From positions 26,525,804 through 26,589,803 of the forward strand of contig OZ007570.1 in assembly GCA_963931925.1 (NCBI GenBank): a stretch of DNA of 64,000 nt. Direction: 5' to 3'. The position numbers were made by a program, and so were the translations under genes. The stretch is from Onchidella celtica (lineage: Eukaryota > Mollusca > Gastropoda > Systellommatophora > Onchidiidae). The notes below the pieces were generated by a model. The model had not been told where the DNA came from. It made no database searches and saw only the letters and a list, made by a program, of their open reading frames with translations. Of this stretch, positions 1 to 64,000 are shown piece by piece (within the stretch, counting starts at the first letter, position 1; each line of letters opens with the position of its first letter).

Positions 1-1202
1 CATTCCACAAGCTTCATTGGAAGCGGTCGATTTCTTTGATCAAAGTGTACCATTTCAAAGATTACAAGCTATCACCGTGGCGACTTGACGAACTTTCGCT
101 ACCGGTAGGCTACAGAACAAATTGAGGATCCTCTAGCTCAGAGCCGACTTAATAGGCACACTGGACAGTTGCCCAAGGGGCCCAGTGGTTTAGGGGATCC
201 CGCGCTTGCAAATTTATATTGGTTTTTTGAAATGGGGAAAAAAATTTGTACTGACTAGGGTTGACAACTCGTCGCCTTGGTAAAAAAATTGGCGAAAATA
301 AATAGTTTTATGTAGCAAAGCCTCGCATAAGGAAATATTACCCAAACAATGCAACAAAGCGCAAAGAAAAAGGGAAGACAGAAAATACCGTCAACTAGTC
401 TCCTTGGAATGACCAGGTTCTAACTCCCTTCCATCAAATTTTGAGGAATCTATGACTAAAGTTTCGTGTGCTCACGCTTTCAGAGATACAACTCCCCCCC
501 CCCCCCCCTCCTTTTCAGCCATACAAGTTACACCACGAATCCGCTTGATAGGCCTACTTTGACACACAACGGAGAAGGCCTAGGCCTAGAAGTATTTTGT
601 AACCCAGTTCAGTCGAAAAGAGGAGACGTAACCATGTCATTCTAAGGTGACGAACAGGAGTTGAATCACTGATCAGGAAAGCTTGGCCGTTCGCTTTCAG
701 TCGTCAGCGGGCGAGTGATGAGCTGACATTGAGGATGTGTGTGTCCAGTACAGTGACGTGCTACTATATATATATATAATATATGGAATTTATGTAGATC
801 TAGTTTATCATTGTTTGTTTCTGCATTGGGCTCTCCAACATAATCTTTTGCAGCATGTATTTTAAAAAATCAGTTTCACGATATGGCATTGAAAGGATTA
901 ATGAAAGATCGGAAATGCCAGGCACCACTATCTGCACTATGGCGTTTACGATACCGGTATTGTTGGTATGTGAGTCTGTCCATTTGAGGTTGAGAACCAT
1001 CTTTAGACGTTACACTGCCAGTTTGTTTTGAATTATTACGTAGGTAAGCTTGAAATTTATCTCAGAATATTCTGAAATGTGAAAAATTATACCTACCATT
1101 TCAAGTACCGTAGTTCGGTATTTATTATTTTGTCGCAAACCAAGCCCTGAGTATGAATTATCTAGAATCTAGATCTAGATCTAGAACTAGGTACTAGCAG
1201 AT
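1..1202. other. Non-coding stretch, no gene recognised
   Basis: I see no protein family here and only short shadow frames. Low-complexity spots are a C run near 493-510, an AT dinucleotide run near 765-783, and overlapping AGATCT/TCTAGA units near 1160-1187. Confidence 0.6.
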
Positions 1203-1557
1203 AAATGCGGTCCCGTCGCCTCGTTCGCCATTTTACCTGCGTGTGGCCGGAATCCATTCCGCGTATCGAGGAAGGAGTTCCGTACTCGAGTGCCAAAGAC
1301 CAGATGCTAAAAGAGATGATACATAGCTACCCCGGGGGCTTTCCCTGATATGTCAATCTGACTACTGCCCAGACGAACATCGGCCTACGGCCTCGATGAT
1401 ACAAACTGACTAGACCCTCACGTCGTTACTTATCAATCTGACAATCTGACAAAGTGGCGCTCGAGTAGCCTAAGGTACTCCTCCCTCAGTGTATTCACCG
1501 CTGCTTATCGATTCGGAATACAGGATTCGAATCCGCCCAGACGCAGGGACCGCATTT
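1203..1557. mobile_element. Imperfect palindromic element (MITE-like)
   Basis: The outer ends are inverted: AAATGCGGTCCC at the left and GGGACCGCATTT at the right. The arms stay similar for roughly 100 bases: GAGGAAGGAGTTCC on the left matches GAGGGAGGAGTACC read from the right, and TACTCGAGTGCCA matches TACTCGAGCGCCA. The centre has no ORF. This is what a non-autonomous DNA transposon with long inverted arms looks like, but I see no clear target-site duplication and no second copy in the window. Confidence 0.45.
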
Positions 1558-2871
1558 CACTTCTAGAGCCGAGATCCAGCCTAGAAATGAAGAATACCGG
1601 GCAAATCTTACCCACTAGGCCCTTGGCCTACTGAAGTCCTATGTCCAGTATGCACTATTGTTTGGAAACAGAATCCACAAATCCTAACCCTAGTCAAATT
1701 TTAACCCTCAATGAATTCAAGCCTGAACCTGTAGGCCTAGTGTTATCGGGATCTAACACGAAATGATCAACCAACTCTAATTCACTGACACTGAAGTGTT
1801 TGAACTGAATTAAACCCATTATGACATGAAAGATGCTAGATCCAGATAAGATAAAGTTGAACAGTCCTTTCTTCCTTTCTCTAAAAAAAAACAACATGCG
1901 TACCTCACCATGGGCCTAGCCCCTCTTGCTGACTCGTGGCACTCTGAATTAGGGATTGGTAGATCTATGCACACTGTATTTGTGTAGAAAATAAAACAGA
2001 GCATCAATTGGTTTTGCTTCCAAAGGCAATTTCCATGTAAAAATATCAGGTTGTCAACAAAAATTTATACTTTAAAAAGTCAGGCTGCCATGGTGGAATT
2101 GTATGTTGGGAATTTTACAATTCACCGGTTCTTATATATTGGAAGACTGCCGCAGGGCTGTCATATGGGCCCTACCGCTTCATGCTGAAACTGGCACGAT
2201 GACATTGTTCTGGCATGTTTTGCACTAATTTTAGACTACTTCCTGCTGTCTTTCAACCCCATAATCTGCAATTCTAATAGTCTGGAAGGAAGGGCATTTG
2301 GGCTTGGCAGACAAAGGGTTAAAATTCTGGGCTATCCTAAGATTTAACATTAACCCATATTCTGCTGAGGTTTTATTTTTCCTCAATTTTCATATATTTA
2401 GTGGTCATAATTCAGGAAATGAAGAAAATTCACTTGATTTGAGCAAATGTTTATTATTCTGAACAAAATATTAATTTTAAAATCTGTCCTTAAAAAAGGA
2501 CGCCAGCAGGAAATGACATTCAAAACGTACAGAGCACAACAAATGGGGTGCGCAGGCATTATTCAAGGGTGTCTTAGATTTCCTGTAATACGGCACTGTT
2601 AACAATGAAGGTGTAATCTAACTCTCAAGCAACATTTTCCTTGTACATGTAATATACACACCATTGACTTGTCCTTAGTCATGAAATTATTGGTAAAAAG
2701 CACCAGAAAAATAAGGTTCAGGTGAACGTAATTAACATTTTGGTAAAATGACAAATGGGGTGCAAATCCATTCAAACATGTACATAACCATAGAAAACGT
2801 GTGTATTAATGTGTTTGAAAAATAGGACACCAATTTAAACACTGGCCACGTGGGCCCCTTATACCGCTGAA
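1558..2871. other. Non-coding stretch beside piggyBac remnant
   Basis: No gene is recognisable. The right part may be the 3' flank of the piggyBac remnant that starts at 2872. It holds an imperfect palindrome GTCCTTAAAAAAGGAC at 2486-2501, and a TTAACCC near 2353 could be a piggyBac-type end, but I could not find its partner. Confidence 0.4.
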
Positions 2872-3437
2872 CTAGGCGTGAAAAGCTGCAGAACAATGGT
2901 TGTGAAGTGGGACATCAGAGACAGGACAAAGAATTTTTTCTGCACTGTCCACATCTTCTTTGTTTTGGCATTGGCAGAAGGTGATGCCCAGAGCCAGACT
3001 TCCTAATGGTGTCATCCACCTTTCTCCTCTTTGAGACTGGTTGAAGTATTTGTGGAGGCAAGAACTTTTCAGCATTGAAGGCCTGTAGATAAACCATCAC
3101 AACTGCCCGGCTGAAAGAGAGAAGGTCATGAGGAAAAATGGCATTCTCTGGAGACTTTCGATACAAAAGCCAAGCGTTGTTCATGGCTGCATCAGGCAAA
3201 AATGCAATTAGTGGCCACCACCATTTCTTTGACCTGATGGTGATCCTATACAGGTTTACGTGTGGCCTCTGCTTCCCCTAGTAGTTGGCGACCAGGCAAG
3301 TCATCAGTGGTGCCTCTGTCCTGCATGTCATTGTTGATGTCATCTTCATCAGAATTCATCCATCATCAGGGGGTTGGATGTACTGCACCGTCAGAGTCCT
3401 CTTCTATAGTTGTTAGGACATCTTGGAGTGAAAACAT
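2872..3437 (-). pseudogene. piggyBac transposase remnant, catalytic core deleted
   Basis: Read on the minus strand, the start at 3437 opens with MFSLQDVLTTIEED and an acidic run containing NSDEDDINND, typical of piggyBac N-termini. Two adjacent in-frame stops follow shortly after the start. Near 3280 the sequence jumps to the C-terminal part: NLYRITIRSKKWWWPL, then DAAMNNAWLLYR, both conserved in piggyBac transposases. The roughly 350 residues between, which carry the catalytic aspartates, are absent. A frameshift in an A-run near 2945 precedes CPVSDVPLHNHC, the cysteine-rich C-terminal zinc-binding tail, which ends at the TAG at 2872. The copy cannot transpose. It could be an internally deleted element or part of a domesticated locus; the stops and the shift favour a dead copy. 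Confidence 0.7.
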
Positions 3438-3679
3438 TTGTGGCCTGCCTCTGCAAAATGAAAGATAACAAATACAAACATATAGGTAGCGCCGTTCTGA
3501 TTGTAATTACAGAGACAAATATTCTTATCTATGGATCTAAATCAAAACAAATGTGTCCGTTTTGTGCCAAATATGATGCTATAAAGAGCAAAGGCAAATT
3601 CTCATGAAAGTAGTTAATTCATTGATTGATTATGCTAGTAATAATGGGAAGTAAGTTTCAGGCACCACCTTAAGCTGGC

Positions 3680-3750
3680 GTCCTCAAAAAAGGACAGTAC
3701 AGCAAATGAATCCACGGGGCCACTTCCTGCTACCGTCCTTAAAAAAGGAC
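3680..3750. repeat. Paired short palindromes near piggyBac remnant
   Basis: GTCCTCAAAAAAGGAC lies at 3680-3695 and GTCCTTAAAAAAGGAC at 3735-3750. A third copy is at 2486-2501, on the other side of the piggyBac remnant. Their placement on both flanks suggests subterminal motifs of that element, perhaps transposase-binding sites; this role is inferred. Confidence 0.45.
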
Positions 3751-4043
3751 GGCTCTTTCAAAGGCAACTGCGCCAAAACAGTCACTAATCTTGTGCATAA
3801 CAGTACTCACGGTTGTCAATATAAACATTTATTGATATGTTCTTTAGCTGAAAGTAACATATTTCATATTTTTGACACATTGTATCACTCACCTTTTCCC
3901 ACATAATGCTTGAGGACGCCATTTTGGGGATTCCAAATTTTACAAGCATAGATCGCCTTAAAAAGTTGAACCGGTGTAACAGGCCAAAATATACCCCTCG
4001 CCCAGACTATACCCGGGGTTAAACTGGCCTAGCCCAGAATATA

Positions 4044-4713
4044 CCCCTTTAAAAATTGTTTGCTGAAAAGTTTGTTGATCAAGAAACTGGCGGAAACTTT
4101 AATAGATCAGGATCAAAATTATACGCAAATGAACCTCAGGCTTGGTATTTTCAGGGTGTGCCAAAATTAGACTTAGGGCATGTTTCAGCGCAAAGCGCCG
4201 ACTGTTTTTATAGACCCACCCAATGCTTAATTTCGTCACCTTTTTCTGACACTCAGTACTAAGTCAATGGCTATGCGGTTGACCTAATTAAATTTCAATT
4301 AAAAAAATAATAAAAACATTATTTTTGTCTCCCCTGTAAGAGTTCGCCCAAAATTGGCGTCAGATGAAGTTTGACGACTAAAAAAAGCAAAATGAGATGT
4401 TTGTACTACATTTGTACCGCTCGAAAAAAATTGGGCGTAATGCACACCCCCTTGACTTGGAAACTGATAATTTTTAACGCTGTGACTCAATAAACAGATA
4501 ATTATTTTATGGGCGGCCAAAGTTGGACTATTGTGCAATCTGGAAAAGGTAGCAAATTCGAGGCGTTTTTTCACTTTTGAAAATGTCATAACTTTCAAAC
4601 CCTTTCAGCCAGAATGACAAATTTGGTATCAAAATTCTTAGAAAAGCAAGCTGCATCAGATTAGACAATAACTGGTGATATGTGATAAAAAGTAAAAATC
4701 AGTTTGGAATACC
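4044..4713 (+). repeat. TIR repeat family A, copy 1 (3' part)
   Basis: This is a truncated copy of a dispersed non-coding family seen five times in the window (also 17117-17393, 30934-31913, 35455-36172, 43036-43983). It shares the GAAAAGTTTGTTGA block near 4064 and ends with AAAATCAGTTTGGAATACC, the inverted form of the family's left end. The 5' third is missing. No ORF runs through it. Confidence 0.7.
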
Positions 4714-7197
4714 TACAGTGTTATGATACCTCTACTCCTGTCTCCTGTTGTCTCCAAAAAGGATCTTTGTCCCTGTATTCTATACTGTACTTTCTTTTGT
4801 GATACAAGTATCTTTATAATCCCTTTCACCTGTTTATTATGTGGCGCAAATGAAATGTAACCTTAAATAAAGATCTGGGCTATAGATCTAACTTCTCACT
4901 ATCTTTGTAAAGTTTATAGTGTATGTCAGCATTTTGGGTTTTCCCAGTTTGAAACATATATACATATTCTGAAGATGAATGTTCTCAGTTTATGTTGTTT
5001 AATGGTAAGTGTTTGTTTATTTAAAGCTGTAAAAAATCAGTTAATATAAATTCTGAATCTGGTGATTTCTTAAAGAAACACAGATTTTTAATGTTGAAAT
5101 GATTGTCAGTTGTATGGTGAAAAGGCTACAGCTTTGAGTACATAATGGCATTTACACACTCCTATTGTGGTTCAATAAAGTAGCCTTCGAATTGTAATAA
5201 ATTACCTGTGTTCAGTCCAGTGTTTCAGGAAGAATAGTCCATGACAAAAAAAAAGGGCAATTATGAAAAGAAACAGTGAAAAAACCAGACATTTTTTCTG
5301 ATTCACAACTAAACTTTGAAGACTGAAATTGTGTCACTGCAACCAGCAAATCTTTGTATGGTGTCAGATTTATAAATAGATTGGCACCATGGTTTCAGGG
5401 GGTACACCAACATACACGTGCCAATATGAACTTCTTGAAATGTTTACATTGTGTATACTATAAGACAGAGGAGAATAAACAAATGCATGGTTAACGTCTA
5501 AAACACAGTGCAAGCCAAATATGTAAGAAACATGTCCTTTTTGGAAAAGATAATGGTTAAATTAATCATATCATTCAGAACACTAACAATAATGAAAAGG
5601 GATGTAGACTACCTCCCCTGAGCACAAAGTCCCAAATTGAAAAAGACCCTATTTGTGATGCCTTCTCTGATTAATGAAGTGGACAGGATGGGGAAAACTT
5701 GCGTTTCACATAGTACTGAAACTCATAGCGACCATATATCATCAGATTTAAACCATTATCTTTGCTCATGGAATCCAAATTGTTAGAAGAAGTAGGCCTA
5801 CTGTATGTAATATTAAGAAAAAATAGTGAAATTTATAATTACAACTATAAAGTGAAAAAGGCGTATAATTGGGGAAAAGTAGGCCTATCAAAGCACTCTT
5901 TATTGGGAAATGTGAAGTTCCTGTAAAAAAAATAATGGTCTCTATTGTCTGTTGCAACCCGATTTGGGGGATACAAACTCCCAGCTATAGTTTTATTTTA
6001 GGGGATGCTAACTGAGATGAGACTTATGGCAGCAGTGTCCCCCATCACATAATAATCTCCACTCTCTCTCCTGAGGAACTTAACATAAATGCACATGTAT
6101 GAAAAGAGGCCAACGGAGGAGGAATAACCTGAAAATGACAGAAAATGCAGCCCATGTTACAAGAGCATTTTCAGTATGTATAATCAATCGTTGTATACTA
6201 GTTGACGTGACCTATGTGTCTTGATACTCCAATTGTGATTGTAGGCAAGATTCCAAAGTAAAATGTTGTTCTAAAATACCTACTTTGGCTAAAATGACAC
6301 CCAATACATAATAACCATGAAAAAATTCCAGTAACGAAGTGCTTATTCGCTTTTATGTGTACACTAGCTAAGGTACCCAGCATTGCCCAAGATAAATATG
6401 TTTATTAGTTTCAGTTCTAGGTGATTATGATGGATATGCTTCACTTTACCAGTTCCAATATTTATTTTGTTGTTGCTCTTGTTTGTTCATTTGTTTCCAT
6501 GTTTTTAGATAAATCTTATTGCACTCCCATTGCACGTTAAAACCAACGCACTCTGCCAGTATTCACAGCGGTGATTGTCACGAAATGGCAATAATCTGCG
6601 TACCAGGCAGCAAGAATGTTTGAAAATGAACACACCAGCAGGAAGAGAAGGCCTCATGGGGTTATGTGTTCCTGAAAAAGAAAAGGATCGGAGACAAAAT
6701 CAGCGACACAAAGCAAACTTAATAATCTATGAAAGAACCTTCATCAAGTTAAAAGACTGGAAGGCTACTGTAAAATTTCAGGCAAATCTAAGTGGCAGTC
6801 GGTATTGTTCAAAATCGGGCGAGAGTATTTATTATATATATATATACATGTGGATTCTGTTAGATCACGGGTAAATAGTTGATGTTCCACTCTGTCCAAC
6901 AAGGTTGAATGACGATGATCCATTTAAAATGCCCCAGGAAACGTGATTAAAAAGTTAAAAGAATATGAAAAGAAATATAGAATATATAATTATGTAAAGT
7001 GATGTCTTAATGTGTGCTATTTAACTGTGTAATTGTGTAATGTGAAATTGGATAAGCACACATGATGTGCTTAAGTCAAGTCCATTTTTTCTTTGTAATA
7101 TATAAGATAATCAGTTTGTGACAGTAACTTTAAACTTTTACTTTTGCTCATTTCAGGTTACTTACATCAGTGATGTAAATAATTTTTTTCTAGTGAA
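4714..7197. other. Upstream region of the BIR gene
   Basis: No protein family is visible. An AT-dinucleotide run is at about 6830-6845. Just before the BIR gene start there is a pyrimidine tract and AG at 7192-7193, five bases before the ATG, and another acceptor-like site near 7156. The gene may therefore have an untranslated first exon in this stretch, which I could not place. Confidence 0.4.
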
Positions 7198-16729
<9,532 letters not shown>

Positions 16730-18518
16730 CGATAGTGAAACCCTTTTAATAAGTACCCCTTGGACCAGGGCCAATGTTTACCTCTCAAGAGAGTATACTG
16801 ATGAAATGAGTTTAGCTTTCAACCAATTCCAGTTTTAACCAATTATCAGGTTTTACACAACGCTTTAAAGAAGAAAAATTTCTTTAGTAAAAAATGTGAA
16901 AAAAAATTATTCTGTTTAGTGTTGGAAGTGGTCAGAATGTATAATGGGGAGTAATATTGATGTATCAAGCACTCTTCTTTGAACACAACTGGCTCATCAG
17001 CACTTCACTTCCTGATGCACAAGACGTCCCACTAGTATAAAAATGTTTGTTTTTTATTCAGCGATATAATTTCAGAAACATAAATTGTGATACAGATTGA
17101 GGTAAACATGTTAGTAGGTAGTCCAAACTGCCCTGCTAAAGGGGTGAAATCCCATTTTGGCATAATTTTAGGCCAGCATTACAAGGCTATTACTGCTGTG
17201 TACTTATGTGAAACGCCACGTATCCTACATCAAAATAAAGTTCCATCCTTCCTCTGACAAAATATACTTCTTTTGTATTGTTTAATGTGTTACACTGTGT
17301 GTTTTTATAGCTTGAACAGGAATAGTCTTGCCATTTTCACTCTGAGGTGTCCGTACCGAATTGACCCCCCTCATATCAAAGGGTTGCAGAAGTTTTCTGT
17401 TTCAGAAGATTTGTTCCTTGTTAAGTTCTTAGAAATTTGGAGTGGACATTTTTTTTTCGCCTCTCGTGCAACTGTGCCCATTGCTAAGTGAGGAACAATA
17501 ATGCAAATTTCTCAGAAGAGCAGCGAGGTGAATGGACATAAGTATTAATAAAGCTATTGATTTTTTAAAACTCTTAAAATGTGCATCAGACAGACAGACA
17601 AATGTTTCTCATTTTGGCAAGACCTTAAATTCAACATAAAATCACTCCGAGAATGTAGAGGAATCTAAGCTACTGTGAAAGTCCTCTGAAGTTTTTTTTT
17701 TTTTCTGTAAGTTCTCTCATAGAAACTTCTTCAATCAGTGTCAAATAGCAGTGCATTCACGGTGGCTGTGTCTTTTCACAGGCTCATGAACTGTACGAAA
17801 CTAACGAATATGCCATCGTCTGAGATTTCAAAGTTTCAATGATGAGGAGAAATGTAAAGATTAAATTTATATGGCACCAAGCATTTTTGAAATTGTCTTT
17901 GGAATGATGATAGAACAACTCCACCAGGAGATGACAATAACAAATTTTGTGGAGGCCACAGTCAGCACTGCAGGCTTGACATTATTAATTTTGCCCATGA
18001 TTGCAAGAATATTGTAAATGACATACGTACAAACATACAGAAAGGGTATTTACCTCAACTTTTTTGTTTTTGCAGCTACACTTTTTCACTGTGTTTAAAT
18101 TTTAAGCACATATTTAGAAAATTACAAACTTGAAATGGACCTATTTTAGTGCTACACTTCAGCTAAAAACCTGCGAGTGGAAAGCGGAACATCTAAAATT
18201 AGAAACTTGGAATAGAAACCAAGAAAATATCTATCTTTCAGTTGGGCACCCAATGAGATTAGTGGATCCACTCTGAATGCGCAGTTAATCATATCTGTGA
18301 GGCAAGTAATTTTTTTGCATAGCCATGACATTTTAGGTGCTGAACCATTTTTCATTATCCCAGAACTGTAAGTGTAAATTTCAGTTTTCAGCAAAAACTG
18401 AAAAATGCATTTTATGTATTGGCATATATATAGAAGACAAAATGTACATTATTTCATTCATTATTGAATAGTATAATGATGTGATGTTTTGACATTTTTG
18501 ATGTGTTTATATGGTTTC
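16730..18518. other. 3' flank of the BIR gene, non-coding
   Basis: Apart from the family A fragment at 17117-17393 I see no gene, RNA or mobile end here. No RING-domain exon that could extend the BIR gene is visible. Confidence 0.5.
17117..17393 (+). repeat. TIR repeat family A, copy 2 (5' fragment)
   Basis: It begins with the family's left inverted repeat GGTAGTCCAAACTG and matches the first ~280 bases of the full copy at 30934-31913, including CATTTTGGCATAATTTTAGG. It breaks off after the GAATTGACCCCCCTCAT block. Confidence 0.8.
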
Positions 18519-20313
18519 TGTCACGAGTAGATAGGGTTTAAAATGTAATGCGAGGTCATGACTTGTTTACTCATCGAGACGTCGAGAGTTTTAACTGGTG
18601 ACCTCGAGTTGTTCTCGTGAGTAGGAAATTGCAAGGTGGGGAACTAGAAATCACGCATTAGGTTTTGTTGTCCGTGATTCGGAGCATTGAAGTAGGGGGT
18701 GAGACAAGGTATTAATTACCGATATTGTTGTGTCTAGTGAGACATGACTAGACAAGATTAGTAGGCCAGCTGGCTGGTGATAGTGCAGAATTAGCATACC
18801 GAGCTGGGGGTGAATAGCCAATGGGTGTACTGAGTGATTGGACTGCGGAGCAATCTCGCTTTGAATTGTGATGAGTATATAAGAGGGTGCAGGAGCTAAG
18901 ATTAACTGAGTACAGATGAGAAGACAGCATCCTTTTCATGGGGTATTCCGGCGGATGCTAATTGCCAGAAGTAAGCGAGAACGTAGATAGGCAGTCCACG
19001 TGGCATGTCTGGACTGACCAAGAGAGCTGACACTATAGGGACATTATTATTATTATTATTTTATATAGGGCATATCCATCTTTAAAATGCTCTATGCGCT
19101 TTACAGAAGAAACCTGTCGACCACAGAGCAGAATGGAGCGCCGGCGAAGCGCTCAACACACTACACTGCTTCTTTCTCTCTCCCTGTCTCACTCACTCTC
19201 TCTTTCTATCTCTCTGTCTCCGAGCGAATTGTGACAGCCTGTTAGGCGCAGTTCACAACTCACAACTCACCATTGAAAATTTATTAATAATAATATATAT
19301 TATTTAATAATGAATAATAAATTTTGTTGTTGCTGGTGGGGGCATGATATGGATAAATTTTAATCTATTAATTTCAATTTTGCCTGGGCAGCAGCCTGTT
19401 TGGCCTGCTCTTTACGATTTCCAACTGCCAAGGTGTCTTTAACGTGCGCAACGTGCACACAGGCCCTCCGAATTTTTTCGTCCTTATCCGAGAAGACTAG
19501 GTACTCGATCCTACACCCCCCCCCCCCCCCCCCAATAGGATCAGGGACTTGAAAATATGAGAAAAATCCAAATTTCCCACATGCCTGCACTGCCCGCGTT
19601 TAGAACCCGGGACCCCTGGCATGAGAGGCTAGACCACCTTGTCCCTAGCACAATTCTGAGAGAGAGAGAGAACCCACAGCTCTGAACTGCGAAGAACGAG
19701 TTCTGATGTATTGTTAATAGGAAATGTCATCATTGCACTTTGCAAGAACTATTACTAGCTTGTGGCTAGCTAAGGCAGTAACAACGTTGTGATTAAGAGA
19801 TGTTGCATCGATTTATTGATTGTCCATTTATAGTAGTTGTTCTTAAGTAATTATAAAGGAGACATTGTGTTTCTTAATTAAGCTTGTTAATGTATTGGGA
19901 CCATCCGTGCATCTACATTGTGCTATTGGAACCCCTATAGTTCCTGGAGAGTTAGTCTGGTGACTTGCTAGTGACAACTCTGTTATTAGAGTAATTATAT
20001 AACCCATTCACATAATTATAGGAAGATTATTTGTATATTTGCAGTTGAATTAGGATAAGGAGTCTCAGTTAGTTACAGATTAGGATAGTCAGTTGCTTGG
20101 AATCTATGCATTGAATAAATCTATTTTGATTGTATTGTTTTATAGTTTTGTAATAATATTATGGCCCTGCCGGCCCGACCAAACATGTATACCTTTTGTT
20201 ATTTAATTTAGTAATTACTTGTATGTTTGGGTGTACTAGTCCAAGTGCTAGTTAGATGCCTCTCGTGCAGACGAGAGCTATATCCTCTTGAAGACTTGAC
20301 TCAGCTCGTGACA
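18519..20313 (+). mobile_element. Solo LTR 1, carrying a nested SINE unit
   Basis: The element starts TGTCACGAG and ends CTCGTGACA, the TG...CA inverted ends of LTR retrotransposons. Flanks are GTTTC (18514-18518) and GTTTT (20314-20318), a 5-bp duplication with one mismatch. A TATA box (TATATAAG) is at about 18876 and an AATAAA at 20114, in the order promoter then polyadenylation signal. There is no primer-binding site, gag or pol on either side, so it is a solo LTR left by recombination. Subtracting the SINE insert at 19036-19652 leaves about 1.2 kb, close to the length of the other two LTRs here. Confidence 0.75.
19036..19652 (-). mobile_element. tRNA-derived SINE plus companion repeat, copy 1
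   Basis: Read on the minus strand, a tRNA-like head is followed by a conserved body (AAAGACACCTTGGCAGTTGG) and a tail ending near CAACAACAAAATTTATT. A companion segment at 19036-19320, containing ATGCTCTATGCGCTTTA, is joined to it. The same two-part unit in the same order occurs at 56005-56667, so the pair has moved or been copied together. A deletion here removes part of the A-box region. The unit lies inside solo LTR 1. Confidence 0.7.
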
Positions 20314-20833
20314 GTTTTGAATAGCTTGCCAAGAATGCACAGGTTTCATTTTTTTTGTGTGTGAAACTTTATTTAAAATAATAATAATAATGGAACTAAA
20401 AATCCAGTCTGAGTGGTCACACACATTTTTCATGCTTTCACAAATATCGTATTTTGAACCCAGACACTGCCATATATCACGCTGCCACGTTCTTGAGTGC
20501 AGTGAAAATACAGGTGGTCAAGCTGACATATGCCTAGTTGAAATTGTGATTTCACGATTCAGGCAACCGTCCTCTTTTAGACTTACTACTGTCACATTGC
20601 TCCCTTTATCTTTTCTAAATCAAAAGTGTTGTGGCAAGAACATGTTAAGTAGTGGAATCATGGGTCAGACTCATCAAGAATAAGTTTTCAAAGATTCTCC
20701 TCACACTGTCAGAAGGCAAAGCAGCGACATGCGAACTGTTGCTCAACAAATTTGTGGTGCATATATGTTATTAAATTTTTCTCCTAAACTGACTACCATC
20801 TGGAGTTGCCTCTGTCTGGCAACCAGCCAGATG

Positions 20834-21480
20834 CAGTGGAGCCCGCATAATCCGAAGTCGTCGGGGGGAAATGGATTACACTTCGATTTTCGAGTTTGAT
20901 TTACCTCCAACCAGCAGAGAAATAACCACTGTTATACTGTTTGCCTCATGCCTTACATGTAATTACATCCCTTTTTGCTGACACCCCCCCCTCCCCACAT
21001 ACACAAACACACACACAAGAAAGCAGCATTGAATGGCTTAAACCAAGTACGTGTACATGAACAGTTGTAGTCGGCAAACTCAGTTGCCTCTTGCCTGCCT
21101 TTATCTTGGCCACATACTATGTATTACGTCATCAGTCGATAAAGACAATTTTGCATTTTATGATGTTAAAATGGAAAACTGTAGGCCTGCTGCGTTATCC
21201 CATCTTGCTATCAGTGGTGTGGAATTATCACTAAGCAGCGTAACAATGCTGTACTCGTGTTTATGGAAATTGGTTTTTATTGGGTTGGAAATCATTAGTT
21301 GCACTGAGGATGAGTGCGTTTGATCAGCTCGATTTATCAGAATTTGGTCGGTTCAAACTCGAATTAACGGTAAATGTTTAATAGAGATAAAGAAAAAAAA
21401 AACACACGCCATCATTTCAAAATCAACTCGATTTAGCAGAAATTCGAATTACCAAAGTTTAGTTTACATGGACTCCACCG
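20834..21480. mobile_element. Pogo/Tigger-like MITE, copy 1
   Basis: The left end is CAGTGGAGCCCGCATAATCC; the right end, read inverted, is CGGTGGAGTCCATGTAAAC. TA follows the right end. A short inverted-end, TA-flanked, AT-rich element with no ORF fits non-autonomous pogo/Tigger elements, whose ends typically start CAG. Copy 1 of family D shows the corresponding position without it. Confidence 0.6.
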
Positions 21481-21839
21481 TACAAACTCTGAAATGATGT
21501 TTAAAATTTCCATGTTGGCCATTTATTTAGGGTTGGGCACATGACTAGTTGTTATTCTTCGTTCTCAAGAAAATTATAGCTGTCAATTAGGTATCATAAA
21601 ACAGATCACTGGGTTTCATTGTTTAATTCAGAATCCAGTATGATAAGGCATTACAGAAAATGTTTTTATTATAAATGGGAGTCCCATGTGCCTACCAAAA
21701 CGTACCTCCAATAAGGATCACTGACCCAGATAAGATTCCCCATGACCTGCTCAGTGGGCTTTATCGATTGCGAGCTGGCTGGAAGGGTTAATAAATGCGA
21801 ATGCGATGTTTTGTCCGGGAATTTGTGGCAAATTGTTTA

Positions 21840-22265
21840 TTATTGTAGTGACGTGCATGGGGGTTTTAGAACAGTATGGAATAACGCAAATCCTTCTGTA
21901 AGGTATACAGAGTTAATACTTAATACGACACACATCAGTCTATATAATAATATGAATAATATGGCTAATGTCACTGCATAGATACACGTTATACAGGGGA
22001 ACAGTTTCACATATACTGGGACACTGTACAGATATGCATTGCACAGTTGGACGTCTACTACACCGACTGTCCGAACTCCCAAACATCCCACATGTATATT
22101 TAAACAAGAACAAAGACAATGAAATCACTTTCTCATGCTGTAGCATTACAACGACCCTAGGACAGGTGGAAAGGAGACAAAAGACAAGATTAATATGCGG
22201 GCACATAATGCCAGTCTCGCTGTGTGTGTGGTCTTCGAGACGTGAGACTGACACAACAATTATAT
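21840..22265 (-). mobile_element. 5' fragment of the P-element 2 family, inverted
   Basis: The reverse complement matches 27018-27472 over its length, the region between the left TIR and the transposase start of P-element 2. Shared blocks include CACCTGTCCTAGGGTCGTTG and CAGTCGGTGTAGTAGACGT. The match ends just before the THAP start codon, so only promoter/leader DNA is present. It carries no transposase. Confidence 0.75.
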
Positions 22266-22737
22266 CATTATCAATATAATTTGTAGCTGTATGTTAAACC
22301 ATAAGACACTGAAATGAGATCATACAGAAAGTAAAACTCTGGTAATGTCCAATTATTGTAGAATTTGTCAATTTGGAAAAAAAAGGGGCTATTGCTGCGA
22401 TTATTAACTACAAACAAATTTTGAAATGGTAAAATGTGATGAATAAATGTTAGCCAAGTGTGGTTGAAATTGCTTTCACTGTAATTTTCAAAGTAATGCA
22501 ACATCGCTTGAATAGCAACATGAAGGTTACCTTAAATCATATAGGCCGATGTGCATTAAAACTTGCTCACTTTCAGTCCAAAACGGTTTAGAGGATTTTT
22601 TTTAAAAATTCTTGGGATGAGCAAGACGAAATTTGGTGTTTGGGGTATTTGCTATTTTATGGTCTGCATGAGTAAGCAGGATTCTTGGATGATGGGGTTG
22701 AAAAACCATCATTAAACAGTAGGCCTACTATTAAATA

Positions 22738-23574
22738 GTGGAGTCCACGTAAATCAAACTTTTATAAACCGAATTTCTTTTAAATAGAAGTAATCTCAAA
22801 GTCCAGTTTTTTTTTTCTTCTTCATCAATATTAATCTTTCATGTATAGTTCGAATTCGAACAGACCAATTACCGATAATTCAAAGTCATTAAGCTCGCTC
22901 ACTTCAACGCAACTTCAAACTTCCCGCCCGCTGCAAACCTTAGCACCCACAAAAGCCCGGCTCAAACAGTTTTTAAGTCTTAGCACCCGTGATCCAGAGA
23001 AAGGAATGGTTAGGGTAATGTAATCCAGCGAGCAGGGCTGCAACAGGGCGTGAAACGGAAGGGAGAGGGTAAGAGTAGGGTCTTGTTGAAGTGCGTCATT
23101 TTGGTCATTCCTGGATTGAAAGGTCAGCCAACAAGTGGGAGAACGAAGAAGGCCTTCAGTCTTGCATTTGAACGTCATACATCTTACATGAGGGAATGGC
23201 TTTATCGATTGACGACGTCACAGTAGGCCTATATTAAACATACTACGTACCGGTACACGTACCCTGCCTACACAATACATGCAGTGAAGTTAAAGACAAG
23301 CAACAGTCGGCTGGCCAGAACAACTAGACCTAAGCCATTCAGTGCTACTTTCTTGTTTTACCACTACAGTATGGTCACTTTTGAAGAAAAACAATTTAAT
23401 TTAATCAAAAGATCTTAATTGTGCTTTGTGTGTGTGTGTGTGTGTGGGGGGGGGGGTGCAAGAAAGGGATGTAATTACCTATGTGGTTTGGGGCAAACAG
23501 CATAATAATGGTTATATCTCTGTTCAGAGGTAAATCAGACGCTGGTAAATCTAATCCGTTTCCGGACTCCACTG
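22738..23574. mobile_element. Pogo/Tigger-like MITE, copy 2
   Basis: The left end reads GTGGAGTCCACGTAAATC after a TA; the right end reads GGACTCCACTG followed by TA. The ends are the same family as the element at 20834-21480. It contains a (TG)n tract followed by a G run near 23428-23457. No ORF is recognised. Confidence 0.55.
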
Positions 23575-24930
23575 TAGTTAAAAGGCATCATTTTGAAGGG
23601 GGCTGGGGGGTGTCTGATCTGTTACTGGAAATGGGTATCACAGCCTATAGACCAGTAAGTAATCACACAGAAACGTGCAGTTTTAGCTAGAACATGTTAT
23701 AGGCTCTTGAGATTATTTTGTGTGTGTGTATTCATTGAGATAGAAATATGAGAAGGAAATCCATGAACCACTAATTTACACAACACCAGAACCTAGTCAG
23801 TCAATTTTTTGATGTTATAAATGGAAGTTAAATGTTCAGTCATTCTATATACTTGACAAATATTGACGTGCATTCTTTATTCCATATTAATTTTTTTTTC
23901 TTTCAATTTTTAATATTTTTTTGGTATATGTACAAATTTTTAATACAGATCGAACCAAGAATGTACTTACAGTAGCACATGTTGCAATTTCCTTCATATG
24001 TGAGAATGTATTGACAAGTATGTGAATCCAAGTGTCATATCGCCCAACATCATATTGTGATTGCATTGACATAATGGCCTGTTACATATTTCATACATGT
24101 AGTTTTGAGAAAAATGCATGAAAAATATTTATCTTGCTATTGTTTGTGTAGTGCATTATTTGCAAGGATGAACTGATTCATCGGTTTCTTGTTCACATGA
24201 CAGTGTTGGGTCAAAATATGGCAAAAACCAAAAAGTATAATGTTGCAAAGCCCTGGGCAAGAAATGATATTGAGAAACTTAAAGGAAAATCATTTTTGAA
24301 TTATTTCTTACATGAGGCTTTTAGTAACATACATCTTTTTCTTAATGCCATATTTTGTCTTTGCTTCAACTTCAAGCCTTGCTGCGCCCCCACAGATTTA
24401 CTGTTTTTTTGGTGTTTTTTTTACAATACCTTGATGGTGTTTGGTCTGACTTCAAGAGGAATATGAAAGATTAATGCATTTTGGGTTTAAGTCTGACTAT
24501 GATCATTTAGCCGTATGTTAGCACAGAGGAAAAATGAAATGTGACCCATCACACCCCAAATGGAATAGAAGTTGTACCAAGTGCATTGGAGATATTGGCC
24601 GAAAAGCCAAAGGTAATATTTATCGGTTCTGAGATGCCACTGGATTTTGAAAAGTTGAAGCATTTTTCTACCCTATTACTGTACATGTATTTTGTTTTCT
24701 TATAAGCTTCAAGTCTCATTTCAGTAGATAAATATGTTCTTAAAAGCATTTTAATTGTACAGCGACATGATCATGAAATCACTCCTCTCACTTTGTAGGT
24801 TACGCTGTCAGTGTAAGGACCATCCTCTAGGAAGATGAATATCTTGCATTTTATTTCTAATCATCCCATTGAGATAATTTTTTCACCATAATAAAGAGGA
24901 CTGGTTCAACTTTGTGAAAATAACTCTGAG

Positions 24931-25839
24931 GTGTCAAGATATGACCAATTCTATTCATGTGTGATGACAGGTCAGATGCAAGTAAAGTATGTACGAAAAG
25001 CTGATAATCCTATGGCTGGTCCATTTATTTTGTGCCATTTCTAAAACATCAGTTATGGCATTGTATGTTTTCCATAGATGTTTGATAATAATGCTGATTG
25101 CCTCACTGTTGTTACTAGAAATGATGATTTTTTAATTCAGATTGGTTGCGTTTTGTTTGTGATTACATAGATGTAAACTTCAATAAATTTTGCTGCTTCA
25201 AGCTGCATCCTCCAAATCATGCATTCTTGTTTACTTGTACATAGATGCACATTCACTCAGATATCCCATAAAGATGTACAGTAATTTTTCTTCCCATGTA
25301 TATGTACCATAGCTTTTATTGTAAAATTAGCATTTAAATTTACATGTGTTTTGTAAAATAAGTACATGTATTTAAATTTATATTTATGCCCAAGTCTCCT
25401 TAGAGATCTCCCATAGCCTGGCTCACTCAGAAGTTTCATTTCTTCTTGAACTTGTTTGTATTATAAATACATGCTGAGGTCATGCCCTATGTTTAGGATA
25501 TAACTCAAGAGAACAAAGTTTTATTTCAAAATTTCATTGGATGTTCATCAGTTTGATTGCCCACACATAAACAACATTTAAAAAATATTTGATAGGCCTG
25601 TTCATTACAAATAACATACTAAAAACTAAAAAGAAAATTATCAAAATGTGATTGAAGAGGAAAAGTAACAAAACTATTTTCTATTCATGTGTCTCTGTAG
25701 ATGTCTGTGGCAATATTTGAATATACCAATGCATTTTACCATAGTCTCTCGAAAGTGCTGTAATTTGGGGAATTTTGGGTCAGCAAAATACCATATATGG
25801 GAATCGTCTGTCTCAGGGCCGACCTCAGCCATTTTCAGA
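24931..25839. other. AT-rich non-coding stretch
   Basis: No gene, TIR or RNA is recognised. It ends where a LINE 3' fragment begins. Confidence 0.4.
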
Positions 25840-26190
25840 TTTTCATCTGCCCACGGATTAGATATATATTCAGAAGCAAATTTATTAGTAGTGCCCAGAT
25901 CAAGAATAATCATGGGAGAAAGAGCTTTGTCAGTGTGTGCACCTAAAATGTGGAACGACTTAACTGATCATGTGAAACATTCAAACAGCTTGATCCAATT
26001 CAAAAGAAAACTTAAAACAGCGTTGTTTACAAAAGCGTATACGCAGGATATGTAACATTCTTGAGACAGTGATTATGTATAGGTTGATGAAAATGTGTGG
26101 TGTGTGACTGAGAGAACTGTTAGGCGCTTTAGAGCACTCTTCTGTGAAATCAGGCACTATAAAAATGACTTATTTATTATTATTATCGTC
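25840..26190 (+). pseudogene. 5'-truncated LINE, C-terminal end and 3' UTR
   Basis: The open frame ending at 26055 contains LLVVPRSRIIMGERALSVCA and PKMWNDL followed by FKRKLKTALF, the characteristic C-terminus of non-LTR retrotransposon ORF2 proteins of the CR1/L2/Jockey type. A short 3' UTR follows (AGGCGCTTTAGAGCAC, then GGCACTATAAAAATGAC) and ends in an ATT-rich simple tail near 26190. Upstream reverse-transcriptase motifs are absent, as expected for 5' truncation. Confidence 0.7.
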
Positions 26191-26811
26191 AGGTGTTGAT
26201 AAAAATAACAAGGTTGCAGCAAAGTTCAGGCATGTGAGTGGTTCGGGTCTATTTTCAGCCCTGTGAAGATTTTCCAGTTCCCACCCATGTATAAATTTTC
26301 ATATTTTATAGACCAAGTGTAATACTGTTGTACTGCCAAACATTTATACCCAAGTTTATTTGTATTGAACTGAAATAAGACCTGAGAGACAGCGAGACAT
26401 GTACACTAGCAGAAAACAATAGTAGCAGAAAACTGAAAACAATCAGCTCTATGCAATTAACCTGAGGAAAAAAAAATGCCAGTGAGCTTTTTTACCTCAG
26501 AGGACTTACAAAATCTACCTTGTTTATTGTTATGTCTAGTAAATATTCTTGTAACTCGCAGTGCAAAATTTTACAATAATGAAGCGGTGCCATTTTGGAA
26601 CCTTCGTCTTTTTAAATAACATAAATGTGCAGTAGGCCCACAGAATTGAACAGCTACATGTAAGGTGTCAGTGAAGCACAGGTTACAACTCTAGATGTGT
26701 CCATTTTGGTGAAGTAATGAAACTCAAGTCTGTTTAGATTAGATATGCGTCCATTTGTGTGAGGTTGATTTTCAGTGCTTCACAATCCTTCATATTACTA
26801 CTGGGTTATAC
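26191..26811. other. Non-coding flank of P-element 2
   Basis: No coding region is recognised. Its last eight bases, GGTTATAC, are the left target-site copy of P-element 2. Confidence 0.5.
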
Positions 26812-29771
26812 CGTGGCCTTCGTAACTACATGGCCAAACACAATGCCGATATGCAGGTAAGTGACGTCACGGGATGAGGCGGTACCGTCTCAAGGCTGCG
26901 CTCTCTAGGCCAAGGCTACAGGAAACAAAGTTTGAATACCGGCACGAGTACCGGCACTATAACAATGCTTGTGTGTTGACTGCTGTTTCTTGTCTTTGTG
27001 TGGATTTATTAGACTTATTGTTATTCTCAAGATTGGACATTTGTTGTGTCGGTCTCACGTCTTCTCACGTCTTGGAGACCGCACACACAGTTACACTGGC
27101 ATATTTATGTGGTCAGTACCCTCCTAACAGTTAACCTTGTCTTTGTCTCCTCTCCACCTGTCCTAGGGTCGTTGTACATCGTGAGAAAGCAAAGTTCGTT
27201 GTCCGTCTTTGTTCTTGTTTGACTATATATGTAGGATGCCTGGGAGTCCCGTCAGTCGGTGTAGTAGACGTGTACTGTGCAATGCCTATCTGTACAGTGT
27301 TCATTTATATATGAAATTATTTCTGTGTATAACGTATACCTATACAGTGACAGTAACTTTCATATCCGTATATAGACTTTTGTGTGTCGATTAAATGTCA
27401 ACTCTGTATACCATACAGAAGGACTTGCGTTATTCTGTAATATTCTAAAAACCCCACGCACGACACCACAATATTCAATGTGAAAATGCCTAGAAAGTGC
27501 TGTGTTCCAGGTTGTAGAGGAAATTACGACGATGGTGAGAAAGTTTCTGTGTTTAAATTCCCGACTGAATCGACAAGGCGAGATCTATGGCTAAGTAAAA
27601 TTCCTAGAGCTGACTTTACTCCTACATCTCAGTCTGTTGTGTGTGCTAAACACTTTAGTGATCAGTTCCTCATCCGATCTGATTCTGTTACAAGACCAGA
27701 CGGAAGTGTTTTGACGGTGCAAAGATCAAAACCAAAACTTAGGGATGATGCTTACCCGTCAGTTTTTCCAAATTGTCCATCGTATTTGTCTGACGAACCA
27801 GCTCCAAAAAGAAAAACACCGGAGGAAAGGCATAGGGAGGCCCAGCAAAGAGATGAGGAATCATTTTCTGATTGGTTAGAAAGTGACAAAATAGTTACTT
27901 TTTCAGATTTTGGTAACAGTCTAAACAGTCATGTATCAGGGACCGTCTGGATTTATAGGCTACACAACAACGTTGAAAAACATGCCACTACCAGCACCAA
28001 TTTATCCGACGAAAAGGAAAGTCCATACTGGAGTTTTTACAATTTACAAGATTTACTTAGCAGCAAGCAAGCTTTAGTTTCGGCAATTAGAGTACATTCT
28101 GACATGCACGTAGAGATTTTCACACAAGAGAATACAGGTATTGTTCAAGTTCCAAACACATCTTTGAAATGGCTCTTTGGTCAGCAATCTCCCCTTATCC
28201 TCACACCCTGGTCACAGTTTGATACAATGCTATCACACTTCGCCACTGCCAGAGAGGCTTACAAGAAATTTCTTCCTACCTGTTAGATAAAAAAAAGTTC
28301 ATTTATATATTTTACTTGGCAAGTTCCAAACTGACAACCTTGAATTTAGATTTAGTCAGTACAGACAAATGAGTGGATGTAACTTCCACGTGTCGGTCCA
28401 ACAGTTACTTGAAGGAGAAAAAAAGCTCAAGCTAATTAGCGTCCTAAAACTGGTTTCAGCGTCCAAAGGGACTTTAACACTCAAAGATGTCACTGAACCT
28501 CTGGAGGAAACAGTTACCCAACTGAAAGATTCTTCAGCTCAACAGTATATAGAGTTTCTGCCATTGATCCCCGACTGTGAGAACGTCGAATTAACAGAGG
28601 AACAACAAAAAGCTTTAGTATTTGTGTCAGGTTATGCAGTCTCCAAAGTACTGCCGCGCACCAACTGTGACGACTGCAAGAACGAGTTCAGACTAGACAA
28701 AACGCTTCATGTGGAGGGGACTGATGATTGTTACACCTATTTGTCTGCTCTAGACAGAGGAGGTTTAGTGTGGCCGTCTGATCTTGCCGTGTCAATTATT
28801 ACAGAAGCTTTCAAAGTTTTTCAAGTTCTGGTTGGAAAAGATGACAGTGAGAATAAATTTCTGCAGACCACAAACCACAGAATAATTCTTTTGCAATTGT
28901 CCCTGCGAAGAGTTATGGATCTGGAATTATGTCAAGGAAAATGTGAAGAATGAGGGGTTCTTTATGAAGAGGTGGCTGCCAAATGTATCAAACCAGTGGT
29001 AAATATTTTCGTGAACAATTATTCTAAAAGCTTCTGTGACCAGGCATCATCTGCAAATACTTCAAGAAAAGTGAAGACGTTCACCAAAAGGATTTAGTTC
29101 TATCCGTCTGAGCAGCTCCTTATGTCCAGCTAAGGTAAAGCATCTTAGACTGTTCATGTTTGCAAGTTTCCTCTCACCATCTGTCTTTTCTCCTGTCTAT
29201 CAAGTGTGCATGTGCTCTCTCTCTCTCTCTCTCTCTCTCCTTTCCCTATTTTTCTCGTTTCTTTCCTTACCGACACGAAAGATATAGGAGTGGTGAACAC
29301 ATTATACATGTATTAAAATACAACAGTGGCCTAATTTATTATTATGTCGATATTTCCTTATTAAATATATCGGTATGCTGCTTAAGATAATAATATTATC
29401 ATCAACTTACTCAGGCTAGCAATATTGGTGTCTATAATGGTAGATAAGTGAAGTAAGTCGTCGGACAAACTCTAAGCCTTGGCTTCCCGTTGATCTATTC
29501 CGTTTTAAATAATAATTAATAGTAGTAGTCATTTTTTGTGGTCGAATTTTAATACTTGCAGATCTAGTGTAAACATTCTTTCATCTTAAGGCACATGCAT
29601 GCTACATCTTGCTTTGAGTAATACGACAACACAAGTACCGGTACGGTACACATTACGTTGGTACACTGATAATTATCAGGTTATCAAAACACCTCTGCCG
29701 AAAGCCGAGCATCGCCGCTTGCTGTGACGTCACGTGCCCGCTGTGTTTGGCCATGTAGTTACGAAGGCCAC
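26812..29771 (+). mobile_element. P-element-like transposon 2, internally deleted
   Basis: Terminal inverted repeats of about 30 bases: the left begins CGTGGCCTTCGTAACTACAT at 26812, and the right is its complement ending near 29771, with both reading on through CATGGCCAAACACA. GGTTATAC flanks both sides exactly (26804-26811 and 29772-29779), an 8-bp duplication. GTGACGTCAC recurs just inside each end. It encodes a THAP protein and a separate C-terminal fragment, but the catalytic middle is deleted. A (CT)n tract is near 29214-29240. Confidence 0.85.
27486..29097 (+). pseudogene. THAP-domain P transposase lacking catalytic core
   Basis: The ATG at 27486 opens a THAP zinc finger: C5, C10, C53 and H56 in MPRKCCVPGC ... 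VVCAKHF, with the expected P26, W35 and F57. The frame runs through a low-homology linker to a TAG at 28284-28286 (265 residues). About 25 bases on, another frame holds the C-terminal part: GKFQTDNLEFRFSQYRQMSG, which carries the Glu of the DDE triad, then VSGYAVSKVL and RGGLVWPS. An in-frame TGA at 28951-28953 precedes the last stretch, ending at 29097. The section with both catalytic Asp residues is missing. The intact THAP part could still bind element ends and act as a repressor, as truncated P proteins do in Drosophila; that is inference. Confidence 0.8.
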
Positions 29772-29779
29772 GGTTATAC

Positions 29780-30275
29780 TGTATCTTGTCATGGTTTCAG
29801 AGGCAAAATATGTTTCTGTTACGGTGTGCATGTATATAGTTGTGTACAGCCATTCAAAATAATGCTGAACATTTTTGCTTCAAAGTCTACGTTGATGTCT
29901 GTTGAATTTTTTTCTTATTTCATAAATTAACCAATTTCATTGTTACAAAGCAAAGGTTTGACCAGATTAAATAGAAAGCTAGCAGAATTATAGTTTGTGG
30001 TGGTGGGGGTAATTAACAATGATGCAGAATGTGTTTAGAGAGTTGCAGCCCCAGGGGCTACGGCCTGTAAAGATAAAGTTGGAGGACAGTCTACAATAGA
30101 TAATTCTGCATGCTTTTTATTTTGTTGTAGCTGAGCTTTGCACATGTTGTATTTTGTATCTTCTGATTGTAAATATTTTTAGAAGATGTGATAATTGTTT
30201 TTGACCAGTTCAGTTCATGAAAAGCCATCTGGTTTAGTGAAGCTGCAACATGTGATTTCTTAATTATTAATTCAG
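29780..30275. other. Non-coding flank
   Basis: No gene is seen. A weak pyrimidine-poor acceptor (ATTAATTCAG) at its end precedes the orphan exon. Confidence 0.4.
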
Positions 30276-30475
30276 GGAGGCAGAAGGCCTTTCAGAAAAA
30301 TGTAGGGAACATCCTGAACAGATACTACCGGCAGTGAATCACATCACCTTACTCTGGGACCAAGATACTTGGAATATTAAGGCCAAAACATCGGATAAGC
30401 TGGTGAAAATCAGCAAAATTACATCCTTGCTTCTTTTATGGGAGGTCATCAACACAGACTATGTGAAATCAATTG
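30276..30475 (+). CDS. Orphan exon of an unrecognised gene
   Basis: A 200-base block is bounded by an AG acceptor (30274-30275) and a GTAGAT donor (30476). One frame is fully open across it (66 codons plus 1 base at each end) and reads as ordinary globular protein: HPEQILPAVNHITLLWDQ, then SKITSLLLLWEVINTDYVKS. The other two plus-strand frames contain stops. I do not recognise the family. No partner exon with compatible phase (entry after two bases, exit after one) is convincing nearby; a weak downstream candidate begins near 33523. It could be an isolated exon of a gene with long introns, or a relic. Confidence 0.45.
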
Positions 30476-30933
30476 GTAGATGACTTAATTAAAATGATCC
30501 CTGCAGGATATAAAACATGTCACCTTGTGAGTGTATGTATCAGTAAAATGAGTGTCTAAAAAATGTTAAAAGCAGTTTTTACTCCGAGTGCTTTTTCAAA
30601 TCAGTATCATACCTCATAAATTCAGATTGCAAAAAAAAAGAAAAAATAGTTCAAATCAAGCAAGTTCATGAATTTTCAATGCTCTTATTATAATAAGATC
30701 ATATTTAACATACATATATGTGTAGCTGCCCTACAAAATGAGGTACTTTGTGCATTTTGGTGGTATGGAGATATTGGTGCATGTATTCACCAAATGGCAA
30801 ATGGGTTATTCAAAGTCCTTTATTTGGTAAAAAAAATTTTGCTGAAATTTAATTTGCAGGGAAGATATGACCTCTCAAAGACGGGGAGTGACACAACCAC
30901 AGAATTGAGAAAAACGTTTTTAAAGTTTCAGTG
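30476..30933. other. AT-rich stretch, no gene recognised
   Basis: It separates the orphan exon from a family A element. Nothing else is supported. Confidence 0.4.
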
Positions 30934-31913
30934 GGTACCCCAAACTGGACCGGTAAAGGGACGAAATCCCATTTTGGCATAATTTTAGGCCAACATTACA
31001 AGGCTATTACTGCTGTGTATTTATGTGAAATGCCATGTATCCTACATTAAAATAAAGTTCAGTCCTTCCTCTGACAAAATATACTTCCTTTTGGATTGTT
31101 TAATGTGTTACGCTGTGTGTTTTTATAGTTTGAACAGGACATAGTCTTGCCGTTTTCGCTCTGAGCTGCGCGTACCGAATTGACCCCCTCATAACAAAGG
31201 GTCGCGGCGGGTCAATATGATGTAGTGCACATGTTTGAAAACAACTCGCACAGAAAGCCAGATAAATGAGGTTTAATTCAATGTATTTTTCCTCGTGATT
31301 CAAGTTGAAATTCTTTTGAAATTCATTTGTTGAAAAGTTTGTAGACCGAGAAACTAGGGGAAACTTTTATTGATCAGGAGCAAAATAATACGCAAATAAA
31401 CCTCAGCCTTTGTATTATAAGGGGATGCCAAAATGAGACACGGGGCATGTTTGGTATCAATGCGCCGACTGTTTTTAGAGACCCACCCAATGCTTGATTT
31501 CGTCACCTTTATCCGACACTCAGTGCTAACTCAATGGTGACACGGCTGATCTTTTCAGTTAAAAAAAAACAAAATCATAATTTTTGTCTCCCCTGTAAGA
31601 GTTCACAAAAAAATGACGTTGCTTGTATGTTGTTTGTACCCCCCGAAAAAAATTAAGTGTACTGTACACCCTCTTGACTTGGATACTGAGAATTTTTAAT
31701 GCCGTGGCGCAATAATCCGTCATTTTATGGGAGATCAAAGTTGCTTCGCGGCTGATGATGACCACAAATTTTAAAAAATTCAAAATGACAACTTTCTTAA
31801 ATATGGAGATACAGAGACAAATTTGGTATCAAAATTCTTAGAATACTGAGATCTATCCATTGGAAGACAAAACTTATTGATATAGCCACTTTCCAAAATC
31901 AGTTTGGGGTACC
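30934..31913 (+). repeat. TIR repeat family A, full-length copy 3
   Basis: Ends are exact inverted repeats: GGTACCCCAAACTG at 30934-30947 and CAGTTTGGGGTACC at 31900-31913. The 980-base interior has no long ORF. It is the most complete member with copy 5 (43036-43983). Non-autonomous DNA transposon is the best description; I cannot name the superfamily, and a clear target-site duplication is not visible. Confidence 0.8.
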
Positions 31914-34196
31914 TAGATTCAGCTTTTAATCAATAATTATTGATGGTGACTGGGTTCAAAGTCAGTTTTGAGGCATTTGCCCTTCTCAAAAAGGGTTATT
32001 TTTGGAAAAGGAATAGTAAAGAGGTTAAACTTTTCTAAAATACTGAAAACGCAAAATCAATAAAATTGACCCTATGATGCCTTTGAACGATTTTCTCGAA
32101 TCAGGTAGATCTAGTGTCGAAATGTGCCTCATTTTGTCAGGCAGCTACACATATATAATGCAATAGAATTACCAAAAATGTTATCATGATTCATCAGTTA
32201 TCTCCCCTCAATAAATAAATACTTTGAATAAAACTTGTGAAAAAGGTGATTTCTTTAATTGAACTTGAGAAATTTTGTGATTTTTTTATATTTTTTTGGG
32301 AGTTATAAAACTAAAAAGCAAACAAAAAAAAAAAATCACAATCTCCAAAATTCAGCCAGTTTGTATGGCTTAACGATATAGTTATTTGCTGCATTTTTAT
32401 CAAGAAGTATGTATAAAAGAAAATTTGACATTAACTAAGCTTGTAAATTTACTGCCGTGTTTGATCTGCTGCACATTTTGTGACCTTAGTTCTTATTTGT
32501 TCTGTCTCCATTTTCTGAAAAACTAGAGATCTTCTAGTGTGTAGAAGAGATACAACAAATACACACTTTGACACCAGTTTAAATTTCGTTATGGCACTTA
32601 TCAAGCTGTTTCACAGTTCCGATTTATTCTAATTCCTAATAATAAAGCTGCAAACGTTTGATGTCAAATTTCTCAGTTGTGCCAAAGGTGGAGTTGGAAA
32701 AAATAAGAATTAACGTTGCAATGTATATATATGCATTTTTATAGCTAATCACATTATTCCATTATCTTTGGTGTTATATTCACTCGGTTGTACATGTATA
32801 AACTGTTGGTGATAAATTCTGATTTTGTCTTCTCATTTAATTTGAGGAAGAAAAAAAACTGTTTGATTGGATGTGGATGAAAACTTGGGAAAGTCCTGTA
32901 CACATATGATATTTTATAATATTAGCTAGTCTCCTAGCCAGTGGAATCTACATGGAGAGGTAACCTATTCAGGTTGCTATTGAGATAACATATGGACACC
33001 AAATGAGGACGTCATCAGTAACACTGTGCCAGTTGCATTATTGGGCATTGCATTTGTATCATAAGGATGAAAACTGCCTACTTCGGGAAACTCTTCACAA
33101 TCTACTATGGGGTGCATATTGCTAAACAGTTTTTTTTCTTTCTTTCTTATCCTTACAATGTACTGCATAATGTATCATATCTTATACACAAAAAAAGGGT
33201 GAAGGAGGGTAATAACATTATAACAAATCATTCATCATTCACAAAACAATTCAACACTTGAAAAATTGTCAAAATAATGAACTGTGCCAAACTGAAAGGT
33301 CCAATTTATATATGCTTAATATGATAACTTAAAAAATTGTCTGAATTGTTTTTAAGGATCGGTGCATTACAGCAAGTCTCGTTTTTAAGCACATGTCAGG
33401 CACTGCATTTCACTGTGAGTCTAGGAAAAATCTCACATATTTTGGGACCTGCAGTAAATGTTCAAAGTTCATTCAGGATGATAGGATTTTATTCTTCTCC
33501 ATGTCTACACAGCAGGTGAAACAGGAAGTATGTTGTCTCTGTGGTAACATTATGGCATAAGTCAAGAGCCAGACTTGCAGTGATTTTTCACGTTTTTCTG
33601 GATGTTAAGCCCAAAACTGTCATGTGAATGGAAAGTACATGCATCAATTGTCTCTGCAATAAAGCAGTAAAGAACTGACATCAAAAAGTTAATATTTGTG
33701 CACAGGATTTCACTATGACTAAACAGTTATATCGATTGTTCTCAAACCATGAAAAAAGAACTAGACCATTATGTTAGCCCTATGTCCATGTGTCTGAATA
33801 CAAGCTCAGGAGCACATGGTTCTACTAAGACAGCAAATGAAGAAACAGTGTGAATTGGATTAACATTGTATTTTTTATTGAAGCCAGCTTCTCAATTATT
33901 TTGATTATGCAAGGTACCTTCAAAGAAAACATTTCAATATGTCGACCCTGCATTGGTTATATATTCAAGTCAAGCTTGTGATGACAATGTCAAAATTGGG
34001 CAAAAAGAAAAGGTTGTATGTTGCAAAACCCTGCGTGAAAAATAAAACTCAAACGAAACAAAGCAAACTAAAGAGAAGACAGAAAATACACAAAATTTTC
34101 GGCTTTCGCCTTTATCAAGTGAAAAAAAATCGCACAATAAAAAACTTCAACAGGAAACGCACAGAAACGAAACGAAACAGTTTACTTAGCTGAAAA
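31914..34196. other. Long AT-rich stretch, no gene recognised
   Basis: No coding exon, RNA or element ends are supported here. A short open block after CTACACAG near 33523 could be an exon end but is too short to call. Confidence 0.4.
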
Positions 34197-35448
34197 TTAT
34201 TCGCAGACGTCTGCAAATAGGATTAGAATCTTATTTGCAGATGGATTTTTGGTTTGTGATTTTTATTTAGGAAGAGCTCCTTAAAATGGCGTTCAGTCAC
34301 CAAAACAATTTTGATGGCTATAGAGCTGTTTATGGGATACAAAATCGCCCAAGTACCATAACAAGCAGGCGAGAACCAAAGCTCTCTGAATTTTAGCCAG
34401 TGATAAAAGCCTAGAAAGATCAGATTAACATCACAAACAGACATCGAAAAGCTGAAACGAACAATTCCTTCGCTCAACGAGTGCAAGACCAGCGGCGGCC
34501 ACCCGAGCGTCCATATCAATCACATGACAAAAACAAACGGTGCACATCACTTCTCATTCAGAAAACGGACCAAAGTAAACAAACAACATGTCGAGGGGAA
34601 ATCAGAAAGCCAGAGGAGTTCGTCCTCCATTGCCACTCATTCCTCTTTTCTATTCCAAAAACCTACCAGAAGTAAACGTGCCTGCCGAGCTGGGGGTGGG
34701 GATTCGAGGCTCTGTAAGATCTGACTTTTTTTTTGGTCACCTTTTTCGGTGTTTTCCCCCACTGATCGTCGTTGCTTTGCTCCAGAGTATAATATTGTGA
34801 CTAGAATTTTTAAAATATTTTTTACAATTTTTTTTAGATGAATTATTATTATAAGCCAATTTTGTCGGGTGTGAAACCACAGAGAAAGTCAGACAGAGCA
34901 AATAAAAATGAATTAAACTTCCATGGAAATGAAAAAACAGTAATAAAACAAAACATGACAAATAGATCCAGGTCAACTGGGGAGAGAGATGAGCTGTTCT
35001 GTTCACACTGACTAAAAGAAATCATTTAGATCTACATGTTTAAAATTTGATTTACATTTTTATTTCTGTCCCGTTCAATGAACAGGAATAAATAAAATGA
35101 ACATCAATAAGAATAATCTGGAGCACATTAGTAACATTGATTAAATTCCCCACGACATCAATTTTGCAAAATCCTTTAAAAAAAATATTTTTCCGTAAAA
35201 ATGAGCAATCCTAGGTTTAAAAAAAAAAATGCTCCGGTGTGGGATTGAACCCGATATGGATCGGACCCTCCGACTGCTAACCACAGATGCTTGCCGTTGC
35301 GCCATCGCAGACTGCGGGATGCAGGAGAACTTTTTCACAGTAGACATCACAAAACCAAGAAACCCCCCATCTGCAAATAAGATCAGGATCTTATTCGCAG
35401 ATGTCTATGAATAAGTTCGGGGCTCTTATTCGCAGATGTCTGCGATAA
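34197..35448. mobile_element. Element bounded by repeated TTATTYGCAGAY motifs
   Basis: The left end is TTATTCGCAGACGTCTGC followed within 20 bases by CTTATTTGCAGATGG. The right end has the inverse arrangement: CCATCTGCAAATAAGATC, then CTTATTCGCAGATG twice, ending TCTGCGATAA. A perfect-looking hairpin occupies 35368-35403. About 1.15 kb of non-coding DNA lies between, including a tRNA-like segment at 35230-35310. This is a non-autonomous element with multi-copy terminal motifs; I cannot assign its superfamily. Confidence 0.6.
35230..35310 (-). repeat. tRNA-like segment with A and B boxes
   Basis: On the minus strand TGGCGCAACGG matches the RNA polymerase III A box and GGTTCAATCCC the B box, 41 bases apart. 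The outer bases do not form a tRNA acceptor stem, so this is a tRNA-derived sequence, not a functional tRNA. A T-run follows on the minus strand and could end transcription. Confidence 0.55.
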
Positions 35449-35454
35449 GCACTT

Positions 35455-36172
35455 CATTTTGAAAATAACTCACAGAAAGGCAGATAAATGAGGTTTAATT
35501 AAATGTACTTTTCATCGTGTTTCAAGTTAAAATTCCCTTGAAAATCATTTGTTGAAAAGTTTGTATACCGAGAAACTGGTGGAAAATTTAATAGATCAGA
35601 ATCTAAATTATACGTAAATAAACCTCAGCCTTTGTATTATAAGAGGATGCCAAGATCAGACATCGGGCAAAGCGCCAACTGTTTTTAAAGGCCCACCCAA
35701 TGCTTGATTTCACCACCTTTGTCCGACACTCAATGGTGACATGGTTGACCTCCTTTTCAAATAAAAATAAAATAAAAACATTATTTTTGTCTCCCCTGCA
35801 AGAGTCCACAAAAAAATGACGTTGGATGAAGTATGCTGACTAAAAAAAAGTAAAATGAGATGCTTGTATTATATTTGTACCCCTTGAAAAAAAGTGAGCG
35901 TAATGTACACTCTCTTGGCTTGGAAACTAAGAATTTTTAATGCCGTGACTCAATAAACCATCTTTTTAGGGGCCGTCAAAGTTGGACAATCTTGCAAATT
36001 TGCAAAAAGTAGCAAATTCGGGGTGTTTTTCACTTTTGAAAATGCCTTAACTTTCGTAACCTTTAAGCCAGAATAATAAATTTGGTATCAAAATTCTTGG
36101 AAAAGCAAATTCCATCAGATTAGACAATAACTAGTGAGATGTGATAAAAAGTAAAAATCAGTTTGGACTATC
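35455..36172 (+). repeat. TIR repeat family A, copy 4 (3' part)
   Basis: It matches copy 3 from its internal ACAGAAAGCCAGATAAATGAG block to the right end, AAAATCAGTTTGGACTATC. The left third is missing, and it abuts the element ending at 35448. Confidence 0.75.
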
Positions 36173-36571
36173 TATTATCAAAGAAAAAACCAACAAAATT
36201 ATAATTCTCAAGGAAAATCAAAACAACCACAGCTTGTATAAGCTAATCTCATTAATTATACAAATGTGAGAATTATGTAAGTAAATGCATATTCCTGTAT
36301 TTGTCATTTTGTGAATACTCAAAATGGCAAGGATGGATGTAAAAAAAACTCTCCAGTAGAACATGAAAATTGCTTGGTTAAAATTAGGTCTAACGTAACC
36401 ACATAACATAACAGATACTTTGGTGAACATCAAAGGCGGAATTTTCCAGGATCGAGAAAAAGGCTTTAAAGATTTTACAGATCCCTTGTCCTTGTCGCTT
36501 CAGGACAAGTGTTTGTCAGTGGGTTAAAGTGTATTTATATAAATGCTTTTGGACTTGGTCCCAAAAATTAA

Positions 36572-37662
36572 CCCTCATCCTGCGGGAGGCCACTATATTG
36601 GCCTCCCCGCGCAACATGCGAGGCCAATACTGTGGCCTACATACTGCAAACCGGGTCCTGCTGGAGGCCAATATATTGTGGGGCAGCGCTGCTCCTCGTG
36701 TTTTGTTTATTCGGTTGCCGTGACTATTGTTTTTTTTCACATTTTTTTCCACACTATTTTCGCGTGTTTATCTATCCTGTCACCCTTACAATAATTATCT
36801 AACAACATGGTGTCGTGAGATTGCGTTTATTACGACGCAACTATTCGTCATATTCATGTAATGGTACTGACGGTCTGAAGTTCGAACAGGGGAAAATCTT
36901 GGGGAAACTTTTACTTTGATGCTGGTTGTCATCTACATGTGAAATGAGAAGAAAGGGGCCATGTGTGTATTTGAGAAACCGTACTATGTCTGTAATTATG
37001 AATTTCGATGTAATACTAGGGCATGCTGCATAAGGGCATCTGTCGGTAGGTTTTTCATCAGGGAAAACTGGGAGAATAGACCAACTTTGTTGTTGGTCAT
37101 TGTCTTTATTTGATGTGGTAATTAGAGAAATATTGTGTTGCTTTGATTAAACCACTTTTCACTACATGTATGTACTCTATGCGCTGGAAATCAAATCTCT
37201 TGTTAAAACTAAAATCATAGTACGTGGAAGCTTTACATAGTAGAGGAGGGAGAAGGCAATGCCACGATACAAGTGGTTAGTAAATTAATCGCCTGGCTTA
37301 AAAAATAATTTGTTCACCTGAATGGCCTGACTTAGGGAGAGAAAAAGCGTAAAGGTCTTGGGAAAATGATAAAATGTGTGTTAAACGGCATGTAAATGCA
37401 GAAAATTCTTGAGATTGGGCCTTCCATTTAACAATAGAACTTACTGGATCATCACAAGTACTTTATCCAAATATCACAGGGGTCACTTAAGATTTATCCA
37501 CCACTACTGTTGTTATTGCGTCTTAATGTAAACACGATACACGTGTTCAAAAGGACCCGACCACCGAGGTTATCGGCAACACGCGAACCATCGGCTGACT
37601 GGCCGCTGGTTATCCCCGCACGGGGTGTTACATGGACTAGTCCACTCAACGTGGGATGAGGG
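36572..37662 (+). mobile_element. piggyBac-like MITE, intact empty copy
   Basis: TTAA flanks both ends (36568-36571 and 37663-37666). The left end is CCCTCATCCTGCGGGAGG, and the right end inverted begins CCCTCATCCCACG. TTAA target and CCC ends are the hallmarks of piggyBac elements. Near the left end are short inverted blocks (GAGGCCACTATATTGGCCTC and GAGGCCAATA...). There is no transposase. The element at 45344-50939 is a second copy in the opposite orientation. Confidence 0.85.
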
Positions 37663-37666
37663 TTAA

Positions 37667-38840
37667 TGCCTAAAGATGCAGTCACTGTAGAAATTCAACA
37701 AAAATATATTGCATTGATAAATACAGATCATCAGGTTAAATCAAGATGAGTGGGCTATAAAATATGTATAACATATTTACAATTCATGAGATTTTTCACC
37801 TAGCATTGTTCCATGATCATCTGAACCAGATTTATCATTCTTCAACTGGTTATAATTATTGAATGTCACCATGCTCTGAAATTTAAACAAACATAATAAA
37901 CAAACAATTTGATAACAAATGATGGTCCCTTGTGCCAGTCTAGTTCATGATCCACTTCAGCAATATCATTCTACAGACATCGTACTTAATTACAACTACA
38001 AAAGTGGAATCATTTTGTTTTTGTTTCATGTCAGTTTCCTTAACAAATTTTATAGCTTTATAATTCACATAAATGAATCTTGATCAATGAATCAAATTAA
38101 CTATGAATATGAGCCTTCGTAACTTATAGCTGCCCTTACAAGACCTGAAATCCTTCCAGTGAAACTTAATAATTCATAACAAAAACATGTATATTATATA
38201 AATCACAGTCAATGAAAGGATAAATGAATGCAAAAATAATCCAGTTATCCATAATGTTGTTCGTAAAAACATGAAATTAAATGATTAGAAACTTGATCAC
38301 AGATCCAGTTCCTGGGGTAAAAATTAGGTGCTGACTTTCAAAATGCACTAAACAGACTTACTGAAATTTCAGCTACCTGATTTTTCTTTTTTTTGTAAAG
38401 ATCTTAAAGTCCTGTAAGTCTTTAGAGATTACAGTTTCAGAAGATCTTTACATCTATGAAATTCAAATAAAATTTGATGTTATATAAGATGTATAAATTT
38501 ATACAGATTTTAAAAATAAACATAATTATCACACAACTTGCTGGTCACAGTATGAAAACATCAATCCCTCTGATGTTTTATAAAGCAGTAGATAAGGACG
38601 GGCATTAAAAAGAGCTACTTGAGGATGAGTTTTCACCTAAAAAAAAAACCAGCAGCTGCAAATGGTCAAGTCAATCACTTACATCAAGGAAAAAATTGAA
38701 ATTGGTGACACACAGAGAGAAACAATAAATCAGAAAAAAAATTCGGTTCCTAGGTCTCCTTCCATACTCTTTTCTTAACCCTGCACAAAAATATGCATGT
38801 GTTTTTTTTGGTATTTATGTCCACAAACACACTATATATA
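37667..38840. other. AT-rich stretch, no gene recognised
   Basis: No coding or mobile feature is supported between the piggyBac-like MITE and solo LTR 2. Confidence 0.4.
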
Positions 38841-38845
38841 CATGT

Positions 38846-40081
38846 TGTCGCGATGTGGGTTACATGGGGATATTTCGACTGACACTCTTTCGAGGTCCGC
38901 TCCCACAATCGACGAACACACAAAAATAAATACTTGCACTCTAAAAACTAAATAAATCAATTGCTTTCAATTTTAGCAGAACTGTAGGGCAGTTTAATTA
39001 CAGGAATTAATGTAACAAATATAATTATAAATATAAATATCAATTCAAAGGCAACTGAATCTAACTAATGGAACTACAGCTTTTATAAAGACTAACGTAT
39101 TCAATCTAACTACTTGCAGGTCATATGAGTTATATGGCAAAAAGAATCCGCGCACGTGGCGACGGATATAACAGTTTAAATTCTATTAATTCAATGAGAC
39201 ATGTTATGATATGGACATTTCCTCTAGACACGCCATGGAGAATGCTTGTACAACCATGCCTTGTCTGGCGGTAGCTCTGAAACTGTCTTCAAAAGTAAGT
39301 AGAACGGTTCACTTTCATCATTACAAATTAGTATGGACTCTCACCATGCGGCCCTCACTAGGAGTGAGAGCGCTGGATGTAAACGCTGTGGGTTTATATC
39401 AAACCAAGTAGCTTAGGCTCTGGAGCTTTAAATCAGGCTCCTCACAATGGACTGCTCAACTGCGTCTCTATGTCCCTCATCTGGCTGAGGACTATCGCCG
39501 ACCACCTCGTAAATGGATTGTCTACATGTGGCCCAGAACTAAGTTCTGTATGGCCTTAAATACTGGTCTGCATCTGCAGCTTACCGTCTAATTCCTGGAT
39601 TGTGATTGGTGCAACCACTTCTAGCTCAGCTGCCGAACTGAGTTATTTTAAGTAACAGCCCTACGCAACGACCTTGGGTCGACATCAAAGGTCGAATTAC
39701 TTCATACAATATAATGTAATTTTATAGCAATAAATTCTTAACATGTTCAAAACCCCGAGCTTTTACTCTGGATCACGGTATTTTCTGTACGTCAACAGAC
39801 GTCTCAATAACATTTAATTCCTACTCACCCCTTCCCTCTTTACTAAACCTAGTTCAAAACACGAGATATATCAAGTGCTCAGTCATGCACACCTACGCTG
39901 TCCGTCTATCCTTCCCCACATCTTCTGTCTATCTATTATAAAAAAAACTGTTCAAAACAACTTGTTTACGAGACCAAGTTATGCTGGCTCGCACAATAAT
40001 TACGTTTGTAAAAATTACTCACTGCTCTCTCACAAAAATTTAGTCAGTGGAAACATTTATGAATTAAATCTGTTCTTGACA
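38846..40081. mobile_element. Solo LTR 2 with CATGT duplication
   Basis: The element starts TGTCGCGATG and ends TTCTTGACA (TGTC...GACA). CATGT lies directly on both sides (38841-38845 and 40082-40086), a perfect 5-bp target-site duplication. Length 1236 bases matches the other two LTRs. A TTTATAAAG near 39085 and an AATAAA near 39731 suggest plus orientation, weakly. No gag, pol or primer-binding site is adjacent. Confidence 0.7.
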
Positions 40082-40496
40082 CATGTATGATTTCACCCTT
40101 TCACTGTCCATTGTCCATCCACTGCAGGATGTTGTCCTCCAACAATGACTTCCATTCCATGTCTTCCCCATCCATGTTGTTCCCCATCTCTTTTTAATAT
40201 CATCCTGACATACATGATCACTTCTACCAAAACACCCAACTCAAAAGGGGGTGGCCAAGTACTGCAGGAATGTGAGAGGTTATGCATAAGCCAGGCTGGA
40301 CCTATTACCTTTTCTTTAAGTCGATATGACATACAAATAATAACATAGTGTTATTTCACCCTTCACATTTTTCTACTGCATGAAACTAAGTCAGGGGTCT
40401 GCATGACAGATTTCTTCAGAGGTCTAGAAATGGAAAATGTTACAATAAAATTACATGTATAGATAAATGCAACTGAATCTGTCATCTGTGTAGTCA

Positions 40497-43400
40497 TCAC
40501 CAAACAAAGGCTGCTTTGGCTTGTTTGACAGATCTCTGAATATGAGCCAAATTGTCGTGACAAATATGCGTAGTATGTTGTATCACTGCTCGGTTCCTCT
40601 CCACCTGTATAGCCTTGGTCTGAAGATCACTGCTTGTGACTGTGATGATGTTGGTTGATTTTGGTGCTGGGACCTCATACTGCTCACACAACTTCTCCAC
40701 TTTGGTATCAATTTGTTTCAGTTTGGACTGTGCCAGGGGGAACTCGATCAGCATTGCCTTGGTCACAGCAGCATACTAGGAGTAGGAGAAACAATACACG
40801 TAACAAGTTATAAGAAGGTTATTATTTGCACGTGCAGCACTCCAATCCAATGACGTACACTAAGGAGCTGAACTACAACTAAAAACAAGATTTAACATAA
40901 GATCAATTTATCTTGCTCCCACTCACACACATTAACAAGACTTAATCTACTGGCATCCTCAACCTCTGAGACCAAAAGGGACATCATTCAAAGAAAACAC
41001 TCCTAAACAATTCAGTTTTTCAAATGTGATGATATTCGGACTTTCCCTGGTGTCAACAACACTTATGTTGTTCCACAATTTAGGCCCACCAACAGAAAAA
41101 GCCTGTTCACTAAGTGGCAATCTTACTGCTGTGACATTTCCCTCCCATTAAAATAAAAGAATGTCACACATTATCATAACATACGTCTCTCCCGAATATA
41201 AACTTGACAGAATGTACTTAGTATTGATATGAGGAGAACAAAAGAAAGTCTATGCCCCACATAATTTTGTTTGAAACTAGGGCAAATATGAAAACTGACC
41301 TCTTTGTTGAAGGTCTTGATGGTGTATCTGATTGTCTTGTCAAGCTCAGCATCCTCCGTGCTTGCTTTAACTTCTAGTACACAAAAGTCATCTTGCAGAG
41401 TCAGCTGAGAGCAAGAAATGGACAGAATCAATGGTCTCTAATAATGCAGTATTGACATTTCTTCAGAATGTCATCATTACTTCAATATTCATAAGTCTGC
41501 CAAAGCTCATTCAGCTCTACACCTAATTTTACTCTTATTCTATTTAACCAAACATTTTCTTAGGTCAATTTAATAACTACATATCTTAATCTTTACTCAC
41601 ATTTTTTCTGTCAAGATATCACTGTCATAGTTAGCCCCATTTATGGAAGCACTGTCACTCTACATTCCACTGCAGTGCAAAATGTATTGTTTGACAGTGG
41701 CAATATCAAAATCCTCACTGGGCTAAAGCTTTTGAAATTGAACGTAGTATTCATATTCTCTGGAAACTTATGTTCTTACTGGGCTGTGATAGTTTTCATG
41801 TTCCATTCACTTTGCATGATGTTTGTCCTCCATTGCAGGACTTTGCACGTTATTCCCATTTTTTTTTTTCCAGTAAAATGAGAACATCATTTACCCAGAT
41901 ACCTCTTGCATTTGCCATGTTTCCCAATAATGGATACGTAATTCAGAATTCTCCACCTTTGCAAGCAGAAGTCTTTTTTTATTACGCCACCTACAGTAAT
42001 TGAATTTTGCATGTATTTTTCAAATACAGTGGAGGGTGTTCTTAAGTTTGGATTTTTTTTATTGGTTTTGTTTTTCAATCTTTTTGAGTTTGCTTTGTGT
42101 CATTGACTGCTCCCCCCCGATCCCTTTCTTTCACGAGCACATAACCCGTGGCGTGAACACTATGTGCCAGCTGATATAAACTACTCAACATGCTCGTTGT
42201 TAAGTTACACCACAGGAATACCTGCTACAAAGGTAGCAGTGACGGGGAAAGTGATAAGGCAGGGCAGTGGTTGGGGGTCTGCACGGAGCACGGCTTTTAT
42301 GCTTGTAATAGATCTATAAACCTTTGGTAAACTTTCATTCCTCTATTATTAATGAGTGGGACATGAAAACTATCACGACCCAGAAGGAACATAAGTTTCC
42401 AGAATATAACAATATGTTTAATTTTCTTCACATTTGCACATCTGTGAGGAAGGTTTTGCAAAAACAATAAGTTTTAGCCTTTCCTGCCCATTTTAATTGC
42501 TTCCCAAGCCCTAGGACAGTCCATAGTCTATCAGTGCTCATTTCGTTGGAACAAACATTTTCATTAAGATAGGGGGAAAAAAAGAAATAACTAAATGATG
42601 AAACAGTTTTGCTTACTTTCAGCTTGAGGTCCATGGAACTTAATTTATCCCTCAGTGCCACTAAACAGTTTTGCATGCTGGCCTCTTTAGTGGTCTCTAT
42701 CACACCAATATCCACACACTGCTCTGCAAATTTAGTCAACGAGTCATCCTGATAATGCTGAAGTGATGTCACACGATAAATGATTTCCTCGGCTTTGGTG
42801 AATTCTGCATCAATCTGTGAAATTTAACACATATTTATAATAGGAATAAATGCCAACTTGAACATTTTTCTTCAAAAAAAAAACATGTCATTCGATGATT
42901 CAAAGACAATGTATTTCATATGACACTACACACAACGTCAAGCTGCTTCAACCTGTAATATAAGTGTTATTTTGTCTGACTCACCATTTTGTACAAACAG
43001 CAACAAATTTGGGAATCATTAAAATATTATTTGTAGGTAGACCAAACTGCCCAGCTAAAGGGGAGAAATCTCATTTTGGCATAATTTTAGGCCAACATTA
43101 TAAGGCTACTACAGCTGTGTGTTTATGTAAAACGGCATGCGTCCTACATCAAAATAAAGTTTAATTCTTCCTCTGTCAAAAAATACTATCTTTCGTATCG
43201 TTTAATGTGTATGGCTGTGCGTGTTTATTGCTTGAACAAGACATAGTCTTACCGTTTTCACCCTGAGCTGCGCGTAACAATTTGACCCCCTCATAATAAA
43301 GGATCGCAGAGCGTCGCGCTGATGTAGGGCACGTATTTGAAAATATCTCACACAGAAAGCCAGACGAATGAGATTTAGTTCAATGTATCGTGTTTTGAGT

Positions 43401-46400
43401 TGAAATTCCTTTAAAAATCATTTGTTGAAAAGTTTGTTGACCAAGAAACTGGTGGAAACTTTAATAGCTCAGGATCAAAATTATATATATGCAAATGAAC
43501 CTCAGTCTTTGTGATATAAGGGTATGCCAAAATCAGACATGGGGTATGTTTTGGCGCAAAGCGCCCACTGTTTGATTTCGTCACCTTTAACTGACTCCCA
43601 GTGCTAGGTCAATGGTGGAATACGGCTGACCTCCTTTTCAATTAAAAAAAACAAAAAACATTATTTTTGTCTCCCATGTAAGAGTTCCAAAAAAAAAAAA
43701 AAAATCAGCCATAACGTACACCCCCTTGGCTTGGAGACAGAGAATTTTCAAAGGCTTGACTCGATAAACAATCATTCTATGTATGGTCAAAGTTGGACTA
43801 TCGTGCAATTTGCAAACGGTAGCAAATTCGAGGTGTTTTTTCACTTTTGAAAATACCATAACTTTCAAAAACTTTAAGCCAGAATAATAAATTTGCTTTC
43901 AAGGTTCTTAGAAAAGCAAGCTCCATCACATTAGACAATAACTGATGAGTTATGATAAAAAGTAAAAATCAGTTTCAACTACCCATTATTAGCCTTTCTC
44001 TAAATTAGCAGAAACAAAGGTGTAACATAAAATGCAACAATACTTGGAAAGATGTATTTTAATTTATGCAGCAAAATAAACAATCTTTAAAGAGGGTTTC
44101 AAAATCCCAACTTCACAGATTGATGTAAAGTAGTTACATGTAGATAAATACAAACTGTGTATTCCCAGTATGAAAGTGAACATACATCATTATCTCAAAG
44201 ATCTTGGTTTGCAACACATCTTCACTGTGAGGAATTTTGTTATTCAATTTACCCCAAATGGTAATTTACTACCACTTCCTCTACGAGTAAATCTGACCAC
44301 AATTTTATGTTGCTGGAAATATCAAATGCTGTTTGTCTTTCCCTTTTCTTTCTATAAATTCGAATAAATTTTGCCAAACAAATAGTATATTTTACTTTTC
44401 CTGGCTGTGTCTCTAAACAAAGGACACTTCCTAACCCAGTCGTGCTGTGTTCTCACTAAAGAGGGCATGGCCTAAATGTAGTCTCTATCGGATTCCCTCT
44501 CAAGCGGCAAATGAACAGCACATGAGGAAAAAAAACACTCAGGAGGCCAGGTGGAGGGTACAATTAGTATCAGGGGTCCAGGTCTGAGAGAGTTAACAAA
44601 TGATTCAATTCTATGATTGCAATGATGGATGACATTTTTTAGCTAAATCTCACCTCTTCAATCCCAATGCTCCGTAGTTGAGGTTTATGTTCATAGCGTG
44701 GCCTTTTGGTTTTCGCAATTTTTTCTGCCACTTGCCATCGTCTCTCCACATAATGTTTCTCAAGTATATGCCGCAGGAAGTTCTGTATGGCTGCATGTAC
44801 CGACAGATCATTGGCTTTGGCTGAGACCATCACACTAAGGGAAATGCAGAAAATTATGACTTTTTGATAAAAAACAACTGCAATAAATTATCTAACAAAT
44901 TATGGAACATCCTCATATAATAAATAAAGAAAAAATGTTGATTCAATTTGATTAATCAATAATGTGGCTTACATAATAGTAATGACATAAAAACTTTAAA
45001 AAAAAACAACATAAAGCTAACCTAAAAATCTGATAAAATATTTTTTTACAAAATAATAAACAATGTAAAACCTTCTTTAAAAAGAAAGAAATATAAAATT
45101 AACACGCAAATCTATGTAATACAGAAAATAGTACGTTTCTTCAAAAAAAATTAATACAAAGGTATAAAACAGAACCAACTACGATACAATAAATGTGTGT
45201 CCCTTGACACATGTTAAATGGGAACTCATCATCGCCAGAAAAGATCTGTCACAGCCAATTTTTAAGGTCAAGCAAACTGAACTTTGTACATCTTTCCAAA
45301 AAAGAAAAAGCGCAGCCTGAGAACAAGTCCTGCTAAGAATTAACCCTCGTCCCACATTGGGTGAACTCGTCCTCATAACGCCCCGTGTGGGGATAGACAG
45401 TGGCCAGTCAGCCGATCATTCATGTGTTGCCAATAACCTCGGCGGCCGGGTCAATCGGGTCCTTTTGAACATGTGTATCATGTTTACTTTAGGACGCAAT
45501 AACAACAATAGTGGTGGATAAATCTTCAGTGACCCATATGATATTTGGATAAAGTACTTGTAATGATAATAATAATTATGCAGTAAGTTCTATTGTTCAA
45601 TGGAAGGCCCAAAATCAAGAATTTTCTGCATTTACATGCCGTTTAACACACGTTTTATCATTAACTCAAGACCTCTGTGCTTTTTCTGTCCCTAAGTCCG
45701 GCCATTCAGGTGAACAAATTATTTTTTAAGCTAGGCGATTAATTTACTAACCACATGTATCGTTCTACGCCCGTGCAGATGCGGGGCTCTCTTGCAGAAG
45801 AGGGACAGCAAAGAATACATCTGACGTGATACTGCGTGTCGTAAGAGGCGACTAAAGGTGCAAAGGTCCTGGTCTCCCGAGAAGAGCCAGTTGGCGGTGG
45901 GCCAACTACCCACCCTGTAAAAATAAACCAGTTACAGAAACACAAGCAAATACTTTAAATCAGTCTTTTATCTTGGGAGAAGGGGGAGCATCTGCACCTG
46001 TAGATTCAATGAAGGACAATGGACAAAGCCGAAAGGACTCCACTGGCCTGACTGCTCCTGCATCAAACAAGTCACTCCGGATTGCGTCGTGGAATGTCCG
46101 CTCCATGTATGAAGCAGGAAAGAGTGCCCAGGTTACAATGGAGATGAGGCGATACAGACTGCACATACTTGGAGTTAGCGAGACCCGCTGGATACAGTCC
46201 GGACTGAAACAACTTAATTCTGGAGAAAAGATTTTGTATTCTGGAAGGGAGGACAAAAAGCATACAGAAGGAGTAGCGATCATCTTGAGCAAGCACGCCC
46301 AAAGGTCACTGAGGGGATGGGAACCCTACGGAAGGAGAATTATATTGGCATCATTTACTACAAAGAACAAGAACATCAACATGAACATTGTGCAGATATA

Positions 46401-49400
46401 CGCCCCAACAAATGAAGCAACCGATGAGGACAAGGACGATTTCTACAACCAGCTTCAGGAAATAGTTGACACATTGCCAAGAAAAGATGTGAACATTATA
46501 ATGGGAGACGCCAATGCCAAGATAGGACAGGACAATACAGGGTATGAGGACATTATGGGGTGCAATGGTTTGGGACAAATGAATGGGAATGGAGAGCGGT
46601 TTGCAAGTTTCTGCGCATTTAACAGCTATGTGATTGGAGGTTCAGTATTCCCACACAAGAGGATCCATAAGGCCACTTGGATTTCACCGGATGGAGTAAC
46701 TGAAAACCAGATTGACCACTTTTGCATCACCCGACTATTCAGACGCTCACTGGAGGATGTCATAGTACAGAGAGGAGCTGATGTTGGATCTGACCATCAC
46801 ATGCTGCTGGCAAGACTCAAACTCCGCCTCAAGAAACAAGGTACCAGAGCAGGAACAAAGAGGAGAAAGTTTCAAGTGAGCCTTCTGGATGGAGACAAGA
46901 AGGAAGAGTTCCAGCTGACACTGAGGAATAGATTCAAACCCCTTGTTGACCTCGAAGGGACAGTAGATTTGGAGACTCACTGGGCTAAGGTAAAAGGAGT
47001 ATTTACATCGACATGTCAGGATTGTCACGATTAAGGTTGATGACCTTGTACGCCACGAGTATAGAGGGGGGTAAACTTAGTAGGGGAGAAGGGGAGTTTA
47101 AAGTTGTTGTCGAGCATGAAAGATTAAATATCACGAGGAAGGTCGGTGGCCTTGTGCGCCACGAGTCTAGGGGGGTGAGCTTAGCAGGGGAAAACACGGT
47201 TTTTAACATTGTTGACGAGCGTGGATAGATACACACGACTCGCTTTAAACTAGTCGCGTGTGCAAAAACCTCGGGAGTATAAGTAGAGGAGAAGCTCGAC
47301 ACACGTGGTTCCCAAATTATTCATTCCTAGAGGAAGACGGAGAGAGAAGCGGTCCGGGCGACAAGTGGAAGGTCGTGCCATGGGGACCAGGGGTATTATG
47401 TATGTGAGGAATCTATGAAGGTTCCCCAAGTTATTCATTCCTAAAAGGAAGACGCAGAATTTATCGGTCTGGGCGACAAGTGGAAGGTCGTGCCAGTGGG
47501 GACCAGAAGTGTTAGGTGTGTGAGGGATCCATGATGTTCGCATGTATTTTCCAATAAGAAGAATTTAATCGGTCCGGGCGACAAGTGGAAGGTCGTGCCA
47601 TGGGGACCAGAAGTTGAGGAGTTCTGATGATAGGATGGGAACCCATCAGAAGCTCGTGATTTGCGATGGCGGGTGTGAACCGTCGATGTGCTGTGTGTTT
47701 GCAGAAGAAGAGTCTTTGAGGACGGGATGATAACCCCTCAAGGAACAAGTAATCTACGATGGCGGGTGTGAACTGTGTGTTCTTATTTGTGTGAAGCCAG
47801 GGACGTCTGTTTCCCCTTTCGTCGAAATTAAAGATCTAGAAAGGATTGTGTGAACTCTGGAGAAGTGAAACTGCATCAACGAGGAGGGCAGCTGTTGACA
47901 GAGACTATTAAGTATACGTAGTTAAGTTTATAGACAGAGGGATTAGATCTAGATGTGAAACGGGGAATAGATAATAGCCATGATCCCCAAGAGTAAATTT
48001 GAAGTATCTCTGTTTTTGTGATTATGTATGTGATTATCATGAGCTGAATGTTTTGACATAAGTTTTGTCATGCATTTATAATTAAATATCGTTTAATTTA
48101 AATCTCACTCCATGTGTCCGTTGATCGCTGGTCTGCTTGCTTGGCTTGTTAGCTGGGTTTGAAAGGTAAATAAGTTAGGTACTCATCACACACGTGGTCG
48201 TGACCATTTTCACACACGTGATCGTGACAAGGATGTTCTTGGGGAAAAGAAAGTGGAACACAAGGAATGGATCAGTCAAAAATCACTGGACTTGATAAGG
48301 ATAAGAAGAGACCTAAAAGAACAGGTAAATGCAAGTCGTACAAGAAGCTCAAGAGTTGGTAACCAGGAAGAGTACCGAGCATCAGCTAAAGAGGTCAAAA
48401 AATCAATTAAAAAAGACAAAGAGTTCATAGGAATGTTAGCAGAGAAAGCAGAGAAGGCAGCAACAGGAGGACACATGAGGATCCTCTACCAGACTACAAA
48501 GACTCTTACTGGAAAATATGGAAAACCTGAAGTTCCTGTCAAGGATTACAACAGGAAGGCTATTTTTGGAAAGGAAGCTCAGGCAAAAAGATGGATAGAA
48601 CATTTTAACAGTCTCTTGAACAGACCTCCACCAAGCAACCCACCCGACATTCTACCCGCAAGAAATGATTTACCGATCAGTTGCGCCCCTCCGACTAAAG
48701 CAGAGATTAATGATGCCATAAAGCAGTTAAATCGAGGCAAGGCATCTGGACCAGATCAGATCCCACCAGAGGCGCTGAAGGCAGATGCTGCTGGGGCTGC
48801 AGAGGGTCTGCACTCACTATTCTCGAGGATTTGGATCGGAGGCAAGTTTCCAAAGGACTGGAAGGAAGGACACCTCGTGAAGCTTCCAAAAAAAGGGGAC
48901 CTCAGCAATTGTAGTAACTACAGAGGAATCACATTTCTCTCCACCCCAGGAAAGGTTTTCAATCGGATTATTCTCAAGCGAATACAGAATGCAACAGACC
49001 CAAAACTTCGGGAGGAGCAAGCTGGTTTCAGGAGTAATCGATCAACCACCGACCAGATCGCCACGCTGAGAATCATAGTAGAGCAGTCGCTAGAGTGGAA
49101 CTCCCAACTGATAGTGAACTTCCTTGACTACGAGAAGGCCTTTGATAGCATCGATAGAGAAACACTGTGGAGAATATTGAGACATTATGGAATCCCAGAG
49201 AAGATGGTGAACCTTATCAAGAGCATGTACGAGGGGACAAGTTGCAGAGTCGTACACGATGGTGAGCTTACTGACAGCTTTGATATCAAGACTGGTGTTA
49301 GGCAGGGTTGTTTGCTGTCCCCATTTCTGTTTGTCCTGGTGATTGATTGGCTTATGAAAGAAACCACCAGTGGAGGAAGAAATGGCATGCAATGGACCCC

Positions 49401-52400
49401 ATGGACACAGCTGGACGATCTAGATTTTGCAGATGACTTGGCACTATTGTCGCACACACACGACCAGCTGCAAGCAAAGACTACAGCTCTAAAGAAAATT
49501 TCAGAATCTATTGGATTGAGGATACATCCTGCGAAGTCGAAGGTCCTAAAAATTGTTGCACCCCCAAGTGCACAAGTCAGAGTAGGAGATCAACCACTGG
49601 AAGATGTAGAGTCCTTCTGCTATCTTGGTAGTATCATTGACAATAAGGGAGGAACAGAGGCAGAAGTCAAAGCACGAATTGGAAAGGCACAGGCAGCTTT
49701 CACGTCCTTAAGCAAGATTTGGAGAACCAAGGATATATCTCTAAAAACAAAGCTGAGGATATTCAACTCGAACGTGAAGTCAGTCCTGTTGTATGGATGT
49801 GAGACTTGGAATGCGTCTCAGGCCTGCATAAAGAGAATCCAAGTTTTCATCAACAGATGTTTGAGGAAGCTACTTAAGATCAGATGGACAGACAAGGTCA
49901 GCAATGAAATTGTATGGAAAAGAACAAGACAGAGCCCAGTCAGAGAGGAAATTGGTAGGAGGAGGCGATGGAGATGGATCGGCCACACTCTCAGGAGGCC
50001 AGGAAACAGCATCACGAAGAAGGTATTGGATTGGAATCCCCAGGGCAAGAGATCAAGAGGAAGGCCGCGCGGAACGTGGAGAAGAGCCAGAGAAAATGAT
50101 GTGCAACGAAGCGGAAAGACTTGGAATAATGTAAAGAGGCTGGCCCATGATAGAGAGGGATGGAAAGTGTTTGTTGGTGGCCTATACCCTGATCCAGGGT
50201 GAGAAAGGCAATGATGATGACATGTATAGTGGCATTGCCTTCTCCCTTCTCTACTATGTAAAGCTTCGACGTACTATGATGTTAATTTTAGCAAGAGATT
50301 TGATTTCCAACTCGTAGAGTACATACTTGTACCGAAAGGCGGTTTAATCAAAGCAACATAATATCTCTCTAATTTATTACCACATCAAATAAAGACAACG
50401 ACCAACAACAAAGTCGGTCATTTTCTCCCAGTTTTCCCTGATGAAAAACCTACAGACGCCCTTATGCAGCATGCCCTAGTATTACATCGAAATTCATAAT
50501 TACAGAAATAGTATGGTTTCTCAAATACGCACATGGCCCCATTCTTCTCATTTCACATGTAGACGACAACTAGCATCAAAGTAAAAGTTCCCCAAGATTT
50601 TCCCCTGTTCGAACTTCAGACCGTCAGTACCATTACATGAGTATGAAGAATAGTTACGAATAGTTGCATCATAATAAACATAATCGGACGATATCATTTT
50701 GTTTGATATAGTAGGGGTGACAGGATAGATGAACACGCGAAAACAGTGTGGGAAAAAAAAACTTGAAAAAAACAATAGTCGCGGCAACCGAATAAACAAA
50801 ATACGAGGAGCAGTGCTGCCATACAATATATTGGCCTCCTGCAGGACCTGGTTTGCAGTATGTAGGCCACAATATTGGCCTCACGTGTCTCGCATGTGGC
50901 ACGGGGAGGCCAATATAGTGGTTTCCCACAGGACGAGGGTTAAATAGTTAAGAAGGTGATTTACCAGAATGTTCATCTAAGATTCTGATACAATAGCCAT
51001 TTCTGCCATCTTATCAAGATATAAAACATACCATGAACAGAAAGAAACAAAACGTGGAACTGACCCACCTTCCAACAAAACCATCTACAGCTACTTCTTC
51101 CAGCAGTTTTACACAGTCGGCGGCCATCCTTATCTGCGAGGTATCATGAATTTCTGTGAAGTAAAGTTAGTAAACAGTTTATTCAAAACAACCATGGTTG
51201 GTTTACAACAAATGTTTCCACAAACTGACAGAAAAATCACTTGCCAACTTGCCTGGCATAGAACACTTAACAATAATAATATGCCTTCTGCTTCTCTGCA
51301 AAATTTTCCTTCCGGCTGCAAAACTCACCATCAATTTCATGATTTGCATTTCACTTTTGCATTTCACCAAAAATATAAGTTCCAATTTGGGTTGATTCCT
51401 CACATCAAATTCAATGTACTCATGAAGTACTGTTGGTATAATCGAACCTGATTCATAGCCCTTCTACATGTTGCAAGAGCGAGCTGATCTTGAAGTTTAG
51501 TAATATGATTTGTGTCAGTAAGAGAAAGGCTTTGTTTTTCCAATTTTGTGAAGTGCATGATTTCACTATCATGGTTCACAGTATTTTTAAATTTAGAATA
51601 TGCAACAAATGAGGGGCATTTAAACTGATGTACTTAGTACAGACTAGGTTTTAAAATAAGTCATGTGAAGAATAGTGACACTGGTCACTGCCAAATTTTG
51701 TTACACTTTTACAAATATACAAATCCAGTTGGATTTATTGATGGTAAATGTTCAGAACCCCAGTGGTTCTGAAACTTGTAAAGTGTAAAAGCACATACCA
51801 GCTGTTTTGTCACTTGTGGTTTTTTCACTTGTATCAGCTGGAATGATTGTCACTTCTTCTCTCCCCTCCCCAGAGAGCTGTGAGTTCAGATTTCAGATAT
51901 AATTTGAACACAATAAAAATTCAACATATAAATGATTATGCCATAAACATTTCACACTCAAAAGTTAATGGTACAGTAGTCTCTGTCTAAGAACTCGCCG
52001 CCTTAGAATCCGATCCGCCTTAGAACCCGCTGTTGCCGTGAAACCGAATTTTTTCACTGTAATTTACATGTGTAAGAACCCGCTCTGAAACGAAAAATCC
52101 GCCTAAGAACCCGGCACTTGACCGAGAGACAAGCACACTTTTATGTAAAATGTCCATATATTAAATGCAAAATTCTCTTTCAAGTAGACTGGATAGAACA
52201 AAGCCACACAGTACAGTGAAAGAGAACGGGTGGAGGGAAGGTAGGGGGAGGCGAACCGTTCAAGGATGGAGCCCAGTTACGTCTTTCGTGTGCAAGCAGG
52301 CCACTCCTAGACTAAATTAGCATAGTCATCACCTAACATCTATTGTTGTCTGACTCGAGGGGCAGAATTTATACGTAATTGACCACCTGCTTTGTTTGCA

Positions 52401-55400
52401 CGGCACATGTACTTAGGGCTTATTGTGGTTATTATATATAATATTACACAAGGTATCACTGGGCCTAGTGTTGTCTAAAATCGGCATCTGTAATTCACAA
52501 CTTGATTGTTCAGTCTGAATCATTCCATTCGTTACACATCACTGTAAGAAAAGAGCATTCTGCTAGCCATAAGCCGTAACTTTGACCATTCGCAAAAAAA
52601 AAAAAGAATTAAAGAAAAAAATGTCCAACGCATAATTTTCATTATGAGGTCACGACCCAGGTCCGAGCAATCAAGGGGAATAAGCCATGGACACGGGTGG
52701 TCATGGGTGGCATCCTTTGGCATCCGCCTAAGTCCACGGTCCGCCTAAGAACCCGCTTTTTCTGTCTCCCGTTGACCGGGTTCTTAGACGGAGACTACTG
52801 TATTGCATTCCCTCATGAAAATTTTTTTTGAAAAAAGAGGCAAGTCAATGAAATATACCCAAAGCTTATGTGAAAATATTTCTATTACTATTAGGAGAGA
52901 CAAAATGATGTGTCAACACCATAAAAACCTAGACATATCTAAAATTTCCTTCTTTTCCAGTGTCTAAAATGTATTTCTTCTATGATTATTGATAAACCAA
53001 CAAAGCCCAAGACGGCATGGTAAGGAGTGAAAGAGACTATAAGGCTGGCGTGTGCCCCAGATGGGTGGCTTGGCGCCCACAAATTTTGCTTTCATACAAA
53101 CACAGTAGGCACTGTCCATGCAGCGGGATAAAGTGAGCAGTGCCTATTGCGCTAGTGTGAATCAAAATTTATGGACAGCCACCAATCTGATGCATATGCC
53201 AGCTTTGGTCTGTTTCACCCCGAAGGCTGTGGTACTGTTTATACTATTACCAAAGCCACACCTACCAGATCATGTTTGTTCCCCAGGAGAAGAAAGGGGA
53301 TATCATTCACAGATTTGACCTTCTGTCTCTCATTCTCCTCTTCATCAACTTCCACTCTGTTCTCCATATGATCTTCTGTGTCATGTGACGACGTGAAAGA
53401 AGCTGTGTTCAAGACCACCTGTCGCCATAGTTTACCTGACTCCACACTCACTGGGTCATTCAAATCAACTACCACTAGGGACACCAAACAAAAAGAAAAA
53501 AAAGGTAAAACTGCCAATAAATAGTAAAAGATCATTCGAAATGTGTTTGAGTTTAATAACGCATCGGCATGATAACTGTCACTTTGCGCCTCTCAGAGTT
53601 TTTCGTAATGTCTTTTGGGCTAGCTTTCAGCCCTCAGATGCCTATAGGTGAGATCAGATAAAAGTGAAGTTAAAGAAATATCATGCGGAATGCTGACACA
53701 AAAGAAAAGCAAGAAAGAAAAAAACAATTATGAAGGAGGTCATGCGGACTCCAGTTTGCAAATTATTTATACAGAATGACTGTTATTGTATAATATTATA
53801 AAATAAAAGTGGGTGTTAACAACAAGACTTAACTTTTTCGAAGCTCAGACTGATCGTGCTGAGCCAGTAGAAAAGTGATTAATAGATATCTGACCACTAA
53901 TAAAACCAACTTATTTCATGCCATGGTAAATCTGACTTGGTGTACTTATGACAATTATACACGACAATTATCATTTATGTTATTAAGAAATGTGTAAGTA
54001 AAGGATGAGGGGAAAATGAATATTTCTTACATACCAATGACAGCATCAAGATCCCTGAAGTAGCTCTGATGCAGTGGAAGATCTTCTTTTCCTGGGATGT
54101 CCCAGAATGTGATAGGGACAGTTGCATGACTGGGGACATTCAACTTTCTCACAACATTTTCTGGCAAAAATACGAATGTTACTGCATTTACATTGAGGGT
54201 AGGTGGAAATATATAGGACCTACAAAATCTGTGTGCTTATGGAAAATTCCCCATACATCGCTGAAAATACCCAAATTTGTCTGCACTATTCTGCATCAAT
54301 TAAGTCAGATAATTTTGCTAGTCTTTCTCCTATACAACACAGGATTAACTCATTCCCTACAGTAAATTTCATGGGCCTGGATGGGAACTCTCAACACTAT
54401 CCAGCCTGAAATTAAGGGATGGTTCAAAATTGTCTCTTTTTTGCACTCAATATAAACACAAGATGTAACAAGTAAAGGAAAATCAATGAACCAGGATAGG
54501 ATTCAATATTTTGAAAATCTTGCTTAGATATTAATCTTGGAAAAATCAATGTCCACTGTGGTGAAGAAAAAGTCCACAAACCGAATACATGTATTCGGCT
54601 TAGTCTTGTGAATGGGTTAAAAACAAATAAAAATCACAAGCTCTACAAAAAATATATGGTCATTTACATAAATAATAAACAATTCCCAGAGTCGGTCAGC
54701 TGCTGGAACCTTGTTAAACTTGAACCAAAAAGTTTGGGGCTATTGTTAAGAGACCTCAGCATTTTACATAGAAAGCAATAGCTGAGCAGTGAGCTTCTTC
54801 TTCTTCTTTCTTTAAGCCTCTTGATTCCTTGAGGAATATAGGGCCTCAGCAACACTCCTCCAATGTATGCAGGTTCTGGCAGGTCCTCCTTAGCTCGGTC
54901 CATGTCATTCCGGCTGCCTTCACCTCAGCATCGATACTCCTGTGCCAAGTCTGTTTAGGTCGACCCACTTTCCGCTTTCATTGTGGATTCTAGACCAAAG
55001 CCTGCCTGGTGATGTTGGATTCAGGATTTCGTAACGTGTGGCCTATCCATCCCCATTTCCGTTTCTTTATCTCAGTTTCGATTGGGGCTTGTCTGCAGTG
55101 AGCACAACTCAGTATTTTCTCTATTTAATTTGGCATTGTTATTGGACTACTGTGCCCTAACAAAGACCTTGAAGCGAGGTTTAACCAGGTCGTGGTAGCT
55201 GACTGGCAAAAATAGGAACTATTTATATAGATAGTCACATGGAGGTGCAGCTCAAAATCAACACAAATTCAGACTGGCATAACCGAAATGATTTTTGAAA
55301 CTGGCAAGTTAATCTTCCCAACGTTTTTGTATCACAAACAGATGTGCAGATGCTTTACTTCAAAAACCATGTGCATGCAATTAATTCATCCTAAAGATGA

Positions 55401-58400
55401 GATTATCCTTTTGTGTTTATGTCTGGCTAGAACTACTAAAAAGAAATTATAAATCAACCTTTCCAAGCAATCTGCTGCTCCAGTTTCTAATGGCTGCATC
55501 ACACAATTATTTCTTCATACTATCATTATCAGACTTGTCCCCCATCCCGGTCAATTTATTGAATGAGAACCTCTTCTCATCACTGTTTAAGAATGATGAA
55601 GACAAGAAGCTTTTGAAGATTCTATGTGTGGTGTACTTAATGACAAAACTTACCAATGACAACTTTATAAGTAGTAATGTAGACTGGAGAAAACTGGTTA
55701 TGAATGTATCTTGCAAGAACTCCAGTTTTTCCCACTTCTGGATCACCTAGTAAATTTTAAATAAAAAAAAATAAAATCATGAAACCGTTACATGAAATGA
55801 ACACACTGCCGTCTTAATATTTCTATTGTTGCCCTTCAGGCCTCCAAATTTTCTTACTTTTTTCAATTAAATTTTCTGAATTCTGCTGCATACTCTGGTA
55901 GCTCTCAACTCACGATGTGTTATGAGGTGAAATTAGCTTTGAATAATAAAAATGTCTGTGCTCCTCCCACTGCAGTTTTCAAGAACAAAGTAATAATGTA
56001 TAATGTATAGCATTTATATAGCGCATATCCATTTAAAATGCTCTATGCGCTTTATAGAAACAACATGTCAACCACAGAGCAGAATGGAGCACCTGCGAAG
56101 CGCTCAACACACTGCACTGCTTCTTTCTCTCTCCCTGTCTCGCTCACTCTCTCTCTCTCTAGATCTATCTCTCTCTATCTCAGAGCAAATTGTAACGCAG
56201 CCTGTTAGGCGCAGTTCACAACCCACATATATCAGTTCACAACTCACATCAGTTCACAACACACAACTCAAATAATATTTGAATATTTATTAATAACAAT
56301 ATATATTTAATAATGAATAATAAATTTTGTTGTTGCTGGTGGGGGGGGGGGGGGGGGGGGCGGGGATGATATGGATAAATTTTAATCTATTAATTTCAAT
56401 TTTGCCCGAGCAGCGGCCTTTCGGCTTGCTCTTTACGATTTCCAACTGCCAAGGTATCTTTAACGTGCGCAACGTGCACACGGGCCCTCCGAATTTTTTC
56501 GTCCTTATCCGAGAAGTCTATGTACTCGATCCCACCCCCCAATAGGACCAGGGACTTGAAAATATGAGAAAAATCCAATTTCCAACATGCCTGCACTGCC
56601 CGGGTTTTCAACCCGGGACCCTTGGCATGAGAGGCGAGCACCTTGCCTCTAGACCACCTTGTCCCCATAATCACCACTCCATTAAAACAAATTGTGTAAT
56701 AAAACTGCAAACAAGGTCAAAACTAAACATTTTAATGGTTCCACTCCAGAACTATATTTCAGGAAATCTTTGCCTGCATGACATCAATCTTTCTCAATTA
56801 AACCAGGTTCAAGTTATTCAGAAATTTAGAACCACTTTATATGCTGCCCAGATCATAGTTCAAACTGGTCCCTGTAATTCAAGTTTATGCTTTTTCAACT
56901 CTTCTGTTGTTTCTTTTTTTCAGATTTTTGCTCTCTAGTATGGCTAAGAATGATGACAGGTATAAAAATTCTATAAATGTCAAAAGAATAATAATTCACG
57001 TTTATTTTTCTGGTATTGAACGGAAAATATTAAAAATTAGCTCTGACCCAAATCACAAAGTGTGCACTGACAGCAGTTATAAAAACACTGACTATTTTTT
57101 TTATTATCAACAACAATGTAATTTTCATTAGAGATGTCAGCCTGATTCCACCTCTCCTGGCACCCAGTTTGACTCACCTACAATTGCGATCTTCAAGCCT
57201 GGAACTTCCACCGTCTTTTGGAATGCTTCATGAATAAAGGGGAAAAAAGTATTTATAAACAAAATGTGAGGTACAGATCTTTTCATTCAATTTGAAGGGA
57301 AAGAAAATTATGTACCAAATTATAGAAGCCAATCACAAAATTACAGGAGACTGATTTTGTTCGTTTTTTCCAATATTCGTCAAAATACAAGCATGCCAGA
57401 TTCTGAATTTTTAGCAGCGAATTTCAAGACAGCATAATACAGAATTAAAATTGTGTCACACCACCCTATTCTGCATGTTTTCCTACACAACTACTGATTC
57501 TCACTTCTCGTGGTTATTCAGTAAAACTCACAAAACGAAGGTAACGTTTGCATAAAACCACGAATTAATGTATTCACGAAAATGCACAGGGGGAAGAAAC
57601 TCGCAATTTTGCTCCAGGAAGCTACCAGAGTGCTCCAGCCATAAATTTATTCACTGACAACCCTCCTTGCATAATTTCCAATGCCTCCATTTTCTACCTT
57701 TCTTGAACCACTCGTTGAACACAGGATTTCATATCAAAACACGTTTCGTGACATAACTTATGCCAAGCAATATGTTTCCGCTACATATCAATATGGATTT
57801 ACTGCTTAACAGCTGCTTAAAACAGGTTAGTAAAGTGATACTGCATTCAACTATCTGTCCTCAGTAAATTCAAATCTGTGTGTCTATGAATTTATGTGCC
57901 TCTGACCTTGAGATCATACGAACTGATGCATTCTGCTCAACAAAAGTTCTTCTTGTTCCATGTCGCAGTGTGCATTTATTTTTGAAGTGATCAAGATCAA
58001 TTAAAACTATTTGAATAAATGTGTATCATGTTCTACCTATGGACATAATAGTCTAGATCTAGATCTAGCCTTAAGAAATTTTAGGGAAACATTGTGACCC
58101 AGTATAAACAATGGTAAAAAAGTTGTGCTTGCAGATCTTTTAACATTCCTGAAGCATGATCAAATTTTACTTTAGGCTGATAGCCCAAAGGCATGTTAAC
58201 CCCAAACGGCTTTGTTTCTGCTCAACCTGGCTCAGTGACAGCACAATGGAATAGCACAGTGTTGTGCTAACTCAACTGTAAGTGTCAAACATTTTAAATC
58301 ATGCTTTTGTTTGTCTACCTGTGGCATGTGCAGATGAACAGGAGCCCATTTTAATACTTGTTGTGTAGGCATGAACTAATCAAGACTGTTTATCTTTCAC

Positions 58401-58454
58401 ATGTCACATTTTCCTAGGATGAGCAAAACGTATCGTTTGTTTACATGTCGCCAT
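40497..58454 (-). CDS. Rab-like GTPase with long C-terminal extension
   Basis: Eleven exons, in coding order: 58454-58445, 57225-57178, 55746-55654, 54160-54035, 53474-53266, 51877-51799, 51153-51069, 44834-44654, 42814-42617, 41404-41300, 40775-40497. Together 1413 nt, 470 aa, every junction GT-AG with matching phase. The GTPase fold occupies residues 15 to about 240: P-loop GDPEVGKT (20-27), switch I around T44-T45, WDIPGKE (70-76), NKHD (158-161) and SAK (221-223). An acidic insert (about 119-146) and a loop between G4 and G5 lengthen it. The position of the catalytic Gln (WDTAGQE in Rabs) is Lys75. Residues about 225-470 look helical and charged and match nothing I know. The C-terminus is AKAAFVW, without prenylation cysteines, so membrane attachment would need another route. 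Exon 1 (10 nt coding) is the least certain; the other ten are strong. Confidence 0.85.
40960..41145 (-). pseudogene. LINE C-terminal fragment in Rab-like intron
   Basis: On the minus strand a frame reads [20 protein letters not shown], then [12 protein letters not shown], the recognisable C-terminal block of CR1/L2-like ORF2 proteins. It lies in the last intron (40776-41299) and has no upstream RT motifs. Confidence 0.55.
43036..43983 (+). repeat. TIR repeat family A, full-length copy 5
   Basis: It begins GGTAGACCAAACTG (43036) and ends CAGTTTCAACTACC (43983), with the same internal order as copy 3 over 948 bases. It lies in the Rab-like gene's intron 42815-44653. A poly-A run near 43688-43704 interrupts the alignment. 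Confidence 0.8.
45973..50202 (+). pseudogene. LINE endonuclease/reverse transcriptase ORF, LTR-split
   Basis: The first part (45973-47022) is an AP-type endonuclease: [32 protein letters not shown] and GSDHHMLL hold the usual catalytic residues. The second part (48235-50202) is reverse transcriptase: [51 protein letters not shown] and the FADD box at 49426-49437, then [12 protein letters not shown] and LLYGCETW. The two parts are in the same frame across the LTR and its duplicated AGGAT; apart from that insertion I see no stop or shift, about 1005 codons in all. The motif set and short 3' end suggest the RTE clade. The stop at 47032-47034 belongs to the LTR, so the enzyme is inactivated. Confidence 0.85.
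47023..48229 (+). mobile_element. Solo LTR 3 inserted in the LINE ORF
   Basis: It starts TGTCACGA and ends TCGTGACA, a perfect 8-base inverted end. AGGAT flanks it on both sides (47018-47022 and 48230-48234). A TATAAG is at 47278. It contains tandem partial repeats: GGGCGACAAGTGGAAGGTCG recurs starting near 47357, 47472 and 47577, and CGCCACGAGT recurs near 47050 and 47157. It has no internal retroelement sequence, so it is a solo LTR of about 1.2 kb. The ends resemble solo LTR 1, but the interiors differ. Confidence 0.85.
51605..51797 (+). repeat. Duplicated intron segment, copy 1
   Basis: This block, lying next to the donor site of the exon 51799-51877, is repeated at 61441-61633 with high identity over its last 150 bases, for example GAAGAATAGTGACACTG and AATCCAGTTGGATTTATTG. 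Confidence 0.7.
51974..52800. mobile_element. Pogo/Tigger-like MITE, copy 3 (different family)
   Basis: TA duplications lie at 51972-51973 and 52801-52802. The left end is CAGTAGTCTCTGTCTAAGAA and the right end inverted is CAGTAGTCTCCGTCTAAGAA, near-perfect terminal repeats. CCGCCTTAGAACCCG-type motifs recur at both ends (near 52008, 52092 and 52740). There is no transposase. It sits in the Rab-like gene's intron 51878-53265. Confidence 0.8.
53022..53222. mobile_element. Palindromic MITE, family M copy 2
   Basis: The arms are inverted: AAGGCTGGCGTGTGCC ... GGTGGCTTGGCGCCC ... AAATTTTGCTTTCA on the left, and CAAAATTTATGG ... GCCAGCTTTGGTC ... TTTCACCCC on the right. It shares arm and centre sequence with the element at 8983-9186. 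It ends about 45 bases from the GTPase exon 53266-53474. Confidence 0.75.
54795..55125 (-). pseudogene. 5'-truncated RTE-type LINE end
   Basis: Minus-strand reading gives [22 protein letters not shown], then [20 protein letters not shown], the C-terminal end of the same general LINE class as 45761-50219 (there [17 protein letters not shown]). Internal stops are present and the tail is GAA-rich. It lies in the Rab-like gene's intron 54161-55653. Confidence 0.65.
56005..56667 (-). mobile_element. tRNA-derived SINE plus companion repeat, copy 2
   Basis: The minus strand begins GGGGACAAGGTGGTCTAGAG (A box TGGTCTAGAGG) and GGGTTGAAAACCCGGG (B-box position), then the body ACCTTGGCAGTTGGAAATCG and a tail near 56325. 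The companion unit with ATGCTCTATGCGCTTTA occupies 56005-56320, as in copy 1. A G run is at 56341-56360. It lies in the intron 55747-57177. Confidence 0.75.
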
Positions 58455-58752
58455 GATAGTGAGCGCTACTTCCGGTAAACAACAGAGGTAACTCGTATTT
58501 TTGGTTATGTTTAAGATTTACTCCAGTAGTTTCCCTTGCGTCAACTGCTAAGTGCCAAAATAATTGAGTTGATTTGCTCATAATGTCACACAGTAATAGC
58601 GAAATATATGAAAAGCATAGTGAGACTAAATGCACAAGTTAAGACTGCTCTTTGATGACTGAAATGCCATTTAATCTTGTCATCTATAATCTAGTATTAC
58701 TGCTTGAGTAAGTAATTTAACGATGTATCCAACTTAGACGCCAAAACTTAGG

Positions 58753-58990
58753 GACAACTGTGATAGTGCTACCTGGAGAAAGAAATACTTCAGAGCCCGA
58801 AACTTTTAAAGAACGATGTGTTACTTTCATAAATGACATGAAAAACATGTCGAATAATGCTTCATCACTTCAAAACCCCGGAGTAATTGAGGTATCAATC
58901 ACCTCATCGGCCTTTAGAGCCGTACCTCCCACCTCACCCCCCTCGCCCCAATTGGGTTCTGGAATGTCGATGGGAGCTTTCGAAGGGTAC
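58753..58990 (+). CDS. Possible first-exon region, unrecognised
   Basis: A plus-strand frame is open from an AG at 58750-58751 and includes IVLPGERNTSEPETFKER, then SSAFRAVPPTSPPSPQLGSG. The ATG at 58453 followed by a GTAAAC donor at 58475 would join to it in phase. The acceptor lacks a pyrimidine tract and the ATG overlaps the opposite-strand start, so this could easily be chance. No family is recognised. Confidence 0.22.
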
Positions 58991-59059
58991 ATTGCAGTCA
59001 TAATTTGTACCAATATGATGTGGTATATAATATGTAAAAATCGATTATAGGCCCTAACT

Positions 59060-60422
59060 AAGCATCAGGCAAGACGTTCAACACCCCATGTGTCAGTCAA
59101 TATCAAAGAACGGTAGAAAAGTATAAAATGTCAACAAAATTTCGTGATGGTTATAAATTTCTGACAAAATCTTTTAAAGTGAAAATTTTTTAATGAAGCT
59201 CCTCTAATTAATGCAATGATGTCACCAAAAATCGTTCTCAAGACCGCGAATAAACTAATTTTTGGGCAAAAATGAAATATCGGGAATCTAAAAATGATAC
59301 TGTAGAATAGCAACATTTAATATGTACGCTTCATGTATTTAGTCATAAATTTTGATCCCAGTGTTCGTACAAATAACAGCTGTGAAGGAATGTCTTCTTT
59401 GCTTGGACCTTTCGGAAGGTAGGCCTGCTGTTTCCACAATTACATCGCTTGTGGGACCAAAACTCGAATTTCAGAACATGTGTTAGGTCCGTTTTCCTTT
59501 CAGTCAGAGAATGGGACGGAAGAAGGCGTGTGAAGGGATGGGAAGGAAGTACGGAACTGAAGAATGTGGTCCATATGGCATTCAGTCTTTAGGACATCTG
59601 TCAACTATTTGGGTACGAAACATGCTCAGCGTGATCTGTATTGTCTTCAACTTTGGCGCTTGTTTGTTTATTTTTCCGTCCAGCCATGTGAGCAGAAGTT
59701 GTTAAACATTATAAACTTAACATTTCACACTAAATCTTGCATTCCGTGATTATGATGATGATGATTATTATTATTGTTATTATTTATTATTATTATCATT
59801 AAAGGCGAAGACGAATGAAGAAGAAATTTTCAATCTATACAAAATCGACATCAAAGTCCAGATCTAATAGGCCTACTTAATTTTGTCTCGATGCAGTACC
59901 CTGTATTCTCTTTGACACGGGTTCTAGGTCTCTAAGATGTTTTTCCTCTGTACAGCCTAATTTAACAAACTTTTATAGACATTTACAAAACTCGTTTAAG
60001 ATCAACTCAAAACAACTTAGAAGAATTTTACCAATGTAATAACAATTTATACGGAACTAATTAATTTTATTTGTTACATTTAAATTGATGAAGCTCTGAA
60101 TACCAAATACAAATAGAGTACCCATATAGACCGTGAAAGGTGCAAAGAGGCCGTTGTCGTGCCGACGCGCCGTAAACCCCAAACTCGATCTCAAAGTCCC
60201 CAGTATCTACTGCGGACGTAATACTACACGGAGATAACTAGAACAGCTTGTATTTCATACTTGGTGAAAGGATTAAGGCTGGTGGCGCATTGGGTCAGAT
60301 CTGTTTTGTTTCGGTTTTAGTATGAGATGTGAACTGCGGAGTTACACACGGGACCCGGCGCACTGGTGAGACTAGAACAAGTCTGACTCATTAGTTCGGA
60401 TTTGTCAAAACTGTCTTGTGTA
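59060..60422. other. Non-coding stretch with ATT/ATG microsatellite
   Basis: An (ATG)n then (ATT)n tract occupies about 59751-59803. No gene or element end is otherwise supported. Confidence 0.5.
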
Positions 60423-60752
60423 GGGACACCATGTTCTAGAGGCAAGGTGCTCGCCTCTCATGATGAAGGTACCGAGTTCAAATCTCGGTCGGTGCAGGTA
60501 TGTTGGAATTTTGGGATTTTTCTCATATTTTCTTGTCCCTGATCCTATGGGAGGTAGGATCGAGCACCTAGTCTTCTGAGATAAGGACGAAAACTCGGAG
60601 GGCCCGTGTGCACGTTGCGTACGTTAAAGATACCTTGGCAGTTGGAAATCGAAAAGAGCAGGCCGAACAGGCCGCTGCCAGTTCAAAATTAAATACAATT
60701 CATCCCTACCACCCCCCGGCCAAAAACAACAACAACGACAAAAAAAAAAAAA
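60423..60752 (+). mobile_element. tRNA-derived SINE, copy 3, stand-alone
   Basis: The head reads ATGTTCTAGAGGCAAGG (A-box position) and GAGTTCAAATCTCGG (B box), followed by the shared body AAGATACCTTGGCAGTTGG and ending in an A-run at 60740-60752. The companion unit seen in copies 1 and 2 is absent here, which defines the SINE proper as about 330 bases. Confidence 0.8.
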
Positions 60753-63700
60753 CGCCACGACGTGTCTGCTCCAGTTGTAACTGGGCTGCAATGGCACAAA
60801 GGAAATTTCCGAACTGGGATTAAAGAAGTATACAAAATACATATTAAATACAAAAATGCAAAATACAAATACAAAATTCTGTTGGCGCAAAGAGAGACTT
60901 CGCACACTGAGTGAAAACAGTCATAAAGCACAGCTGGCTCAGTACGCCATGAGCCTTAGGCTCTGTACTCGAACTATACCGTACTGCTTTTGGTGCCGTT
61001 TACTGCTCTGAAAAAATAATGACGTTTTGAAATTTATGAACCATCAGTTTGCCTAGTAAAAAAAATAAAAAAATCCAAGACGTACAGAAAGTGAAAATAA
61101 CAGCAACCATCGCGACATTAATTCAGATCGGGTGTCGTCTGGCAGCTGCTGAATGGAAGTTTATATCTGAAACATTTTAAGTCTGTCCGCCTGGGAGAAT
61201 TTAATTCATGTATCAAAACTTTAGAAACTCAAAGTAAAGAAATATTTCTTTTATTCGCTCCCACTAAAAAAACAACAACAACGGATCTTATTGATCACTG
61301 CTTACTATGACCAAGGTCTGACATCATGATCTGCATTCCCATCATAAACTACGGTAATATGTAGGTCTAAATCGTGCATTTGTCACAATTACGACTCTTG
61401 AAATAACTTAAATATTGGAGAGTATTTGGCAACTGTATAAGACAAATGATGAGTATTTAAACTGCCCTATTTAGCAGTCTAGTTTTTAAAATAAGTCGTG
61501 TGAAGAATAGTGACACTGATCACTGCCAAATTTTATTACATTTTACAAATATAAATCCAGTTGGATTTATTGATGGTAAATATTGAGAACTCTAGTGGTT
61601 CTGGTGAAACTTGTAAAGTAGAAAAGCAGATATTCATTATTATTTATCATTATTATCATTGAAAGGTACCACACGACATCCATGTTCCTGAAACAATAAC
61701 AACAAAAGGGTTTCAAAAAGTGTAAAGGTGAGTCCATTCTAGGGCATAACCGCCAAGTTTTTCAGCCGAAAGTATCAGGAAACAGGGAAGAAGAAAATAA
61801 AAACAAAACAACAACAAAAAACTAAAGAGAAAGAAAAAAAAATCAACTCAGACCATCTGCTGACGCGAATAATGGGTTGAGACTGTTCCCTCTACTCCCC
61901 TCCAGGCTCTCGAAAGGTCAGCGGTCAGAGTAGGCACGTCAGAAAAGGAATGATGGTGGGCCCTATACATTTATCCATCAATTTCACTCAGCCTCACGCA
62001 CGCGCCCGCACGAGCTGAGAGGTCATGACCTCTCGCGGACACCTGGCAGGACAATAGAGACATGTAGGTCAGAGTTCACACGAAGGTTTTGGGACATGAT
62101 CTTTTCCGCTTTCACGGCAGTAGGGGGGAGGAGGCGGTGGAACGCGGGGCGTGTCCTCTTGTGCTTATGCCACTTTGTGAACCTTTAAAGTTATTGGAAA
62201 AAAAACTAGAATTCTGGTCATTGTGGGATGCTGGGCAGACAATAAAATGATTCAGGCAGTTGAGTTCTGAAGCACCTGCTTTACTGTTTAATTTACCGCT
62301 AGCTCGAATTTATTTCAGGGCGAACGACTGGAATTTGGATGCTCAATTAAACTCGGGCCAAACGCCGTTTAATGAAGGACAAAGTAGAGTGACAGAAAGC
62401 TTCTTGTGTTTGAGAAAGATCCATACAAAATCACAGACCTCGAGCACACACCCACGTTCATCTCCCGCTGTTATACAGATTTTTTTGGTTTTTAGTTGAA
62501 GTATTTAAAAAAAATTTATCACTTTTCTGTACAAAATAGACTCGTTATGATGAATTAATAAGGTACTTCTAAATCAGGTCACGAGTTTCGTCCGAGTAAT
62601 TTCCAACGTTTTTCATTTTTATTATTTCTTAAATTTGTTTTTTTTTTTTTCTAAAAAAAAATGTCATCACATTAAATTATTGTTTGAAGTAGGCGCTTTC
62701 GTTTTTTAAAAATTGTTTCGCTGATTTTTGAACGTGTGACCTTATTTTTGCCAGACTGATCTCGCTCTCGGCATCCAGATTTCATCGAAGTTGGTATTTC
62801 TTGGGAACTCAACAATGAGTTGTGAGAAGTGGATCTGATAATAGTAATATGATTGATTACCGGTTTGTCGCATGTCTTAACTAAGCTTTTGTTTGGGGGG
62901 GGGGGGGATTTGAAAAAAAAGGGGGGGGGGCAGTTAATCCTGTGCTTGGTCATCTATGAGAAAATTCGTTCGTGCCCAGATCTTTCTCTGGCGGCAGTAA
63001 ATTACAAAGTTACAAATAAAGTAAAATAAAATAAGATAAAAATAAAAATAAAAATATTAACTACACATAAATCAACTTATTGAAAACGTGCACCTTTGCT
63101 TACACAGTTTGTATATAATATTGAAAGTAAACGAGCGACAAAGATACTGGAAATTTTGTGGAGGACAATAAATAAATAATTGATATTATGTTGTATGCTA
63201 ATCAATTTGGACATAGATTTACGTCATACAAGCCTAATGCTATACTAATTTGACCTTAATGTAAGGTACATACTCAAAATCTTGTGGTACTACAAAATTT
63301 GAAGATAGTAAAACAACTATAGGCAAACGCAAACTAATAGAACGGAAAGACTAACACACATGTACACACACATTTTGAATAGCCATCCTTGTCTGTTCAC
63401 GCCAGCGGCTAGCAGATGTGGCCGGCTGCACGCGACATGCAGACAACGAGCACGCGACCCAAGGGTCAGTCTGTAACATGACCCTCATCAGGTCAAGGTC
63501 ACGGGGTACATGCCGGGGTCAGTCGTTATCTCTGCACGTGCTGGTTAGATCTTAAAAATTTCGTACAAGCTGTTGTGGAATCGGATCTTTATTTAGGGTG
63601 AAAGTAGGAGGAAAAAGAGGCGAAAGCACAACGGGTATGGATGTGTTGAAAAATTAATTGGTTTGATCAAAGAATAAGAACAGTTTAGATGTGCAGTTTA

Positions 63701-64000
63701 CCGTTTACCAAATCTGGTTTATCAGTTATTACAATGAGACAAAAATGCATCACTTTTTTACGAGCCAAAGAAAAAACGTAAATAAAAAATATTAAAGGCT
63801 TAATTTTGTCCTTCGTAATTTACAGTCAAAAATTGAGGCTACACTACACAAAATTTCAAATTCTAATTTCTTATCTCATGATGTTTTAGGTGCTTACATG
63901 ACTCGTCACTGCTTGACCCTAATGGCACAAGTCATTTCTGACACTTTTGATATATTAAGAAAAATTTGTTTCTTTTCCTGTGTTTTGGTGACTTATATGA
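60753..64000. other. Right end, no gene recognised
   Basis: Only short shadow frames occur. The duplicated intron segment lies at 61441-61633. Homopolymer runs include T near 62637-62650 and G near 62896-62908 and 62920-62930. Nothing else can be supported. Confidence 0.5.
61441..61633 (+). repeat. Duplicated intron segment, copy 2
   Basis: It matches 51605-51797 in the same orientation up to the point where copy 1 meets an exon boundary; here the match ends in AT-rich sequence and no exon follows. Confidence 0.7.

Follow-up and report, generated by a model that had tools for sequence, protein, structure and literature searches.

The window analysed here, 64,000 nucleotides of contig OZ007570.1 (positions 26,525,804 to 26,589,803) from Onchidella celtica, carries a gene on its minus strand that is predicted to encode a Rab-like GTPase with a long C-terminal tail. 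The gene occupies positions 40497-58454 of the window, from an ATG at 58454 to a stop codon that ends at 40497. Eleven exons with consistent phases, all separated by GT-AG introns, join into 477 residues and a stop (478 codons), and no stop or frameshift interrupts the 477 codons. The original prediction had given the gene identical limits and likewise eleven exons without a phase error; its length of 470 codons fell short of the 478 found here. A non-LTR retrotransposon (LINE), antisense to the gene and outside its product, sits in the intron that separates exon 7 from exon 8. Its open reading frames span 45856-50202 on the plus strand: an endonuclease ORF at 45856-47034 (Exo_endo_phos, 7.5e-9) and, about 1.1 kb away, a reverse transcriptase ORF with a DUF6451 at 48163-50202 (RVT_1, 2.7e-35).

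Several other features lie on the plus strand of the window. Two exons encoding BIR (inhibitor of apoptosis) domains, at 7183-7746 (3.1e-20) and 12962-13315 (2.2e-13), may belong to a single IAP-type gene, separated by transposase-like ORFs. The transposase-like pieces, at 9637-11420, contain the N-terminal (7.2e-33) and C-terminal (1.2e-7) domains of a TNP-like RNase H and are presumably P-element-like. At 27441-28953, an ORF with a THAP domain (3e-16) precedes an open frame of 220 residues, for which Pfam gave no match at E 0.01. A long tract of short-unit repeats, which reads as DRQT or CLSV repeats in several frames, lies at about 7800-8050. No tRNA genes or Rfam families were found within the window.

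To assess the exon model, we ran an ab initio scan of the minus strand in which AG...GT segments were scored for splice-site fit and codon preference, yielding 452 candidate exons. Its training set comprised 18,120 bases in 40 pieces of protein kinase and Ras-family sequence from the same genome; its splice weights were approximate, and the remainder of the window, itself partly coding, provided the codon background. Exon 1 (58445-58454), outside the scope of this internal-exon scan, supplies the start codon and residues 1-4 (MATS) and has a weak donor score of 0.2; about 20 bases upstream of its ATG lies CCGGAAGT, which we take to be an ETS-like motif. Exon 2 (57178-57225, rank 24) encodes the first strand up to G1, exon 3 (55654-55746, rank 39) the G1 P-loop GDPEVGKT and switch I with its threonine in YITTYK, and exon 4 (54035-54181, rank 69) the G3 motif WDIPGKE. 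The acceptor of exon 4 scored -1.4, and overlapping variants with a different acceptor ranked 25 and 30. Exon 5 (53266-53474) took rank 2, with rank 1 held by an overlapping variant, and encodes the VVVDLNDP strand, then an acidic insert and the G4 motif NKHD. About 26 residues after G4 come from exon 6 (51799-51877, rank 85, acceptor score -1.8), and exon 7 (51069-51153, rank 19), with strong splice sites, directly precedes G5. Exon 8 (44654-44834, rank 11) holds G5 (VSAK), the final helix of the G domain and the start of the extension, which continues through exon 9 (42617-42814, rank 10, modest acceptor score), exon 10 (41300-41404, rank 14) and the terminal exon 11 (40497-40775). The last of these encodes a predicted 44-residue helix and the stop codon, and appears in the scan as truncated variants only, the best of them at rank 7.

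Seven of the nine internal exons were thus recovered exactly among the top 45 of the 452 candidates, the other two being exons 4 and 6. Of those 45 rows, 10 fall within the LINE and the remaining 35 coincide with or overlap exons of the model, one of them in a different frame. The stated frame was the best of six in all nine retained exons tested (exons 1 and 7 were left out), in exon 8 by a very narrow margin. Compared with open windows of the same length, codon scores reached P ≤0.05 in five of the nine (those beginning at 53266, 51799, 42617, 41300 and 40497), including the tail exons 9, 10 and 11 (P 0.0135, 0.0055 and 0.045), and gave P values from 0.06 to 0.13 in the remaining four. Synonymous preference taken alone fell below 0.05 in one of the nine. 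The sequence signals thus support the gene model well as a whole and weakly exon by exon. A variant that skips exon 6, using a donor at 53262, keeps the frame and yields 452 residues; exon 6 is possibly a cassette exon.

The stretch between G4 and G5 required separate attention. Exon 6 leaves one base and exon 8 needs two, so at least one exon must lie between 51799-51877 and 44654-44834. We assumed a single bridging exon, for which two candidates with the right phases pass the splice thresholds: one lies inside the LINE, and the other is 51069-51153, adopted here as exon 7. Its junction with exon 8 reads ...GFVGSVMVSAK. A first model of 468 residues had used 51431-51488 instead; this exon has a donor score of -3.6 and a codon score of -0.06, and it was the only one of ten tested exons whose stated frame was not the best of six. 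It was rejected in favour of 51069-51153, which fits better. The two models do not differ in the tail or in the G domain as far as exon 6. Pfam and PDB searches were repeated with the corrected model, and the NCBIfam, own-genome and contig-collection searches described below used the 468-residue model.

All five G boxes are recognisable, as originally predicted, though G3 is atypical. The nucleotide-binding motifs G1, G4 and G5 are present. G3 reads DIPGKE at residues 78-83, where classical Rabs have DTAGQE, so that lysine stands for the catalytic glutamine and proline for the alanine before the glycine. These positions correspond to Gln61 and Ala59 of Ras, where a change at either is expected to impair hydrolysis; both substitutions should therefore impair GTP hydrolysis here. 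Switch I departs from the classical pattern as well: the RabF1 motif, IGVDF in classical Rabs, is replaced by YKVVI.

In its N-terminal half, the G domain is clearly homologous to Ras and Rab proteins. The Pfam Ras family (PF00071) matched residues 15-125 with an E-value of 2.7e-14 and 53.5 bits, against a curated cut-off of 21.6, with weaker matches to Roc (4.8e-13) and Arf (5.9e-8); the NCBIfam model small_GTP matched the 468-residue first model at 4.4e-13. Searched against PDB in the 452-residue model, the G domain matched 210 distinct sequences at E ≤0.001, and 58 of the 60 listed were Rab, Ypt or Sec4 proteins, the other two being RhoA. The best match was Ypt7 (1e-10), followed by Rab38 (1.8e-8), with Rab7, Rab21, Sec4, Rab29 and Rab32 also present; the similarity to Rabs is thus distant, reaching E 1e-10 at best. 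The second half of the domain is much diverged, since its 61 residues alone found no PDB match up to E 10. HMMER aligned the stretch across the junction of exons 7 and 8 with Rab38 (HGFVGWFETSAKEN), although this stretch alone earned only 2.0 bits (i-Evalue 1400). Among 20 Ras-family pieces from the same genome, six matched the G domain, the best being an Arf-like piece (L048, 26.4 bits) and the next a Rab-like one (19.9 bits). The labels of these pieces were assigned in this analysis, that of L048 from its WDIGGKD motif. Because the set consists mostly of partial exons, with L048 among the few full-length pieces, we did not use these scores for classification.

Beyond G5 (VSAK, residues 227-230), the chain continues for 247 residues. 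This agrees with the roughly 245 originally counted. About 21 of the 247 still form the final G-domain helix, leaving a true extension of about 226 residues (252-477). The extension had been described as helical, without a match and without prenylation cysteines, and the analysis supports this description. No prenylation cysteines are present at the C-terminus, the last cysteine being residue 457 of 477. The tail matched no Pfam family above its cut-off and nothing in PDB up to E 10. Two Pfam candidates, PCDH15_12th (17.3 bits, cut-off 27) and DUF3912 (12.6 bits, cut-off 23.1), scored below their cut-offs and were taken as chance. We ran AlphaFold without an alignment on two of the four tail-coding exons, each by itself, and both were predicted with modest confidence to be mostly helical. 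Exon 9 gave three helices (mean pLDDT 70.7), and exon 11 gave helices at its residues 14-32 and 48-91 (mean pLDDT 71.7), the latter being the 44-residue helix, whose central blocks reach a pLDDT of 94-95. The contrast between heptad a/d positions and the rest exceeded that of shuffled sequences in three of five tail segments picked by eye (uncorrected P 0.014, 0.012 and 0.022) and showed no significant pattern in the other two (P 0.10 and 0.32). A putative coiled coil is the natural reading of the tail.

We looked for relatives of the gene in its own genome (1.14 Gb in 43 contigs) and in two contig collections. No paralogue emerged from the genome: all eight matches at E ≤0.001 fell within the gene itself, for a query that contained 51431-51488 and not exon 7. 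Pattern scans returned 25 pattern matches and no relatives in a genome contig collection, and three pattern matches and no relatives in a viral one. These scans reach close relatives only, neither collection is expected to contain animals, and one of the six search peptides was derived from the rejected exon 51431-51488.

A GTPase followed by an unmatched helical region could reflect the fusion of two neighbouring genes in the model, one for a GTPase that stops near exon 8 and another, made up of exons 9-11, for a helical protein. The original prediction had itself envisaged a division into two genes, between the exons at 51799-58454 and those at 40497-44834. The join between these latter two halves is fairly firm as judged from the sequence, because exon 8 carries G5 together with the ~33 residues that open the extension, and because the phases flanking the gap call for at least one bridging exon, a place filled by exon 7. 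Exons 9-11 appear less firmly tied to exon 8. Their links to it are introns of phase 0, their coding signal and the fact that no other start is evident between exons 8 and 9. In favour of two genes, introns 8, 9 and 10 all have phase 0 and do not by their phase alone connect these exons to exon 8, and reading through the exon 8 donor leads to an early stop after VRFS. The acceptor of exon 9 scores a modest 0.9. The interval between exons 8 and 9 offers just two phase-0 ATG-to-donor candidates over the donor threshold, of 1 and 14 codons, although a separate gene could also start inside exon 9 or have a first exon that is non-coding. On balance, we consider two genes improbable. Still less probable is a decaying pseudogene or a gene disrupted by the LINE. 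Retrotransposon ORFs do span 4.3 kb of intron 7, and the glutamine-to-lysine and switch changes could reflect decay, but the element sits within an intron, 477 codons run free of stops and frameshifts, and the tail exons retain the coding signal reported above.

The ancestry of the protein offers more room for doubt. Conceivably, though we think it rather doubtful, the gene is a lineage-specific derivative of the group of Rab32, Rab38 and Rab29 (Rab7L1) in which prenylation disappeared and a helical tail was newly acquired, with no relation to the RabTitan proteins discussed below. All three are prenylated Rabs of normal length, and all three are among the PDB matches listed. WDI rather than WDT at G3 and the GFVG before SAK resemble Rab38 in the alignment; however, the stretch containing GFVG and SAK is the one that scored 2.0 bits alone, the 61-residue C-terminal half had no PDB match, and Rab38 reads DIAGQE where our protein reads DIPGKE with an acidic insert and a long tail. 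Moreover, the top score belongs to Ypt7, alongside hits to Rab7, Rab21 and Sec4. Rab7 and Ypt7, for their part, show WDTAG-E at G3 in the alignments as opposed to WDIPGKE, and they end in prenylated cysteines. The large Rabs Rab44, RASEF/Rab45 and CRACR2A/Rab46 also combine a Rab-type domain and a coiled coil in one chain, but their Rab domain is C-terminal, whereas ours is N-terminal, ahead of the tail. A different and unlikely reading is that the gene represents a lineage apart from RabTitan, found in some invertebrates, in which the glutamine-to-lysine change would lock a Rab-like module in the GTP-bound "on" state and a coiled-coil tail would replace the lipid anchor.

We moderately favour a RabTitan-type protein, an atypical Rab-like GTPase that would bind nucleotide, hydrolyse it slowly and be positioned by its helical tail. 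RabTitan was reportedly named by Elias et al. in 2012; the name refers to large size, and a long chain is a RabTitan trait, comparable to the 477 residues seen here with ~226 past the G domain. The passages of PMC3425129 (2012) that concern these proteins describe them as distant Rab relatives from several kingdoms without C-terminal cysteines. Distant similarity to Rabs, the missing cysteines and occurrence in a metazoan are all shared with our gene, a good likeness in character as compared by description. The same passages report that one RabTitan each from Branchiostoma, Dictyostelium and Naegleria scored below Ran or Rho/Rac of the same species with a Rab model. This differs from our protein, whose listed PDB matches are mostly Rabs, and the 58 of 60 could indicate a more ordinary Rab descent than that of RabTitan. 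The Ras-family pieces of the same genome point the other way, with the Arf-like L048 as their best match, although it is one of the few full-length pieces. PMC6057913 counts RabTitan among patchily distributed proteins and states that animals have lost many of these. The gene is probably a member of a known but little-studied group and not of an undescribed class: the earlier label "undescribed" is weakened by the gene's fit to the RabTitan description in PMC3425129, and "invertebrate-specific" by the span of RabTitans in that description, which extends to Dictyostelium and Naegleria. Our literature search turned up no account of an invertebrate Rab carrying a tail of this sort, which does not imply its absence from print. 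RTW is, according to PMC4736243, an alternative name of RABL2.

If the gene is indeed of the RabTitan kind, its N-terminal Ras-superfamily G domain would bind guanine nucleotide through the intact G1, G4 and G5 motifs, and GTP would be hydrolysed slowly, or outside the usual GAP-assisted way. Carrying no prenyl groups, the protein could not use the Rab escort/GDI cycle and would not move on and off membranes through prenylation and GDI. The tail may instead position it, either as a dimer or as part of a larger complex, and the nucleotide state may tune this tail-based assembly rather than attachment to a membrane. The G domain would then signal through, or stabilise, the complex built by the helical tail. 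A scaffold role, as had been suggested for the gene, is plausible from its sequence, with both the tail and the glutamine-to-lysine change in its favour. The complete gene model provides a concrete sequence for studying how a GTPase of the membrane-traffic type may work without prenylation.
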